Shown: in pieces, positions 1-64,000 of the stretch | Numbering within the stretch: the stretch's first letter is position 1 | How the letters are laid out: each line of letters begins with the position of its first letter | NCBI RefSeq assembly: GCF_029531655.1 | Contig: NZ_JANRMI010000001.1 | Location: forward strand, 868,001-932,000 | Source: Bdellovibrio svalbardensis | GTDB taxonomy: Bacteria; Bdellovibrionota; Bdellovibrionia; Bdellovibrionales; Bdellovibrionaceae | Length of the DNA stretch: 64,000 bases | Direction: 5' to 3' | Notes under the pieces: model-generated | Told to the model about the DNA's origin: nothing | Database searches by the model: none | The model's input: the letters and a program-made list of their open reading frames with translations, nothing else | Translations under genes and position numbers: made by a program

Positions 1-684
1 TTCCGCTATAAAATGAAGCGCATGGATTTCGCCTTGTCGCATTTCCATGTCGACACCCCGTTGGGATCGGCAGAGATTCATTTGCCGATGTCTGGTGTTC
101 ATAACGTGATGAACTCTTTGGCGGCTTTGGCGGCAGGGATGTCGGCGGGAATTCAGTTAGCGATGTGTTGTGAAGCTCTTTCAAGTTTCACTGGGGTGCC
201 GGGGCGGTTGCAGTCGGTTCCTAACGCTAAAAATGTTTCTGTCTTTGTGGACTACGCTCATTCACCGGATGCTCTTGAAAATGTTCTGACGGCCTTGACG
301 AAGGTTCGAGAGAATCTGAAGGCGCATTCGCGCATCTGGACAGTCTTTGGCTGCGGCGGCGATCGCGATAAGGGCAAACGCCCTTTGATGGCGCAAATGG
401 CTTTAAAATATTCAGATGAAGTGGTGATCACCTCCGACAATCCTCGCACCGAAGATCCGCAGGCGATCATCAATGATATTTTGGCGGGTGTGAGTGATAA
501 AAATAAGGCGCGCGTGATTCTGGATCGCAAAGATGCGATTCTGGAAACCTTGCACAAAGTGCGAGAAGGCGATGTTGTTCTGATTGCGGGTAAAGGTCAT
601 GAAGACTACCAAATCATTGGAACCGAAAAAATTCCATTCAGTGACGTGAAGATTGCAGAACAAGCTTTGCAATCTCGAAAATAG
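1..684 (+). CDS. murE: MurE, UDP-MurNAc-tripeptide synthetase (C-terminal part, start lies upstream of window)
   Basis: Cytoplasmic Mur ligase that adds the third amino acid of the peptidoglycan stem peptide using ATP. The reading frame is open from base 1, so only the last 227 residues are present. Visible Mur ligase motifs are GVHNVMNSLAALAAG, VDYAHSPDALENVL, FGCGGDRDKGKRPLMA and the C-terminal AGKGHEDYQ. The motif SDNPRTEDP contains DNPR, the signature of MurE enzymes that use meso-diaminopimelate, so a DAP-type wall is inferred. The ATP-binding P-loop half lies off the left edge. murF follows 26 bp downstream on the same strand. Confidence 0.96.
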   Translation, partial: FRYKMKRMDFALSHFHVDTPLGSAEIHLPMSGVHNVMNSLAALAAGMSAGIQLAMCCEALSSFTGVPGRLQSVPNAKNVSVFVDYAHSPDALENVLTALTKVRENLKAHSRIWTVFGCGGDRDKGKRPLMAQMALKYSDEVVITSDNPRTEDPQAIINDILAGVSDKNKARVILDRKDAILETLHKVREGDVVLIAGKGHEDYQIIGTEKIPFSDVKIAEQALQSRK

Positions 685-696
685 GGAGTGATTTAA

Positions 697-714
697 ATGA
701 GAGGCAACAGATGA
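697..714 (+). other. Possible 5-codon leader ORF overlapping the murF start
   Basis: An ATG at 697 preceded by GGGAGTG (684-690) opens a five-codon frame (M-R-G-N-R). Its TGA stop at 712-714 overlaps the murF ATG at 711 as ATGA. This could couple murF translation to a mini-ORF, or be chance. There is no protein-level evidence. Confidence 0.25.
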
Positions 715-2132
715 GAGCCATCGATGTGCAAACAATTGAAAAAGTAACTGGGGCTCAAATCATCAGCTCTAAAGCTATCGACTTCAAAGGGATCGGCACA
801 GATACTCGTGCGGATCTTTCAGGCCAGTTGTTTATCTCTCTTAAAGGCGAAGCTTTCGATGCTCATAGCTTTCTGGATAAAGCGGCCGCTCAAGGTGCGA
901 CGGGATTGTTGGTTCATGAGGAAAATGAACAGACCAGAAAACTTGCTGGTCAAGTTACGATTCTCAAGGTTCCTGACACACTGAAGGCACTTCAGCAATT
1001 GGGTACTTGGGCTCGTCGTCAGTCGCACGGCAAGATCGTTGCGATTACGGGTTCCAACGGAAAAACGACGACCAAAGAATTCACTGCCGCGTTGATTGCT
1101 TCGGCAAAAACAGTTCATGTGAATAAAGGCAGCTTCAACAATCACTGGGGTGTTCCGTTTACTTTGCTGCAACTGGATCCAGCTAAAGAAGTAGCGGTCG
1201 TCGAGATGGGCATGAATCACGCGGGCGAACTGACCGAGCTGGTGCATATCGCTGAACCGGATGTTGTCGTTTGCACCATGGTGGGGCGTGCTCACGTGGA
1301 ATTCTTTGGCACGATCGAAAAGATCGCTGAAGCCAAAGAGGAAATCTATAATGCGGCTTCAGAAAAAACGGTTCGTATCTACAATTTGGACAATGAACAA
1401 ACTCACAACATGTATGTGCGCGGGAAAGAAAAGTTTCCGCATTCCAAAATCATGACTTTCTCATCGGAAGATCCGAAAGCAGACGTGCATCTGATGATCA
1501 GTTCAATGAACATGAATGAGATCTTCATCAAAGGCATGATCGGCGGGGTTGAAGGTCAGGCACGTGTGCAGGTTTTCGGGGCACAGAATTTGACGAATTT
1601 GATGGCTGCCGCAGCCTTGGGACTTTCTGTAGGCATGACGCCGAACCAAGTTTGGGCGGGATTGCCTGAATGCAAAACGAACTGGGGACGCAATCAATTG
1701 GTTCATCTCAAGTCGGGAGCACAGATGATCTTTGATGCTTATAACGCCAACCCTGACAGCATGAAGGCCTTGATTGATAATGTGAAACTTCTGTCAGTGC
1801 CAGGAAAGAAAGTCGGCGTTTTTGGACAGATGCGCGAAATGGGTTCTGCGTCGGCCAACTTACACCAGGAGCTTGGTGAAAGAGTCGGCGCTGCAGGATT
1901 TGATAAAGTTTATTTCATCGGTGACGATGCGGAGGCCTTTACTCAAGGCCTTAAAAAAGTAGGTTACGGAAAACCTGCGATGATACAGAAAGATTTCACC
2001 GACGATGCTGGTAAAGACCTGGCGCTAACCTTGGCAAACGGGGATATCGCCGTCGTAAAGGCTTCGCGAGGAACGAAACTGGAACGTTTTGTCTTCCCGT
2101 GTGATCCACTGGATTTCTCTGAAAAGTCTTAA
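711..2132 (+). CDS. murF: MurF, UDP-MurNAc-tripeptide-D-Ala-D-Ala ligase
   Basis: Cytoplasmic ATP-dependent ligase that adds D-Ala-D-Ala to the UDP-MurNAc tripeptide. It is 473 residues, normal for the family. The order is an N-terminal substrate domain with the DTR motif near residue 30, a P-loop AITGSNGKTTTKE at about 111-122, a central NNHWGVPFTLL segment typical of MurF, and a C-terminal FDAYNANPDSMKALI motif. It follows murE closely in the dcw operon. A strong hairpin with a T-run ends the transcript just after the stop. The ATG at 711 has a weak GAGG-like site at 701-704; the better Shine-Dalgarno (GGGAG) fits an ATG at 697 that is out of frame. Confidence 0.97.
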   Translation: MRAIDVQTIEKVTGAQIISSKAIDFKGIGTDTRADLSGQLFISLKGEAFDAHSFLDKAAAQGATGLLVHEENEQTRKLAGQVTILKVPDTLKALQQLGTWARRQSHGKIVAITGSNGKTTTKEFTAALIASAKTVHVNKGSFNNHWGVPFTLLQLDPAKEVAVVEMGMNHAGELTELVHIAEPDVVVCTMVGRAHVEFFGTIEKIAEAKEEIYNAASEKTVRIYNLDNEQTHNMYVRGKEKFPHSKIMTFSSEDPKADVHLMISSMNMNEIFIKGMIGGVEGQARVQVFGAQNLTNLMAAAALGLSVGMTPNQVWAGLPECKTNWGRNQLVHLKSGAQMIFDAYNANPDSMKALIDNVKLLSVPGKKVGVFGQMREMGSASANLHQELGERVGAAGFDKVYFIGDDAEAFTQGLKKVGYGKPAMIQKDFTDDAGKDLALTLANGDIAVVKASRGTKLERFVFPCDPLDFSEKS

Positions 2133-2143
2133 GGTCCAAAACG

Positions 2144-2172
2144 AAAAAGGCAGTCAAGAGACTGCCTTTTTT
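2144..2172. terminator. Bidirectional rho-independent terminator after murF
   Basis: Perfect 12-bp stem AAAAAGGCAGTC / GACTGCCTTTTT with an AAGA loop. It gives a T-run on the + strand and, through the A-run of the left arm, on the - strand. It serves murF and the convergent gene that ends at 2191. Confidence 0.9.
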
Positions 2173-2190
2173 AATATTTAAACAAACTTC

Positions 2191-2889
2191 TTAGAAGTAG
2201 TACATCGCACGAGCGCGAAGTTGGCTGATCTTCATCCAAGATTCGCTTTTGTCGACTGAAAGACCTGATTCCTCGATGCTTTTGACACCGCTGTCGCTCA
2301 ATGTATGCATTGTGATGTAGTATCCGATATCAAAGCCAAGATTTCTAACGGGAACATAACCCACAGAAGCTTGAAGGCCTCCTCCAAGCGGAGCTGCGAA
2401 ATCAGTGATGTTGCCACCAGTAAGCAATGAGGCATGAGCGCCGACCATACCCCAAAGGCCATTCGAGAGTGCATAACCCACGTTCCCTTCAGGACGGATT
2501 TGCGAAAACCCTTTGGATGATTTCAATGTATTTTTTCCGTTGCTGTCATTTTCCACTTTGTTAATCACACCAAGGCCGACCATATAACCGGCTCTTGCTC
2601 GCGGCAAATTCGCATAATTGACCGAGACACCCAGAGCACCAGCGCCTTCATTTGTATTTCCAGAGACTTTGAATTCAGTTCCCGTGCTGGGATCTTTCGC
2701 TTTAATTTGCAAATCACCCATCATGCTGGAGTATTCCAATCCCGCGCTGAAGCCCTTCATCACATAGCTTGAAAATTGATCGCGAGGAGCTTCTGCATTT
2801 TCTTGTTTCATAGCCGAACGACCGCTTTGTGCGAAAGCTGAAGAGGCGAAAGAAAGAACTACGAGTGTTTGGAATACTTGTTTCAACAT
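2191..2889 (-). CDS. Secreted outer-membrane beta-barrel-like protein, unknown function
   Basis: 232 residues with a clear Sec signal peptide (MLKQVFQTLVVLSFASSAFA, cleavage after AFA). The mature part is rich in short alternating hydrophobic/Gly strands (for example YAGYMVGLGVI-like and GFDIGYYITMHT stretches) and ends in an aromatic residue (AMYYF). These features are typical of an outer-membrane barrel. The Shine-Dalgarno is AAGGAG, about 7 bases before the ATG. It is convergent with murF and shares its terminator. No family was recognised, so the location is inferred and the function unknown. Confidence 0.75.
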   Translation of the reverse strand: MLKQVFQTLVVLSFASSAFAQSGRSAMKQENAEAPRDQFSSYVMKGFSAGLEYSSMMGDLQIKAKDPSTGTEFKVSGNTNEGAGALGVSVNYANLPRARAGYMVGLGVINKVENDSNGKNTLKSSKGFSQIRPEGNVGYALSNGLWGMVGAHASLLTGGNITDFAAPLGGGLQASVGYVPVRNLGFDIGYYITMHTLSDSGVKSIEESGLSVDKSESWMKISQLRARAMYYF

Positions 2890-3047
2890 GAGATTCTCCT
2901 TTTTGATTACTTTTTAAAAGCTTGCAGAAAGGAATGAATGCAAGGCTGAGGCCACCTAGGATTCAATAAAATGAGCCAGGCAAACACAAGGGTGTTTCGC
3001 TTTGAGAATGGACCCATTTGTGGCAGCTCCTGTAAACGGATGCAACA

Positions 3048-3878
3048 TTATTTGTCTGGAGCGGTGTCGATCTTGCTTAAATAGTCTTTGGTGATTTTCT
3101 CGATTTCATGGTTTTGTTTCATTTTGGAAATAGCCGCGTTGAACTCTTTGATAAAATCCTTTTTATAAGGAAACTTTTTATCATCCATGCTGAAGGCCAG
3201 GTAGCCATCTTCTTCAGAGACCACTGCGACTTCTTCCAATTCGGGGGCATTTTTCGGCCACTCACCATGCTGTTTTAAGGTTTTTAAAGTGTACAAAATT
3301 GCATTGCGATCATTGACGTAGGCGTCGGTTTTTTTGGTAATTAAGTTGCGCAAATTTTGTTCGTTATTGTTGGATTCTTGGATCTTAATTTTTTTATTCT
3401 TAACGGCTTCGCCAAACTCTCTACCCGCGATATCCATCGTGCCTGTGAAAATACCAACGGTATGTCCAAACCAATCGCCGGGCCAATTTCGTTTGTTTTT
3501 ATTTGCGGAATCTTTCAATGCATACACAACAACCGTTTCTTTAAGGATGGGTGTTGAATAGTCTTTGATGAAAGGACGCTCCAGCGGACGATAATAGGGT
3601 GGATAGACAGCAAAAACTTCGCGCTGTTCAAGAGCCTTCATAGCTCGTGGCCAGGGCAAAGGCTTAATCGAGACTTGGTAGCCCTTCATCTCTTTGAAGG
3701 CCCTTTTCATGATTTCAGTATAGATTCCTTGTGGGTTTCTATGTTTGTCAGCATAGGAATAGGGTTGATAAGCATCATCACAATAGACGACAACCCTAAG
3801 AGGGGCGGCGGCATGTGTGTTATTGGAAAAGCCGCCAGTGGCAGTCATTACCAAAAAGATTAAGCTCATCAGTCGCAT
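3048..3878 (-). CDS. Periplasmic solute-binding protein (SBP_bac_3 / amino-acid-binding type)
   Basis: 276 residues with a signal peptide ending near THAAA. The mature protein opens with PLRVVVYCDDAYQPYSY and then GIYTEIMKRAFKEM, the usual start of family-3 solute-binding proteins (strand, then 'P-Y-[ST]' ligand segment, then helix). Later segments (VGIFTGTMDIAGREFGEAV and LITKKTDAYVNDRNAILYTL) match the second lobe. No permease or ATPase gene is adjacent, so it may act as an orphan binder or as a polar-amino-acid sensor. The ligand is not predictable from sequence alone. Confidence 0.85.
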   Translation of the reverse strand: MRLMSLIFLVMTATGGFSNNTHAAAPLRVVVYCDDAYQPYSYADKHRNPQGIYTEIMKRAFKEMKGYQVSIKPLPWPRAMKALEQREVFAVYPPYYRPLERPFIKDYSTPILKETVVVYALKDSANKNKRNWPGDWFGHTVGIFTGTMDIAGREFGEAVKNKKIKIQESNNNEQNLRNLITKKTDAYVNDRNAILYTLKTLKQHGEWPKNAPELEEVAVVSEEDGYLAFSMDDKKFPYKKDFIKEFNAAISKMKQNHEIEKITKDYLSKIDTAPDK

Positions 3879-4040
3879 TAAATAGCCTCATTAACGTTCA
3901 GGATTTCAGGCTCCCCATTTCGCCACTAAGAACACGGGGCTGCAACAACTTAAGAGGGCTTTGCTCCTAGCACAATAGTTTTATATGGCGTTCAATCGAG
4001 TACCACCTGTTGGGCCGATGATTTGTTGCTGAAAATTAAA

Positions 4041-4069
4041 TTAACCAAATGATTTCAAATACTTATAAA
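4041..4069 (+). promoter_or_regulatory. Candidate sigma70-type promoter for mraY
   Basis: TTAACC at 4041-4046, a 17-bp spacer, and TATAAA at 4064-4069. It would start transcription about 120 bp before mraY and place the stem-loop repeat in the 5' leader. Called by eye against TTGACA/TATAAT. Confidence 0.35.
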
Positions 4070-4138
4070 CTAACTGTTGCTTTTGCGGAAGCAAATGTGC
4101 TAAACCCTTAAAGTTCCAAAACAAATTCAAATTTCAGT

Positions 4139-4164
4139 TCTACACTCTGACTTCGTCGGAGTAG
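4139..4164 (-). repeat. 26-bp stem-loop repeat, copy A
   Basis: Read on the - strand it starts CTACTCCGAC, has the loop GAA, continues GTCAGAGT and ends GTAGA. It shares outer bases, loop and tail with copies at 6743 and 7218. The stem pairs fully on the + strand transcript if one G-U pair is allowed. Confidence 0.75.
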
Positions 4165-4193
4165 ACGATACGGACATAGGGGATTCGCGCAGC

Positions 4194-5270
4194 ATGCTTT
4201 ATCAATGGCTTTATTCGATGGCAGATCAGTTTTCTCCGTTGAATGTATTTCGCTATATCACAGTTAGAACATTTATCGCCTTTTTCACATCTTTCCTTCT
4301 TTGCTGGATGTGGGGACCTTACTTCATCAAGCGTTTGCAGATGAAGCACTTCGGTCAGTCGATTCGTGACGACGGCCCTCAGACACATAAGAAAAAAGCG
4401 GGCACGCCAACAATGGGTGGTGGTTTGATTCTTCTATCCACTTTGATTCCATGTTTGTTGTGGGTGGACATGATGAACCCATTGGTGTGGGCTGTTCTGA
4501 TTATCACTTGGGGCTTTGGATTCATCGGGTACATGGATGATTGGCTCAAAGTCAGTAAGAAGAACTCCAAAGGTCTTTCTGGAAAAATTCGTCTTGCTGG
4601 CGAGTTCTTGATCAGCGGTGCCGTGGTTGCCTACCTGGTTCAATATCACAATCTGAGCACTTCAGTGACGATTCCCTTCGTTAAATCTTTGTCGTTCGAT
4701 CTTGGTTATTTCTATATCGTGTTCGCAGCCTTGGTAGTGGTCGGAACTGCGAATGCCGTGAATTTAACAGACGGCTTGGACGGACTTGCGATTGTGCCGG
4801 TGATGATCTCGGCAGCGACTTTGGGTTTGTTTGCTTATGTCACAGGTCACTTTTCTATTGCGAGCTATTTGCAAATCCATCACGTGGTGGGTGCCGGGGA
4901 GTTGGCTCCCGTGGCAGCGACGATCGTTGCCGCAGGTATGGGCTTCTTGTGGTTCAATGCCTACCCAGCGCAAGTTTTCATGGGTGACGTGGGCTCTTTG
5001 TCTTTGGGTGGATTTCTGGGATCAATGGCCGTCATCACTCAGAATGAGTTGTTGATGGTAGTACTGGGCGGGGTTTTCGTGGTCGAAGCTCTTTCTGTGA
5101 TCACACAAGTTATTTCCTTTAAACTCACAGGGAAGAGAGTTTTCAAGATGGCACCAATTCATCATCACTTTGAATTGGCGGGCCTGACAGAGACGAAGAT
5201 CATCGTTCGTTTCTGGATTATTTCTATTTTATTGGCTGTTCTAAGTTTGGCGACTCTCAAGTTGAGGTAA
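4194..5270 (+). CDS. mraY: MraY, phospho-MurNAc-pentapeptide translocase (lipid I synthase)
   Basis: Inner-membrane enzyme that transfers phospho-MurNAc-pentapeptide from UDP to undecaprenyl phosphate. It is 358 residues, the usual family length, with about ten membrane segments. Diagnostic motifs are [20 protein letters not shown] near residue 60, [13 protein letters not shown] (Mg-binding Asp pair), [12 protein letters not shown] and [12 protein letters not shown] (HHH motif). The start ATG has GGGGA about 10 bases upstream. murD begins 3 bp after the stop. Unlike in most dcw clusters, mraY is separated from murF by two unrelated minus-strand genes. Confidence 0.97.
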
Positions 5271-5273
5271 GAA

Positions 5274-6662
5274 ATGTATAAAGAGTTTAGTGAATTAAAA
5301 GATAAAAGAATTCTAGTTGTGGGCCTTGGTAAAACAGGCGCGGCCTTGGCGCACTTCCTGACTAAGCATGGTGCCCAAGTGACGGTAACGGATCATAAAT
5401 CCAAGCCGGAATTGTCTGTGCAGCTGGAACAATTGGGTGAATTGCCAATCAAGTTTGAGTTGGGTGGACACAGTCCGAAAACCTTCATCGCGCAAGATCT
5501 AGTGATCTTGTCTCCGGGTGTGCCTTCAAACTTGAAGATCTTTGATTATGCAAGATCTCAAGGTATCAAGATCACGGGTGAGTTCGAATTCTCTGCAGGT
5601 TTCATCAAAGAGCCGATCATTGGTTTGACTGGTACAAACGGTAAAACGACTGTTGCGAAATTGACTGAAGCGATCTTAACCGAATCCGGTGTAAAAACTT
5701 GGGTTGGCGGCGCGACTGACAAACCATTGGTGGAGTATCTTCGTTCAGAAGAAAAAGCCCAGGTGGTGATCGCAGAAGTTTCAAGCTTCATGCTTGAGCA
5801 TTGCGATACTTTCAATCCTGGCAACGTGGTGTTCACGAACTTGGCTGAAAACCACTTGGATCGTTATCGTTCTATGGAAGAGTACGTAAATGCAAAACGC
5901 CGTATCTTCAAAAACACCAACCAAGCAACGACAAGCATCTTGAATGCCGATGACAATGCGGTGGTGGAGTTGGCGCGTGATCCAGCGGTTCAGCGTGGAC
6001 GTATCTTCTACTTCTCTCGTAAACCAGCCTTGGAACCACAGATCATGAACATCGGTGGTGCTGTGAATATCGGCGACGAAATTCGCGTGCGCACAGGTCC
6101 AGAGATCGAAAGCTTCAGCATCAAAAATATGAAAATGCGTGGCAAACACTCTGTAGAAAACATCATGGCGGCGATTCTTGCTTCCCGTGAGCATGGTGCC
6201 ACTCGTGAAGCGGTTCAAAAAGTGATTGAGACCTTCAAGGCTCTTCCTCACCGTATTGAATACGTGCGTAAAGTGGGCGGAGTGATGTTCTACAATGACT
6301 CTAAAGCTACAAACGTTCATGCAGTTCTTCGCGCTTTGGATACTTTCGATGAGAACGTGATCCTGATCGCGGGTGGTAAAGACACGAATTTGAACTACGA
6401 ACCTCTTCGTTCAGTGGTTAAGAGAAAGGTGAAAACCTTGATCTTGGTCGGGGAAGCGAAAGAAAGAATAAATCGCGACCTTGGTGACTTCTCTGAGACC
6501 TTCTTGATCGGTACATTTGAGGAGGCGGTTTTGATTGCTTATCAAAAGTCGAGAATTGGTGACGTCGTTCTGCTATCTCCAGGATGCTCAAGCTTTGACA
6601 TGTTTGACAGTTTTGAAGAACGCGGCGATTATTTCAAAGAGATCGTGAGAAAATTTCATTGA
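5274..6662 (+). CDS. murD: MurD, UDP-MurNAc-L-Ala--D-Glu ligase
   Basis: Cytoplasmic Mur ligase that adds D-glutamate to UDP-MurNAc-L-Ala. It is 462 residues. The Rossmann-like N-terminus VVGLGKTGAALAHFL is followed by the P-loop GLTGTNGKTTVAKL at about 117-130, the central NHLDRYRSMEEY, and the C-terminal YNDSKATNVHAVLRAL, LIAGGKDTNLNY and LLSPGCSSFDMFDSFEERG motifs, all characteristic of MurD. The gene begins 3 bp after mraY with its Shine-Dalgarno (GAGG) inside the mraY end, so translation is probably coupled. A terminator follows. Confidence 0.97.
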   Translation: MYKEFSELKDKRILVVGLGKTGAALAHFLTKHGAQVTVTDHKSKPELSVQLEQLGELPIKFELGGHSPKTFIAQDLVILSPGVPSNLKIFDYARSQGIKITGEFEFSAGFIKEPIIGLTGTNGKTTVAKLTEAILTESGVKTWVGGATDKPLVEYLRSEEKAQVVIAEVSSFMLEHCDTFNPGNVVFTNLAENHLDRYRSMEEYVNAKRRIFKNTNQATTSILNADDNAVVELARDPAVQRGRIFYFSRKPALEPQIMNIGGAVNIGDEIRVRTGPEIESFSIKNMKMRGKHSVENIMAAILASREHGATREAVQKVIETFKALPHRIEYVRKVGGVMFYNDSKATNVHAVLRALDTFDENVILIAGGKDTNLNYEPLRSVVKRKVKTLILVGEAKERINRDLGDFSETFLIGTFEEAVLIAYQKSRIGDVVLLSPGCSSFDMFDSFEERGDYFKEIVRKFH

Positions 6663-6699
6663 TTCGACAGTCTTTAGGGACGCTGAATTGAGAATTAAC

Positions 6700-6732
6700 A
6701 AAAGCTCTCCATCGATGGGGAGCTTTTTTTTT
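6700..6732 (+). terminator. Rho-independent terminator after murD
   Basis: Stem AAAGCTCTCC (6701-6710) with GGGGAGCTTT (6717-6726), one G-T pair, then an eight-base T-run. It separates murD from the small lipoprotein gene and ftsW, so the cluster is made of several transcripts. Confidence 0.9.
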
Positions 6733-6742
6733 GATGTTTAAC

Positions 6743-6768
6743 CTACTTCAGCGAAGCTGAAGTGCAGA
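6743..6768 (+). repeat. 26-bp stem-loop repeat, copy B
   Basis: Starts CTACTTCAGC, loop GAA, then GCTGAAGT, ending GCAGA; a perfect 8-bp stem. It has the same layout as copies A and C with compensatory stem changes. It lies just before the AGGAGG Shine-Dalgarno (6775-6780) of the lipoprotein gene. Confidence 0.8.
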
Positions 6769-6785
6769 CCGGCCAGGAGGGCTTT

Positions 6786-7214
6786 GTGTTTCGTCTTTGT
6801 GCAATCGCACTTTCATCTCTCTTTCTACTTTCTGCTTGTGCTTCTGGAACGTTTAAAGCTCGCCAAGAACAACGCGAAAAAATGGCTTCTTCCACTGGCA
6901 TGTATTGCGAGTTTGTTAATGGTGATACGCATCCTGATATCGACGTTGAGCTCAATTTGCAGATGGCACGTCGCTGTGATGCGAATAAGAACTTCTCAAT
7001 TACCAACTATAAAAATGTCTCTGATCAAATTGGTGTGATGTATTGTTGCGCAATGCAGGGTCATGAGCCGAGAGTTTCAAAGCGCGAAAGATCAGCACCG
7101 CCGGCGCCAGCAATGACTCCGGCACAGCCTCCTGTTGCTGCGAAGCAAGCTCCAGCGGCTCCGGCTTCTGCTCCCAAAGCGGATGAGTCGAACGACGAAA
7201 TCGTCGCAGAGTAG
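6786..7214 (+). CDS. Small lipoprotein with Pro/Ala-rich tail, unknown function
   Basis: The start is GTG 6786, five bases after a perfect AGGAGG; it yields a type II signal peptide MFRLCAIALSSLFLLSAC with the lipobox LSAC. An earlier in-frame ATG at 6762 lacks these features. The mature part (about 125 residues) has four further cysteines (for example MYCEF, RRCDA, MYCCAM). It ends in a low-complexity Pro/Ala segment (PAPAMTPAQPPVAAKQAPAAP) that could be a flexible or wall-spanning tail. No family was recognised. The gene is an insert between murD and ftsW and is bracketed by inverted copies B and C of the stem-loop repeat. Confidence 0.8.
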   Translation: MFRLCAIALSSLFLLSACASGTFKARQEQREKMASSTGMYCEFVNGDTHPDIDVELNLQMARRCDANKNFSITNYKNVSDQIGVMYCCAMQGHEPRVSKRERSAPPAPAMTPAQPPVAAKQAPAAPASAPKADESNDEIVAE

Positions 7215-7217
7215 CTG

Positions 7218-7243
7218 TCTGCACTCCGGCATCGCCGGAGTAG
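7218..7243 (-). repeat. 26-bp stem-loop repeat, copy C
   Basis: Read on the - strand it starts CTACTCCGGC, loop GAT, then GCCGGAGT, ending GCAGA; a perfect 8-bp stem. It begins 4 bp after the lipoprotein stop and is followed on the + strand by TTTTT at 7249-7253, so it may also work as that gene's terminator. A second small stem (GTCTAG 7243-7248 with CTAGAC 7262-7267) overlaps the T-run. Confidence 0.8.
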
Positions 7244-7311
7244 TCTAGTTTTTCCCCAAGCCTAGACGTGAAACGGACTTCTGATTAAGCTAAAGGTCAG
7301 GAGTCCGCACC

Positions 7312-8484
7312 ATGTTGAGATACTTATCCAGCAGCTTGTTTTTGGCTATCATCACTCTTTTGGGAATTGGTCTTGTCCAAGTTTACTCATCGAGTTTTAT
7401 CTTCGCGATCGAATCTTATGGCGACGGTTTGTTTTTCTTTAAGCGCCAATTTATCTTTGCAATCATTGCTGTCGCAGTTCTGATCGGAACGATTCATATT
7501 CCTTTTCGATACATTGAAAAGTACGGCTGGACATTGTGGTTTGCCGCAGCGGTCGGAGTTCTTGCGACCTTTGTTCCGGGTTTGGGTGTTCGAGTGGGCG
7601 GTGCGATTCGTTGGATCCAATTGCCTTTCGGAATTCGCTTTGAGCCGGCAGAGCTTTTGAAAATTGCATTCTCTGTTTGGTTCGCAAGCTTGATGTGCCG
7701 TAAGGACAATAGCTTGGGCCGCGTGAAATGGCATTGGCTGGTTCTGGCTCTTATAGCGCCATTACTGCTTCTTTTGAAACAGCCTGACTTCGGAAGCTTT
7801 GCGATCATCATGATGGTGGGCGTGGCTTTGTTATTTGCTTTCGGATTGCAGTGGAAGTATATCGCCGGTGCCTTGGCGATTATGATTCCAGCATTCTATT
7901 TCCTGGTAATGCTTGTTCCTTATCGTCGCGCCCGCGTTTTGGCTTTCTTGGATCCATGGGCCGATCCTGCGCAAAAAGGCTTTCAAGTGATTCAAAGCAT
8001 GCTCAGCTTCCATTCCGGTGGATTGACGGGAGCTGGTCTTGGTCAAGGCCAAGGAAAGTTGTTCTTCCTTCCAGAAGCGCATACGGATTTCACTTTGGCG
8101 GTCTTCGGGGAAGAAATGGGTTTTGTCGGCTTCGTGGCAATTCTGGCTTTGTATGGCTTTGTGGTCTTCCGCGGAATTCAAATCGCAGTCAAAGCTGAGG
8201 AGCCTTATAAGAGGGCTCTTGCGCTGGGTCTGAGCGTGACTTTTGCCCTGAGCGTGTTTATTAATTCCGGCGTGGTCATGGGCCTGTTGCCAACGAAAGG
8301 TCTGACCTTGCCATTCCTGAGTTACGGCGGAAGCTCTCTTGTGGCATTATGTTTTATGTTCGGTTTGATTTTAAATATTGAGAATTCATTCGAAGAAGAT
8401 AGATTCTCTAAAAGATTTGGCCAATCAAATATGGGCCCGAACGGACAATCTCGTTGGAAAACTTCGAAGGTGAAAAATTCATGA
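7312..8484 (+). CDS. ftsW: FtsW, SEDS-family septal peptidoglycan polymerase
   Basis: Polytopic inner-membrane SEDS protein that polymerises lipid II at the division septum with a class B PBP. It is 390 residues with about ten hydrophobic segments. Family motifs are GAIRWIQLPFGIRFEPAELLK, PEAHTDFTLAVFGEEMGF and GLTLPFLSYGGSSL near the C-terminus. Because it lies beside murG in a dcw cluster, FtsW is favoured over RodA. The ATG has GGAG about 8 bases upstream. The stop overlaps the murG start as ATGA. Confidence 0.95.
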   Translation: MLRYLSSSLFLAIITLLGIGLVQVYSSSFIFAIESYGDGLFFFKRQFIFAIIAVAVLIGTIHIPFRYIEKYGWTLWFAAAVGVLATFVPGLGVRVGGAIRWIQLPFGIRFEPAELLKIAFSVWFASLMCRKDNSLGRVKWHWLVLALIAPLLLLLKQPDFGSFAIIMMVGVALLFAFGLQWKYIAGALAIMIPAFYFLVMLVPYRRARVLAFLDPWADPAQKGFQVIQSMLSFHSGGLTGAGLGQGQGKLFFLPEAHTDFTLAVFGEEMGFVGFVAILALYGFVVFRGIQIAVKAEEPYKRALALGLSVTFALSVFINSGVVMGLLPTKGLTLPFLSYGGSSLVALCFMFGLILNIENSFEEDRFSKRFGQSNMGPNGQSRWKTSKVKNS

Positions 8485-9551
8485 GCAAAAGAAATATTGT
8501 GATTGCTGGTGGTGGAACCGGTGGACATATCTACCCAGGCATCGCGATTGCTCGGGCAATCCAAAAAGTGGATCCCAGTGTGGAGATTCACTTCGTAGGA
8601 ACGGCCCAAGGCCTTGAATCCAAAATTGTTCCTCGCGAGGGATTCCCTTTGCACCTGATCGAGTCTGGTCAGCTAAATGTCAAAAGCCCCATTAAGAAAA
8701 TCAAAACACTTTTGAAAATTCCTTACGGGCTTTGGCAGTCCATTCGATTGCTGATGCAGCTTAAGCCTTTGTACGTGATTGGTGTGGGAGGTTATGCCTC
8801 GGGACCCTTCGTGCTGGCAGCCAGCATGATTGGTTTTAACACCGCGATTTGGGAACCCAATGCGATGCCAGGAATGGCGAATCGTTTGCTTTCCCGCTTT
8901 GTGGATAAGTGCTTTGTGGTTTTCTCTGAAGCCGGAAAGTACTTGAAGAACGACACGGTGATCCCAGCGGGAATGCCGGTTCGTCAAGAGATTGAGGATG
9001 CAATTCACGATACGCAGAAGGATGAAAAATTCCATCTACTGGCTTTCGGTGGAAGCCAGGGCAGTCGTGTTATCAACTATTGCCTTAACGATGCTGTCAA
9101 ATTAGGCGGCGACTGGGTTAAAGATCTTTCTGTCGTCCATCAATTGGGAAAGCTCGATTACCAGGATGTTTCTGCAAAATATCAAGGGGCTCCTTGTGAA
9201 GTGCAGGTTCATGAATTTATTTTTGACATGCCCAAGTATTACAAATGGGCAGACATTATCGTCAGCCGTGGCGGAGCAAGTTCGATTGCTGAAGCGGCGG
9301 CGTTCGGGATCATTCCCATAATCATTCCATTGCCTGCAGCCGACGATCATCAGCAGAAAAATGCTGAAAGTCTTGTGGCTAAAAATGCCGGCCGCATGAT
9401 TTTGCAAAAAGACTTAACTCCAGAGCGTTTGATTTCAGAAGTTCAATCTTTGCGACAAGATAAAGCGTTGCGAGAGCAGATGGTTAGGAATATAAAGAGT
9501 CTCTATATTCCTCAGGCAGCGACAACGATCGCGAAGGAAATCTTACAATGA
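8481..9551 (+). CDS. murG: MurG, lipid II synthase (GlcNAc transferase)
   Basis: Membrane-associated GT-B glycosyltransferase that adds GlcNAc to lipid I. It is 356 residues from the ATG at 8481, which overlaps the ftsW stop as ATGA; an in-frame TTG 27 bp earlier is less likely. Motifs are IVIAGGGTGGHIYPGIAIA at the N-terminus, AFGGSQGSRVIN at the hinge and SRGGASSIAEAAAFGIIPI with PLPAADDHQQKNAE in the UDP-GlcNAc site. murC begins in another ATGA overlap, so ftsW-murG-murC form a tightly coupled unit. Confidence 0.97.
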   Translation: MSKRNIVIAGGGTGGHIYPGIAIARAIQKVDPSVEIHFVGTAQGLESKIVPREGFPLHLIESGQLNVKSPIKKIKTLLKIPYGLWQSIRLLMQLKPLYVIGVGGYASGPFVLAASMIGFNTAIWEPNAMPGMANRLLSRFVDKCFVVFSEAGKYLKNDTVIPAGMPVRQEIEDAIHDTQKDEKFHLLAFGGSQGSRVINYCLNDAVKLGGDWVKDLSVVHQLGKLDYQDVSAKYQGAPCEVQVHEFIFDMPKYYKWADIIVSRGGASSIAEAAAFGIIPIIIPLPAADDHQQKNAESLVAKNAGRMILQKDLTPERLISEVQSLRQDKALREQMVRNIKSLYIPQAATTIAKEILQ

Positions 9552-10909
9552 AGTTACAAAGCGCAAAATTTCATTTTGTTGGAGTGGGTGGCATCGGGAT
9601 GTGCGGCCTTGCTGAACTTTTGTACAATATTGGTGCGAAGGTCAGTGGCAGTGACATTTCCGAAAACGTGAATACAGAACGTCTCAAAGAAATGGGCGTA
9701 AAGATATTTAAAGGTCATGCCGCCTCCAATGTCGGCGACGCGGACGTTGTTGTGTATTCCAGTGCCATTCAATACGGAAACCCTGAAATCTCAGAGGCTC
9801 GGGCGCGACAAATCCCATTGATTCCAAGAGCGGAAGCCTTGGCTGAAATTATGCGTTTGAAGCGCGGGATTGCAGTCGCGGGAACTCATGGAAAGACCAC
9901 GACGACGTCAATGACGTCAGCGATCTTTCTTGAGGGAAACTTAAGCCCAACAATCGTGGTGGGTGGGCGTTTTGAGTTGATCAAATCAACTGCGATGCTG
10001 GGCACTGGCGAATGGATTGTGGCGGAAGCGGATGAGTCCGATGGCAGCTTCCACAAGCTATCACCTGAAATCGCAATTATTACGAATATCGATTCAGATC
10101 ATTTGGATCATTTTAAAACTTTCGAGAACTTGCAGAAGTCCTTCTATGACTTCGCCCTTAAAGTTCCGTTCTATGGAAAAGTCATTGCGTGTGGCGATGA
10201 TCCGATTGTTCGTCAAATCTTTGAAAACTTCCCAAAAAGAATTTTGTATTATGGATTTGATGAGCGAAATGACCTGGTTCTAAGCGGGGAGCAAGGAAAC
10301 TATTCATTGTATCGCAGTGATCGCTTGTTGGGGGCCCGTCATCTGGTAGGTAATTTTAAATTGAATGTTCCGGGCCGTCACAATGCTTTGAACGCGGTTG
10401 CCGCGATCTGCGCAGGGGTTGCCGCTGGAATTCCATTTAATACTTGTGCTGCTGGGTTGCAGCGCTTTGAAGGTGTGGATCGCAGATTCCACTTCAAAGG
10501 CGAAAAGAGCGGTATCAAGGTTTACGACGATTACGGACATCATCCCACAGAGGTGCGTGCAGTGATGCAGGCCTTCCGTGAAAAGTATCCCAAAAATCGA
10601 CTGGTGGTTTTCTTCCAGCCACATCGTTTTTCACGCACGCAACATTGCTGGCATGATTTCACGACAGCTTTCATGGAGGCGGATCAACTTCTGCTGACGG
10701 ATATCTATCCGGCAGGTGAAACGCCAATTCCGGGAGTGAACAGCGAAAAGCTCGCTCAAGAAATGAAGCATGAAAATGCGCACTATTTCTTGCGTGACGA
10801 AAAATCTTCGCAAAAAATCGTCTCTATGCTGAAAGACGGAGACGTCTTCATCACGCTGGGCGCCGGCGACGGCTGGAAACTTGGCTTGGATGTTCTTGAA
10901 AAGATCTAG
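9548..10909 (+). CDS. murC: MurC, UDP-MurNAc--L-alanine ligase
   Basis: Cytoplasmic ligase that adds the first L-Ala to UDP-MurNAc. It is 453 residues. It has the Rossmann start VGVGGIGMCGLAELL, the P-loop AGTHGKTTTTSM (about 112-123), ADESDGSFHKLSPEIAIITNID, VYDDYGHHPTEVRA and FFQPHRFSRTQ. Its start overlaps the murG stop (ATGA). murB or ftsQ usually follows murC. Here a terminator and 8.6 kb of unrelated, mostly minus-strand genes intervene. Confidence 0.97.
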   Translation: MKLQSAKFHFVGVGGIGMCGLAELLYNIGAKVSGSDISENVNTERLKEMGVKIFKGHAASNVGDADVVVYSSAIQYGNPEISEARARQIPLIPRAEALAEIMRLKRGIAVAGTHGKTTTTSMTSAIFLEGNLSPTIVVGGRFELIKSTAMLGTGEWIVAEADESDGSFHKLSPEIAIITNIDSDHLDHFKTFENLQKSFYDFALKVPFYGKVIACGDDPIVRQIFENFPKRILYYGFDERNDLVLSGEQGNYSLYRSDRLLGARHLVGNFKLNVPGRHNALNAVAAICAGVAAGIPFNTCAAGLQRFEGVDRRFHFKGEKSGIKVYDDYGHHPTEVRAVMQAFREKYPKNRLVVFFQPHRFSRTQHCWHDFTTAFMEADQLLLTDIYPAGETPIPGVNSEKLAQEMKHENAHYFLRDEKSSQKIVSMLKDGDVFITLGAGDGWKLGLDVLEKI

Positions 10910-10912
10910 TTA

Positions 10913-10942
10913 AAAAAGAGCGCCAGTGGCGCTCTTTTTTTT
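10913..10942. terminator. Bidirectional terminator after murC
   Basis: Stem GAGCGCC (10918-10924), loop AGT, GGCGCTC (10928-10934), flanked by an A-run and a T-run. It can serve murC and the convergent metalloprotease gene. Confidence 0.9.
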
Positions 10943-10966
10943 TGGTTGAAACTTTCAGCCCGGGTG

Positions 10967-12460
10967 TTACTTGCGCCCGCCTTTACCGCCACCCTTTGTT
11001 GATGAAGAACCGACGATATATGCAGCAGCACCGCTGGCCTTGTAGGCGGTTGCGCTGCTGTTTGTCGCAGTCGCACTAAAGCTGTAAGAACCAGATAACA
11101 CTGAAGTAGATGAGGTCACTGTCAATGTCGCAGATGCCGATGAACCTGCATTTATGGAAAGTGATGGAGATGTAAATGTTGAGTTAAAGCCGTTGAGCAA
11201 GGCACTCTGCAAGTTGAACGTTGAAGTGCCGCACTCTCCGCTGTCATTGTTTTTTATGCTGACTGCATAATTGAGTGCCGTCCCCGCTAAAGCAGTTTGA
11301 GTCGAAGGAGATATTGTTACTGTCGGATTGGCACGTGTGCATGGAGAAGTCAGAGTTATATTGACTGTGAGGCCCAAGCTGCTGGCAGATACAACCGACA
11401 GGCTAATCCCCGCAGCAGAATCAATATAGTTTTGCCCCACGACAAGTGCCCCGTCACGCAGATCATCGAAAGTGCCGCTCGAGCGACTTCCGGGGGTCAT
11501 ATCCAAAAGAAAAACAGCATCCGAACTTCCTTGATGTAAAGTAACACCACCAAAAATATTTTTCAGATCATAAAATGATCCAAAATTGTTAAGTCCGCTA
11601 TCAAAGCCGATCGGCTGACGATATTCTAAATAGTAATAAGTCTTTTCCGAACTGACGGGGTCCACACTTTTTAGAATTTTTAAAGCCTTGGATTTTGTTC
11701 CCAGACTCTCAAAAGGTTCAATCGTATAAAATCCACTCACAGTTACTGTCGTGATCAATGAACTCGAATTGGAATTGAGCCAACCAAGTTTTTCTTTTTG
11801 AGCAGCGTTAAAATGATAATTGTAAACCGTGCCGTTTGATGTGCCATTGCCACCGCCCATCGTATCCAGGACATCTCCATATTCAAGCCAAGGGCAGTTT
11901 CCACTCAGGGTGCCAGCATCGCAATTCATTCCGTGGGCGTGGTTCAATCCAAAATCATGTCCGATTTCATGCGAAACAATCCCCACGTTGAAATTGACAA
12001 CAAAGGGACCGTCATAAGCGGCGGCCTGGCTGCCACCCCAATTGCCACAATTGGAATTGCCGGGCGCTACATACAAAAATCGATTGTAGGTATTGAGGTT
12101 GATTCCAGCAGCGATTGCTGATTGTTGAGCATAAGAGGCAATCTTCGCGGTATCGCAAGACGAGGTCGAGCTCATTGGAATCGTGTACCAACCCGCGACC
12201 TTTCCAGTAAGCGACGTCTGGCCATAGGAGTTTTCTCTGTAAAAATTGGCAACACTTAATCCTGAACCAAACATGACATCTGTTGCTTGCGCCGCCGTGA
12301 ACGGTTGACTCGTAGGCATGTCTTGAAAATTTATAAGAAAGACCAAAATGTTTTGAACTCCTAGGGTGCTGGTTGCGGCTGAGCTAGACAGCGGCAGAGC
12401 TAAAAGGGAGACGGCAATCGGAACGTAAGCTCTGATAAGAAATCTTCTGAATGCATTCAT
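10967..12460 (-). CDS. Secreted metzincin metalloprotease (M11 gametolysin-like) with C-terminal Ig-like domain
   Basis: 497 residues from the ATG at 12460, chosen because GAGGAGG lies about 5 bases upstream and a signal peptide follows (MNAFRRFLIRAYVPIAVSLL, cleavage near SSAAT). The catalytic segment HEIGHDFGLNH fits the metzincin zinc site HExxHxxGxxH. DVLDTMGGG further on can be the Met-turn. This resembles peptidase family M11; the family assignment is tentative. The last ~120 residues are Ser/Thr-rich beta-sandwich sequence (NPTVTISPSTQTALAGTAL), then a basic tail GGGKGGRK. It is the last gene of the pilin-like operon, so it may be secreted or exposed with it. Confidence 0.85.
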   Translation of the reverse strand: MNAFRRFLIRAYVPIAVSLLALPLSSSAATSTLGVQNILVFLINFQDMPTSQPFTAAQATDVMFGSGLSVANFYRENSYGQTSLTGKVAGWYTIPMSSTSSCDTAKIASYAQQSAIAAGINLNTYNRFLYVAPGNSNCGNWGGSQAAAYDGPFVVNFNVGIVSHEIGHDFGLNHAHGMNCDAGTLSGNCPWLEYGDVLDTMGGGNGTSNGTVYNYHFNAAQKEKLGWLNSNSSSLITTVTVSGFYTIEPFESLGTKSKALKILKSVDPVSSEKTYYYLEYRQPIGFDSGLNNFGSFYDLKNIFGGVTLHQGSSDAVFLLDMTPGSRSSGTFDDLRDGALVVGQNYIDSAAGISLSVVSASSLGLTVNITLTSPCTRANPTVTISPSTQTALAGTALNYAVSIKNNDSGECGTSTFNLQSALLNGFNSTFTSPSLSINAGSSASATLTVTSSTSVLSGSYSFSATATNSSATAYKASGAAAYIVGSSSTKGGGKGGRK

Positions 12461-12507
12461 GTTTCCCTCCTCAGGCACTATTGGTTTCTCAGGCAAGTTA
12501 AACGAGG

Positions 12508-13476
12508 CTACGGGGTGACCGTAGTCTTAAACGTTAGGATGTTCGATAGGTTATTAACAGCACCGCCATCATTGACTTGAATTGAGATGGAAGCCACTCC
12601 GGAAGCTTTAGGTGTCAGGATCATTTGTCCTATCGAGTTAATGAAGCGATAGCATTTTACCTCGACAACATTTGTGTCTGAACTTTTACATTCCTGAAAA
12701 ACAAAGTCTTGATTTTCAGTCGGTGATCCAGAGTTTGAGTTGACTGCGATTTGCTTCGCGAAAGGCATTGGCAAAGTTTGATCCGCGATTGTGGCAAGAA
12801 TGGGAGGGTAGTTAAGTTTTATAGGATAGATAATTTTTTTTCTTGTTTCGGCTAACTTTTGAGTTCCAATCGGAGTTGCGACCAGTTCAATGGTCAGGTA
12901 ATCGGCATGATCACACTGGGGCAAACTGGCCGGGCAATGAGCTGTAAATTTTGTTGAGTAAGTATAGGCGCAGTTGCTCGGGACACTGGTGTTAGGGGTG
13001 CAGGGGGCGCCATTAATGTCAAAGTAAGCGGGGTTCGCGGCCGTTCCCGAGAGAGGAATGAGAGGGGGGAGTAGTGAAGGGGGGATCGGCTTCGAATTTG
13101 GATCGTAAAAAACAAAATCTGTGGCGACATCTGCAGTACAAAAAGATTTGGAGCAAATATTTGCCCCATCGGATTTCATATTTCCGCCCATGACGCAGGG
13201 ACAAAGGTCATCATTTATTAGACTTACCCTGGCGCTGATATCCAAAGAGAAATCGGAAGAGCTCATCTTCTGTTCTAAGTTTTGATTCTCAAGAACTCGT
13301 GATATTTTACTTTCATTTTGTCTATAATGCTTTTGAATTTCTAGCTGCGGTACCATGAGTATGAAAAGCATAAAGCCAGTCAGGCCAACGCAAACTGCTA
13401 TTTCCGTAAGAGTAAATCCCTTGTTATTCATACTCTTTAAATAGTCCTTGTTTTTGTCACCAGAGAAAAATTCCAT
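12508..13476 (-). CDS. Pseudopilin-like protein with type IV prepilin leader (paralogue of next gene at C-terminus)
   Basis: 322 residues. The N-terminus contains KG-FTLTEIAVCVGLTGFMLF, a prepilin peptidase site (G|F, E at +5) plus hydrophobic helix. The start at 13476 has AAGGA 6 bases upstream and gives a 20-residue leader; an internal ATG at 13431 would give a short classical leader. The C-terminal ~110 residues (SSDTNVVEVKCYRF... VNDGGAVNNLS...TVTP) closely parallel the end of the neighbouring pilin-like protein, suggesting a shared cadherin/Ig-like module. The gap to the upstream gene is 9 bp, so it is co-transcribed. Confidence 0.82.
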   Translation of the reverse strand: MEFFSGDKNKDYLKSMNNKGFTLTEIAVCVGLTGFMLFILMVPQLEIQKHYRQNESKISRVLENQNLEQKMSSSDFSLDISARVSLINDDLCPCVMGGNMKSDGANICSKSFCTADVATDFVFYDPNSKPIPPSLLPPLIPLSGTAANPAYFDINGAPCTPNTSVPSNCAYTYSTKFTAHCPASLPQCDHADYLTIELVATPIGTQKLAETRKKIIYPIKLNYPPILATIADQTLPMPFAKQIAVNSNSGSPTENQDFVFQECKSSDTNVVEVKCYRFINSIGQMILTPKASGVASISIQVNDGGAVNNLSNILTFKTTVTP

Positions 13477-13485
13477 GGGAAGTCC

Positions 13486-14427
13486 TTAAGGTGTGACAGT
13501 CACGTTAAAAAAAGCTTCCTTGGAAAGGTTGTTCTCAAGGCCGCCGTCATTAATTTGAAGGGCAACTTTGGCAGAGCCAATTCCTGTTGGCTTTAACTTG
13601 ATTTTTGCCGTTCCTGAAGAAAAGGGTGTATCAGGTGGGGTCGTAACTTGCACAACGCTGGAGTTAGAACTCTGACACTTTTCAAAGATAAAGTTTTGAA
13701 CCTCAGAGGGGTGCCCGGAATAACCTGTGATGCTGACCTCTGTCTCTGTTGCAGATGCCAATGATAACGTGATGTCAGGGACTGGAAGCACTGAGGGAGG
13801 ATAGTTGATGTTATTGAAATAGATGAGGGTGAAGTTTTGGTCTTTGATATTCTGACCTTTCACTTTGGTGTTTGGATTGGCTACAAGATGAACGGTGGCG
13901 ATAAGATGTTCGGCGTGATGGCAGGTCGTTTCGTTGCCAGGGCAGACAGCCGTATAAGTTCCACTGAGGCTGTAGCTGCAATCACTTAAATCAACCGTAT
14001 TGGCAGGGCACTGAGTGTTGTTTGCTTTGTACCAGACAGGAGCTGTGGGAGGGCCGATTAACCGAGCTTTTAGATTTAAATCAGAATTCGAGTCTGAAGG
14101 ATCTATAAAATAGAAGCCATCTTCATTGCCAGCATTGCAGCAATTCTCGGTACAAGTGCTGGTCGTGGTGCCGAATAGGCAGGAAGCAAGATTGCTATTG
14201 AGACTTAATCCACTGGATTCGGTTAAGCTATTTGGGGTTTTTAAGAAAGTTAAGATCTGATTTATACTAAACTGTCGGGAAAATCTATGATTGGCGTAGG
14301 ACACTCTGCTTTGCATATTCACGATGCTGTTGCTGTAGCTGACACAGAAAATCGAAGCTAGGACTACCAAGCCTAAGGCTAAAGGAAGTGTGGAGCCGCG
14401 TTTATTGAAGAGGAAACCTGTTTGCAT
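13486..14427 (-). CDS. PilX-like minor pilin candidate with C-terminal Ig-like module
   Basis: 313 residues. The N-terminus NKRGSTLPLALGLVVLASIF is a short basic segment, then Gly and a long hydrophobic helix as in PilX-type minor pilins, although the usual FTLxE is absent. The mature part has many cysteines (SCLFG, CTENCCNAGNEDGFYF). The C-terminal module (SSNSSVVQVTTPPD... INDGGLENNLSKEAFFNVTVTP) resembles that of the next gene. It is the middle gene of the minus-strand operon, 24 bp after the vWA gene and 9 bp before the next. Function is inferred only. Confidence 0.72.
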   Translation of the reverse strand: MQTGFLFNKRGSTLPLALGLVVLASIFCVSYSNSIVNMQSRVSYANHRFSRQFSINQILTFLKTPNSLTESSGLSLNSNLASCLFGTTTSTCTENCCNAGNEDGFYFIDPSDSNSDLNLKARLIGPPTAPVWYKANNTQCPANTVDLSDCSYSLSGTYTAVCPGNETTCHHAEHLIATVHLVANPNTKVKGQNIKDQNFTLIYFNNINYPPSVLPVPDITLSLASATETEVSITGYSGHPSEVQNFIFEKCQSSNSSVVQVTTPPDTPFSSGTAKIKLKPTGIGSAKVALQINDGGLENNLSKEAFFNVTVTP

Positions 14428-14451
14428 TCGAACTCGTCCTTTCCGTCGGAC

Positions 14452-16527
14452 CTATTTTAAATAGACCCTAATGACGTCATTCGGTAAAAGGACTCCCGGC
14501 TTAAATACCAATGTGGTCCCAGTTAACGAGTAATCGACGTTCGCCGTTAGCAAAATAGTCGTACCATTTCTGAGTAGTTCGACGGCATTTAGATTTGCAG
14601 CCACAACGGCTGTTAACTTGATATCGTTGGAAGCAAAAGAGGTGATCCAGGTATCCATTTGAGATAGTTGCGCCGAGTAGTCTGGTGAACAAATGGGCGT
14701 GGGTTTTGAGTTTATACCAGTTTTATTGCCAAGCGCTAAATAGCGAGTTCCTACGCTGGAACCGGTGGTCATGGGGCAAGTCGTTGCGTCGGTATGGACG
14801 ATCGGCATGTAAAAAAAGTTAGACAGATTGACATGATTTTTTAGGCTTTGATAGGTCGCTTCAATAGGATCTGAGATTCCAGGAATAATATCGTACTCAA
14901 TTTGAGTGGTTCCAACCGATTGATTGAACAAAGTTTCCCGACATGAGTTTGTGACATAGTTAATCGGGACTTGTAGTTGGCCATTTGTAACGTTTTCGCA
15001 TATGGGCTGTGGGCTCGGATAGTTGAGACCGAGTTTATGAGTTTGGTTAAAAGTGCGACAAGATTCAATGCTGTACCCAGCGCCTATTGTGTAGATGATG
15101 TTGGGGAGGAAGGTTTTAAAATATTTTGCAACCAGGGATTCGATTTCTGATTGGGACATAAGTGGAAGATCGGCACTGCAATCTGCAAGAGAAGCATAGC
15201 TTGGATTGTAAGGTAATATGGGACTTGCTACGCCAATGGTGTAAGTCCCTGGGGCTCCGTCAATCGTAACATTTGCGGTCACTCGTAGATTGCGCAATTG
15301 AACCTTGCCATTGTAGGTGTACATATTGTCAGACTGTTTGAATTCAGTCAGTTTGCCTTTTTTGCATTTGTTAGCCTGATGCCAAGGAATGCTGAAGTCG
15401 GTTTGGTCGTCTTCATTTGTGATGACCATAAAAACGGTTGGAGTAAATTGATCAAAGACAAAAGGCGCTTTGGTGCCAGGCATTTCCAAAAACTTAAGCA
15501 TTGTGCACAGAGGTGTATCGTTATCAATATTGGGAACATTAAAATACGAATCTATGAGGTTACGAAGAGATTGAACTTTATTCGCATGAAGAGTGGCGTC
15601 TTCATTCGGGATAAAAGGAAATATATGATTTATAGAATATGGTGATCCAATATAGGAAACGGGATCAAAGGTGCTGGTACTGGAGGTATCCATCCAATAG
15701 GTATTATCTATCATCTGAGAATAATAAACAAAGCCGGGCGGAATAGGATTGGGAATAGGAGAAACTTGATTCCCGGATCCATCGATATAGTATTGAGACC
15801 AAGCGGTATTAATGACTGTGGCCAAGCTATAAATACCAACGGTTACATTCATGTTAGAAAGTTTAATAATTAGATCGTCTAAGGCCACTTTGATCTGGTC
15901 TTTTGCGAAAATCATACTGTTAGAGTTATCTAGAAAAATGACCACGTTGACTGGACGGCCATTGGCGACGGTGGAGTCCGGCACGAAGGTCACAATATTG
16001 GTAAAATCGGGGCTCACAATTCCGCGCTTTTCTATGACTGCAGTTTTGAAATTGAGATAATTCAGGTAAGTTTTTGCTGTCACGGTGAAATAAGAAGCCC
16101 GATCACATGAGGTGGCGTTGTTAGGGCAGTGAACTCTAAAGGATAATTCGTTCGAGATGTTAGTGGCTGTATCACTGATGCTGGCAAATTTGAGAGGTAA
16201 TTTTGTGGATAAGTTAAAAGAAAAAAATGGGTATTCTTTGGTTGTGTCGCAGTCGATTTTATCTACGGTCATGCATTGCTGTAGTTGAATATTTTCAGGA
16301 AATTCTTTGAGGGCGCCGAAGTAGACGGGTTGCGTGACAAGCTTGAGCATCTCGGTGTTTTCAATTTCTCGGTCTACCTTGGCAGCTTCTTTGGCGACCG
16401 ACGAGCTCAACCATGTATTCATTGACGCGACACCGGTGACTACGACGCCGCAAATACCGATGGAGATCAGTATTTCGATTAATGTAAACCCACCGTTTTG
16501 CCACTTCAATTTATCGTTAGTGATCAC
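14452..16527 (-). CDS. Pseudopilin fused to von Willebrand factor A domain (putative pilus-tip adhesin)
   Basis: 691 residues from a GTG with GGGGAG about 8 bases upstream. The prepilin signal NGGFTLIEILISIGICGVVV lies at residues ~11-30 (cleavage after GG, Glu at +5). At ~200 a vWA fold begins, VNVVIFLDNSNSMIFAKDQI, with the MIDAS motif DxSxS as DNSNS. Further vWA-like strands (TVFMVITNEDDQTDFS) and several Cys pairs follow. The C-terminus is a small repeat-like segment (VELLRNGTTILLTANVDYSL). It is first in an operon with two more pilin-like genes and a metzincin. A pilin directly carrying a vWA domain suggests a tip or adhesion role, like vWA-bearing PilY1-type proteins; this is inference. 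Confidence 0.8.
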   Translation of the reverse strand: MITNDKLKWQNGGFTLIEILISIGICGVVVTGVASMNTWLSSSVAKEAAKVDREIENTEMLKLVTQPVYFGALKEFPENIQLQQCMTVDKIDCDTTKEYPFFSFNLSTKLPLKFASISDTATNISNELSFRVHCPNNATSCDRASYFTVTAKTYLNYLNFKTAVIEKRGIVSPDFTNIVTFVPDSTVANGRPVNVVIFLDNSNSMIFAKDQIKVALDDLIIKLSNMNVTVGIYSLATVINTAWSQYYIDGSGNQVSPIPNPIPPGFVYYSQMIDNTYWMDTSSTSTFDPVSYIGSPYSINHIFPFIPNEDATLHANKVQSLRNLIDSYFNVPNIDNDTPLCTMLKFLEMPGTKAPFVFDQFTPTVFMVITNEDDQTDFSIPWHQANKCKKGKLTEFKQSDNMYTYNGKVQLRNLRVTANVTIDGAPGTYTIGVASPILPYNPSYASLADCSADLPLMSQSEIESLVAKYFKTFLPNIIYTIGAGYSIESCRTFNQTHKLGLNYPSPQPICENVTNGQLQVPINYVTNSCRETLFNQSVGTTQIEYDIIPGISDPIEATYQSLKNHVNLSNFFYMPIVHTDATTCPMTTGSSVGTRYLALGNKTGINSKPTPICSPDYSAQLSQMDTWITSFASNDIKLTAVVAANLNAVELLRNGTTILLTANVDYSLTGTTLVFKPGVLLPNDVIRVYLK

Positions 16528-16689
16528 TGGTGTTTCTCCCCGTCACTACTCTTATCGACATAAATGCGAGGTGTATTTATGATTTGCGAACTAAAGATGC
16601 TCCCAGGATTTCTTGAGAATTACTGTCGTTCAGAATCGCCAGGGGGTGATCTTGCGTTTCAAAGAAGAACAGGTCTCATTGCAATTCGG

Positions 16690-17151
16690 TCATAAGATTT
16701 GAAGGATGAGCCGAACTTCCTCTCGGAGTTTTTTAAAGTGAGAGCCTTCCCAGTAAACACGGTGACAGGTAGGGCATTCAAAGAAGTTCTGGTAAAAGCG
16801 GAAGGTGTTTGGGTCTACGCGGTCTTTGAGCGATTCCTTTGGAATTTTTGCGATGATCGTATTGCATTCAAAGCATCTTGATAAAGGAATATTTCCCAAG
16901 TCCGAAAATGTCTTTAAAATTTCGATAAGTTGTTCTTGCGGTTTCTCACTTTGGACAAGATAAGCTTCGCCAGAGGGAATCGTTCGGTAGAACTTCTGAT
17001 CTTTGGTCAAAATAATTCGCTTCTGTGAGGCCGCCGCAAAATAGATTTCTTTGTCAGAGGTTTCCTTTAGGGCGATGGAGTCCACACCCATCATGCGGAG
17101 CTTTCTTAATAGACCCAAGAGATTTTCGTCGACCAAAAAGGCGATGTTCAT
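16690..17151 (-). CDS. Mut7-C RNase-domain protein (PIN-like fold with zinc ribbon)
   Basis: 153 residues. The N-terminus FLVDENLLGLLRKLRMMGVDS and IILTKDQKFYR match the PIN-like Mut7-C domain, in which early Asp and later Asp residues form the metal site. The C-terminus is a zinc ribbon with CFEC and CPTC pairs followed by RVYWEGSHFKKL, the hallmark of the family. Mut7-C proteins are predicted RNases, but no substrate is established here. It is a lone minus-strand gene; 162 bp with no clear feature separate it from the vWA gene. Confidence 0.88.
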   Translation of the reverse strand: MNIAFLVDENLLGLLRKLRMMGVDSIALKETSDKEIYFAAASQKRIILTKDQKFYRTIPSGEAYLVQSEKPQEQLIEILKTFSDLGNIPLSRCFECNTIIAKIPKESLKDRVDPNTFRFYQNFFECPTCHRVYWEGSHFKKLREEVRLILQIL

Positions 17152-17339
17152 AATAGAGATTCCATATTCAAAGATTATCTTCCTTCTAGCTTTGTGTTTT
17201 TCGAATTGCTAAATGCCATAGATTCCAATTGCTTCAAAGCAAGTACATGTATTGCTCCCGACCTATCTTGTCCCACGACGGAACTTTATCTAAATTGATT
17301 TTTCAAGTTTAACGACTCAATAAAGTCGAAGGAGTGATT

Positions 17340-17738
17340 ATGGAAATGTCTAAAGAAACACCAGTGGGACCATCTAAAGATACAATGGAGGTTGGCCGCA
17401 AGCTCGTAGAGCTTTGCAAGAAGGGCGACAACATGAAGGCGGTTGAGACACTTTATTCACCTGATATCGAGAGCATTGAGGCGATGCAGATGCCAGGCAT
17501 GGGCAAGGAAAAAGGTCTTGAAGCGGCAATAAAGAAAAATCGTATGTGGATGGACGAGAATGAAGTCAACTCGATGAGTGTGGAAGGGCCTTTTCCTCTG
17601 GGGGATCGTTTTGCAGTTCACTATAAATACGATACGACAAATCGAAAGTCGAAAGAACGCATGAAGATGGAAGAGGTGGCACTCTATCAAGTGAAGAATG
17701 GGAAAATCGTGAAAGAGGAGTTCTTCTACACGATGTAG
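17340..17738 (+). CDS. SnoaL/NTF2-like small protein
   Basis: 132 residues from the ATG at 17340, five bases after AAGGAG (17329-17334); a GTG at 17334 lies inside that site. The pattern of an N-terminal helix (VGRKLVELCKKGDNMKAVETLYSPDIESIEA), a central KGLEAAIKKNRMWMD helix and three strands ending VALYQVKNGKIVKEEFFYTM matches SnoaL/NTF2-like cone folds. These serve as enzymes or ligand binders; no catalytic residues can be assigned. A small hairpin (CGACT...AGTCG) sits just before the Shine-Dalgarno. Confidence 0.75.
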   Translation: MEMSKETPVGPSKDTMEVGRKLVELCKKGDNMKAVETLYSPDIESIEAMQMPGMGKEKGLEAAIKKNRMWMDENEVNSMSVEGPFPLGDRFAVHYKYDTTNRKSKERMKMEEVALYQVKNGKIVKEEFFYTM

Positions 17739-17744
17739 GAAGCG

Positions 17745-17776
17745 ATCGGCTGAGTATCTTTGGAGGCTCAGCCGAT
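17745..17776. terminator. Hairpin terminator between convergent NTF2-like and chemoreceptor genes
   Basis: Ten-base arms ATCGGCTGAG and CTCAGCCGAT with a 12-base loop, located between the two stop codons. The T-run is weak (TTTC). Confidence 0.6.
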
Positions 17777-17797
17777 TTCAATCCAGATTAGAGATTC

Positions 17798-19315
17798 TTA
17801 TCCCGCAACGACTTTGGTCAATTCATTCACCACGGACTTCATGATTAGCGACTGACTGTTTAATTCTTCTGAGGCGGCAGAACATTCTTCCGCAGAGGCG
17901 CTATTGGCTTGGGTTATTTTCTCCATGCCGGTGAGGGCTTGATTAATCTGGCCAATACCCATTTCTTGCTCGCGACTGGCTGTCGAAATTTCAGTATTCA
18001 AATTTGAAAGTTGTTCGATCGTTGTGACGATCTCTTTCAAAGAAGCCTCACTTGCACGCACCACTTGGTGGCCCTGTTCTACTTTGGTGGAACTTTCATT
18101 GATAAGAGTTGAAATCTCTTTCGCTGAAGTGGCGCTTCTTTGGGCAAGGCTGCGCACGGCATCCGCCACGACCGCAAAGCCCTTTCCATGTTCGCCAGCA
18201 CGGGCGGCTTCGACAGAAGCATTCAAAGCCAAAAGGTTTGTTTGGAAGGCGATATCATCAATGACGGTGATGATTTCTTCGATTTTTTTAGAGCTTGCGG
18301 CAATCTCATCCATGGAGCCGGTTAGTTTCCGAACTTCTTTCTCACCACGATGAGCTTTTTCCGAGGCACTCTGGGCCAGATCTTTTGCCAAGGTGGCATG
18401 CTCAGTATTTCGCTTCACCATGCTGGAGATTTCTTCTGTTGAAGCAGAGGTCTCTTCAATAGAGGCAGCCGCTTGGACTGAAGATTGAGTGAGGTTTTGA
18501 CTCGATGTCAAGATTTCAGAGCTGGCTTGTGAAACTTGATCCCCAGCGGACTTCAATTTGGAAATTGCTGTATGCAGTGAGCTTAAGTTTGCACGAATCA
18601 ATATAAAGGAAACTGTAAGAATCGCCAGTGCAATCAGGGCTGTCCATATAAAGATCGACATGTTGGCAGAGGATGCTGCCGCATTCACTTTGTTAACAGA
18701 AGATACAACGGCGAAAACTCCATGAAGCTTTCCATCTTTCCAGTCTTCCATTGGAAATCCCAAAATATCTTTTCCATTTTTCCAGGGCGAGTTGGCAGGG
18801 GCGCCATGGCAAAGCAGACAGCCTTGAGCTTCGGATAGCCGAACGGGGTGATAAACTGTCACGTCAGTTTTCGACTCCTCGACGATTTCGTGAAGATTGG
18901 GATCCGCCTCGAAGCGCTTTAATATTTCAAGCTCGCTGACGGTGGCTTTGTTCTCTTTGCGACGAGGTTCGTCGGAGAAGACGCGAAATTTGTAGTCGTC
19001 TTTCTCAGCTCCGTCAAAGCCTACTTTGATGGAGGCAAAGATAGGCACTTTGCGAAGGATGCGGTTTTGCATCTCTGGGCTGAGGTCGCCGTTTGGATAA
19101 GTTGCGATAGCTCGGCTGATATCGGACTCAAGTCCTCCTTGAGTTGCGATGTAGGTGCGGATGGACTCCAAGCGAGAGAGAATGGCTCTGGATTTTTCCA
19201 CGAGTTGTTCTCGTCCCTGGGAATGAATTTTTGCAGATGAGATGGCAACCGCCGCGAGTGTGCAAATGACGATCGAGCCCGCGATGTTGAGGATGATTTT
19301 TGTGCCCAGTTTCAT
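17798..19315 (-). CDS. Methyl-accepting chemotaxis protein with DUF3365-type c-heme sensor domain
   Basis: 505 residues from the ATG at 19315, which has GGAG 8 bases upstream; an earlier ATG at 19339 lacks a site. The order is TM1 (about 5-25), a periplasmic DUF3365/Tll0287-like domain with a CLLCHG motif at about 166-171 (c-type heme attachment CxxCH), TM2 (about 220-241), then a long coiled coil whose hairpin tip reads [24 protein letters not shown] heme suggests sensing of redox, oxygen or a gas; this is inferred. No HAMP domain is obvious. The Shine-Dalgarno lies in a 10-bp hairpin (19321-19349). Confidence 0.92.
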
Positions 19316-19320
19316 TGGTG

Positions 19321-19349
19321 ATTCTCCGATTTGAGTCATATCGGAGAAT
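19321..19349 (-). promoter_or_regulatory. RBS-covering hairpin upstream of the chemoreceptor gene
   Basis: Perfect 10-bp inverted repeat ATTCTCCGAT / ATCGGAGAAT with a 9-base loop. In the minus-strand mRNA the 3' arm contains the GGAG Shine-Dalgarno for the ATG at 19315. Pairing would block ribosome access. Confidence 0.55.
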
Positions 19350-19512
19350 TCAATGATTACAATATAGACATAAAATCGCGTTGTTTGATTTTCAACCAGG
19401 GTTTGATCGACCTAGGTCCTGATTTCTTTTCAAGCCTGCGGAGCATTTCATTGTAAGAGGCTTTGTTGCTAATCTAAAGCAGTCCAGTAAAGGATTTGCG
19501 GAGTGTGGAACA

Positions 19513-20259
19513 GTGAAGAAGTTCGTATTTAAACTTATTTTTGGCTTTGTGATTCTTCCTGTCTCTGTGGCTGGGACTTTATTCTATTTAAATAAAACTG
19601 GATTTTTCAATATTCAGAAAATCGAAGTGGTTCTGGAAAGCCCGACTCCGGGGCAAGAGCAGTTTTTAAAACCTAATGTCGACGGTTTGGAAGTTGCGCT
19701 TGCCAAGTACAAAGGTCTTTCTCTTTGGAATATCAAGATGAAGGGTATTTCGAAAGACGTCTCTCAATTTGATTGGGTTGAGAGTGCGATGATCACGCGC
19801 AGTTGGCCCGCGACCTTGGCGATCAAGGTAAAGCCCTATGAAGTGAAATTGCTTTTGATGGGGAAAGCAGGGAAGCTTGTTCCTATTATTAAAGATGGCT
19901 CTTTTCTAGCTCCCGTCGATGCGAAACAAGCACCTGATGTTGCGTTGTTGGACGGAGAAAGTTTTGCGAAGAAAGCGGAGCTTAGAAAAAAAGCAGTTGA
20001 TGTGATCGAGCAGATACCTGCTGAAGGATCGTTCAGCAAAAAAACAATTTCTGAAATTCGTTTCGATGAAAAAGAAGGATTTTGGATGACCATGATTAAG
20101 ACCGGAACCCGCGTGAAAATGGGTGAAGATCAAGTGGCACTAAAGTCTGCTCGTGTAAGTCAGGTCGTTGAATATCTCGAAACCCGCCAGTTTGACGCGC
20201 GCGTCATAGACGCGAATCTGTCAAAGAAAGTCCTTGTCAGGTTGCGTAAGGATCCCTAA
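19513..20259 (+). CDS. ftsQ: FtsQ/DivIB cell-division protein
   Basis: 248-residue bitopic inner-membrane protein: a short cytoplasmic start, one TM helix (FKLIFGFVILPVSVAGTLFYL), then a POTRA-type region opening FFNIQKIEVVLESPT and the FtsQ beta domain (WVESAMITRSWPATLAIKVKPYEVKLLL; the 'P-xx-L-x-I-x-V-x-E/P' pattern). It links FtsL/FtsB to later division proteins. It starts with GTG and has GGAG about 9 bases upstream. Identification rests on this layout plus its position just before ftsA and ftsZ. It is divergent from the chemoreceptor gene. Confidence 0.9.
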   Translation: MKKFVFKLIFGFVILPVSVAGTLFYLNKTGFFNIQKIEVVLESPTPGQEQFLKPNVDGLEVALAKYKGLSLWNIKMKGISKDVSQFDWVESAMITRSWPATLAIKVKPYEVKLLLMGKAGKLVPIIKDGSFLAPVDAKQAPDVALLDGESFAKKAELRKKAVDVIEQIPAEGSFSKKTISEIRFDEKEGFWMTMIKTGTRVKMGEDQVALKSARVSQVVEYLETRQFDARVIDANLSKKVLVRLRKDP

Positions 20260-20263
20260 GCTT

Positions 20264-20346
20264 AAGTCTGGAAGACCGATCAAAGTCGGGGCTAGCTCCG
20301 TCTTTTAAAACCTGCAAAATGATTTTGCAGTAGGGTCCCCAGACTT
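20264..20346 (+). ncRNA. Candidate structured leader RNA between ftsQ and ftsA
   Basis: An outer 8-bp stem AAGTCTGG (20264-20271) / CCAGACTT (20339-20346) encloses two arms. The first arm is AAGAC (20272-20276) / GTCTT (20300-20304) around GC-rich sequence. The second is a perfect CTGCAAAAT-G-ATTTTGCAG hairpin (20312-20330). The layout is a three-way junction of ~83 nt, starting 4 nt after the ftsQ stop and ending 48 nt before the ftsA ATG. There is no T-run, so it is not a simple terminator. It could be a cis-regulatory RNA, an mRNA processing site or a small RNA. Confidence 0.45.
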
Positions 20347-20394
20347 CTCATAGAAGAATTCTAAAGAGAACTTCTAAAGGGCAAAGGCTTAAGG

Positions 20395-21651
20395 ATGAGT
20401 ACAGCAAAACCAAAAGCACCCGTATTGGCTGGTCTAGATATTGGTTCTACCAAAGTTTGTTTCGTTATCGGAACAGTCAATCCAGAGGGCAAAATTGAAG
20501 TTGCAGGAGTTGGAACAGCTCCAAATACGGGCATCCGTCAGGGTGTTGTCGTCAATATCGAAGCAACGACAGATTCAATCAGAAAAGCAAAAGAAGAAGC
20601 AGAATTAATGTCCGGCTACACTGTCTCTGACGTGTGGGTGGGGGTTTCTGGTTCGCATATTTCTTCGTTCGACTCCAAAGGCATGGTCGCTATCAAAAAT
20701 CGTGAAGTAACAACTTCCGAAATTGAACGCGTGATCGAGGCGGCTAAGGCCGTGGCAGTGCCAGCGGATCGATCTGTTTTGCATATCCTGCCAAGAGAAT
20801 TCAAAGTCGACGGCCAGGATGGCATCACTGATCCAGTAGGCATGTCAGGTATTCGCCTTGAAGTTCAAGTGCATATCGTGACAGGCAGTCAAAGTGCTAT
20901 CAATAATTCAGTTAAATGTGTTGAGCGTGCGGGGCTAAAAGTCGCAGGCTTGGTGCTTGGTCAGTTGGCCTCTGCTACAGCAGTTATCTCTAACGACGAA
21001 AAAAATCTTGGCGTCGTAGTTGTAGATATGGGCGGCGGCGCAAGCAACGCACTTTATTTCGTGAATGGCAGTGTCGCACACTCTTCAACAATTCCAGTTG
21101 GTGGCCAGCACTTCACTCATGATGTGGCTGTGGGTTTAAGAACTCCGCAGTTTGCAGCTGAAGAAATTAAGAAAAAACATGGTTGTGCTATGGCCTCCAT
21201 GGTGAATGAAAATGAAACTATCGAAGTTGAAGGCGTCGGCGGTCGTAAGGCTCGCGTGATTCCTCGCAAAGACTTGGCAGATGTGATTGAGGCAAGAGCA
21301 GAAGAAACTGTGAACTTGATCGCAAATGACATTCGTATGAGCGGTGTGATGCCAATGCTTGGCGCCGGCATTGTTCTTACGGGTGGTGCAAGCCAGCTTG
21401 ATGGTTTGATTGAAATGGGCGAGTTTATGTTTGATATTCCGGTTCGCAGAGGTTCGCCTCAGCAAATCGGTGGCCTGACTGATGTTGTGAAATCTGGAGA
21501 GTTCGCGGCAGCAACAGGATTGTTGATGTATGGTTTGAGTCAAAGAAAAGATTTGATGAATCAGAATCAGCAAGAAACAGAGATCAATCTTGGTGAGTCA
21601 CTGAACGGCATCACGAAGAAGCTCAAAGAAATGTTAGAAAAAGTATTTTAA
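20395..21651 (+). CDS. ftsA: FtsA, actin-like Z-ring membrane anchor
   Basis: 418-residue actin-fold ATPase that tethers FtsZ to the inner membrane. Motifs are the phosphate-1 loop AGLDIGSTKVCFVIG, VDMGGGASNALYFVNG (phosphate 2), GIVLTGGASQLDGL (adenosine), and the SHI-domain region with REVTTSEIERVIEAAKAV. The C-terminus (LNGITKKLKEMLEKVF) is the expected amphipathic membrane-targeting helix. The Shine-Dalgarno is AAAGG in a purine-rich leader. It is followed 91 bp later by ftsZ. Confidence 0.97.
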   Translation: MSTAKPKAPVLAGLDIGSTKVCFVIGTVNPEGKIEVAGVGTAPNTGIRQGVVVNIEATTDSIRKAKEEAELMSGYTVSDVWVGVSGSHISSFDSKGMVAIKNREVTTSEIERVIEAAKAVAVPADRSVLHILPREFKVDGQDGITDPVGMSGIRLEVQVHIVTGSQSAINNSVKCVERAGLKVAGLVLGQLASATAVISNDEKNLGVVVVDMGGGASNALYFVNGSVAHSSTIPVGGQHFTHDVAVGLRTPQFAAEEIKKKHGCAMASMVNENETIEVEGVGGRKARVIPRKDLADVIEARAEETVNLIANDIRMSGVMPMLGAGIVLTGGASQLDGLIEMGEFMFDIPVRRGSPQQIGGLTDVVKSGEFAAATGLLMYGLSQRKDLMNQNQQETEINLGESLNGITKKLKEMLEKVF

Positions 21652-21742
21652 AGTTTTAGTTTTTACTCGGTGGGGGCTGGAGGCCTCTGGAAATAGAAAT
21701 TGGTCGTAGATTTTATGACCGCAAATATGTCGGGAGGGACAC

Positions 21743-23461
21743 ATGTTTGAACTAGAAGAGAATATCAATATCGGCGCTAATATTAAAGTTGTAGGCGTAG
21801 GCGGCGGCGGAAGCAATGCAGTCTCTACAATGATCGCTTCTGAAATGAGCGGCGTTGAATTCATCGTTGCAAATACAGATATCCAAGCTTTGAACGCAAA
21901 CAAAGCATCTAACAAAATTCAATTGGGTCTGGATTTGACTAAAGGTTTGGGCGCGGGTGCAAACCCTGACGTGGGTCGCAGAGCTGCGATCGAGTCTTAC
22001 AATGAAATCGTAGAAAAGCTTGAAGGTTCAGACATGGTTTTCGTTACTGCAGGCATGGGCGGCGGAACGGGAACTGGTGGAGCTCCAATCGTAGCGAAAA
22101 TCGCTCGTGAATTGGGTGCCTTGACTATCGGTGTGGTGACTAAGCCATTCCAGTTCGAAGGTAAAAAACGTGGCAAACATGCTGATGCTGGTTTGCAAGA
22201 GTTGAAAGAAAACGTTGATACTTTGATCGTGATTCCAAATCAAAAACTTCTTTCTATCGCTGCAGAAAGAACTCCACTTCTTGAGACATTCAAGAAAGCG
22301 GACGAAGTTCTTCTTCAAGCGGTTAAAGGTATTTCTGATTTGATCAACATCCGTGGTTTGATCAACTTGGACTTCGCCGATATCCGCACTGTTATGTCTT
22401 CTAAAGGCATCGCGATCATGGGAACTGGCGCAGCTAAAGGTGACAACCGTGCGGTTGAAGCGGCTACAGCAGCGATCTCTTCTCCACTTCTTGAGAATGT
22501 CAAAATTGACGGTGCAACTGGCATCATCATCAACGTAACTGGTGGCGCGGATCTTTCATTGTATGAAGTGAACGAAGCTTCAACATTGATCACTGAAGCG
22601 GCTCATGAAGATGCAGAGATCATCTTCGGTGCGGTTATCGATGAGAGCATGGGCGATGAAGTTCGCGTAACTGTTATCGCGACTGGTTTCGACGCTCACG
22701 ACGTGAAACTTGTGAACGACATGGCTCAAGTAAACCAAATGCAATCTTTCTTGAACCAACAAACGGCGCAATTCAATAACATGAACATGAATCATGCTAA
22801 TCACATGAACAACATGGGAATGGGTATGCACCAAATGCCGCAAATGCCACAGATGCCTCAAATGCCTCAAATGCCTCAAATGCCATCTATGCCGCAAATG
22901 CCGCAATTCCAGATGCCACAGATGCCTCCAATGCCACAGATGCCACCACAAATGGCTCAGTCTATGAATCAGCAAATGCCTCCAGTGGAGCTTCCACCGA
23001 TCGCTGCGGTTCAAACTCAAGTGATGACTTACACTCATCCGGATATGGCTCAGTCCCCGGGGGCATCCCAGGCCACCGTTACTGAGACTGTGATTGTTCC
23101 GCCAGTAGCACCTGTGACTCCACAAGTAGCCCAACAAGCGGCGCAAAGTATGGTTGCGCAGTCAGCGCAAAACATGGGTCAAGAGATGCCAACTCCGATT
23201 CAACCACAAACTGAATCTGGCGTTTCGCCTCGCGATTTGTTGCTAGCTAAAGCTCGCGCTTTCAAAGAAAGCCAAGAGTTGAAAGCTCGCCACAACAGCC
23301 CAGAGCAATTGTCTATGAACGTTGATCATGAGCAGCAATCTTTGGAAGAAGCTCGTCGCATGGCTCGCGAAGTTTTGAGCTCTCCATTCTCTAGCCAAAA
23401 CTTGGAAGTACCTGCGTTCATCCGCAAGAAACAAGGTTTTGATCTAAACAATAAAGAATAG
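21743..23461 (+). CDS. ftsZ: FtsZ, tubulin-like division GTPase with unusual Met/Pro/Gln linker
   Basis: 572 residues, longer than the common ~380-400. The GTPase core (1 to ~320) has [10 protein letters not shown], the tubulin signature [13 protein letters not shown] and [15 protein letters not shown]. It is followed by a ~200-residue linker. Residues ~363-410 of this are repeated M-P-Q triplets (22831-22971), then Gln/Pro/Ala-rich sequence. The tail ends with VPAFIRKK, a recognisable C-terminal peptide for FtsA binding. GGGAGG precedes the ATG. The stop shares its last base with the GTG start of lpxH. Confidence 0.98.
22831..22971 (+). repeat. M-P-Q codon repeat tract inside the ftsZ linker
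   Basis: About fifteen near-tandem 9-bp units of the type ATGCCNCAR encode Met-Pro-Gln with a few substitutions (PSM, QFQ, PPM). The units vary at third positions, which indicates selection on the protein as well as simple slippage. Confidence 0.85.
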
Positions 23462-24234
23462 TGGAAGCCTGGTTTATATCCGACATTCACTTAAAAACCG
23501 CTGAAGAGCGCAACGGGCAAATCCTGTTGCGCTTTTTGCGTTCTTTGCTGGAAACGAGCGGTCCCGATGGCCGTACCAAGACAGCCCCCAAGCAGATTCA
23601 TCTCTTCCTGCTGGGTGACATTTTTGACCTGTGGATTGGCGGCAGCACATTCTTTGCCGATCAGTTTAAAGATCTCATGAACGCCCTTGAACAATTCATC
23701 AAGGCGGGTGGCCGAGTCACATATATCGAAGGCAACCACGACGTTCATATCGAAAGATATTTTCAAAAGAAATTGGGCGCGGAAGTCTTTGTTGAGGCTC
23801 AATACTACACGATTGATGGTTTAAAAGTTCGTGTTGAGCACGGAGATTTGATCAATCTGAATGACATCAAATACTTGAAATATCGCAGCATCATTCGCAA
23901 TCCACTGCTCAAGCCATTGAGCTATTTAATTCCCGGCTGGTTCTGGAGTCATGTTGGCAATAAAGCGAGCAAGAAAAGCCGAGCTAAGAGTGGACAGTAT
24001 CGGGTTCAGAATGAAGATCAGCTGATCGGCATGATCCGTCACCACATTCCTCGTGCTTACAATGAAGGCCCTTTTGATTTGATCATCTCAGGCCATATGC
24101 ATGTTTTTGATGACCACACTGTCAAAATCCAAAACCACGAAGTCCGTTCTATCAACCTGGGCTCCTGGTTCGAGGAAGAAGTTCGAGTCTTCCGCCTTAA
24201 AGACGGCAAGGGCGAATGGATCAAGATTTCCTAG
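23461..24234 (+). CDS. lpxH: LpxH-like UDP-2,3-diacylglucosamine diphosphatase
   Basis: 257-residue calcineurin-like phosphoesterase for lipid A synthesis (UDP-2,3-diacyl-GlcN to lipid X, inner-membrane face). Metal-binding motifs in order are FISDIHL, LLGDIFDLWIG, EGNHDVHIE, VEHGDLIN and ISGHMHVF; the DLWIG and GDxxN spacing suit LpxH better than general phosphoesterases. Start GTG overlaps the ftsZ stop by one base, with no good Shine-Dalgarno, so translation is likely coupled to ftsZ. Confidence 0.85.
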   Translation: MEAWFISDIHLKTAEERNGQILLRFLRSLLETSGPDGRTKTAPKQIHLFLLGDIFDLWIGGSTFFADQFKDLMNALEQFIKAGGRVTYIEGNHDVHIERYFQKKLGAEVFVEAQYYTIDGLKVRVEHGDLINLNDIKYLKYRSIIRNPLLKPLSYLIPGWFWSHVGNKASKKSRAKSGQYRVQNEDQLIGMIRHHIPRAYNEGPFDLIISGHMHVFDDHTVKIQNHEVRSINLGSWFEEEVRVFRLKDGKGEWIKIS

Positions 24235-24244
24235 AGAATCCTTT

Positions 24245-24274
24245 TTTACTGACCCTATTTGATCTGCATATAAT
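24245..24274 (+). promoter_or_regulatory. Candidate promoter for lipoprotein phosphoesterase
   Basis: A consensus TATAAT -10 box at 24269-24274, with a weak -35 (TTTACT, 24245-24250) at 18 bp spacing, 52 bp before the ATG at 24326. Confidence 0.4.
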
Positions 24275-24325
24275 TTGACGCAGCCCCAGTCCTTTTCTAG
24301 AGTTTTCAAAACACAGGAGGACGGT

Positions 24326-25594
24326 ATGTCCATAATCTCTCTGAAAGCACTTCCCGCAGTGCTGCCGATATCATTCTTGCTCATCATCTCAGCCTGCGCC
24401 CATAAGCCTACGACATATGTGGGGCTGGCAGATGAGGGAACCTCCTTCGTCAAGACCGTCAGCTCGAAAGGTTTGGACTGTGAGAAAGTTTCCATTGAAT
24501 CGACCAGCAGAGATTTCAGCGTGCTTGATCTGAAGAAAACCACTTTTGATGAAGCATCAATCTGCGAAGCAACTCTGCCAAAAGATGCCGCCATCGTTCG
24601 CAGTGGCTCTGGAGAGATCACCATTCCCAAGAATCCGAGAAGGATCGTCATCATGGGTGATACCGGTTGTCGTTTGAAGAATCAAAATGGCAAAGGGCCA
24701 ATTCAAAAGTGTGAAGATGAAAAAGAGTGGCCGTTTTCTCGCCTTGTTCGCGCCGTCGAGAAAGAAAACGCGGATCTCATTATTCATGTCGGAGACTACC
24801 ACTACCGCGAAGCTTGTACGGATCCTGTAAAGTGCAAACCCTACGAAGGAACTTTGGGGTATGGTTTCAAACCCTGGGAAGCAGACTTCTTAAGACCCGC
24901 AGAGATTCTTTTGAATCAAAAGCCTTTTATCTTTGTGCGTGGAAACCATGAGGATTGCAAACGTGCTTACGAAGGTTTCAATAAGCTTCTATCGCCAGTG
25001 GGTGAGCAGACTTGCGTAGAAGATCAGGGAACTCGTTACACCAGCTTCGGAAATTTTTTGATTGTCAATTTTGACAATGCCACGGTCGACGACAAGCCGT
25101 TGGATTCCAAGTCAGCGGCATTTAAGTCGCTGCAAGACCGCTACAAGAAAATGATTGAGACTTTGAAAGCCCGTCCTGAAACAGAAGTGTGGTTGATTAC
25201 CCATCGACCGATCTGGGGTTTGGCGCCAAGTTGGTCTGGCCCTGGAGTCGCACCTGTGAACATCAACATGGAAGCCGTTGTGCGCGCGACACCTTTGCCA
25301 TCTAAAGTGAAGATGGTTTTTGCGGGACATATTCACTCATTCCAAATCGCTCAAGGCAATCATCCGCCGGAATTGATTATTGGTGAAAGTGGAACATCGT
25401 TGGATATCTATGACGAAGCGACTCGCAAGGTTATCCCACCAGGTTATACAGTATTTCCATCCGATCACGGATACGCATTGTTAGAGAGAGACGCGAGTGG
25501 GAAGTGGATCGCCGCTATTAAGTCATTTGACGGGGCCACAGATTTTGTGTGCAAGGTCAGCGAAATCGGCATTCCTTGCGACACAATAAAATAA
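24326..25594 (+). CDS. Lipoprotein metallophosphoesterase
   Basis: 422 residues from the ATG at 24326, five bases after AGGAGG. The type II signal is MSIISLKALPAVLPISFLLI with the lipobox ISAC. The calcineurin-like metal site reads RIVIMGDTGCR, IHVGDYHYR, VRGNHEDCKRA, WLITHRPIWG and FAGHIHSFQIA, giving the full set of Asp/Asn/His ligands. As a lipoprotein it would act in the periplasm or outer membrane, perhaps as a phosphatase or nucleotidase; the substrate is unknown. An in-frame TTG at 24275 lacks a Shine-Dalgarno and overlaps the promoter. Confidence 0.88.
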   Translation: MSIISLKALPAVLPISFLLIISACAHKPTTYVGLADEGTSFVKTVSSKGLDCEKVSIESTSRDFSVLDLKKTTFDEASICEATLPKDAAIVRSGSGEITIPKNPRRIVIMGDTGCRLKNQNGKGPIQKCEDEKEWPFSRLVRAVEKENADLIIHVGDYHYREACTDPVKCKPYEGTLGYGFKPWEADFLRPAEILLNQKPFIFVRGNHEDCKRAYEGFNKLLSPVGEQTCVEDQGTRYTSFGNFLIVNFDNATVDDKPLDSKSAAFKSLQDRYKKMIETLKARPETEVWLITHRPIWGLAPSWSGPGVAPVNINMEAVVRATPLPSKVKMVFAGHIHSFQIAQGNHPPELIIGESGTSLDIYDEATRKVIPPGYTVFPSDHGYALLERDASGKWIAAIKSFDGATDFVCKVSEIGIPCDTIK

Positions 25595-25597
25595 AAT

Positions 25598-26749
25598 CTA
25601 GAAGCACTTGCTCACTTTGTTTGGCGTGAAGTTGTAAATCATCACGCCGCCATCTTTAAGAATTCCCCGTTTTAATTGATCCAAGTAAGGAGGCTCACCA
25701 CCTAAAGTGGCGCGGCCTCTTTTCATCGTATCAATTGTTCCCGCAACTCCAAGGCAACCTTGGGTCGGAGTGTAGGGGTCCCAGCCGTGCAGTAAAACGC
25801 CACGTCCAAAGATATCCTGATTACCAGGCTCTAAGCCCACCAGCTCAATACCATCGCGAATGTTGCCACCGCGTGGTGGTTTGTAGGACTTGGTCATGAT
25901 GGCTCCGTCAGGAGTTCGCATCGAACCTTTTCCCTGGCCAAAGCCACCTTCCCCGCGAGAAACCCAAATCGGATTTCTATCGAGGACTTGTGCCAGAGAG
26001 CCATCTGAATTGAAGAAATACATTTTACCCATGACTCCACCGGAAGAGAAATCATTGAACATAAAGATGTCTTTTGAAGTTTTGCCGTCGGCTTTAGCTT
26101 TTTTGAAAGCATCTAGAGCTTGTTGTAGGCCACAGCCAAACTTCTTATCATCTTTCAAGTGGTCAGGAAGTTGATTCGTACAAGCAGGAATGACTTCCTT
26201 CGATGGTCCCAAGAGTTTATTCGATTTTTCAATTTTCTCTGACATCGCAGAGGCCATCGCCTGCGAAGGTGTGAATTTTTCCTGAACAGGGGTGACTAAC
26301 GATTTTGGTTTTTCACCCAAGCCAAACAAGTTTAAAAACCAGTTTATGAAATCAAAACCACCGGTTTTATAAACGGGAATATCAGAGGAAAGAGTGCAGC
26401 TTTCAGAAGTCGCACAACCGGCATTGCCACTGCCCAGATCTGTTTTAGAAACGACGAGTTGATCATTGCTCGAGAGAGCTTTGAGGTCATCAGCATCAGA
26501 CGAAGTGTCTGAAGTCTTAAGTGATTTCACTTTATAAAGAGTGTTGTTGTCGACTTCTTGAAATCCTGTTTCGCTGGTGGTGCTTTTCACTGCAGGATTA
26601 AAGAACGAGCTTTTCGCATCCACAGGTTTGAGTGTGATGGTGGAGTCTTTGCGAATGGCTCCCACAGGCATGACGGCCTCGTATGAGGGACTTTCCGCGT
26701 GGGCTGCATGAAATGAAACAACGAGTAGTGCAATTTTAATAAGACTCAT
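25598..26749 (-). CDS. Secreted L,D-transpeptidase-like protein (YkuD_2 type)
   Basis: 383 residues with a signal peptide (MSLIKIALLVVSFHAAHA). The N-terminal ~200 residues are low in recognisable motifs. The C-terminal ~170 residues follow the YkuD_2 pattern: MFNDFSSGGVMGKMYFF, then GSMRTPDGAIMTKSY, GIELVGLEPGNQDIFGRGVLLHGWDPYTPTQGCLGVAG. The HG and QGC residues correspond to the catalytic His and Cys of L,D-transpeptidases. It likely modifies own or prey peptidoglycan. It is convergent with the phosphoesterase (3 bp between stops) and divergent from the two-component system. Confidence 0.78.
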   Translation of the reverse strand: MSLIKIALLVVSFHAAHAESPSYEAVMPVGAIRKDSTITLKPVDAKSSFFNPAVKSTTSETGFQEVDNNTLYKVKSLKTSDTSSDADDLKALSSNDQLVVSKTDLGSGNAGCATSESCTLSSDIPVYKTGGFDFINWFLNLFGLGEKPKSLVTPVQEKFTPSQAMASAMSEKIEKSNKLLGPSKEVIPACTNQLPDHLKDDKKFGCGLQQALDAFKKAKADGKTSKDIFMFNDFSSGGVMGKMYFFNSDGSLAQVLDRNPIWVSRGEGGFGQGKGSMRTPDGAIMTKSYKPPRGGNIRDGIELVGLEPGNQDIFGRGVLLHGWDPYTPTQGCLGVAGTIDTMKRGRATLGGEPPYLDQLKRGILKDGGVMIYNFTPNKVSKCF

Positions 26750-26882
26750 ATTCCAAGGCTAAATCACTGTGGAATTACATATAAGACCAGAAATAGATCG
26801 AAAGGACTTTTGTGTAACAGAAGAACTCGTAGCTGGACGTTGATCTGGGTGCGGCGTTTCGAAATGAGACCGTGACGGGGAA

Positions 26883-26900
26883 GTTCCATAATTATGGAAC
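26883..26900. promoter_or_regulatory. 18-bp perfect palindrome, candidate operator
   Basis: GTTCCATAATTATGGAAC is a perfect inverted repeat between the divergent transpeptidase-like and response-regulator genes, 67 bp before the latter's ATG. Its size and symmetry suit a dimeric DNA-binding regulator. Confidence 0.5.
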
Positions 26901-26966
26901 AACTATGGATTCGCTCTCTGTCTTGGGCTTTGTTAAAATTATTCAAGAAGCAGATCGGAGTCCGCG

Positions 26967-27644
26967 ATGTTCAGTGTTCTTTTGGTCGAAGATGATCCAC
27001 AGATTTCTAAAAGCCTAAGTATGAGTCTTCGCTATAGCGACTATGACGTTGCAGTGGCCGAGACGATTGGGGATGCCTGGACGAAGATGGCGGCGATGAC
27101 CTATGATATTTTGCTTTTAGATGTGAACCTGCCTGATGGAACCGGCATTGAGCTGTGTGAAAAAGTTCGCGCAGCCGGCAAAGAAGTTCCAATTATTTTT
27201 CTAAGTGCGCGCACAGATGAAGAGACTGTGGTGACCGGCATGAACATCGGTGGTGACGACTATCTTCGCAAACCTTTCGGTACCGAAGAGCTCAAAGTGC
27301 GCATGAATAAAGTTATGAAAAGGCAGGGGGCACCCGCACCACGGAATTCTTTGATGGTGGGTCCTTTGACGATGGATTTTAACAAGCGAACTGTTCAGTT
27401 GCAGGGACAGCCTTTAAACTTGGGCAAACGCCAGTTTGATATTCTGGCGATTTTAGCGAAGAAGGCGGGGGATGTTGTGACCCGCGAAAATATTCTTCTG
27501 CAACTTGATAACAATATGGAGCTGTATGATCGCACGATTGATTCACACATGAGTCATTTGCGAATCAAATTGCGCGATGCCGGTGATGCCATCCAGATTG
27601 TTCCCGTCTATGGAGTGGGCTACCGACTTCAGTGGAAGCAGTAA
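26967..27644 (+). CDS. OmpR-family response regulator
   Basis: 225 residues. The receiver domain (1-115) starts FSVLLVEDDPQ (acidic pair), has the phospho-acceptor in DILLLDVNLPDG (Asp ~51), the Thr/Ser in IIFLSARTDE and the Lys in DDYLRKPF. The C-terminal winged helix (~130-225) contains LGKRQFDILAILAKKAGDVVTRENILLQL and TIDSHMSHLRIKLRDAGDAIQIVPVYGVGYRL, typical of OmpR/PhoB. It is 6 bp before its histidine kinase. The palindrome upstream is a candidate binding site. Confidence 0.96.
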   Translation: MFSVLLVEDDPQISKSLSMSLRYSDYDVAVAETIGDAWTKMAAMTYDILLLDVNLPDGTGIELCEKVRAAGKEVPIIFLSARTDEETVVTGMNIGGDDYLRKPFGTEELKVRMNKVMKRQGAPAPRNSLMVGPLTMDFNKRTVQLQGQPLNLGKRQFDILAILAKKAGDVVTRENILLQLDNNMELYDRTIDSHMSHLRIKLRDAGDAIQIVPVYGVGYRLQWKQ

Positions 27645-27650
27645 GATAGC

Positions 27651-29159
27651 ATGAAAAATCTGACTTACTTAAAGCTATTTTTGGTGAGTGTCAGTGCGGC
27701 TCTGGTTTTGAGTTTGATCTCAATTCTGTGTTTGATTAAGTTCTCGGATATTTCTTTTCGACCGCATCGTTTGAGCTTGTTGCAGTTTGTAGCACGATCA
27801 ATTGAAACAAATCCCAAAGGTTTGGTTCTTCCTGATATTCCGTTCGGACCTCCAAGAGAAGGACCTCGGCCGCCACACCGGCATGATGACTTTCCACCAC
27901 CGCCTCCACCAGGTGGTCCCGGTGGTATGATGGGGCGTCCTCCAGGGCCTCCCCCAGGCGGTCCGGAGTTCCCAGAGTTCTGGATTATCTCAGCATCGGA
28001 TCAGGTTGTGGCGGGCGATGAAAAGCGCTTGCCAAAAGCTGTGATGGGATTGGCAAAGCCCACCGATGTGCATGGTCTCACTTCGACGGACCGGTTTTGG
28101 AATTTCTTCGATCGAACATCAGTCATGCGTTTGGATCATGAGCCTGCGGCATACTTGGTCATTTTCGAAAGGCGCAATCCTTTCCGTGGACCTTTGTTTT
28201 TCACGCAGGGAATCTTTACTTTCGCCACGGTGGTGGTCGCATTGTTCCTCGCTTTGACGATCACATTCTCTTATTTGCGTCAGAAATCCGAAGAGGCTCG
28301 CTCTGTACTTCTGCGTCTGGAGCGCGGTGATTTAAAAGCACGCTTTGAAATCAAGCCTTTTGACGAATTCGGGGGGCTGTTGCTGGATTTCAATCGCATG
28401 GCTCATGAGATCGAACGCTTGGTCAATCGGGTTCGGGAAACAGAAAGTGCGCGAAGCCATTTGCTGAGTGAACTGGGACATGACTTGCGCACGCCTCTGA
28501 CAAGTTTGACGACGTCATTTGAAACTCTCAAATTCCATTTTAAGAAAATGACGGACTCTGATCGCGATGAAGTTTTTACGATGATCACCGCCGAGGTGGA
28601 GTACTTTAAAGAGCTGCTTGAGAAACTCATGACGATCGCGGAATTGGACGAACCTCATTACAAGAAATCGACGGATCTCATTGACCTGTCGAGTCTGGTG
28701 CAGCAAGAGCTGCGTTTCAGACAAAGTTCCAGCGCGGCCTCGGGAAAAGATTTTAGTTTTACGGCAGAAGGTCTCAACGGTCAGCAGGCGATGGTTCTGG
28801 GTGATTCATATTTGCTTCTTCGACTTCTCAAGAACGCGGTCGACAATGCCTCTCGCTATGCAAAAAGCAAAGTGATGGTTGCCATTGTTGATCGGGATGA
28901 GCATATCGAGGTTTCAGTTGCCGATGATGGCCCCGGAATGGATCAAGCGGGCTTGGCAAATTTCGGAAAACGTCAGGAGCGTCGCAAACGCCGTGAAGAG
29001 GGGACGGGCCTGAACTTTTCGTTAGGTTTAGGTTCGGTCATTATGAAGACCATCGCAGAATTGCATGGAGGATCTTTAGAGGTCGGCAATATCGAAAATG
29101 AGCAAGGCATTCAGGGAGCGATTCTGAAGGTTCGATTTCCCAAATCTAAAAATGCGTAA
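27651..29159 (+). CDS. Membrane sensor histidine kinase with Pro/Gly-rich sensor segment
   Basis: 502 residues. TM1 is ~10-30; a short periplasmic domain contains an exceptionally Pro/Gly-rich segment at ~64-110 (PPPPPPGGPGGMMGRPPGPP). TM2 is ~190-208, then HAMP-like sequence, HisKA with SELGHDLRTPLTSL (phospho-His) and a HATPase_c domain with LLKNAVDNASRYAK (N box), VADDGPGMD (G1) and GTGLNFSLGLG (G2). It pairs with the response regulator 6 bp upstream. The metal- or wall-sensing role of the Pro-rich stretch is unknown. Confidence 0.95.
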   Translation: MKNLTYLKLFLVSVSAALVLSLISILCLIKFSDISFRPHRLSLLQFVARSIETNPKGLVLPDIPFGPPREGPRPPHRHDDFPPPPPPGGPGGMMGRPPGPPPGGPEFPEFWIISASDQVVAGDEKRLPKAVMGLAKPTDVHGLTSTDRFWNFFDRTSVMRLDHEPAAYLVIFERRNPFRGPLFFTQGIFTFATVVVALFLALTITFSYLRQKSEEARSVLLRLERGDLKARFEIKPFDEFGGLLLDFNRMAHEIERLVNRVRETESARSHLLSELGHDLRTPLTSLTTSFETLKFHFKKMTDSDRDEVFTMITAEVEYFKELLEKLMTIAELDEPHYKKSTDLIDLSSLVQQELRFRQSSSAASGKDFSFTAEGLNGQQAMVLGDSYLLLRLLKNAVDNASRYAKSKVMVAIVDRDEHIEVSVADDGPGMDQAGLANFGKRQERRKRREEGTGLNFSLGLGSVIMKTIAELHGGSLEVGNIENEQGIQGAILKVRFPKSKNA

Positions 29160-29192
29160 AAGGTACGACGCACTTTATGTGTGTCGTACCTT
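29160..29192. terminator. Hairpin after the histidine kinase gene
   Basis: Stem AAGGTACGACGCAC with GTGTGTCGTACCTT, one wobble and a 5-base loop, right after the TAA and before the convergent gene's stop. The following sequence is T/A-rich (TTATATAT) rather than a pure T-run. Confidence 0.6.
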
Positions 29193-29202
29193 ATATATCA
29201 AC

Positions 29203-29493
29203 CTAGTGGCAGATTACGCGAATGGCGTCGTTGGTTTGTGCAAGGGCCTTGTTGAGCTCACGAAGGGCAAACAGGGCATTGGGGTCTTTAGTTGAGCAAT
29301 TCTCTGTGACCAGGCTCAAACCTTTTTGATAAATATTTCTGTAGACCTTGGCAGCTTCGCAAGGGGAAAAACAGATAGGCTGGGCATTGATATACTCTTG
29401 CAGGGCTGAAGAAATATCTTCATCGGTGCAAGGAATCGCGAAAGATGAAGATGCTGCAAAAGAAAGAACTAAGAGCGCAAAAATATTTTTCAT
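29203..29493 (-). CDS. Small secreted Cys-containing protein, unknown
   Basis: 96 residues from the ATG at 29493, which has AGAGG four bases upstream and begins a good signal peptide (MKNIFALLVLSFAASSSFA). An upstream in-frame start at 29520 lacks this. The mature ~77 residues hold five cysteines (IPCTDE, ICFSPCEA, ENCST, VICH) in a mainly helical sequence, suggesting disulfides in the periplasm. No family was recognised. The gene has its own upstream palindrome (29551-29566). Confidence 0.7.
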   Translation of the reverse strand: MKNIFALLVLSFAASSSFAIPCTDEDISSALQEYINAQPICFSPCEAAKVYRNIYQKGLSLVTENCSTKDPNALFALRELNKALAQTNDAIRVICH

Positions 29494-29550
29494 AAGACCT
29501 CTGGAGTAAAGTGAGGTCACTTATCTACAGATGTCGGCCCAATGTTTCAA

Positions 29551-29566
29551 ATGACAATATTGTCAT
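29551..29566. promoter_or_regulatory. 16-bp perfect palindrome, candidate operator
   Basis: ATGACAATATTGTCAT lies 58 bp upstream of the small secreted protein gene (minus strand). It also offers a TTGTCA -35-like hexamer on that strand. Confidence 0.45.
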
Positions 29567-29581
29567 GAGGGTAAAAATGAA

Positions 29582-29605
29582 AAAGGCATTCCTCGGAATG
29601 CCTTT
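29582..29605 (-). terminator. Rho-independent terminator for the minus-strand outer-membrane gene
   Basis: Arms AAAGGCATTCC (29582-29592) and GGAATGCCTTT (29595-29605), very tight loop. On the minus strand it is followed by TTTTTCATTTT. Confidence 0.8.
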
Positions 29606-29635
29606 AATTGATCCAATATGTTCCCGTTGTAATTT

Positions 29636-30394
29636 CTAGAAGTTCATTGTGTATCCGATGAGACCTTGAACTCCCGACATGGTTGTTCTTAAATCGGTTC
29701 CACTGAGTTCGACCTCAGAGTTGCCCCCACATTGAGAAACACCGGGAATACTTCCGTTGGTACAGTTCCCGCCGTCAGAGATATTTCTTTCAATGGGAAG
29801 ATAGCGAACATTTCCTTCGATAGTCAGACAGTGCGCATCGGTAAAGCAAAAGTCGACACCAATGCCACCCATCGCTCCAAAGGCACTTCCCTTGAATTTT
29901 AAACTATCGGAAGCAGCAGTAATTTCACCATTCAACGTGCCATACCCCACACCTGCTTGCATGTAAAAGTGGATGAATGAATTTTCAAGCGGGTACATAC
30001 GCACAATTGGGAAAACTGTGAACCCATTCAATTTGTAATCAAAGCTTCCACCTGTACCAGAGCCGGTGGATGATTGCGTGAAATAAGAAGGGCGAAGAAC
30101 AAATGCATAAGGGGAAGAAGCAAAACGATATATCCAGTTTGCATAAAACTCGTAAGCAGAACCTAAATTTTTTGTGTCGGCGCCAGCAGAGTAGTGAGCG
30201 GCATCAATCGCAGAGTTCAAATCATTCTGACCTGCCGTCACCACTGAAAATCCAATCCCAAGTGAGGAATCACCACCAATAGAGGAGCGACTCAGGCCTC
30301 CACCTGCGCGGGCAGCATTGGCGCTTTGAAGTGACAACATGGAAATAAGTAACATTGTGCCGGCAAAAAGAGCTGCCTTTCCTAGCATTTTCAT
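29636..30394 (-). CDS. Outer-membrane beta-barrel protein, unknown
   Basis: 252 residues from the ATG at 30394, five bases after AGGAG. A signal peptide follows (MKMLGKAALFAGTMLLISML, cleavage near ANAA). The mature sequence has alternating strand patterns (YKLNGFTVFPIVRMYP, FIHFYMQAGVGYGTLNGEI, AFGAMGGIGVDFCFTDAHCLTIEGNVRYLP) and ends in GLIGYTMNF with a C-terminal Phe, typical of outer-membrane barrels. The leader contains a GC-rich stem (CCGGCG-T-CGCCGG, 30417-30429) of unknown role. No homologous family was recognised. Confidence 0.75.
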   Translation of the reverse strand: MKMLGKAALFAGTMLLISMLSLQSANAARAGGGLSRSSIGGDSSLGIGFSVVTAGQNDLNSAIDAAHYSAGADTKNLGSAYEFYANWIYRFASSPYAFVLRPSYFTQSSTGSGTGGSFDYKLNGFTVFPIVRMYPLENSFIHFYMQAGVGYGTLNGEITAASDSLKFKGSAFGAMGGIGVDFCFTDAHCLTIEGNVRYLPIERNISDGGNCTNGSIPGVSQCGGNSEVELSGTDLRTTMSGVQGLIGYTMNF

Positions 30395-30579
30395 AGGTTC
30401 TCCTGATAGTCCCAACCGGCGTCGCCGGGGGAGCGTTTGAATAAAAGCAGCTACAAGATTTATACAATTTGAAGAGGCTCTCAACTGTCAGACGACTTAT
30501 TTTGGACGAAGGCCGAGACCCTCTTTCGCCTGGCCAGTAAAAATGCGACAAAAGACGGTCCCTGTGAGAACCTGTTGTC

Positions 30580-31128
30580 ATGAAGCATCTGTTTGAAAAA
30601 ATCCTCTCCTCGCGACAAATCTTTAAAGGCCGTTATTTAAAAATTGAACAAGACGAAGTCCAGGCACCTGATGGAAGAACTTATGTACGAGAGTACATAA
30701 AGCATCCGGGGGCGGCTTTGATGATCCCAATATTACCAAATGGCAAAGTCGTAATGGTTCATCAGTATCGGCATGCCTTGAAACAGGTTTTCTTGGAGTT
30801 TCCAGCCGGGAAGCGCGATAAAGGGGAAGACAGTCTGGTGACAGCTCGCAGAGAGTTGATGGAAGAGACTGGCTATGAAGCTAAAGACTGGAAGTTCCTG
30901 ACGACGATACATCCAGTTATTGGCTATTCCGATGAGCATATTGATTTGTATCTGGCGAAGGATTTGACTCATGTTGAACAGAAGCTCGATCACGGAGAAT
31001 TTTTGGAGGTCACGGAAGTGGATCCCAAAGATTTAATGCAATTAGTGCAAGAGGGAAAAGTCAGTGATGTGAAAACCCAAATCGCCGCCTTTTGGCTTGA
31101 TAAGTTCCTTCGTGGAGAGTGGAATTGA
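30580..31128 (+). CDS. Nudix hydrolase (ADP-ribose pyrophosphatase-like)
   Basis: 182 residues. The Nudix box G-x5-E-x7-RELxEExG is complete: [14 protein letters not shown] followed by RELMEETGY. The upstream [21 protein letters not shown] is characteristic of ADP-ribose pyrophosphatase-like members. The enzyme hydrolyses nucleoside diphosphates linked to a moiety X in the cytoplasm; the exact substrate is not determined. The aconitase gene starts 17 bp after its stop, so they probably share a transcript. Confidence 0.92.
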
Positions 31129-31145
31129 GCGGGGAGGACCCTCTC

Positions 31146-33824
31146 ATGCTGGTTCAGTCAAAAAACAGTTTCAAGACAAAAGAAAATATTAAAATTGGTT
31201 CCAAAGAGTACACGATCTTCAATCAACAGAAGATTTCTCATCCAAATCTCAAAAAGCTGCCGATTTCCTTGCGCGTGCTTCTTGAAAATCTACTCCGCCA
31301 TGAAGATGGAGTTCACGTAACAAAAGAAGATATCGATTCTTTGCTTAGCTTGAGCAAAGAGTCTTTGTCTCGTGAAATCTCTTTCTTTCCCGCGCGCGTT
31401 TTGATGCAAGACTTTACCGGAGTTCCAGCCGTGGTCGACCTCGCGGCGATGCGAGATGCGATGAAATCCTTAGGCGGGGACCCCACGAAAATAAATCCTC
31501 TGGTGCCGGTCGATCTGGTCATAGATCACTCTGTGATGGTGGACTCTTTTGCCAAGCCCACATCCTTTGATGAAAACGTAAAAATGGAATTTGAAAGAAA
31601 TCATGAACGCTATGTTTTCCTGAAATGGGGGCAGAGTGCGTTTCGTAATTTCAAGGTGGTTCCTCCGGGGACGGGTATTTGCCATCAGGTGAATTTGGAA
31701 TATCTGGGCAAAACAGTCTGGCATGCCAAAGGCCATCACGGAGAATATGCATTTCCAGATACTTTAGTGGGGACTGACAGTCATACCACGATGATCAACG
31801 GCTTGTCCGTATTAGGCTGGGGGGTTGGTGGCATCGAAGCCGAAGCCGTGATGCTGGGGCAACCACTGAGCATGTTGATTCCCGAAGTAATTGGTTTCCG
31901 CCTAGAGGGAAAGCTGCATGAAGGTGCAACCGCCACGGACTTGGTTTTAACGGTCACGCAAATGCTTAGAAAAAAAGGCGTCGTCGGCAAGTTCGTGGAA
32001 TTCTATGGTCCTGGATTGAAAGGTTTGTCATTGGCAGATCGCGCGACCATCGCCAATATGGCGCCCGAGTACGGAGCCACTTGCGGATTTTTTCCTGTCG
32101 ATGAAGAGACCATGAAGTATTTGAAGCTTTCAGGTCGTGATGCCGAAACACTGGCGATTGTCGAAACCTATGCGAAGGCCACAGGAATGTGGCGTTCAGA
32201 GGATGAAGAGCACTTTGCATTCCAGGACACTTTGAAATTAAATCTTTCTGAAGTTGTACCATCTTTGGCTGGGCCGAAACGTCCGCAAGATCGAGTCCTG
32301 CTTGCAGATGCTAAACACGACTTCCAAAAACAACTTGTAGCGGGCTTTCAAGTCACTGAAGAAAATGCGTCGAAAGAAGCTTCCGCCCATACTGTCGAGG
32401 GGGAATCCTATAAAGTAGGGCACGGCGATGTGGTGATTGCAGCAATCACCAGTTGCACCAATACTTCCAATCCCTCTGTGATGATTGGGGCGGGATTAGT
32501 AGCCAAAAAAGCCGTGGAGCGTGGTTTAAAGGTGAAGCCTTGGGTAAAAACATCTCTGGCGCCGGGCTCGCAGGTTGTGACGGACTATCTTGAAAAATCG
32601 GGGGTGCAGAAGTATCTCGATTATTTAGGGTTCAATCTGGTGGGGTATGGTTGCACGACTTGTATTGGGAACTCCGGTCCTTTGCCTTTGCCTATTGCCA
32701 ATGCGGTGGAAAAGGGAAATCTGGTTGTCGCTTCTGTATTGTCTGGAAATCGCAACTTCGAAGGCCGTATTAATCCAAGCGTCAAGGCCAACTACTTGGC
32801 TTCACCGATGTTGGTGGTGGCTCATGCCATTGCTGGAAGTATGTTGGTGGATATCAGTAAAGACTCTTTGGGTGAAGACGAAAATGGCCAAGCGGTTTAT
32901 TTGAAAGACATCTGGCCCAGCAATCAAGAAATTCAAGAGGCCGTCAATCAGGCGGTGGAAGTACGCCAGTTCCAAACTCGTTATGGAAATGTCTTTGAAG
33001 GCACTGAGGATTGGAAAAAAATTAAGACGACGTCTTCGCAAACTTACACTTGGGATGAAAGCACCTATATCAAGAATCCTCCCTATTTCCATGGCATGGG
33101 CAAAACCCCGACGGCTCTTAAGGGAATCCATGGCGCGAGAGTGCTGGCCATTCTGGGTGATTCGATCACGACCGATCATATTTCTCCGGCGGGAAGTATC
33201 AAAAAAGATTCTCCGGCTGGAAAGTACTTAATGAGTAAAGGTGTGCAGCCTAACGATTTCAATTCTTACGGATCTCGCCGTGGTAATGACGAGGTGATGG
33301 TGCGTGGGACTTTTGCGAATATTCGAATTAAGAATGAAATGCTTTCGGGTATTGAAGGTGGAATGACCAAGTATGTGCCAACTGGTGAAACTATGGCGAT
33401 TTACGATGCCGCGATGATGTATCATGATTCACGCACTCCGTTGGTGGTGGTCGCTGGAAAAGAATATGGCACGGGCTCATCTCGCGACTGGGCGGCGAAG
33501 GGGACAAATCTTTTGGGTGTGAAGGCGGTCATCGCAGAAAGCTTCGAACGAATTCACCGGTCGAATTTGATCGGCATGGGAGTTCTTCCGTTGCAGTTCA
33601 TTGGCGGAATGGATCGCAAGTCCATAGGCTTAGATGGAAGCGAGACTTTTGATATTCAAGGTATTGAGACCATGAAGCCTCAGGAGGAGTTGACGGTGAC
33701 AATCACCCGAAGCGACGGGGCCAAGGAAAATATCAAAGCGCGTTCGCGCATTGATACGATCGTGGAGCTGGACTACTACAAAAATGGCGGGATTCTTCCT
33801 TACGTACTAAGAAAATTGATGTAA
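31146..33824 (+). CDS. acnA: Aconitate hydratase, AcnA type
   Basis: TCA-cycle [4Fe-4S] enzyme that interconverts citrate and isocitrate. It is 892 residues from the ATG at 31146, eight bases after GGAGG; an in-frame GTG at 31119 precedes that site. Motifs are [40 protein letters not shown] (first cluster Cys), [14 protein letters not shown] (the two other Cys), [12 protein letters not shown] and [16 protein letters not shown] (swivelling domain substrate site). The length and motif order fit AcnA/IRP-type rather than AcnB. A strong bidirectional terminator follows. Confidence 0.97.
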
Positions 33825-33827
33825 TAA

Positions 33828-33853
33828 AAAAGGAGCTCGAATGAGCTCCTTTT
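33828..33853. terminator. Bidirectional rho-independent terminator after acnA
   Basis: Perfect 11-bp stem AAAAGGAGCTC / GAGCTCCTTTT with a GAAT loop, flanked by A- and T-runs. It serves both acnA and the convergent oligopeptidase gene. Confidence 0.92.
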
Positions 33854-33870
33854 AATTTTCTCAGAGACAA

Positions 33871-35964
33871 CTATCTAAATCCATCAACCATTAAAATGAA
33901 GGCGTACTCTGTCGCAGACTCTTTCAGTTGATCGAAGCGGCCAGAGGCACCACCGTGACCGGATTCCAAGTCGGTCTTTAATAGAATAACAGATTTTGAT
34001 TTATTGTGTTCACGAAGTTTGGGTACCCATTTCGCTGGTTCCCAATATTGAACTTGAGAGTCGTGAAGTCCTGTCGTCACCAAGACATTGGGATACCTGG
34101 CATCGACAACGTTGTCGTAAGGCGAGTAGGTTCGAATGTAGTCATAGTAAATCTTTTCGTTGGGGTTGCCCCATTCATCGTATTCGCCCGTAGTCAGGGG
34201 AATAGTCTCATCAAGCATAGTCGTGATGACATCTACAAATGGAACTTGTGCGACGACACCATTGTAAAGCTCAGGACGTATGTTCATGACGGCCCCGATC
34301 AGAAGACCTCCGGCGCTGCCACCCATTGCATAAAGACGTTTTGGATCGGCAAACTTTTTCTTCACCAAGGCCTCAGTGCAGTCAATAAAGTCATAGAAGG
34401 TGTTTTTCTTATGAAGTGTACGCCCCTGATCATACCAATCACGACCCATTTCGGAGCCGCCTCGGATATGAGCTTTTGCATAGACAAACCCACGATCCAC
34501 CAAGCTAAATACATCCGAGCTAAACCATGGATCCATATTGGCTCCGTAAGATCCATAGCCATAAATTAAAAGAGGCGCTTTGCCGTCAGCTTGGAAGTCT
34601 TTCCTCATGATCATTGAAACGGGAACAGAGGTGCCATCCCGCGCAGTGATAAAGATGCGTTCGGTTTTGTAAAGTTCCGGATTGAAATTGGGAACTTCAT
34701 GAGTCTTCTTTAACTCCTGCTTGTGGGTGATCATGTTGATGTCATAGATCGACGGTGGCAGGCGCATGGATTCATATTCAAATCGCAACAGCTCGGAATC
34801 ATATTCCCGATTGTCGCCGACACCGGCCAAGAAGCTTTGATCTGCAAAAGGAATATAGAAAGAGTTTTTACCTTCTCGATCTGTGATCTGAATCTGTGTT
34901 AGACCGTTTTTTCTTTCATCCAGAACCAAATGGTTTTTGAAAACCGCCACATCCTGCAAATAGGTGTCGGGGCGATGGGGAATGAGGTCTTTCCAATACC
35001 TTGATTCCGTGTGTTTTAGATCTGTGGTTATCAGTTTAAAGTTTTTCGCATTCTTATTTGTGACGATATAGAATCGATCCATCCCGTCGGTAACCGCGTA
35101 TTCGTGACCTCGTTCCCGCTGCGAGATGACTTTGAACTTATCGAAGGGTTTATCTGCCGGCAGATATTGCACCTCTGTGGTCAGGGTGCTGTAAGAGCCA
35201 ATATAGATGAATTTTTCTGAAAGAGATTTATAGACACTGACGGAGAATGTTTCATCCTTCTCAAAGTAGATGAGCTCTTTCTTATGAGTTTTCAGATTGT
35301 AGCGGTAGATTTTATCAGTTCTTAAAGTTTCGGGATGTTGTTCTGTAAAGAATACAGTTTCATTGTCATTTGCCCAAACCAGGTTGGAACTAACGCTCTT
35401 AATTTTGTCGGGCAGAAGCTGGCCCGTGCTCAAATCTTTAAATTGAATATCGAAAAAGCGTCTTCCGACGGTATCTTGTGCAAAGGCCATGATGTTTTGG
35501 TTGGGACTCATCATTGGGCCGGTAGTCTGATAGAACTTGTGAGCCTTCGCCAGCTCTGGGACATTGAGAAGAATTTCTTCTTTGCTTTCGAGTGAGGATT
35601 TTTTCCGGGCGTATAATGGATATTGCTGACCTTTTTCGTAGCGACCGTAGTAATAGTAGCCAGCATATCGGACGGGCACAGAGGACTCATCTTCTTTGAC
35701 TCTGGATTTGAGCTCCTGAAAGATTCTCTCTTGCAGATCTTTGACCGGTGCCATCACGCGTGTGGTGTAGTCATTTTCCTTTTTTAGGTAGTCGACGACT
35801 TTGGCATTTTCGCGTTCACGCAGCCAGAAATAGTCATCTTGGCGAACATCCCCGTGTTTTTGCATCCGATGGGGGCTTTTTTCAGGATGAGGATAATCTT
35901 GAGGAAAGTTGTGCATGCACGAGGCTTGAAGAAGGCAAATGGAAAGTATGAAGAAATTTTTCAT
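33871..35964 (-). CDS. Lipoprotein prolyl oligopeptidase family serine peptidase (S9A, PtrB-like)
   Basis: 697 residues. The N-terminus MKNFFILSICLLQASCMHNF is a lipoprotein signal with lipobox QASC, unusual because most oligopeptidase B enzymes are cytoplasmic. A ~400-residue propeller region precedes the alpha/beta hydrolase domain: GYGSYGANMDPWFSS, HIRGGSEMGRDWYDQG, AMGGSAGGLLIGAVMN (catalytic Ser in GGSAGG), GLHDSQVQYWEPAKW (Asp) and LESGHGGASGRFDQ (His). It would cut short peptides after basic or Pro residues in the periplasm or on the outer membrane, plausibly during prey digestion (inference). Confidence 0.92.
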   Translation of the reverse strand: MKNFFILSICLLQASCMHNFPQDYPHPEKSPHRMQKHGDVRQDDYFWLRERENAKVVDYLKKENDYTTRVMAPVKDLQERIFQELKSRVKEDESSVPVRYAGYYYYGRYEKGQQYPLYARKKSSLESKEEILLNVPELAKAHKFYQTTGPMMSPNQNIMAFAQDTVGRRFFDIQFKDLSTGQLLPDKIKSVSSNLVWANDNETVFFTEQHPETLRTDKIYRYNLKTHKKELIYFEKDETFSVSVYKSLSEKFIYIGSYSTLTTEVQYLPADKPFDKFKVISQRERGHEYAVTDGMDRFYIVTNKNAKNFKLITTDLKHTESRYWKDLIPHRPDTYLQDVAVFKNHLVLDERKNGLTQIQITDREGKNSFYIPFADQSFLAGVGDNREYDSELLRFEYESMRLPPSIYDINMITHKQELKKTHEVPNFNPELYKTERIFITARDGTSVPVSMIMRKDFQADGKAPLLIYGYGSYGANMDPWFSSDVFSLVDRGFVYAKAHIRGGSEMGRDWYDQGRTLHKKNTFYDFIDCTEALVKKKFADPKRLYAMGGSAGGLLIGAVMNIRPELYNGVVAQVPFVDVITTMLDETIPLTTGEYDEWGNPNEKIYYDYIRTYSPYDNVVDARYPNVLVTTGLHDSQVQYWEPAKWVPKLREHNKSKSVILLKTDLESGHGGASGRFDQLKESATEYAFILMVDGFR

Positions 35965-36024
35965 TCCTCTAGGTTAAGTTCTTCATCAGACCGAAACAAG
36001 TTGCTGTGCGTATCTAAGAGCAAC

Positions 36025-37677
36025 CTAAGGCATGTTTTTCAGAATTGAAAGAGTTAAACGAAAGGAAGAGGCCCCCGCGCTGGCACTCTTGAAAGCATCG
36101 AGGCAGGACTTCTGCATAAATGCTTCCATATTTTGCCGACGGTTGTTTTGAAAGAAATAGTAGTGATCATCTTTCACTAAGTTAGCAGCCAGGGGGGATT
36201 GTCTAATGTCGGCGACGGACATAAAAGCCCAATCCTTGCAGCCAGATTCTGGGTCTTTGGCACGTCTAAGATAAGAGCTGACCAAGGGGTTGCGCTTATC
36301 CTGGCCAATATTGTTGACAAGGTCATTGCTGAATTTGACACGGACCATTTGATTGAAAGCGCGGCCCCCACCCTCTGTAATACCGATTTGATTCAGTTGT
36401 TTTTCACTCAAAAGAGAGGTGTCTAGCGACACTCCCTGAGCTTTTGCGGCCTTGGAAAGTTGAATTTCCTTGAGGGCGCGGGTGGTGCAGGTCTCTGTTT
36501 CAGAAATTTCATGAGCCAGAGCTTTCATCATGGAGTCCAGACAACGTGTCTGAGCATCTTCCACAATTTGATCATCTGCGAAAGATGTCATGGGGTGGGT
36601 CTTCACGTAAGCCAGGGCATTCGCATACGAGGCATCGTTGGCTTGTTTGATTTGTTCTGTTTTTGTTAGAGATGAGGTGCAAGATTTCGCATCCAGATAC
36701 TCTTTGCCGTCGAAAACATGCTCTTTGATATAAGCATATTTATCGGGATGCTTTTGCTTCATGTTGGCACCGTCAAATCGATAGGCAACAACAGTCTCGG
36801 CAAAATCCTCAGAGGGATTTGTTTGCGCATACTCAGACACTGAATGAGACTTGTCGGTTTGTTCGTATTCGACAAAACGACTCCCATTCTTTTGACTGAC
36901 TTTTTCTGTCCAACCAGCAAGTTTGTACCATTCAGCAGACGAATCCAGATTCTTCTGTTGAGCGATGACATGACCCAGTTCATGCAAAAATGTCTGCTGC
37001 CGTTCTGGCTGAGTCATCTTGTTCCAACTGTCGAAAACTTCCATCACCGAATTTGCAATGACCGCATCCGGATCTGAATGATAGCTCATACCGCGAGTGA
37101 AGTGGCTGAGTTTTCGATTGTATTGAATTGGATAAAGAGAATCCGGATAGTCGCCGAGGGCTGTAAGAACATCATCAAGTTCATTGGCTTTCCAGCTAGA
37201 GGCATTTTTCGTGCGTAAAGCCGATCCATTGAAGCCGTGGCGCTTTAGCATGTACAAAAGCTGCAAACCTTCTTTGTCGCCAAATATCTCTTTGGCAGCG
37301 CAAAGAACTTTATCGCACTTGGAGTTAAACGCCAATGGAGGCTTGTCCTTCATGCTGTAGTCATAGGTATTCAGATCTCGAAAGAGCTGAATCATCGCCG
37401 GATCTTCATCTTTAAAGCTAATGCCATTTACTGTCGTCGAAATCTTTTTGCTATCCCCATTGTCGAGATAGTCCAACATAGTGTCTTCACTCGGAGGCTG
37501 GTGCGACTTACAAGGCGCATTCCAAACTTGGTCAGGAGAGGCGGCCCACCAAGCAAGTTCGAGATGCTCATGCACGGCTCGCAGAGCGTGAATGTTGGAC
37601 TTCCGCAGAGCACAGGTTTGATCAGCCTGCGCGAAAAAGCCCAAGAATAAGGAAGCGACGATGAAAATCAACTTCAA
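36025..37677 (-). CDS. Secreted zincin-like metallopeptidase, unknown family
   Basis: 550 residues from a TTG at 37677 that overlaps the preceding gene's TGA (TTGA) and starts a good signal peptide (MKLIFIVASLFLGFFAQA). A TTG 24 bp earlier would add a basic extension. The putative zinc site is FLHELGHVIAQQ, with SEDFAETVVAYRFD about 60 residues later as possible Glu ligand. Cysteines are scattered through the protein. A secreted protease acting in the periplasm or outside is inferred; the overlap suggests translational coupling to the BamE-like gene. Confidence 0.75.
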   Translation of the reverse strand: MKLIFIVASLFLGFFAQADQTCALRKSNIHALRAVHEHLELAWWAASPDQVWNAPCKSHQPPSEDTMLDYLDNGDSKKISTTVNGISFKDEDPAMIQLFRDLNTYDYSMKDKPPLAFNSKCDKVLCAAKEIFGDKEGLQLLYMLKRHGFNGSALRTKNASSWKANELDDVLTALGDYPDSLYPIQYNRKLSHFTRGMSYHSDPDAVIANSVMEVFDSWNKMTQPERQQTFLHELGHVIAQQKNLDSSAEWYKLAGWTEKVSQKNGSRFVEYEQTDKSHSVSEYAQTNPSEDFAETVVAYRFDGANMKQKHPDKYAYIKEHVFDGKEYLDAKSCTSSLTKTEQIKQANDASYANALAYVKTHPMTSFADDQIVEDAQTRCLDSMMKALAHEISETETCTTRALKEIQLSKAAKAQGVSLDTSLLSEKQLNQIGITEGGGRAFNQMVRVKFSNDLVNNIGQDKRNPLVSSYLRRAKDPESGCKDWAFMSVADIRQSPLAANLVKDDHYYFFQNNRRQNMEAFMQKSCLDAFKSASAGASSFRLTLSILKNMP

Positions 37678-38189
37678 GGAGCGGCCTCGCCTTCCTTCCA
37701 AACCGTGACAGATTTCAAAGTCATGTCACGGTTGTCAGTGAAGATGAAGGAAGTCCCCAGATTTCTTTTCTCGATTTGAATTTCACGGCCTTTTTCGTTG
37801 GAAACCTTCGCACTCATGGTCTTGGCCACCTTCATGAGATCCTCTGTCGTGATCCATTGGCCCAGATGTTTGAAAGTGACTTGTGGAGAAGACGGGGAGT
37901 AAACGATGTACAAGAGCTTCTTGTTCTTGAAAGCAACTGTCGTGTCGAAGTCTTTTCCTGTCAGATTGTAGTACAGGATCTCGACGGATTTGTTCGAGGA
38001 CTTTTGTTTTGGTTTGCCTAAAGATTTGAGGATTTCGTCTTGGGTGGTTTTACCGAAAAGAACTTTTTGCAAACTCGCCGGGAGGATGAGCTCCTTCAAG
38101 GCAGCCGCACTGGAATTTTTTGTAGGCGCAGCTACGCCGTGGCAGATAGAGAATGAAAATAGAAGTGCGAGCAAGAGTGAAAATCTCAT
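37674..38189 (-). CDS. Small secreted protein with SmpA/BamE-like motif
   Basis: 171 residues with a signal peptide (MRFSLLLALLFSFSICHGVA). The segment KVLFGKTTQDEILKSLGKPKQKS followed by VEILYYNL matches the pattern of SmpA/OmlA (BamE)-like domains (GxTxxEVxxxLGxP). It lacks a lipobox, so it is not BamE itself. Its stop overlaps the start of the zincin gene. A hairpin (38191-38212) ends one base before its ATG and no clear Shine-Dalgarno is visible. Confidence 0.65.
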   Translation of the reverse strand: MRFSLLLALLFSFSICHGVAAPTKNSSAAALKELILPASLQKVLFGKTTQDEILKSLGKPKQKSSNKSVEILYYNLTGKDFDTTVAFKNKKLLYIVYSPSSPQVTFKHLGQWITTEDLMKVAKTMSAKVSNEKGREIQIEKRNLGTSFIFTDNRDMTLKSVTVWKEGEAAP

Positions 38190-38190
38190 T

Positions 38191-38212
38191 GGGGTCTTAT
38201 CGGAAAGACCCC
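38191..38212 (-). promoter_or_regulatory. Hairpin abutting the start codon of the BamE-like gene
   Basis: GGGGTCTT / AAGACCCC, perfect 8-bp arms, 6-base loop, between the NmrA-like gene's stop and the next ATG. It may terminate the upstream transcript or govern initiation. Confidence 0.5.
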
Positions 38213-38248
38213 GCCGGAGATGTACTAGACCTTTGTCCTAAAGGAGCC

Positions 38249-39190
38249 CTACATGCGGGCTTCCGTGCCTGGAGATGGACGAGAGCGTTTTGATTTCTCT
38301 GACTCCATGGCCGCCAAATAGGCCTCTTTGAAGGTTGTGCGTGCAAACTCTTCGATCGAGGTTTTCGTGGTGTTGATTTTATCTCGGGTCGTCGTGGCGT
38401 TGAGAGTGCCATTGCTGGTTGCCCGTGACAGCTCATTCATGGCCTCGGCGACGTTGCGAGAGAGGCCCGCACCGATCATATAGTTGAGCATTTCTTTATC
38501 GGGCACCTCGATATACTCGATATCTGGCTTTTCAACGGCCATCCCCAAAGCGCGTATCGCCTCATTGAAGGTCAAAGTTCTTTGCCCCAAAACATACTCG
38601 ACATTGCGTCCCGTGAAGGTGGGATTCATAAGTAAGAAGGCTGCTCGTGCCGCAATATCTGCGGTAGCTACCATATCAATTGGAGCTTCTCCGGGGACTG
38701 TGCCGAAGTAACGGTTCATAGAGATGATGGAAGGAATCCCGCTCATCAAATTTTCCATAAAGAAGGCGGGGCGCAAGTGGATGATATCGGCATGAGTGAT
38801 TTCGTTCAGGCGTTCCTCCTGGTCATGCAAACCCAGGACCGGGCCGGTGCCTTTGTTCAGATCGGCGCCAATACTGCTAAGATTGACTACTTTTTTGATG
38901 CCACTTTCTTCGATGCCTTCAGCAATGACTTCGCCAATTTTATTTTGTGTGAAGCGAAGCTCTTCCGTGGTCAGGTTGGGAGGAATGAGTGTGAAAGCAG
39001 CAGTGCAATGCCTCATTGAATCGGTGACTGTCGCAACATCATTGGCGTCGCCTTCAATCAGTTCCGCACCTTCAAAGGCATCCTTGTCCGGAAAGTGACG
39101 GGCAAGACAGCGAACCTGTTGGCCGTTTTCAAGCAAGTGATTCACGATTTTAGAGCCAATATGGCCAGTTGCTCCCATCACGAAGATCAT
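38249..39190 (-). CDS. NmrA-like NAD(P)-binding oxidoreductase
   Basis: 313 residues. It begins MIFVMGATGHIGSKIVNHLL, the Rossmann glycine-rich motif (GATGHIG), and continues with QQVRCLARHF and ELIEGDANDVATV as in NmrA/SDR-a5 atypical short-chain dehydrogenases. The catalytic Tyr-x-x-x-Lys is not evident, consistent with NmrA-type sensors or quinone reductases. GGAGG lies 6 bases before the ATG but inside a nested hairpin (39195-39253). Confidence 0.85.
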   Translation of the reverse strand: MIFVMGATGHIGSKIVNHLLENGQQVRCLARHFPDKDAFEGAELIEGDANDVATVTDSMRHCTAAFTLIPPNLTTEELRFTQNKIGEVIAEGIEESGIKKVVNLSSIGADLNKGTGPVLGLHDQEERLNEITHADIIHLRPAFFMENLMSGIPSIISMNRYFGTVPGEAPIDMVATADIAARAAFLLMNPTFTGRNVEYVLGQRTLTFNEAIRALGMAVEKPDIEYIEVPDKEMLNYMIGAGLSRNVAEAMNELSRATSNGTLNATTTRDKINTTKTSIEEFARTTFKEAYLAAMESEKSKRSRPSPGTEARM

Positions 39191-39194
39191 AAAA

Positions 39195-39253
39195 AAGCCT
39201 CCCAGTTTAAATAGCCTTGTACAATCAATGTTAAGGCTAGAACGAGGAGGCTT
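39195..39253 (-). promoter_or_regulatory. Nested hairpin: recN terminator and/or RBS-covering leader of the NmrA-like gene
   Basis: The outer stem is AAGCCTCC / GGAGGCTT (39246-39253 with 39195-39202); the inner stem is TAGCCTT / AAGGCTA (39233-39239 with 39212-39218). On the minus strand the outer 3' arm contains the GGAGG ribosome binding site and is followed by TTTT and the ATG at 39190, so it can act as a terminator or block translation. Confidence 0.6.
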
Positions 39254-39282
39254 CGTACTTACAATTGTTTAAGAAAAAGCGA

Positions 39283-40977
39283 CTACTTCGCTTCCACCAA
39301 CAGTTGTTCAGCATGGGCGAGAGATGTTTTTGAGATCTTCTCACCACTGATAAGACGGGCAATTTCTTGAACACGGTCTTTTTGTTTGAGTTCTGACACA
39401 AGCATCGCCACAGAGTCCTTCTGCGGTGATTTTTGGATGAAGAAGTGAGCGTCACCGAAGGCTGCGACTTGCGGCAGATGCGTGACACAGATCACTTGTT
39501 GTCCTTTGCCAATAGTCTTGAGCTTTCTTCCCACTTTTTCAGCGGTCTCACCAGAAACACCCGTATCAACTTCGTCGAAAAGATAAGTGCGCGGTTGATT
39601 GCTAGAGCCCACGACACGCTTCAAAGAAAGAAGGATACGGCTCAGCTCGCCCCCAGAGGCAAACTTTGCCAAAGGACGTTTCACGTCTTTCGCAGAGGTT
39701 TGACTCAAGAACTCAACATCACTCATGCCTGTTGAGGTTAGCTCAGTGGTCTTTTCGATATTCACATGGAAGGTGACACCTTTCATGTTCAAATCCAAAA
39801 GCTCGGCGCCGACACTGTCAGCCAGAAGATCTGCGCCCTTCATGCGGCGTTTGTGAAGATCTGTGCCCAAGGTTTCGAGTTCCTTCAATAAAACCGCAGC
39901 CTCTTTTTTCAAAGATTCCACTTTGACGTCGGAATTTTGCAGGTTGGAAATTTCAATTTCCATTTCCATCAAGGCTTTAAGGATGTCATTGACGTTGGTG
40001 CCATATTTCTTCTGCAACTTACGCAATTCACTCAAACGACCTTCCACCTCTTCAAGGCGTTGCGGGTCGGCATCAATTTTCGAAGCATATTGGCGAAGCT
40101 CATAAACGCTTTCGTCGATCAAAGCTTTGGCTTGTTCCAGGTTTTCCAGTTTCGCCGCAATTTGCGGATCGAGGCTGGCTAGTTCCGCGCCTCTTTTTAG
40201 AACCACGTTCAAACGGCTGATCGCAGAATCATCATCGGTGTACAAAGCCGCTTCGGCGGAATCCGCGAAGGCCCCAATGCGCGAAGAGTTTTTCAACTTC
40301 TTCACTTCGATTTCCAGTTCTTGGTCCTCGCCAGGGGACAGATCCAAGTTTGCGATCTCATCGCGTTGATAGATGAGGAAATCCAAACGCTGAGCTTTTT
40401 GTTTGGCGTCGCTTTCAAGCTTTTTGATCTCTTCAAAGATCGCATGGTAGCGATTGTATTTTTCAGTGAACAACAGGCGCTTGTCCCAAGTTCCTGCATA
40501 TTGATCCAAAAGATCCATATGGTAAGCTTTGGACATCAAATTGCGATTCTCATGCTGTCCCGTCATTTCGATGAGGGGAGCCGAGTGACCTGCAAGTTCG
40601 ACCAATGGAGCCACGACATCGCGCAAGCTGCCCAAAGTGCTTAAGCTGCCATTGAGATAGATTTTTGATTTGTCACCAGCACTTAGAACACGGCGGACAA
40701 TCAGGATGTCTTCGTCAGCCTCAATACCCATGTCTTTCAAGGCCGTCATAACGTCAGGACGCTTACTCAAATCAAAAGAGCCCTCAATGGTCGCTTGAGT
40801 CGCACCGGTGCGAATAGTGTCGCTCGAACCTTTGCCGCCCATAAGAAGTGACAAGCTTTTCAAGAGAACAGATTTACCTGCGCCTGTTTCACCAGAAAGG
40901 ATGTTCAAGCCATCTTTAAAAGTGATATGCAGGTTTTCGATGATAGCAAAATTTGAAACTTTAAGTTCGAGCAACAT
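39283..40977 (-). CDS. recN: RecN, SMC-like DNA repair ATPase
   Basis: 564 residues; it acts in double-strand-break repair in the cytoplasm. The N-terminus LLELKVSNFAIIENLHITF is followed by the Walker A GETGAGKSVLLKSL (~30), a long coiled-coil centre, the ABC signature FASGGELSRILLSLK and Walker B YLFDEVDTGVSGETAEKVG near the C-terminus. Starts 2 bp after the nadK stop with its GGAG inside nadK, so it is coupled. Confidence 0.96.
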   Translation of the reverse strand: MLLELKVSNFAIIENLHITFKDGLNILSGETGAGKSVLLKSLSLLMGGKGSSDTIRTGATQATIEGSFDLSKRPDVMTALKDMGIEADEDILIVRRVLSAGDKSKIYLNGSLSTLGSLRDVVAPLVELAGHSAPLIEMTGQHENRNLMSKAYHMDLLDQYAGTWDKRLLFTEKYNRYHAIFEEIKKLESDAKQKAQRLDFLIYQRDEIANLDLSPGEDQELEIEVKKLKNSSRIGAFADSAEAALYTDDDSAISRLNVVLKRGAELASLDPQIAAKLENLEQAKALIDESVYELRQYASKIDADPQRLEEVEGRLSELRKLQKKYGTNVNDILKALMEMEIEISNLQNSDVKVESLKKEAAVLLKELETLGTDLHKRRMKGADLLADSVGAELLDLNMKGVTFHVNIEKTTELTSTGMSDVEFLSQTSAKDVKRPLAKFASGGELSRILLSLKRVVGSSNQPRTYLFDEVDTGVSGETAEKVGRKLKTIGKGQQVICVTHLPQVAAFGDAHFFIQKSPQKDSVAMLVSELKQKDRVQEIARLISGEKISKTSLAHAEQLLVEAK

Positions 40978-40979
40978 GC

Positions 40980-41924
40980 TTAACTCCGATCGCCGAATTT
41001 CAATTTTTCACGTAAAAGGGTAAAGTAGTTATGATCTGCCTGGCGTACCATCCAGTGGTCATAGCAAGAACGAGTGAGCACAACTTCGTCATCCGCCGAC
41101 AACTCCGTTACTTTCATACCGTCGACAATAAAATGAGCCTTCATAGTTCGGCCATCCAATTTGAATGACAGAGTGCTATTGTCAGGAACAATCAACGGAC
41201 GAGAGGTCAAACTGTGCGGAGCCACCGGGGTGACCACAAACACAGGGGATTCAGGATGAAGAATCGGACCACCGGCAGCCAGATTGTAGGCCGTGGAGCC
41301 TGAAGGGCTGGACACGATAAAGCCGTCGGCCTTCACTTCGCTCACTAAAAATTTATCAGAATAAATCGATGTGTTGATCAATTGAGACATCGAGCCTCTT
41401 TCGATCACGATATCATTCAAAGCATGGTATTCGCCGCGCGTTTTACCTTTGCGCAAAACCTTCGCGAAAATCATAGAACGGGGACGAAGCTCCATTTTTC
41501 CAGCAAGAGCTTCTTCAATGATATCAAAAGTGCTATCCGCACTGTGAGCCGTGAGGAATCCCAAAGAACCCATGTTGAAACCAATGATCGGAACGCTGCG
41601 ACCTTCAAGAATACGAACGGCACGCAGGTAAGTTCCATCGCCACCAAGAACGATGACAAGTTTCAAGCTGTCGAGTTGTTTCTTCGTTTTTGCCGCCTTG
41701 GTTCCCGGGACCAGTTTTTGATCGGGACCAGTGAAGACCTCGTGGCCTTTGGCTTTTAAAAACTCTGCGACTTTTTTAGCCAGGCTGACGGCTTTGGCTG
41801 TCTCGATACGGTAGACCAAAGCAATCGCACTTTTTTCCGGAAGTTGTAAGCGATTTGTAGCTGCGGTTTTCTTTTCAGTAGCCGCAGTCATTTTTTTCGC
41901 TGTCGTCGTTGCCACCTTCATCAT
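40980..41924 (-). CDS. nadK: NadK, NAD kinase
   Basis: 314 residues; it phosphorylates NAD to NADP in the cytoplasm. Motifs are LVIVLGGDGTYLRAVR (GGDGT), GFNMGSLGFL, VSSPSGSTAYNLAAGGPILHP and PHSLTSRPLIVP. The N-terminal ~33 residues are Lys/Thr/Ala-rich (VATTTAKKMTAATEKK) and look disordered, so a later start is possible though no better Shine-Dalgarno was seen. Its ATG overlaps the upstream peptidase stop (TAATG). Confidence 0.95.
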   Translation of the reverse strand: MMKVATTTAKKMTAATEKKTAATNRLQLPEKSAIALVYRIETAKAVSLAKKVAEFLKAKGHEVFTGPDQKLVPGTKAAKTKKQLDSLKLVIVLGGDGTYLRAVRILEGRSVPIIGFNMGSLGFLTAHSADSTFDIIEEALAGKMELRPRSMIFAKVLRKGKTRGEYHALNDIVIERGSMSQLINTSIYSDKFLVSEVKADGFIVSSPSGSTAYNLAAGGPILHPESPVFVVTPVAPHSLTSRPLIVPDNSTLSFKLDGRTMKAHFIVDGMKVTELSADDEVVLTRSCYDHWMVRQADHNYFTLLREKLKFGDRS

Positions 41925-43963
41925 TAAATCAATCCATCTCTTCTAAGCAATGCTTTTGGATCTGGTTCACGGCCACGGAACTTTTTGTAAAGTTCCATTG
42001 GGTGCTCCGTTCCACCGCGGCTCAAGATGTTTTCTTTAAACTTCTGAGCGACCTCTGGATCGAACAAGCCTTTTTCTTTGAAATACTCAAAGGCATCAGC
42101 GTCCAAAACTTCCGCCCATTTGTAAGAGTAATATCCTGCTGAATAGCCTCCAGCAAAAATGTGGCTGAAGCTAACTGAAGAATTTGCGCCATCCACTTTA
42201 GCGAATAGACGGGTGTCGGCCGTCGCTTGCTCTTCAAAAGCGTCGACGTCTTTGATCAATGAAGGATCCGCCGTGTGCCATGCCATATCCATCAAACCAA
42301 ATTGGATCTGACGGCAAGACATATAGCCCGCTTGGAACTTTTGCGAAGCTTTCAATTTGTGAATCAACTCAGCCGGCATCGGTTCATTGGTTTCGTAATG
42401 ACGAGCGAACAAATCCAAGCCTTCTTTTTCGCCAACCCAGTTTTCCATAATCTGAGAAGGAAGCTCAACGAAGTCCCAGTAAACGTTAGGTCCGCTCAAT
42501 GATTGATAAGTGCAATCAGAAAGCATTCCGTGCAAAGCGTGACCGAACTCATGGAACAATGTGCGCACTTCATCGTAAGTCAAAAGGGAAGGCTTGGTTG
42601 GAGTCGGCTTCGTGAAGTTACAAACAATGCTGACATGAGGGCGCTTCAAAACACCTTCGCTCAAACCTTGATTGCGGAACTGAGTCATCCACGCGCCACC
42701 TTTTTTCGTTTCGCGAGGGAAGAAGTCTGTATAGAACAAGCCCATGTACTTACCGGACTTTTCTTCGAAGACCTCGTAAGCCTTCACTTCCGGGTGATAG
42801 ACCGGGATGTCTTTGTTTTCTTTGAAAGTCAGGCCATAAAGTTTTTTCGCGTGGGTGAAAACACCTTCAACCACATTTTCAAGTTTGAAGTAAGGACGAA
42901 GATCTTCTTCATTGAAAGCGTATTTGTCTTCCTTCAATTTTTCAGAGTAATAGCCAAAGTCCCAAGGTTTCAAATCCGTCAAGCCATCAAGTTGCTGTGC
43001 GAAGCTTTGTACTTCTGCCACATCACGTTTTCCCGCCTCGCGAGAAGCCGTCAAAAGCTTTTGCAAGAAATCGAAAACCGTTAAAGGATTTTGCGCCATA
43101 CGTTCAGCAAGAACGAAGTCCGCATGAGTTTTGAAACCCAAAAGTTTCGCGCGCTCTGCACGCAAAGTGACAATCTTCTTCACCAACTCTTGGTTGTCGA
43201 ATTCGCCTTTGAAAGCACGTGAAGAATAGGCTCTCCACATTTTCTCACGAAGGGGGCGAGACTTCGCATAAGTCATGAAAGGAAGATAAGAAGGGATTTG
43301 CAAATTGAAAAGCCATTGGCCCTTTTTACCTTTGGCTTCAGCCATCGCCGCTGCCGCTTCAAGAGCGCCCTCAGGCAGACCTTCAAGATCCTCTTTTTTA
43401 TCCAAATACATTTCAAAGGCATTGGTCGCTTTCAAAACGTTCTCAGAATACTTCGGTCCCAAGACGGAAAGATCCAGGTCAATCTGACGAAGCTTGTCTT
43501 TGTCCGTAGCAGAAAGCAAAGCACCGTTACGAGCAAAAGAAAGATAAGATTTTTCCAACAAACGATTTTGTTCGCCGTTCAATTTAAACGAAGCGCGATT
43601 GTCGTAAACAGATTTTACACGGGCGAAGATTTCTGGATCCAACGAGATGTCAGAAGAAAGTGCCGTCAACTTTGGATAGATATCTTTGGCCAAAGCCTGC
43701 AAAGCTTCATCGGCATTCGCCACTTCAAGATTGCCGTAAGTGAGAGCGATTTTTTCCGCCAACTCAGAGGCAGATTCAAGTGCGACAATAGTATTTTCAA
43801 AATCTGGAGCCGCGGTATTGGCTTTGATTTTTGCGACGTTCTCTTTAGCGATTTTGATCGCTTCTTCCAGGGCCGGAAGGTAGTGCTCAACTTTGATTTG
43901 ATCGAAAGGAACTGCTTCGTCTTTACCAGTAAATTTTGTCAAAAAGGGATTGTTAGAGGACAT
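41924..43963 (-). CDS. M3 family oligopeptidase (Dcp/oligopeptidase A-like)
   Basis: 679 residues, cytoplasmic (no signal peptide). The thimet zinc site is FHEFGHALHGML (HExxH) with the downstream Glu in WDFVELPSQIMENW, and the conserved FAGGYSAGYYSYKWAEVLDADAF near the C-terminus. It degrades short peptides. It is first of the M3 peptidase-nadK-recN unit. Whether it is PrlC- or Dcp-type cannot be decided by eye. Confidence 0.95.
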   Translation of the reverse strand: MSSNNPFLTKFTGKDEAVPFDQIKVEHYLPALEEAIKIAKENVAKIKANTAAPDFENTIVALESASELAEKIALTYGNLEVANADEALQALAKDIYPKLTALSSDISLDPEIFARVKSVYDNRASFKLNGEQNRLLEKSYLSFARNGALLSATDKDKLRQIDLDLSVLGPKYSENVLKATNAFEMYLDKKEDLEGLPEGALEAAAAMAEAKGKKGQWLFNLQIPSYLPFMTYAKSRPLREKMWRAYSSRAFKGEFDNQELVKKIVTLRAERAKLLGFKTHADFVLAERMAQNPLTVFDFLQKLLTASREAGKRDVAEVQSFAQQLDGLTDLKPWDFGYYSEKLKEDKYAFNEEDLRPYFKLENVVEGVFTHAKKLYGLTFKENKDIPVYHPEVKAYEVFEEKSGKYMGLFYTDFFPRETKKGGAWMTQFRNQGLSEGVLKRPHVSIVCNFTKPTPTKPSLLTYDEVRTLFHEFGHALHGMLSDCTYQSLSGPNVYWDFVELPSQIMENWVGEKEGLDLFARHYETNEPMPAELIHKLKASQKFQAGYMSCRQIQFGLMDMAWHTADPSLIKDVDAFEEQATADTRLFAKVDGANSSVSFSHIFAGGYSAGYYSYKWAEVLDADAFEYFKEKGLFDPEVAQKFKENILSRGGTEHPMELYKKFRGREPDPKALLRRDGLI

Positions 43964-44159
43964 AGAGAGACTCCACTTTGTTAGAGGGAAAACACCAAGT
44001 TTTTATCTCTCGAATCGACCCGAAAATAAAGGCCTGATTCACTTCGGCGGCGATGAAGTGTCGTTGCTGTTGATCGCCTCTGTATGTTGTCTCTGTGCGT
44101 TGTTTGAGGAATATCCTCGAAGTGTCATAATTTGAATCTGAGGGCTGATAAAATGGAAA

Positions 44160-44191
44160 GGGCCTTCGAGGTTTTGATACCTCGAAGGCCC
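44160..44191 (-). terminator. Terminator of the 44254-44862 gene
   Basis: 13-bp perfect arms GGGCCTTCGAGGT / ACCTCGAAGGCCC, 6-base loop. On the minus strand the downstream sequence is CTTTCCATTTT. A second small stem (ACCGGT-AAAA-ACCGGT, about 44213-44228) is adjacent. Confidence 0.75.
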
Positions 44192-44253
44192 ATGATTAAT
44201 GCACCGTATTGGACCGGTAAAAACCGGTGAGAAGAGGTGCGCTTCTCGATTTT

Positions 44254-44862
44254 CTAGTAGTAATACCCGTAGCCGCCACCGTATCCATAACTTGGATAGC
44301 TTGGAATCTGGTTGGGATTAACACAGACTCCCAAGTTCGACCCGCTAATCACTTGGCGGCAAGTCGCCCCTGTGCTGCAAGAATTGGCCTGGTCGAGGAG
44401 ACAGCTTTGAGTCAAATTTCTGTTACATGTTCCCTGATTTGGTGAACCAGGAATATTGGAAACCTGTGGCTGATTATTCACCGATCCGCCACCGCCCCAG
44501 CCTGTGAAGCTAGAACCGAAAATCATGAACACTGTGTAGTTGTAAACGGGTTGGAGATATTGATTGCTGATGCAACCAAGTCCCATGGAACCGTTGTACG
44601 CAGGAGAATATCCTTGAGGACATCCACAGAATCCATATTGATTAAAGTAATTTGAATAGTTGTATTGAGTCGATCCATAAGGGAGGGAATAAGTCGTCCA
44701 ACCATTATAGTTTGCATACGCGCCCGTATTACAAACGGTGCTTCCGTTGATGCAACCCATGTCTGTCGGAGTCACCGCAATCGTATTGCTACCGCCACCG
44801 CCGCCTTTATCAGCGCAGGCTGCGACAAAGAGTGCAAAAATGATGAATACAAGCCGTTTCAT
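44254..44862 (-). CDS. Cys-, Gly- and Tyr-rich lipoprotein, unknown
   Basis: 202 residues from the ATG at 44862, four bases after GGAGGAG, giving the lipoprotein signal MKRLVFIIFALFVAACADKG (lipobox VAAC). The mature part is rich in Tyr, Asn and Gly, with about ten Cys (CINGSTVC, FCGCPQGY, CISN, TCNRN, SCLLDQ, SCSTGATC, GVCVNP), and ends PSYGYGGGYGYYY. The paired Cys pattern recalls EGF-like extracellular repeats, but no domain is assigned. It is a likely cell-surface component (inference). Confidence 0.72.
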   Translation of the reverse strand: MKRLVFIIFALFVAACADKGGGGGSNTIAVTPTDMGCINGSTVCNTGAYANYNGWTTYSLPYGSTQYNYSNYFNQYGFCGCPQGYSPAYNGSMGLGCISNQYLQPVYNYTVFMIFGSSFTGWGGGGSVNNQPQVSNIPGSPNQGTCNRNLTQSCLLDQANSCSTGATCRQVISGSNLGVCVNPNQIPSYPSYGYGGGYGYYY

Positions 44863-45046
44863 GGGGCTCCTCCAAAGAGTAATAAGAGAACGAAATCGTC
44901 TACAGGATTTTAATGTTCCAAGTTTCGTGCCCTTCCAAAAGTTTCTCAAAAGGGGATAAATTCGATCTCAGAGGTATTTTCTTTAAAAGGAGTGACCAAA
45001 AGGGGCACCTTGCGCCGCAGAAGGCCCTCTTTAACACGATGAGTGA

Positions 45047-45073
45047 AGCAAAAGGTGCCTGGCACCTTTTGCT
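45047..45073. repeat. 27-bp perfect palindromic element
   Basis: Arms AGCAAAAGGTGCC and GGCACCTTTTGCT around a single T; it forms a long hairpin in either strand. It lies in the 285-bp gap between the divergent lipoprotein and AMIN genes and is followed on the + strand by G7 and, a little later, T6. A partial match (AAAAGGGGCACCTT) starts at 44998. Confidence 0.6.
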
Positions 45074-45147
45074 GGGGGGGCTGTTTTTTCTGGAGGGATG
45101 GCAGAAGGCATGGCAATCTTAAGGGGGTCAATCGAAAGGAATCGATT

Positions 45148-45654
45148 ATGAAACTCATCACATGTTTTGCAACTTTGCTTTTTGCTCTTCCGACTTTTGC
45201 GGCTGTCGCTACAAAATCAGCAGCTCCTGCGGTCCCAAAAATTCTCTCTGGAGAGGGTGCGACCTATGGTGGCCTGGCGGGTTCTGGTTTCACTTTGTTG
45301 GATGTGCGTCGTACGGCAGATAAAAAAATTGAACGTTTGGTCTTTGATGTCGGTGATAAAGCCGGAGCGGTGATGCGCGGCTGGCCTGGTTACTACCATG
45401 CTGAATTGAAAAACAATCCGCAACGTTTGGTTATCGACTTCGCGCAAATGCCAAACTCTAATTTGGATCAGGCCGCCTTGAACGCGAAATTGAAAAACTC
45501 TATCGCGGTGACTCGCACTGTGATGAGTCTTGAGCCTGTTGATAACTCTTTGAACCTCACGATGGATTTAAAAAAGAACACGAAAGTTCGCGTTTACCAA
45601 GTAATGGGTAAAGCGACGACAAGCAAAGTGGTTGTCGATCTTATCACGGAGTAA
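45148..45654 (+). CDS. Secreted AMIN-domain protein
   Basis: 168 residues from the ATG at 45148, seven bases after AAAGGA, with a signal peptide (MKLITCFATLLFALPTFAAV). The remainder matches an AMIN-type beta fold: TLLDVRRTADKKIERLVFDV, NPQRLVIDFAQMPN and KVRVYQVMGKATTSKVVVDL. AMIN domains bind peptidoglycan or guide secretins/amidases. It is followed 3 bp later by an outer-membrane protein gene, so the two may function together in the envelope. Confidence 0.78.
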   Translation: MKLITCFATLLFALPTFAAVATKSAAPAVPKILSGEGATYGGLAGSGFTLLDVRRTADKKIERLVFDVGDKAGAVMRGWPGYYHAELKNNPQRLVIDFAQMPNSNLDQAALNAKLKNSIAVTRTVMSLEPVDNSLNLTMDLKKNTKVRVYQVMGKATTSKVVVDLITE

Positions 45655-45657
45655 TAG

Positions 45658-46407
45658 GTGTCCTTCAAAAGGCTTCTTCCCTTAGCACTGATCTTCCTTT
45701 CGGCTTCAGCAGAAGCGAGGATTTTCGATTTGGGCCGTGAAAATATCGCGGCCTACTTCGGATTCACCGGAGGAACTTCCGCGGTAGGGCAGTCCGCTTT
45801 TGAAAATGAAGCGGGCTCTTCAGTCACGATTTCCAATGAAGTTAAATACAACTACTCCGGCGAATTCGGTGTGGTCTATTCAACTCCGATTGCCAGCGTT
45901 CGTTTCGGTTTTGAATTTCTGAAGCCACAAAGCCTTGAAAATCTCGTTGGCAAGAATGCCACGACGGACCTCTATACAGAAACATCAGATATCCTGGGCT
46001 ACATTCCAAAGATCACCTTTGATATCAACCTCAGAAAAACCGCAGACAGTCGCTCCTTCATTTCCGCGACCGCAGGTTATGCCACTGTCACTTTGAAAAA
46101 CAGCTATACGCTGACGGCGGCTGGCCAGGCCGCTTACCCTGGCATGGACGACAAAATGGAAGCGAAAGGGACGGGCATCCTGTACGGAGCTTCCCTGGGA
46201 CATGAAAGCTTCCTCACTGACACCACAACAATGTTATTTGAGTTCGGCTACAGAAAACTGAACATTGAAGATCTCAAGTACACTCGCAGTGGAAGTTATT
46301 TCGGCACTGCTCACAATGACGGCGACGCCGTGTTGAACAACGGCTCTCAACGCAATATCGATCTCTCGGGTATGTTCCTGGGGCTCAGCTTCCGTTTCTA
46401 TATGTAG
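45658..46407 (+). CDS. Outer-membrane beta-barrel protein, unknown
   Basis: 249 residues starting at GTG, with a signal peptide (MSFKRLLPLALIFLSASA). The mature sequence alternates strand-like stretches (YNYSGEFGVVYSTPIASVRFGFEFL; IPKITFDINLRKT; TMLFEFGYRKLNI) and ends GMFLGLSFRFYM, suggesting an ~8-12-strand barrel. It is coupled to the AMIN gene. A small 7-bp hairpin spans its stop codon. Confidence 0.72.
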   Translation: MSFKRLLPLALIFLSASAEARIFDLGRENIAAYFGFTGGTSAVGQSAFENEAGSSVTISNEVKYNYSGEFGVVYSTPIASVRFGFEFLKPQSLENLVGKNATTDLYTETSDILGYIPKITFDINLRKTADSRSFISATAGYATVTLKNSYTLTAAGQAAYPGMDDKMEAKGTGILYGASLGHESFLTDTTTMLFEFGYRKLNIEDLKYTRSGSYFGTAHNDGDAVLNNGSQRNIDLSGMFLGLSFRFYM

Positions 46408-46554
46408 CGAATGAATCTCGCTACCTTCAAAGACGTTTAAACCGAGTCTGAGACCTGGTTTCGTGCGCGTAATTTGTATGCGGTGCTTCTTAGTTGAATT
46501 GCTGACTGGGCCTGTGTTACGAGGCTTTCAAAGTTGTTTACTAAGGAGTTTAAT

Positions 46555-46848
46555 GTGAAAAATCTTTTCGTGGCTGTTCTTGGCTTTTTGATTCCTGCTG
46601 TTAGCTTTGCATGGATTCCGCAAATGCAATTTCAAGTGACTCCACAGTGGGCTGCTGTGCAAGTTGTGAATCCTTATGGATTCGATGTTGTCTGCCAAGG
46701 TCAGGTGTTTGGTCTTACTCAAACTGGTATTTGGGCAAATGCTTGGTTCCAGGTTGTGGTGCCAGCTGGTGGCTATCAGTACGCATATGTTTACGCAAAT
46801 GGTGGATACTATTTCGTGAATGCTACTGCAAACGTGCAGTGCCAGTAG
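46555..46848 (+). CDS. Small secreted protein, unknown
   Basis: 97 residues from the GTG at 46555, six bases after AAGGAG, with a signal peptide (MKNLFVAVLGFLIPAVSFAW). The mature ~78 residues are a short all-beta sequence rich in Trp, Gln and Val (IPQMQFQVTPQWAAVQVVNP, FDVVCQGQVFGLTQTGIW, YQYAYVYANGGYYF) with two Cys. A compact exported beta domain is plausible. No family was recognised. A TTG 21 bp upstream is an alternative start without merit. Confidence 0.7.
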   Translation: MKNLFVAVLGFLIPAVSFAWIPQMQFQVTPQWAAVQVVNPYGFDVVCQGQVFGLTQTGIWANAWFQVVVPAGGYQYAYVYANGGYYFVNATANVQCQ

Positions 46849-46913
46849 TTTTTTTGCCAGTTAGGAAATGAAGTCCTTAACTGGCTAGGCTACCGAAGAA
46901 TCGAAAGTCAGAA

Positions 46914-48692
46914 CTAGTAAAGACTTTCGATTTCTTTGGTGAACTTCTTGTCGAGGAATTTTCTTTTCACTTTGAGTGAAGGAGTGAGTTCCCCAGCTTC
47001 AATAGTGAATTCCTCAGGGAGAATCAAAAACTTTTTGATGGACTCGTAACTTGCCAGTTGCGTGTTCGCATCGGCCACGGCTTTGCGAATGATTTCATTC
47101 ACAAACGAGCTTTTCACAAGTTCTGGCCAGTCTTTGAAAGCAACGCCCTTTTCTTTCGCCAGCTTTTCCAGACCCGGACGATCTACTGTCAAAAGAGCGA
47201 CGATATATTTCTTTTGATCGCCGTGGATCAAAACATTAGTGATATAAGGACAAAGTTTCAACAGGCCTTCAAGGCGCTGCGGAGCCACGTATTTTCCACC
47301 AGCGGTTTTGATGAGGTCTTTCTTGCGATCAGTGATCTTAAGGTCGCCACCAGGCAGAAGTTCGCCGATATCGCCGGTGTGATACCAACCATCTGTGAAA
47401 GCTTCTTTCGTTGCTTCCGGATCGTTGTAATATTCTTTCATAACTTTATCACTCTTCACTAGGATCTCGCCGTCCTCGGCGATTTTCAATTTCACTTCAC
47501 CAATCGGACGGCCGACACTGCCGAAGCGGTAGTTGAACGGAGTGTTCACGGTGATAGCTGCTGTCGTTTCGGTCAGACCATAGCCTTCAAGAATTAAGAC
47601 GCCTGCAGAGTGAAAGAAGAGGGCGATATCTTTTGAAATCGGAGCTCCACCACTGATGGCAAAACGCAAACGACCGCCAAATGCGTCCGAGATTTTACCT
47701 AGGACAAGTTTTCGAGCGGCTTCATATTTTAAGAGCAAATCCAATGGCAAGGCTTGGCCACTCATTTTATATTCGCCCACTTTTTTTCCAACAGACAATG
47801 CCCATTCGAAAAGTTTCATTTTTAAAGGTTGAGTTTGAATTTGCGCCCAGATCGCTGCGTATATCTTTTCAAAAATACGTGGCACCGACATCAAAAATGT
47901 CGGACGAATATCAATCATGTTACCGCGGATTTTTTCCAGGCTTTCAGCGTAGGCCATGGTGAAACCGATATAGGCATGTCCCCAATGTTCTATGCGCCCA
48001 AGAATATGTGCGTAGGGGAGGAAGCTTAAAGATGTGTCTTTTTCGGTAGCGCCACAAAGTGGAAAAGCTTCGGAAACCTCACTGATCGCCTGAAGATGTG
48101 TCAGAACAACACCCTTAGGACGACCGGTCGTGCCTGAAGTATAAAGCAGAGTTGCGGTGTCTTCAGGAGTCAAGGTTTCACAAAGTTCTTTGTAGGCTTG
48201 CGAATTCGTCTGACGATATTTCTTTCCGATTTCGTGCAGGGTCTTCCAAGTGATGACCTCTGGATCGGGACAAGTGTCTTCGAAAACAATCACTTTTTCC
48301 ACGGAAGGGCACTGTGCCTTCACGCTTTGGAAGATTTTTAGAGGTCCGCGCGTTTCGGTAATTACGAAGCGCGCTTTGCTATTATTCAAAATATATTCAA
48401 CGTCTTCAGGAGTGTTATTCTGATAGATCGGAACAGTAATGGCTTTGATGCCAAAGATTGCGTAATCAGCCACGGACCACTCGTAGCGAGTGTTGGCCAT
48501 GATGGCAACTCGGTCCCCAGGCTTGATACCCATAGAGAGCAAAGCCGAGCCGATCGTTTCAATGTCTTGGTAATACTCTGGCCAAGACTTGGTAACCCAT
48601 TTGTCATCGACCTTAAATTTGACGGCTTCCCTTTGAGGATCGCGAGAACGCATTTCTAGAATGGAATTACCCAGGGTGATTTTTGTGGTCAT
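46914..48692 (-). CDS. Long-chain acyl-CoA synthetase (AMP-forming)
   Basis: 592 residues from the ATG at 48692 with GAGGAG ten bases upstream. Adenylation motifs are LLYTSGTTGRPKGVVLTH (P-loop), ILEGYGLTETTAAI, WYHTGDIGELL and DRKKDLIKTAGGKYVAPQRLE. The length and the linker pattern match FadD15/FAA-like long-chain fatty acyl-CoA ligases, which activate fatty acids at the cytoplasmic membrane for degradation or lipid synthesis. It is on the minus strand just below the Ser/Thr kinase. Confidence 0.95.
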   Translation of the reverse strand: MTTKITLGNSILEMRSRDPQREAVKFKVDDKWVTKSWPEYYQDIETIGSALLSMGIKPGDRVAIMANTRYEWSVADYAIFGIKAITVPIYQNNTPEDVEYILNNSKARFVITETRGPLKIFQSVKAQCPSVEKVIVFEDTCPDPEVITWKTLHEIGKKYRQTNSQAYKELCETLTPEDTATLLYTSGTTGRPKGVVLTHLQAISEVSEAFPLCGATEKDTSLSFLPYAHILGRIEHWGHAYIGFTMAYAESLEKIRGNMIDIRPTFLMSVPRIFEKIYAAIWAQIQTQPLKMKLFEWALSVGKKVGEYKMSGQALPLDLLLKYEAARKLVLGKISDAFGGRLRFAISGGAPISKDIALFFHSAGVLILEGYGLTETTAAITVNTPFNYRFGSVGRPIGEVKLKIAEDGEILVKSDKVMKEYYNDPEATKEAFTDGWYHTGDIGELLPGGDLKITDRKKDLIKTAGGKYVAPQRLEGLLKLCPYITNVLIHGDQKKYIVALLTVDRPGLEKLAKEKGVAFKDWPELVKSSFVNEIIRKAVADANTQLASYESIKKFLILPEEFTIEAGELTPSLKVKRKFLDKKFTKEIESLY

Positions 48693-48772
48693 GTTCAGAA
48701 TACTCCTCAAGCTGCCGTACTACTGAGACCTCAAGAGTGTATATCTTCTTTGAGATCTTTTCTGCTGTGATC

Positions 48773-50719
48773 TTATTTTAAATACAACTCGACAGTTTCT
48801 TTTTGATCGGCATGAATCATAACAGTCTTTTCTGCCGACAGTCCTGTCAGTTTATTGAATGCTTGTATCTTAACACCGACTTCTGCCTGAATGTAGTAAG
48901 CGTCGTTTTCTGACTTAATATCTACAGGGACTCCTGAGATACGCAATTCAGGATTTGCTCCACCATTTGCAATTTTAATATACAAAGTAGCTACGCGTAC
49001 CAATCTTTGCAGATTGCCATCAATAGTTCCGACATCTGTCGTCGGTGTATATGTCGTTACATAATCGGAATAGCCTTCTCTTACAAGACGGATATTCGCA
49101 GGGACATTGGCTCTGAGTGTCTTTCTCATTGGTGTGTAGCCACCGGTGTCGACGCCGTTGATTACGACGCGAGCCTTATCCGGATTACTCTTGATCATGA
49201 CAGTGTACTCTTGAGCCGTGGCTGCTTGATCTAGTTGCTGCACGTCGCCCACTGAAGCAGGGGCTGCCGTTTCTGCCGGAGTCGCTGAAGCACTCGTTGG
49301 TGGAAGACCCACAGTTGAGGCTGGATTTTTAGTTGATTTTTTAACGATGAAATTATTGTAACTCCACCATGCGCCGACGGCGATGACCAAACCCATGACG
49401 GCTTTCATCGCATAACCTGTATAGTCAGGGCCTGGCTTTGAACTCTTAATGGCGGTGCGTGTACCCATTCCAGATGGAGTGCGAGTCATCGTACCATGAT
49501 TGCCTGTAAGAGTTCCCGAACCCGCAGATGTGCGAGTGTGTGTGATATTGGTGTTTGTCTTAGGACCTAAAGGCTGAGGTGGTGCTTTCAAACTATCTAA
49601 GTTGACCCGAATATCTGTCGACGTATTGATATCCAGTTTTTCCTCTGAGCTGTCATCGGCTGCAACCGGAGCTTTCGGGACATTCTTGGGAGGAACGCGG
49701 ATATCATTTTGCGTAACAATTGTTTTGTCTTCAGTCGCCTGAGCTTGAATCTTCGCGAACTCCACAAGTTTGCGGCGTTGCTCTAGGAAAACTTGAGAGA
49801 AGGCATTCTTCATAAACACACTGAAGTCGTGTGGAGAAAACTCGGGATACTGGGTGTTTAAGAATCTATTCAAATCACGGTGCAATGCCGCCGCTGTTTG
49901 ATAACGAAGGCTGCGATCTTTTGCCAAAGCTTTATTGACGATGCGCTCAAGCTCCGGAGGAATAGACGGATTGATTTTACGAATGGAAGGAACCTGGCAT
50001 TCGCGGATTTTACGCAGAATTGCCGCTTCACTGTTCGAAGTGAATAGGCGATCATTCGCCAAAAGCTCCCACAACACAATACCCATAGAGAAGATATCTG
50101 TGCGCGGATCGATGTTTTGTCCATCGGCCTGCTCAGGGCTCATGTAGCCGTATTTACCCTTAAGAGTTCCGGCTTTGGTCGCTTCCATTTGCGTTTCCGC
50201 TTTGGCGATACCGAAGTCGATGATCTTTACTTCACCTTCGAAGCTGACCATGATGTTCTGCGGACTCATATCACGATGTACGATGTTCAATGGACGACCT
50301 GTCGTACCATCAATACAGCGATGGGCGTGGTCCAAGCCGGCAGCAACTTCTTTGATCATGAAAACGATCTGTTCGATCGTAAACTGAGTATTTGATTTTT
50401 TTAGTTCGTTGAGAATCTGACGAAGATTGCGGCCTTCGACGTATTCCATCACCAGGAAGAACTGACTTTTCTCAACACCGAAGTCATAGATGGAAACCAC
50501 GTTGCCGTGGTTGAGGTTGACAGCGATTTTCGCTTCCTCTTTGAACATGTCGATGAATTCTTGATGATCTGAGTACTGAGGGAGAATGCGCTTGATAGCG
50601 ACAAATTTATTAACACCCACGGCACCTGTCGACTTAGAAAGGTACACTTCGGCCATGCCGCCCGCAGCGAGACGCTCTAGAAGTATATATTTTCCGAACT
50701 GTTCCAGTGCTTGAGACAT
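48773..50719 (-). CDS. Ser/Thr protein kinase with TM helix and PEGA domain
   Basis: 648 residues from MSQALEQFGKYILL; the preceding ~57 codons are out of character and belong to the coaE side. The kinase domain (~8-280) has LAAGGMAEVYLSK, HRDMSPQNIMV (catalytic loop), IIDFGIAK (DFG) and YMSPEQADG. A Pro/Thr/Ser-rich linker, one TM helix (AMKAVMGLVIAVGAWWSYN) and a periplasmic PEGA domain (VMIKSNPDKARVVINGVDTG) follow. It is an inner-membrane signalling kinase. It is divergent from coaE. Confidence 0.95.
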   Translation of the reverse strand: MSQALEQFGKYILLERLAAGGMAEVYLSKSTGAVGVNKFVAIKRILPQYSDHQEFIDMFKEEAKIAVNLNHGNVVSIYDFGVEKSQFFLVMEYVEGRNLRQILNELKKSNTQFTIEQIVFMIKEVAAGLDHAHRCIDGTTGRPLNIVHRDMSPQNIMVSFEGEVKIIDFGIAKAETQMEATKAGTLKGKYGYMSPEQADGQNIDPRTDIFSMGIVLWELLANDRLFTSNSEAAILRKIRECQVPSIRKINPSIPPELERIVNKALAKDRSLRYQTAAALHRDLNRFLNTQYPEFSPHDFSVFMKNAFSQVFLEQRRKLVEFAKIQAQATEDKTIVTQNDIRVPPKNVPKAPVAADDSSEEKLDINTSTDIRVNLDSLKAPPQPLGPKTNTNITHTRTSAGSGTLTGNHGTMTRTPSGMGTRTAIKSSKPGPDYTGYAMKAVMGLVIAVGAWWSYNNFIVKKSTKNPASTVGLPPTSASATPAETAAPASVGDVQQLDQAATAQEYTVMIKSNPDKARVVINGVDTGGYTPMRKTLRANVPANIRLVREGYSDYVTTYTPTTDVGTIDGNLQRLVRVATLYIKIANGGANPELRISGVPVDIKSENDAYYIQAEVGVKIQAFNKLTGLSAEKTVMIHADQKETVELYLK

Positions 50720-50784
50720 GAAAAGCTGTTCCCCTTTGAGAAGACTATCGGTAAAATATGGATATTCTTTAAGGAGATTCGGAT

Positions 50785-51390
50785 ATGAAGTGGGTTGGAC
50801 TGACCGGAGGTATAGCTTGCGGCAAGAGCACCGTGAGTCGGAAGCTCGTGGAACGTGCCATTCCCGTCGTTGATGCCGATCATATTGCAAAAGAGGTCGT
50901 CAAAGTTGGATCTTCTGGACTTAAGTCTATCGTGGAAGAATTTGGACCAGATATTTTATTGGCCGATGGAAACCTGGACCGTCGTAAGCTCGGCCAGAAA
51001 GTTTTTGGCAATCCCGATCTTCTCCATAAACTGGAGGCAATAACTCATCCGCTGATCCGCGAGGAAACGAGAAGGCTTCGTCGTGGTTATGAAAATCAAG
51101 GGGCCGCATTGGTCATCTATGATATTCCACTCTTGTTTGAGACCAAGGCGGAAGAGCAATTTGATAAGATCATCGTTATTTCGTGCACCCGCGAGCAGCA
51201 GCGGGAACGTCTGCGCCGTCGCAATCAGTTGAGCGACGAAGAGATTGAAATGCGTATTGCTTCGCAGATCCCCATTAAATTCAAAGAAGAGAAAGCCGAT
51301 TTTGTTCTTTATAACAACAAAGACGAGCAGCATCTGCTGAAAGAGATTGATCGTCTGGTTGCCTGGCTGGAAGAGCTGAAAAAAAATTAG
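50785..51390 (+). CDS. coaE: CoaE, dephospho-CoA kinase
   Basis: 201 residues; it performs the last step of CoA synthesis in the cytoplasm. The P-loop is GLTGGIACGKSTVSRKL, followed by VVDADHIAKEVV, ITHPLIREETR and LLFETKAEEQFDKIIVISC, the standard CoaE motifs. AAGGAG stands nine bases before the ATG. Its stop overlaps the stop of the convergent gene by 4 bp. Confidence 0.96.
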   Translation: MKWVGLTGGIACGKSTVSRKLVERAIPVVDADHIAKEVVKVGSSGLKSIVEEFGPDILLADGNLDRRKLGQKVFGNPDLLHKLEAITHPLIREETRRLRRGYENQGAALVIYDIPLLFETKAEEQFDKIIVISCTREQQRERLRRRNQLSDEEIEMRIASQIPIKFKEEKADFVLYNNKDEQHLLKEIDRLVAWLEELKKN

Positions 51391-51965
51391 AAGTCGAAGT
51401 TGTAGCCGAACTGCCCAAATAGATCAGGACCAGTGACCGCAAGGCCAAAACCAAATTCAAAAGTGAATTTAGTGCCCGCTCCGGCTGAGGCGCGCAGGCG
51501 CCATCTTTTTATCTGCACAAAATTAGCGAGCTCACCGGAGGCATCAAAGAAGCTGCCTGCAGCCAGACGGACATAAGGGTGATAGTCGTCTTCGCTGACA
51601 TACCAGCGTTTACCGACGAAGACCCCAAGAATGTTGTCCTTGTTCAGTTCGCCTTGGAAATCCCAGGTGGGCAACAGGTCGGTTCCTTTTAAAGACGAAT
51701 ATCTTAAAGACAATAAGACCCCTTGGGCCCATTGGTCATTCTCAAGAAAGTTTCCGCCCGCATATCCTAAGGCCACATTGATTTGTGAAGTGGGGATCCT
51801 ATCTTGGAAGCTTAGATTCTTTTTCTTCAAAAAGGGATCTTCCTGCGTCGTCAATGGCGAAGGCTCTAAAGTGGTTTTAGTTTTCGGAGCGGCCTCCGAG
51901 ATGAAAGCACTCAAGACCAAGGTCAAAAAAAGGATCGAACGTAAAAGTCGCATAAGACAAAGCAT
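51387..51965 (-). CDS. Secreted outer-membrane-like protein, unknown
   Basis: 192 residues with a signal peptide (LRSILFLTLVLSAFISEAA). The mature part has barrel-like strands (INVALGYAGGNFL, GVLLSLRYSSL, NILGVFVGKRWYV, YHPYVRLAAGSFFD, AGTKFTFEFGFGLAV) and a C-terminal FGYNFDF, the terminal Phe signature. There is another possible ATG 12 bp inside. No known family. Confidence 0.68.
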   Translation of the reverse strand: MLCLMRLLRSILFLTLVLSAFISEAAPKTKTTLEPSPLTTQEDPFLKKKNLSFQDRIPTSQINVALGYAGGNFLENDQWAQGVLLSLRYSSLKGTDLLPTWDFQGELNKDNILGVFVGKRWYVSEDDYHPYVRLAAGSFFDASGELANFVQIKRWRLRASAGAGTKFTFEFGFGLAVTGPDLFGQFGYNFDF

Positions 51966-52008
51966 AATTTATCTCTACAATGTTGTTAAGCACTTCGGAG
52001 GCATAAAT

Positions 52009-53205
52009 ATGGTTAATCGAGGAAATTCTCTCCTCACAGGTCTTGCTGTGGGCCTGTTGTCAGTATCTCTTAGTCAAAATGCAATGGCCACGGACAGTGT
52101 CAGCACGACGATTCATCATCAATATCAGGCACCTCGTGCATTGGGGATGGGGGATGCCTTTGTCGCTGTGGCGAATGACTACTCTGCGATTTTTTATAAT
52201 CCCGCGGGTCTAGCTCGATTGGAGCAGGGCCAAGTGAATTTGTCTTTGGGAGTGGGAGCGACGCCGGGGGCGAAGGATTTTTACGATGAGTATAAAGCCA
52301 TCGAAGGATCCGGGAAGACTGAAACTGACAAGCAGACAGACTATCTCAATCTTATTCAAAAGCATTATGGTGATGTTTACTCGCTTCGCTTGAGTCCGGT
52401 GGATGCAGTTTGGGTTCGCCCGAAATGGGGAGTGGCTCTTATTCCCATGGATCTTTCTGTGGAAATGGCGATGCATCAGCAGGTGGGCCCGACGATGAAT
52501 ACCACTGTGTATGCCGATACGACCTTGGCTTTGTCGTATGCAGATGATCTTCATTGGTTTGATTACGGTCGCTTCTCGATGGGTATCACCGGGAAGTTTG
52601 TGAATCGCGGATTCTTCAGTAAAGCAATCAGTGCCGTGGATCTTGCTGCCAGCAGCCAGATCGTGAGGAAGGAAGATCTAATTGAGGGTTACACAGTTGA
52701 TGCTGACATTGGACTGTTGTGGACTCCGGAAATTCCTGATGAAGGATTTTGGTCAGTTCTGAGACTGGCTCGTCCCACCTTCGGTGCAGTTGTGCGCAAT
52801 GTGGCTGAGACAGGCTTTGGACATTCACTGAAATTGGTGAACAAAGAAGCCCAAGAGGGGACACCTGAAAAGCTGTATCGTGTTGTCGACGTGGGAACGC
52901 GTTGGGAGTATCCAGCCGCTTGGATCTTTGGAGGCCGTGGCGTACTTGATGTGCGCGATATGGGGCATCCTGACTTTAGCTGGCGTAAAAGTCTTCACGC
53001 GGGTTTGGAGTTCGATTGGACGGTTTCAAGCTGGTGGAAAGGGCATTACCGCGGTGGCTTTAGCGAAGGCTATTGGACTGCGGGGCTATCTGCAGAGTTG
53101 GGGATCTTCAATCTTGATGTGGTTAGCTATGCGAACGACGTGGGATCGAAAAGCACACCTGTTGAAAGCCGCGTGTATGCAACGAAACTCAGCTTAGATT
53201 TCTAA
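52009..53205 (+). CDS. Outer-membrane barrel, UPF0164/FadL-like, paralogue 1
   Basis: 398 residues from the ATG at 52009, seven bases after GGAGG; the frame is open much further upstream but overlaps the gene on the other strand. Signal peptide MVNRGNSLLTGLAVGLLSVS. After ~40 residues comes the family hallmark RALGMGDAFVAVANDYSAIFYNPAGLARL. The C-terminal part has TAGLSAELGIFNLDVVSYAND. This layout resembles UPF0164/FadL/OmpP1-type outer-membrane proteins. Its stop overlaps the convergent lipoprotein stop by 4 bp. Confidence 0.82.
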   Translation: MVNRGNSLLTGLAVGLLSVSLSQNAMATDSVSTTIHHQYQAPRALGMGDAFVAVANDYSAIFYNPAGLARLEQGQVNLSLGVGATPGAKDFYDEYKAIEGSGKTETDKQTDYLNLIQKHYGDVYSLRLSPVDAVWVRPKWGVALIPMDLSVEMAMHQQVGPTMNTTVYADTTLALSYADDLHWFDYGRFSMGITGKFVNRGFFSKAISAVDLAASSQIVRKEDLIEGYTVDADIGLLWTPEIPDEGFWSVLRLARPTFGAVVRNVAETGFGHSLKLVNKEAQEGTPEKLYRVVDVGTRWEYPAAWIFGGRGVLDVRDMGHPDFSWRKSLHAGLEFDWTVSSWWKGHYRGGFSEGYWTAGLSAELGIFNLDVVSYANDVGSKSTPVESRVYATKLSLDF

Positions 53206-53939
53206 AGATTTTGTGCCTTCCAGAAGTCGACAAGTTGCTTGCCGATTTCTGCGGGGCTTGTGCTTGAAAGGTCGATGCTTTGGCCGTCACCGCTAGGCGG
53301 CAGACTTGCCAAAGCGTCATCGATTGATCCGCAGATGTCAGAATTGGCATTATTACTTCCAGAACAAGTAGCCTGATAAACGGTGGCAATGGCAGAGCCA
53401 ACGGACTCAAGCTTTGCGGCAACTGCTGGATCATTTGGATCTGCCGCCGCTAAGTTTGCAATTTCTGTTTCCAAGTCAGCCTGGATGGTATCAGGATCGA
53501 AGCTAGGAATCAGTGCAATAAGAGTTGTGGCCGTTTTTGCCATAGCCGCAACCAAAGCCATTCCTTTATTTTGAGAGGCCACGCAGGCATCAAATGTCGC
53601 ATCCGCATTTGAGCCCAAGTTCAAAAAAGACATCATCGCCGTAGCACTGCTGCCACCACTGTTACTGTCCTTAATTGCAGTCAAAGCTTTCGAAAGATTT
53701 TCCGTTTTCGTCACACCCGCAGCGATGAAACCCGCAGAGCAGCGAAGCGCATTGGCTGTAGGAGTATTAATTGAAGCAATCTTCGCGACGCAGGCATTGG
53801 CGCTCGAGGCGTCGGTGGCTTTGTCGAGGCAATATTGCGCATCAGCGACCTGGTCTTTTGTCGTTTCTTGCTCGCATCCCGCCAACAGCGAGGAAAGCCC
53901 GATGAAAAAACTTACAGCTGCAAATTTCTTAGAGAACAT
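53202..53939 (-). CDS. Alanine-rich lipoprotein, unknown
   Basis: 245 residues from the ATG at 53939, eight bases after GAGGAG. The signal MFSKKFAAVSFFIGLSSLL is followed by the lipobox LAGC. The mature part is Ala/Ser-rich, largely helical, with several Cys (QYCLDKA, ACVAK, RCSAG, DACVAS, TCSGS, DICGS). No family was recognised. It is divergent from the second barrel protein; a 16-bp palindrome lies between the two genes. Confidence 0.72.
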   Translation of the reverse strand: MFSKKFAAVSFFIGLSSLLAGCEQETTKDQVADAQYCLDKATDASSANACVAKIASINTPTANALRCSAGFIAAGVTKTENLSKALTAIKDSNSGGSSATAMMSFLNLGSNADATFDACVASQNKGMALVAAMAKTATTLIALIPSFDPDTIQADLETEIANLAAADPNDPAVAAKLESVGSAIATVYQATCSGSNNANSDICGSIDDALASLPPSGDGQSIDLSSTSPAEIGKQLVDFWKAQNL

Positions 53940-54021
53940 TTTCAAACTCCTCTTGAGTACCACCAAAGTACTTATCGGCTTTTAGTCGAGGACCTTAACT
54001 CAGTACCTAGGACCGTATTTT

Positions 54022-54037
54022 ATTGAGACGTCTCAAT
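54022..54037. promoter_or_regulatory. 16-bp perfect palindrome in divergent promoter region
   Basis: ATTGAGACGTCTCAAT, between the divergent lipoprotein (53939) and barrel (54101) genes, 63 bp from the latter. Candidate operator. Confidence 0.5.
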
Positions 54038-54100
54038 GTGAGGCCCCAGTCTGCCGATAGAGAAGATGAAGTTTTTTTGACCACTTAAAGCGAGAGGCCT

Positions 54101-55186
54101 ATGAAAAGGATTTTCTGGATTGCTCTCATTCAAATAGTTCTATTGCTTGGATTCACATTGGATGTGAATGCCAGGGAACGTCGCTCTTTCTATTCAGGCA
54201 TTCGCTGTCAAGCTATGGGCGGTGCCTGTATTGCCGTCGTGAATGATGAAACTGCTTTGTTGGTGAATCCTGCGGGGCTGGGAAAGCTGCGCGATATTTA
54301 CGGGACAATCTTTGACCCGGAAATCGAGTCCAATACCAATGCCAATGATATGTATGCGGACTCGGCCTATTCTAATCCCTTCAATCTATCAGACGTAAAA
54401 CCAGCTTTGGATGCAAATCGTGGTTCGTACTATCACGCGAAAGCCCAATTGTTTCCGTCTATTGTTGGCAGAAATTTTGGTATCGGTATCTATGGAAATT
54501 CTTTACTTGATGCGCAGATGAGCGCAGACGGAACTACTATTGACACTTACTATCGCAGCGATTTAGCTGCTGTCTTGGGTTTCAATTTCCGGTTCTTCGA
54601 TGGTCGAATCAAACTTGGAGTTAACACCAAGCTGATTGATCGGGTGGAAGTTGATAACACCGCTTTGAGCTCTTCAGGCTCTTTGGAGTATAAAGATATT
54701 GCTAACTCGGGCTTGGGTCTTTCGACAGATGTCGGATTGATTCTTTCCGCTCCTTGGACTTTTCTTCCTACAGTTTCCGCAGTCCTTAGAGACATCGGTG
54801 GCACTAGTTTCAATCAGGGATCAGGATTTCGCATGTCGACGACGGGGCGCCCGAACGTAGTGTCTCAGGATTTAGATGTCGCTGCGGCACTCTTCCCAAT
54901 TCATAGTAATTATGTTCGATCAACGTGGACCGTTGAGTACCGTGGCTTATTAACAACAGCGGATGAGCCTGATAAAGCTAAGCTTTTACATGCTGGTATC
55001 GAATTGAACCTCGGGGATGTGTTCTTTGTTCGGGCGGGTTATAATCAAAGGTATTGGACAGCGGGATTGGAACTCGCATCGGAACGCTTCCAGTGGCAGC
55101 TCGCTAGTTACGGTGAGGAAATCGGAACTGTCGATACGCCAAAAGAAGATCGCCGTTATTCATTGAAGTTTGCATACCGCTTTTAA
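54101..55186 (+). CDS. Outer-membrane barrel, UPF0164/FadL-like, paralogue 2
   Basis: 361 residues with a signal peptide (MKRIFWIALIQIVLLLGFTL, cleavage near VNA). The family motif is CQAMGGACIAVVNDETALLVNPAGLGKL. C-terminal RAGYNQRYWTAGLELASERFQWQLASYGEE parallels the other two paralogues. The ATG follows AGAGG, three bases away. It is first of an apparent five-gene unit with a lipoprotein, a third barrel protein and the helicase-nuclease pair, all with gaps of 10 bp or less or with overlaps. Confidence 0.8.
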   Translation: MKRIFWIALIQIVLLLGFTLDVNARERRSFYSGIRCQAMGGACIAVVNDETALLVNPAGLGKLRDIYGTIFDPEIESNTNANDMYADSAYSNPFNLSDVKPALDANRGSYYHAKAQLFPSIVGRNFGIGIYGNSLLDAQMSADGTTIDTYYRSDLAAVLGFNFRFFDGRIKLGVNTKLIDRVEVDNTALSSSGSLEYKDIANSGLGLSTDVGLILSAPWTFLPTVSAVLRDIGGTSFNQGSGFRMSTTGRPNVVSQDLDVAAALFPIHSNYVRSTWTVEYRGLLTTADEPDKAKLLHAGIELNLGDVFFVRAGYNQRYWTAGLELASERFQWQLASYGEEIGTVDTPKEDRRYSLKFAYRF

Positions 55187-55195
55187 GGATGAGGC

Positions 55196-56173
55196 ATGAG
55201 CAAGTTTAAAAACATTCTTATTCTAATTGCTTGTCTGGGACTAACCATGTCCTGTGCGAAGCCGAATGTTTTTGAGGACTATGCCTCTAAAGATTCTGAT
55301 GAAGCTCTATACGCTGATGCGCAAAAGAAGATCGATGCTTTGCAGTGGGATAACGCCATTGATATTTTAGAAAATCAATTGTCAGCGGGATTCAAAACTC
55401 GCAGAGATGTTCTGAATACTCGTGCCGGAGCCTATGCGGGTAAATGCGGAATTAAATTCTCCACTTTGGTGAATGGTCTTAAAAATGCTTCTGGTGGTTC
55501 GGCCAATATCTTTCCGTATATGATGAATCTTTTTTCCGGAGTCACTGTGACGCCATCAGCCTGTGAGAGTGCGATCACTATTATGCAGCAGATTGGCGCC
55601 GTGGGTGTACGCACGGCTGATGAAAACTTGTTTATTTCCATATTGGGCCTGGCTCGTATTTCTACAACATTGGCAGCGAAGTTGGATGCTGTCGATCATG
55701 ATGGAATTGTGGATGCAGGATCAAATGTTTGTGATGATTGGGTGGCCGGAGTTGCTCAACATCCATGGACAAATGCAGAAGATCCGTTGGATGACTATCT
55801 TCCTCCTCTCGCAGCCCCGGCTCATTATCTAACGACCGCAGATATCCAAAAGGTTGCGGCTGGTGTGGGATTAATTACTGAAAATTTAACGGCATTGGGT
55901 GATGTTCTTGGGGCTGGCAACAGCGTCGTGGGAGCGATCTCCAATATTACGACGGCTTGTACCTCCGTCGGGATAACTTGCACGATTACGGATCCCGCAT
56001 TGGTGGTGGATCCTAAAGTCATTTATGGATTTCGATTGATTTTAGATACAACGGCCCAGGGCTTTGGTTCATGCACCTTGGGAACAACTTTTTCAGCCCC
56101 AATGCATGCTCCTCCAGCAGTGCCAGCAGACTATGCCGGTGTCTGCTGTCCATTTCATAAGATTGTACCGTAG
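55196..56173 (+). CDS. Lipoprotein partner of barrel proteins
   Basis: 325 residues with a type II signal (MSKFKNILILIACLGLTMSC, lipobox TMSC). Residues ~40-70 resemble a TPR-like helix pair (LYADAQKKIDALQWDNAIDILE). The remainder is a mainly helical, Cys-containing region. It is sandwiched between two barrel genes with 9- and 6-bp gaps, so a complex is inferred. A small 254-residue lipoprotein near paralogue 1 may be its counterpart. Confidence 0.78.
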   Translation: MSKFKNILILIACLGLTMSCAKPNVFEDYASKDSDEALYADAQKKIDALQWDNAIDILENQLSAGFKTRRDVLNTRAGAYAGKCGIKFSTLVNGLKNASGGSANIFPYMMNLFSGVTVTPSACESAITIMQQIGAVGVRTADENLFISILGLARISTTLAAKLDAVDHDGIVDAGSNVCDDWVAGVAQHPWTNAEDPLDDYLPPLAAPAHYLTTADIQKVAAGVGLITENLTALGDVLGAGNSVVGAISNITTACTSVGITCTITDPALVVDPKVIYGFRLILDTTAQGFGSCTLGTTFSAPMHAPPAVPADYAGVCCPFHKIVP

Positions 56174-56179
56174 GATGTC

Positions 56180-57304
56180 GTGCTGATGATAAAGATCATA
56201 ACCTCCTTACTTTTAATGGTCTTCTCTCAGGCGGTCGCCGCGCAGCAGGTCTATGAGACGGCTCGTTCGCTTCGTTCTTTGGGAATGGGGGGGATGTATA
56301 TTCCGATCGTGAATGATGCAGATGCCTTATTTTATAATCCAGCAGCATTGGGCAGGCTGAAGGGAATGAATCTTCTTTTGGCAAACGTAGGAGTTGGAAT
56401 TAACAGTGATAGTATTTCGGAAATCGACACCTTAACAAGTTTTGATCCGAATGATCCATCCTCTTTTGACAGTCTCTTTGGTAAAAGAATTGCCGCGCAA
56501 GCGGTCGCTAAAGCTGCGGTGGCCCTTCCTTATTTCGGTTTGGGATACTTCACAAACTATGATGTTTCCTTGGAGCTTCATAATCCCGCTTACCCTCAGT
56601 TCAAAACCTTCTTCTTAAATGACTCAGGGTATGTCTTGGGGGGCGCGGTGCCGCTTGGGCCTGATAGTTATTTGGGTATGAACTTTAAACGCATCAATCG
56701 TTGGGGCGGAGAAGAAAAAGATCTCGGTCTCACGACCATTGCCAACGGGGCAAGCTTTTCGGACATTGGAAGTAACTTTGATAACAAAGGTGTTGGTTAC
56801 GGTCTTGATTTGGCCGCGATGACTACGCTTCCACTTCCTCTGGGGCCCACTTTTGCGTTGGTATGGCAAGATGTTGGAGGAACCGCATTTACCAAAACAA
56901 GTGGGACGGATGCGCCACCACATATAGAACAAAATTTGAGTGTCGGTGCGGGTTTGGGTTTTGATCTTCCGGGGATTGATTGGACAGCGGGAGCGGAATT
57001 GCGCCATTTGTTGGAGCCAGATATTCAAATTGGTAAGAAAATTCATTTAGGCACGGAGCTCTCTTTGCCTTTGATCGATCTCAGAGCGGGTATTAACCAA
57101 GGTTACTTCAGCTATGGTTTGGGTGTGAATATTCTCATTTTCCATATTGATGCTGTTAGTTACACCGAGGAGCTTGGCGTCTATCCAGGCCAAACGGCAG
57201 AGAATCGCTATGCGGTGAGCCTTAGCATTGATTTAAGCTTTGATGCTAACTTCCATTTCACGGATAATAACGGCAAGAAGAGAAAACTCAAACAACGCCG
57301 GTAG
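56180..57304 (+). CDS. Outer-membrane barrel, UPF0164/FadL-like, paralogue 3
   Basis: 374 residues with a signal peptide (ending AVAAQQV). Motif RSLGMGGMYIPIVNDADALFYNPAALGRL. C-terminal segment RAGINQGYFSYGLGVNILIFHIDAVSYTEELG parallels paralogue 1. The start may be the GTG at 56180 or the ATG at 56186; the short AGGA at 56172 lies between suitable distances for both. A basic tail (KKRKLKQRR) is odd for a barrel and the last strand is not aromatic-ended. Confidence 0.78.
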   Translation: MLMIKIITSLLLMVFSQAVAAQQVYETARSLRSLGMGGMYIPIVNDADALFYNPAALGRLKGMNLLLANVGVGINSDSISEIDTLTSFDPNDPSSFDSLFGKRIAAQAVAKAAVALPYFGLGYFTNYDVSLELHNPAYPQFKTFFLNDSGYVLGGAVPLGPDSYLGMNFKRINRWGGEEKDLGLTTIANGASFSDIGSNFDNKGVGYGLDLAAMTTLPLPLGPTFALVWQDVGGTAFTKTSGTDAPPHIEQNLSVGAGLGFDLPGIDWTAGAELRHLLEPDIQIGKKIHLGTELSLPLIDLRAGINQGYFSYGLGVNILIFHIDAVSYTEELGVYPGQTAENRYAVSLSIDLSFDANFHFTDNNGKKRKLKQRR

Positions 57305-57311
57305 TCCATAA

Positions 57312-60044
57312 ATGTTGCAAATAATTTCCATAGAAAATCGCTCGCAAGTAAACGAGCTGTTTGCCAATTATAATCCTCGTGAACAATCCTGGCTCGTGTC
57401 GGATCTACGCACTAAGTTTGAACTGCAACAGAAGATCCTGGCTCGCGATGGTCAATACATCGACGAATCAGTTTTGCGTGCCAGCGATCTGTGGAAGATG
57501 TTGCTTAAACGCCTGGAGCCGCGCCTTCGCTTGATCAGCGATCCTTTTGCGCGCTCATTGCTTCGTACGATCATGGATGAGAACGCCGATGTCCTCGGTG
57601 TGAACTCTTCCGCCGAAGACACAGTTTTCTCGTATATCGACCAAATGGCGGCGATCATTTTCCATCCTGAAGGTACTAAGCGTCTGGATGAGTGGTTTGA
57701 GAATCATCCCGAAGCCAAGAATCGCTGGCGTGAATGGTATCTGCGCGCCCGCTTTTGTGCGATTAAGCTGATTGAAGAACACAATGTGATTACTTCTGAT
57801 TGGATCACCGCTTATCTGCAAAACTTCAATGAACTTGAAAGAGTGTGGAACATTCCTTTGATTGTGGATTTGAGTGGGGAGATTTCCCGGGTCGAATCCG
57901 AGATTCTGCATGCGATTTCCCGTTCCATTGACGTGATTGTGCTTGAGCCTTCTCCGGAATGGCGTGCGGACTTTCATTTCCTGCTTCGACCATACGATGA
58001 ACTGCGCGCACAAAGCACCAAATCGATAAAGCTTCAACCCATCGCCAAAAAAGAAAAGACCAAAGAGATTTTGCGTTTTTCAGGAATGCTCGCTGAAATT
58101 AAAAACAGCGTGGGCCAGGTGCGCGAATGGTTGAATGCGGGAATTCCTGCGACATCTATTGCGATCATTGCGCCTGATATTGAAACTTACTGGCCGGTTC
58201 TTCAGGCCTTTCTAGCCGAAGAAGGTATTCCCTATCAAAAAGATATTACTCACAAGGCGCAAAGCTTACCGTCGGTAACAAGATGGCTGGCGACTTTACG
58301 CTCAAAAAGTGGACGCCTGTCTTCTTCGGATCTGGAAATTGCCTTCTTTGATAAAGGTGAATCGCAGGATCTTCGCTATGAAGAATTTAAGTCGCTGTTT
58401 AAAAGTCTCTATGTGAATGAAGACCTAGCTCGTAATGAGATCGTTTATAAGATCTTCTCGGGACAGTTGGATATTTCAGGATTAGTAAGCCGAGAAGAGT
58501 TTGTCGGGACCGCGCTGAAAGAATGGCACACCAGTGAGACTGAGATTGTGCAAGTGGTGCTTCGTGAGCTTTTGCAAAACGCCACAGCCAACACCAAATT
58601 GATTTGGAAAGAGTGGCTGAGCTATCTTGAGAGTATCGTCGCCGCGAAAGAGTACAGCCTTGAAAAAGGGGAGTCGTCGGGCATTCTGGTCACGAAGCTG
58701 ATGTCGGCGCACAGTGAAAAAGCCCTTTATAGAATTTTCGTGGGGCTGACTGATGAGTCTTTGAAATCTCGCAACAAAACTCAACTCTCCGGCCAAGACT
58801 ACTTTGAATTGGCTAAGGATATTGGGTTCTATTTGGATAATCCGGATCAAAGCGATCTGGAATTTGAATTGCGCTTGTTGGCGGAAGCGGATTCGGTTCA
58901 TGACATTTACTGCTTCGGAGCGACAGATCTTTCCGGCTCCTTGTGTTCTCCATCAACATTCTGGATGAGTCTCAGTGAGCATCATGAGGCCTTGGCTTTG
59001 CCAAAGGAAACTCGGTGGGATGAACTGCAGCACTCGGATTTAAATGCCGAGAATGAAAGACGCTCCTGGTTGAGTCTACGCCGTGATGATCTTGAGCAAA
59101 GGATTCGTCAGGATCTGGGCAAGGAAGAATTGCCGAATTTAACCTTAGCGGAATTGCCAAGAATTTCGGCGTCTGCCATTGAAAGCTTTTTGGAATGCCC
59201 TTTCATTTTTGCGGCGCAAAGATATTTCAAACTTAAAGATCTTCCGGATATTGATCTGGATGTGGATCATCGCACGCGCGGGCAGCTGGCCCATGCGTTG
59301 TTTGAGAAGCTCACAGTTGAACCAATGCGCTTTGATTGGAAGCTGGAAGAGCTCGATGCCATTCTTGAAACCATTCGTATTGAGCGTAAGCTGGTTTTTG
59401 CAGACGAAAGACTTTGGACGCCACTTAAAAAGAAGCATATTCTTTTGGGGCAGCGATTCTTAGAGGTTGAGAAGAACTGGCGCAATGAATTTAAGAAGAC
59501 CAAAACGATTGCTCGCGAAAAACGCTTTGAGTTTTATCTGGATCCTAAGACCGAAGAGATTGGCAAAGAGGCCCAACCAGGAACCTTCAGAATTTCCGGC
59601 CAGATTGACCGTATTGACAGTGATGACCAGCAACACCTTATTGTTTTGGACTATAAGAGTTCGGCGGGGGGAATCACGGCGCATTCTTCTTGGTTGAAGA
59701 ATCATGAGATACAGTTGCTGTTTTATATGTGGGTTCTGGAAAAGTCTTTGATGGAAGAAGTGCAGGGCGAGGTGATCGGCTTGTTCTATTATATCTTCCG
59801 CACTTTTGATCGTAAGGGCTTTAAGATTGAAGATCTGGCGGGATCATTGTATCCGGCTTCAAAGCGCAAAGACAAAAATGCCACCTTCGAGGCGAAGGAT
59901 CTTTACCTCACGGAATTTAGTAAAATCTTAATGGGAACTTTGGATCGTATTCAAAAAGGCGAGGCCACTCCGAAACCAGCAGACTTCCAAACCTGCCCAA
60001 CCTGCGAATGGAGACGACAATGTCGAGCCCCTCACCTCAATTAA
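57312..60044 (+). CDS. AddB-like nuclease subunit (PD-(D/E)XK, Fe-S cysteine set)
   Basis: 910 residues. The C-terminal PD-(D/E)XK nuclease has the catalytic DxK in HLIVLDYKSSAGG (~778). Four cysteines can hold an AddB/AdnA-type Fe-S cluster: one in FLECPFIFAAQRYF (~628) and three in CPTCEWRRQC (~896-905). Unlike canonical AddB, no Walker A motif is seen at the N-terminus, so helicase activity is probably lost. It is directly before, and overlaps, the AddA-like gene. It likely resects DNA ends in repair or degrades foreign DNA. Confidence 0.82.
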   Translation: MLQIISIENRSQVNELFANYNPREQSWLVSDLRTKFELQQKILARDGQYIDESVLRASDLWKMLLKRLEPRLRLISDPFARSLLRTIMDENADVLGVNSSAEDTVFSYIDQMAAIIFHPEGTKRLDEWFENHPEAKNRWREWYLRARFCAIKLIEEHNVITSDWITAYLQNFNELERVWNIPLIVDLSGEISRVESEILHAISRSIDVIVLEPSPEWRADFHFLLRPYDELRAQSTKSIKLQPIAKKEKTKEILRFSGMLAEIKNSVGQVREWLNAGIPATSIAIIAPDIETYWPVLQAFLAEEGIPYQKDITHKAQSLPSVTRWLATLRSKSGRLSSSDLEIAFFDKGESQDLRYEEFKSLFKSLYVNEDLARNEIVYKIFSGQLDISGLVSREEFVGTALKEWHTSETEIVQVVLRELLQNATANTKLIWKEWLSYLESIVAAKEYSLEKGESSGILVTKLMSAHSEKALYRIFVGLTDESLKSRNKTQLSGQDYFELAKDIGFYLDNPDQSDLEFELRLLAEADSVHDIYCFGATDLSGSLCSPSTFWMSLSEHHEALALPKETRWDELQHSDLNAENERRSWLSLRRDDLEQRIRQDLGKEELPNLTLAELPRISASAIESFLECPFIFAAQRYFKLKDLPDIDLDVDHRTRGQLAHALFEKLTVEPMRFDWKLEELDAILETIRIERKLVFADERLWTPLKKKHILLGQRFLEVEKNWRNEFKKTKTIAREKRFEFYLDPKTEEIGKEAQPGTFRISGQIDRIDSDDQQHLIVLDYKSSAGGITAHSSWLKNHEIQLLFYMWVLEKSLMEEVQGEVIGLFYYIFRTFDRKGFKIEDLAGSLYPASKRKDKNATFEAKDLYLTEFSKILMGTLDRIQKGEATPKPADFQTCPTCEWRRQCRAPHLN

Positions 60045-63000
60045 AAAACACCATTCTTCGAGCTGGAGCCGGTGCGGGTAAGACGACAACTCTGACCAAG
60101 ACCTTTTTGCAATTTGCGGATGATTTCAAAATCCGACATCAGAAGTTTCCGCGTATTGTGGTCACGACCTTTACTCGCAAAGCCACTCAAGAGTTGAAGG
60201 AGCGTCTTCTTAAGAAAGCCTTGGAAGAAAAGCGCGAGGATCTGTTTCAGTTTGTAAGCTCTCGCTCGCAAGTTCAGATCTCGACCATTCATGGTGTTTT
60301 AAGTTTGTTCTTGTCCCGCTATGGCTCATCCATTGGTTTGACGCCGGATTACTCGATTTTAAGTGAAATCGAAGTGCGCAGACACGCACGTAAGATCATG
60401 CGCAAGTATATCCTCGAGAATGCACAACTGCAGGAACTCTTGGAAGAGTATGATTTCCAAACTTTGGAAAGCGCGCTGCTGCAGTATTTCTCTGAAAAGA
60501 TTATTTTTCCGAAAGCCAGCTTTATCTCCAAATTGGAGCTGCAAAAGGAAACCAAGAAGCTGATTGATGCCATTGGTGGTTGTTTAAAGAATGTGTGTTT
60601 GGAGATTGAACACGAGGCTGAAAACGATAAATGGAAAGACTATGCCGCCTCCTTGCGAACCTTCAATTGGTCTGTAGAGAATGAAGACTTTGCGGGATTC
60701 TTTGAAAGACTGCAAAGTTTATGGGATTTCACAACCAAGCCTCAGTTTAGAAAAGCCACTCCTCCTTTTAGTCTAAGTCTGAATGAGGAGTTGGAGGAAT
60801 TGCGTGGTCGCGTGGACAAGCTTTTGGAAGAGCCACGCTATCGCCCTGAATTCTGGGCCAAGCATCAAAAGAACTGTGAGCTGTTCGAGGAGTTGGCCAA
60901 CAGCTTTTGCGACGACTTTTTAAAATTGAAATTAGAAAGTGGTTTCTTGTCGATGGCCGACTTGGAAACCTTGTCCTATAAGATCATCAAAGATTCTCCG
61001 GACTCTGCCGAGAAGTTCTCGTTAGAGTGGGATTTCTGGATGGTCGATGAATATCAGGATACCAGCCCCGTACAAGTGGAACTGCTTGGGAAACTTGTCG
61101 GCAACAGACCGGTCTTTGTGGTCGGCGACCCCCAACAAAGTATTTATCTTTTCCGTGGAGCCCGATCTGAAGTATTCCACGATAAAGTGAAAGAGATCGA
61201 AGCGGAAGACGGTGATGTCCAAGTGAAACTTGTGAACTATCGGTCGTCGCCGGAAGTGTTGGAGTTCTTTAATCACTATTTCACCAGAATCGGCCGGCAG
61301 TTTGCTTCGATGACTCCAGATCCGAATAAAGAGAAAAAAGGCCCCACAGATCCGGTTGTTCAGGTGGTGCGAACCGAAACCTCTGATGAAGATGATATTT
61401 CTGCAGAGACTTTGGCGGCAGTGGCTCGCATTCAAGAATTATTGAATGAGGGTGTGAGTCCTGAGCAGATCTGCGTTTTGAGCAGAACCCATCGAACTCT
61501 GGAAGACATTTCCAAAGTGGCTCAAGAATATGGTGTGCCTTTGCAGCTTCATAGCGGCAGCGGTTTTTATGAACGCCGTGAAGTTCTGGATGCTTTAGCC
61601 ATTTTGAAATTCTTGGTGAATCCTCATGACAATGCCAACTTTGTGGCGTTGTTGCGGTCACCATGGTTGCATATTTCAGATTCAGAGCTGTTAACCTACT
61701 GTCACAGCTTTAAGCATTCCTTCTGGAAAGAAGCTCTGAAAGCTCTAGATTCAAAACCTCAGAATCAGGGGCGGGCTCATCCGTTGCACTTGCTCAAACA
61801 GTTGCAGAATTGGAGTGAAGAGCGCGGTCTTTCCTGGACATTGAAGAAAGCTCTCGTTGAATTGGGACTTTTTGACTATTCGGCGCGCATTGATTCAACC
61901 GGACGAAGAGAAGCAAATCTTTGGAAGGTGGTTGCCTTATTGAGTGGCGAAGAGCGCCGTCCAGGATTTAACTTCCTGGATTTCTTAGACACCAGCTTGG
62001 ATACTTTGTCTACGGATGAGGGCGGTGAAGACTCGGATGCGACTCCGGTCATCGAGCCCAAACGTGTGAACTTCATGACCGTGCATGCCTCCAAAGGTTT
62101 GCAATTTGAGCATGTGATTTTGCCAGGTATGGGGAAAGATCCCCGAGCCAGCTTTGCGCCGATGATCAGCTTCCACGAAAAAACGGGGCAATGGACTTTG
62201 AAAGTCCGCGATGAAGGGTCACAGGCGATGGCGGGCAGTGTGCTGGCCGATCAAATTGTTGATGAACTTCGTCAGCGCGAGGCTGAAGAATTCAACCGGG
62301 TTCTTTATGTGGCTTTGACCCGCGCTAAAAGTGGTGTGACTTTGCTTTGGGATCATAAAGTCGGCAAAAAATCCTGGGCGGCTCAATGTCCACTCAATTT
62401 GGAGGAAGGTCTGCACGAAGAGCAGGATTTCTCATATGTGGTCCGTCGTGAGAATCCTCAGCCAAGAAAAATGGCCGAGGAAGATTTGCAAAGAAAAGAA
62501 CTGCGCAGCCCATGGCAGGCGTCGCAATCTGAAGAGCGGAAGAAATATATTTCCGTGACCGAGCTTGTGACTCCGGAAGGAGTGACGGGGGCGGAGTTCA
62601 CGGCACGTGTTTCACAGTTGGCTCCAGGCTTGGCGAGAGCACAGCAGGGAACCAATGCGCATAGACTTTTTGAAGCCCTGAAGTACACCTCTTATAGTGA
62701 TCTTACCAAGTTTGCGGATGAAGACTTGAAGAAACCGCTGGAATTTCTAGCGACGACCAAAGAATTGCCGATGCTTGAGATTATTGAAAAGGGTCACGTG
62801 GAGTGGGGCTTTGCATTGTCATATCAGAACTCTTTGATGCAGGGGCAAATAGACCTTTGGGGTATTGTCGATGACACGCTTTGGATGGTCGATTACAAAA
62901 CCGGCTCGCAGCGCTATTCAGACACCGCCTTCAAGCAGCTTGAGGCTTATACCTGGGCGGTTCACCGCATGAAGTATCTTGAGAACGTGAAGTCGGTGAA

Positions 63001-63115
63001 GCTGGCCGTGGTTTACCCAATGGATGAAGTGGTCAAGGTTCAGGAAATCAAAAGCCTGGCAGACCTCGATAAGCGACTGGAATCCCAAATTCAACACTAT
63101 CTAGCGAAGAAGTAG
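60020..63115 (+). CDS. AddA-like UvrD-family helicase-nuclease
   Basis: 1031 residues from the ATG at 60020, six bases after GGAG; an earlier ATG at 60008 lacks a Shine-Dalgarno. The helicase motifs are ILRAGAGAGKTTTLTKTF (I), WMVDEYQDTSPVQ (II), VVGDPQQSIYLFRGA (III), VKLVNYRSSPEVL (IV), VNFMTVHASKGLQFEHVILPG (V) and FNRVLYVALTRAKSG (VI). The C-terminus has a RecB-type nuclease with MVDYKTGSQRYSDTAFKQLEAYTW. It overlaps the AddB-like gene by 25 bp. It is a dsDNA end-processing motor (AddAB/RecBCD-like role). Confidence 0.93.
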   Translation: MSSPSPQLKNTILRAGAGAGKTTTLTKTFLQFADDFKIRHQKFPRIVVTTFTRKATQELKERLLKKALEEKREDLFQFVSSRSQVQISTIHGVLSLFLSRYGSSIGLTPDYSILSEIEVRRHARKIMRKYILENAQLQELLEEYDFQTLESALLQYFSEKIIFPKASFISKLELQKETKKLIDAIGGCLKNVCLEIEHEAENDKWKDYAASLRTFNWSVENEDFAGFFERLQSLWDFTTKPQFRKATPPFSLSLNEELEELRGRVDKLLEEPRYRPEFWAKHQKNCELFEELANSFCDDFLKLKLESGFLSMADLETLSYKIIKDSPDSAEKFSLEWDFWMVDEYQDTSPVQVELLGKLVGNRPVFVVGDPQQSIYLFRGARSEVFHDKVKEIEAEDGDVQVKLVNYRSSPEVLEFFNHYFTRIGRQFASMTPDPNKEKKGPTDPVVQVVRTETSDEDDISAETLAAVARIQELLNEGVSPEQICVLSRTHRTLEDISKVAQEYGVPLQLHSGSGFYERREVLDALAILKFLVNPHDNANFVALLRSPWLHISDSELLTYCHSFKHSFWKEALKALDSKPQNQGRAHPLHLLKQLQNWSEERGLSWTLKKALVELGLFDYSARIDSTGRREANLWKVVALLSGEERRPGFNFLDFLDTSLDTLSTDEGGEDSDATPVIEPKRVNFMTVHASKGLQFEHVILPGMGKDPRASFAPMISFHEKTGQWTLKVRDEGSQAMAGSVLADQIVDELRQREAEEFNRVLYVALTRAKSGVTLLWDHKVGKKSWAAQCPLNLEEGLHEEQDFSYVVRRENPQPRKMAEEDLQRKELRSPWQASQSEERKKYISVTELVTPEGVTGAEFTARVSQLAPGLARAQQGTNAHRLFEALKYTSYSDLTKFADEDLKKPLEFLATTKELPMLEIIEKGHVEWGFALSYQNSLMQGQIDLWGIVDDTLWMVDYKTGSQRYSDTAFKQLEAYTWAVHRMKYLENVKSVKLAVVYPMDEVVKVQEIKSLADLDKRLESQIQHYLAKK

Positions 63116-63186
63116 AAACTGATCCACCGGGTGAGAGAATCCGGCCCACACCCGCTATGGGTGTAGTGATCACGAGTCCAAAAACA

Positions 63187-63216
63187 AAACCCGCTGGTTG
63201 TGAAGTCAGCGGGTTT
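63187..63216 (-). terminator. Terminator, minus-strand zincin lipoprotein gene
   Basis: Stem AAACCCGCTG (63187-63196) / CAGCGGGTTT (63207-63216) with a 10-base loop. On the minus strand it is followed by TTTTGTTTTTGG. It probably also stops + strand readthrough from the helicase gene. A second hairpin (ACACCC-GCTAT-GGGTGT, near 63150-63166) precedes it. Confidence 0.8.
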
Positions 63217-63249
63217 GCTAAATGCATAGTTCGAGTGACTAAGGTTTTT

Positions 63250-63969
63250 CTACCAGACTAACTGACCTTGAATTTGAGTCATCGAACTGTTGCTTAAGCA
63301 CCAGCTGGCCATGTTGTTCGCGTAGGAGCCATAACTAACCCCAAACTTTGCGATGTAGGCTTGGTCTATAAACTGAGGCAACGAACTACCTTTGGCGAAA
63401 AAATTTGTTTGAAGACCTTCATTAGCTAGTTGCTGGTTGCGGCTATACGCCCTGGCCTCTGTGCAAAAAAGGGTTCCAAGAACATAAGATACAACTCGTT
63501 GGTCAAAATTATTAACACCCTGTGTTTTGTAGGTACTAACGAAGTTTTGTGATGCTGTACTTACATAAGGATATGATCGAAGATAGAAGTCGACCTCCAG
63601 ATCATCTTTTATATGTACAAGTTCGTGTGCGATTACATGCGCCTGCTCTTGGGACGCCAAGCCGTTGCTAACATAAATAGTGATGGCGCTGCCGCTGATC
63701 TTATAGCCGCCACCATTGTGACCATTAACAGATTGAATATCGCTACTGCTCATAGAGAGATAACTAATGGTGTAGCCTTGATTTCGTAAGGTGGTCAAAT
63801 CACCTAAAGACTGATTGCCTGTAGATGTTTTAGACAGCAGACCTTCTGCGCTGGAGCTATCGAGCACCATCAGGTCTCCGTTCGCCTTTTCAAATTGCGG
63901 AACGCAGCCAGTTGTTAATAGGCCTAAAAGCATCAAGGGCATAAAACTTTTTTTAAATAAATTTCCCAT
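63250..63969 (-). CDS. Zincin-like lipoprotein, unknown
   Basis: 239 residues from the ATG at 63969, chosen because MGNLFKKSFMPLMLLGLLTTGC is a normal type II signal (lipobox TTGC). An in-frame ATG 24 bp earlier adds MCIADTKF; neither has an obvious Shine-Dalgarno and upstream sequence is cut by the window end. A possible zinc site is AHVIAHELVHIKDD (HExxH). Several Cys follow (LFCTEAR, SWCLS). It may be an inactive or active protease-like lipoprotein; the right edge of the window is only 31 bp away. Confidence 0.68.
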   Translation of the reverse strand: MGNLFKKSFMPLMLLGLLTTGCVPQFEKANGDLMVLDSSSAEGLLSKTSTGNQSLGDLTTLRNQGYTISYLSMSSSDIQSVNGHNGGGYKISGSAITIYVSNGLASQEQAHVIAHELVHIKDDLEVDFYLRSYPYVSTASQNFVSTYKTQGVNNFDQRVVSYVLGTLFCTEARAYSRNQQLANEGLQTNFFAKGSSLPQFIDQAYIAKFGVSYGSYANNMASWCLSNSSMTQIQGQLVW

Positions 63970-64000
63970 AAATTTAGTATCAGCAATGCACATGCCATGT

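Follow-up and report, generated by a model that had tools for sequence, protein, structure and literature searches.

The window analysed here, a stretch of 64,000 nucleotides from Bdellovibrio svalbardensis, carries four genes on its minus strand at 10967-16527, in the order A, B, C, D, which are separated by short gaps of 24 bp (A-B), 9 bp (B-C), and 47 bp (C-D, counting D from the ATG at 12460). Gene A (14452-16527, minus strand, GTG start) encodes a minor pilin of 691 amino acids bearing a von Willebrand A (vWA) domain. Gene B (13486-14427, minus strand) encodes a minor pilin with a Cys-rich pilin module and without Glu5 (G/STLPL, where the slash marks the end of the leader), gene C (12508-13476, minus strand) encodes a minor pilin with Glu5 (G/FTLTE), a Cys-rich module, and an Ig-like C terminus, and gene D (10967-12460, minus strand) encodes a secreted M6-like metzincin with a Sec-type signal. 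An earlier note on this DNA had placed a 691-residue reading frame at 14452-16527, followed on the same strand and at short distances by two more pilin-like genes and a secreted metzincin; its coordinates are right, the strand is the minus one, and genes B to D answer to its description.

The product of gene D harbors the motif HEIGHDFGLNH, of the HExxHxxGxxH type, and the Met-turn DTMGG(G). It is named here an M6-like metzincin because, though both motifs are present, its match to TIGR03296 (67.5 bits, E 1.7e-18) stays below the curated cut-off of 110.8 bits. The start of D is most likely the ATG at 12460, which is preceded by a GAGGAGG ribosome site, rather than the TTG at 12496. Short basic tails (GGGKGGRK, GGGRK, and TSTRRK) are found on three related metzincins, namely, D and those encoded at L151:6328-7911 and L071:7637-9553, and it is possible that they represent a sorting tail. 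Between murC and D lies a strong bidirectional intrinsic terminator with a 13-pair stem and T runs on both strands (10912-10940); other terminator- or promoter-like sites are no more frequent than in shuffled sequences.

Genes D, C, B, and A, together with a Mut7-C and a SnoaL-like gene, make up a block at 10911-17790 between murC and MCP/ftsQ. In the genome closest by MurC (G016, 93%), a gap of 65 bp separates murC from the MCP gene; murC is directly beside ftsQ in two other relatives (G024 and G026), and the gap holds unrelated genes in four (G019, G025, G004, and G007). Since the relatives are either empty or filled differently at this position, 10911-17790 is taken as an insertion specific to this strain, at a site in the division/cell-wall cluster that varies, and for which the closest relatives provide a clean empty site (murC-ftsQ). 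The composition of the inserted block gives no clear sign of foreign origin (44% GC versus 46% for the window). Across the genus (L138-L145), the murC-ftsQ interval is empty, holds one MCP gene, or holds 3-6 kb of unrelated genes, among which are a dehydrogenase and genes for Cys-rich secreted, gamma-glutamyltransferase-like, and outer-membrane-like proteins. The Mut7-C RNase-domain gene (16690-17151; PF01927, E 2.7e-38) lies inside the insertion, just upstream of the cassette.

Pilin scaffold and vWA domain of gene A

The prepilin leader of A comprises residues 1-13 (NGG/FTLIE, class III). The GGFTLIE sequence at residues 12-18 (16494-16474, minus strand), which the earlier note had read as a prepilin site, falls within a match to Pfam N_methyl PF07963 that exceeds its cut-off (24.1 versus 21.2 bits). 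A Glu5-containing pilin module extends to about residue 185; after the leader, a helix (residues 16-65) and strands (98-181) are predicted in a low-confidence AlphaFold model with pLDDT mostly <60. The module contains FRVHCPNNATSCDRASYF, a motif of the same type as in B and C, and the A and B/C pilin-module profiles cross-match. B and C are homologous to each other by sequence comparison and share one plan, in which the leader is followed by a Cys-rich module closing in a CP...C.HAE/D motif and then by a C-terminal Ig-like domain. In B this domain spans residues 209-313 according to fold comparison and superposes on an S-layer SbsC domain (Z 12.2, rmsd 1.9, 91 residues). Because the pilin modules are common to the three proteins and A ends in a vWA domain where B and C have an Ig-like one, we regard A, B, and C as one pilin scaffold with different grafted modules.

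In A, the grafted part would consist of a vWA domain with Cys-rich insertions (about residues 190-632, by fold comparison) and a small C-terminal beta domain (about residues 635-691) which is common to Bd0875-type MIDAS adhesins. The structure predictions drew on proteins of the window and of related loci, which gave alignments of few rows (3 and 2), and the model of A, built on an alignment of 3 sequences, is weak (mean pLDDT 46). The structure prediction that the earlier note had suggested nevertheless recovers the vWA fold: residues 190-632 superpose on vWA/I domains with Z 12.4-13.4 and rmsd 3.0-4.3 over about 165-188 residues, the best superposition reaching Z 13.4 and rmsd 3.1 over 171 residues, and nearly all entries in the fold-comparison list are vWA/I domains. 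The top Foldseek matches are the SpaC pilus adhesin and integrin beta headpieces; matches beyond vWA folds, such as one to a capsid, were set aside in view of the low-confidence model. In the profile search, also suggested in the earlier note, the profile of A aligns with that of the MIDAS lipoprotein adhesins over residues 176-688 (hhalign probability 98.8%, E 5e-17). No Pfam VWA model scores over threshold in A, and VWA_2 matches three of six relatives (best E 0.059). NF052240 gives a partial match at residues 581-675 (25.6 bits, E 6.4e-6, against a curated cut-off of 700 bits).

MIDAS loop 1 of A is DNSNS (residues 200-204; 15930-15916, minus strand), and loop 3 is TNEDD (residues 370-374; 15406-15420, minus strand). 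Among nine A proteins, mostly 28-52% identical, DxSxS is unchanged, in the form of DNSNS, DGSGS, or DTSHS, as is the "NE" of loop 3, which in A aligns with the Bd0875 loop bearing its functionally required acidic residue. The same nine proteins have 12 Cys residues in nearly all cases, 11 of them invariant. The earlier note had proposed the vWA domain from the DNSNS residues. DxSxS also arises in 21% of shuffled A sequences, and therefore the motif alone is no evidence for a vWA domain and was rejected as such; the proposal stands instead on the Z of 13.4 to I/A domains and on the alignment to the lipoprotein adhesins. Taken with the conserved residues, fold comparison and MIDAS-adhesin homology make the vWA fold of A well supported, and on this modelling and sequence basis gene A is confirmed as a pilin fused to a vWA/MIDAS-type domain. 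The loop-2 position varies among the A relatives (T, N, H, or S), and because the textbook Thr is not kept, metal binding by the MIDAS of A is considered likely but unproven.

Distribution of the three-pilin cassette

Two further A/B/C sets are present in the host genome, on contigs C4 and C5, in both cases as adjacent B-A-C genes and in neither case with a metzincin. Another species of the genus (G025) has one B-A-C cassette, again without a metzincin. Outside the genus, a Pseudobdellovibrionaceae metagenome assembly (G085), belonging to another family of the order, has B and C as a pair and, on separate contigs other than the B-C contig, three genes for A. In two genomes of one family outside the class and within the same phylum (G349 and G350), A is present in both, C directly follows A in G350, and B was found in neither. 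This census was made by targeted searches. A scan with the three paralogs of the host alone found no relatives; a broader alignment recovered G085. The cassette family occurs in 2 of the 24 genus genomes and is missing from the other 22; the A pilin module is matched in 12 of 369 genomes of the phylum at E<=1e-6, most of these matches being weak outside the five genomes named above. Orthologous operons in other Bdellovibrionota, which the earlier note had recommended looking for, hence exist as a complete B-A-C in G025 and as parts in G085 and in G349/G350, but they are rare. A role as a core predation gene is rejected, since only 2 of 24 genus genomes carry the family.

The A tree and the B/C tree are congruent: the cassette in the window (C1) groups with that on C4, followed by G025 and G085 and then by the C5 cassette, so that the three parts travel together. 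The C5 cassette sits on a long branch in both trees, and long branches leave the exact placement unsure; to judge from these trees, it is an old separate lineage and not a recent duplicate.

The conserved unit is the three-pilin cassette B-A-C and not a pilin-metzincin operon. The latter term, used in the earlier note, fits the adjacency of pilins and metzincin in the window but does not extend to the sister cassettes or to G025. D has no homolog at E<=1e-30 in the other 23 of 24 genus genomes and, being absent also from the paralogous cassettes and from the G025 cassette, is not a conserved partner; a general functional partnership of the metzincin is rejected on the same grounds. Of the four related metzincins in the host, one is D itself, another is encoded next to a MIDAS lipoprotein, and a third adjoins two paired pilin genes. 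A weaker link between metzincins and pilins or MIDAS proteins might be read from these four, which are too few to conclude. At L151:4996-7911, a MIDAS lipoprotein adhesin gene is convergent with a paralog of D (36%), and at L071:5795-9553 a further distant D paralog adjoins a pilin pair.

The B/C-type pilin module has a wider distribution. Some two dozen further genomes of the Bdellovibrionia have weak matches to it (E 1e-21 to 1e-7), which span most of the module and fall in proteins of 200-930 amino acids that are often encoded in pairs or triples. Pilins of about 600-920 amino acids with the same type of pilin module are found at L097, L098, L102, L112, and L114, several of them paired or tripled; their long C-terminal regions have no Pfam match where scanned. 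A separate, diverged vWA pilin of 771 amino acids, recovered through its vWA module only, is encoded in G039 and is directly followed by two other pilin genes (L042:4178-8299). In this phylum, modules may often have been grafted onto tip pilins.

Glu5 pattern and assembly machines of the host

The role of Glu5 in a mature type IV pilin is to neutralise the N terminus of the neighbouring subunit; GspK, PilX, and Streptococcus sanguinis PilA, which lack this residue, are located at the tip or added first (PMC9934059, PMC7541494). In the five B proteins, position 5 is occupied by L, L, Y, Y, and N and in none by Glu, whereas the leader alignment shows Glu5 in every A and C protein of the B-containing genomes. 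Exactly one Glu5-less subunit type, B, is hence present in all five B-containing sets, and in G349 and G350, where B was not detected, position +5 of A is Gly. The pattern was recognised in hindsight, and for the B-less situation there are two genomes, which are related. By analogy with GspIJK and PilABC, it is what a tip complex that has a single apex should show, with B as the predicted apex subunit, and it supplies a simple sequence rule for recognising such a subunit.

The location of a vWA domain within a pilin, which the earlier note had contrasted with pili capped by PilY1-type vWA proteins, has a precedent. The vWA module belongs to the 15 most frequent architectures of modular pilins, and S. 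sanguinis PilB is a bimodular vWA pilin adhesin which binds fibrinogen and fibronectin (PMC8179133). PilABC, like B-A-C, is encoded by an operon of three minor pilins, one of which lacks Glu5 (PilA, corresponding to B here) (PMC8179133, PMC9934059), one bears a vWA module with a MIDAS (PilB, corresponding to A), and the third combines Glu5 with an extra module (PilC, corresponding to C). However, the module of PilC is a lectin and that of C is Ig-like, the apex pilin B also bears an Ig-like module, the vWA domain of A is interrupted by large Cys-rich insertions and followed by a C-terminal beta domain of the type found in Bdellovibrio MIDAS adhesins, and the host of the cassette is a diderm predator. 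PilABC is, in our judgement, the closest analogue of B-A-C in logic. A similar logic is seen in GspI-J-K and in the PilVWX proteins of type IVa pili with PilY1, which comprise at least three minor pilins, among them a single apex subunit without Glu5, and, in the case of PilY1, a vWA domain at the tip; here, instead, the vWA domain is inside a pilin and not in a separate PilY1, and A, B, and C have no sequence match to GspIJK/PilVWX past the leader region. The PilY1 beta-propeller model PF05567 has no match in A in the Pfam scan and none in 143 genomes of the class, where the positive control was equally silent, and these searches therefore give no ground for seeing the cassette as a substitute for a missing PilY1.

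As to machines that could carry the complex, the host has a complete type II secretion system (T2SS), from GspD to GspK, with its own GspG-K in the T2SS locus, as well as a PilT over cut-off and a PilA-like major pilin. The prepilin census detected further minor-pilin sets at C2:95.6 kb, C1:250.8 kb, C2:654.6 kb, C1:618 kb, and C2:349 kb, and the B-A-C cassettes are therefore extra. We considered that B-A-C might cap the T2SS pseudopilus, as an alternative to GspK-I-J which recruits or expels substrates and for which D would be the neighbouring cargo. A complete T2SS, a secreted protease with a Sec-type signal whose gene immediately follows C, and the lack of Glu5 in B, as in GspK, would suit this role. 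It appears unlikely given that GspG-K are already provided by the T2SS locus, that D is missing from two sister cassettes and from the relatives, and that integrin-like vWA modules are typical of adhesins. A type IV pilus would be the likelier carrier, because the T2SS already owns its G-K set. Paralogous minor-pilin sets at L010:3635-9415 and L069:2874-8365 begin with a GspK/PilX-like gene of 930-990 amino acids and end with a gene for a secreted protein of about 418 amino acids, with an EF-hand match in L010; they are candidate core type IV pilus tip complexes.

A candidate exchangeable pilus tip

Our preferred reading, with a probability of roughly 0.6, is that B, A, and C assemble on a type IV filament into an accessory tip complex that is exchangeable and displays a metal-dependent adhesin. 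The three leaders would be cut by the prepilin peptidase, and B would occupy the apex with A and C beneath it, as the Glu5 pattern and the known GspIJK and PilABC complexes suggest. The carrier is most likely the type IVa pilus of the predator, whose end would present two Ig-like modules and one bulky vWA module. To bind its ligand, the vWA domain is expected to use a divalent metal that the conserved MIDAS residues would hold, in a grip that could be loaded by pilus retraction. D would be an accessory secreted protease at the end of this cassette copy only. As three diverged copies are present in the genome, the host probably mixes alternative tips.

The MIDAS Asp of Bd0875 is needed for normal prey entry (PMC11003981). 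A resembles Bd0875 and the NF052240 family in combining a vWA domain with a small beta-rich C-terminal domain, in MIDAS loop 1, and in the acidic residue of loop 3. In contrast, Bd0875 is a lipobox outer-membrane protein, while A would be anchored by a pilin helix behind its class III leader, its insertions are larger, and it scores 25.6 bits against the 700-bit NF052240 cut-off. We found no paper joining Bdellovibrio MIDAS adhesins to pilins. vWA pilins are known elsewhere, and what is new here, as far as homology indicates, is that the grip domain is borrowed from the adhesins with which Bdellovibrio itself invades prey. Because the module of A is that of the outer-membrane Bd0875-family adhesins, its likeliest ligand would be a prey or other bacterial surface, and the same homology makes prey contact a plausible role of the cassette. 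The cassette would modulate rather than enable predation, since the family is absent from most of the genus.

A true tip adhesin could also serve to hold abiotic surfaces, matrix, or kin cells instead of prey. PilB-type vWA pilins do bind matrix proteins, and most predators of the genus dispense with the cassette; set against the presence of Bd0875, which acts at the predator-prey junction, among the nearest relatives of the vWA module, this makes a non-prey target improbable in our estimate. Still less credible is a vWA part acting mainly as a force or contact sensor of the pilus, as proposed for the vWA domain of PilY1, which has been linked to surface signalling and mechanosensing (PMC13190605). 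The Cys-rich nature of A would agree with such a function, but the conserved cassette encodes no signalling partner, and B and C bear Ig-like display modules.

For interchangeable minor-pilin tips, a parallel is known from another predator. The Kil Tips of Myxococcus xanthus are KilLMN minor-pilin complexes, homologs of TadE/F/G, on a Tad pilus, and they resemble the B-A-C cassettes as several paralogous heterotrimeric minor-pilin sets with variable distal domains in one predator (PMC12075869). Unlike the Kil Tips, A, B, and C bear prepilin motifs of the type IV/T2SS class, with GFTLxE-class leaders, and even at permissive E-values neither Pfam nor NCBIfam gives them a match to a TadE, TadF, or TadG family; no vWA domain is described for the Kil Tips in the part of the source consulted (PMC12075869). 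We tentatively entertain a broader reading, possible though somewhat doubtful, in which the Bdellovibrionota have a swappable pilus-tip system: a pilin would have acquired the prey-invasion MIDAS module of an outer-membrane lipoprotein, gain or loss of Glu5 would shift the apex position to another subunit, and prey range or grip strength would be set by the cassettes. The cassettes would be patchy, several per genome, with one inside the division/cell-wall cluster, and would resemble the Kil Tips while being built independently from type IV pilins.

Type IV pili are reported to be required for Bdellovibrio predation, and in the literature that we found no tip adhesin is assigned to them. As to how these pili recognise prey, A is a named tip-adhesin candidate with a putative metal site, and it would tie an experimentally studied MIDAS adhesin family to pili. 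The cassette moreover offers a three-subunit candidate complex, along with natural strains that have it and natural strains that lack it. A search of the host genome with NF052240 returned at least seven MIDAS-type loci besides the Bd0875 ortholog, one of which (L015) encodes a protein of 595 amino acids with added domains.
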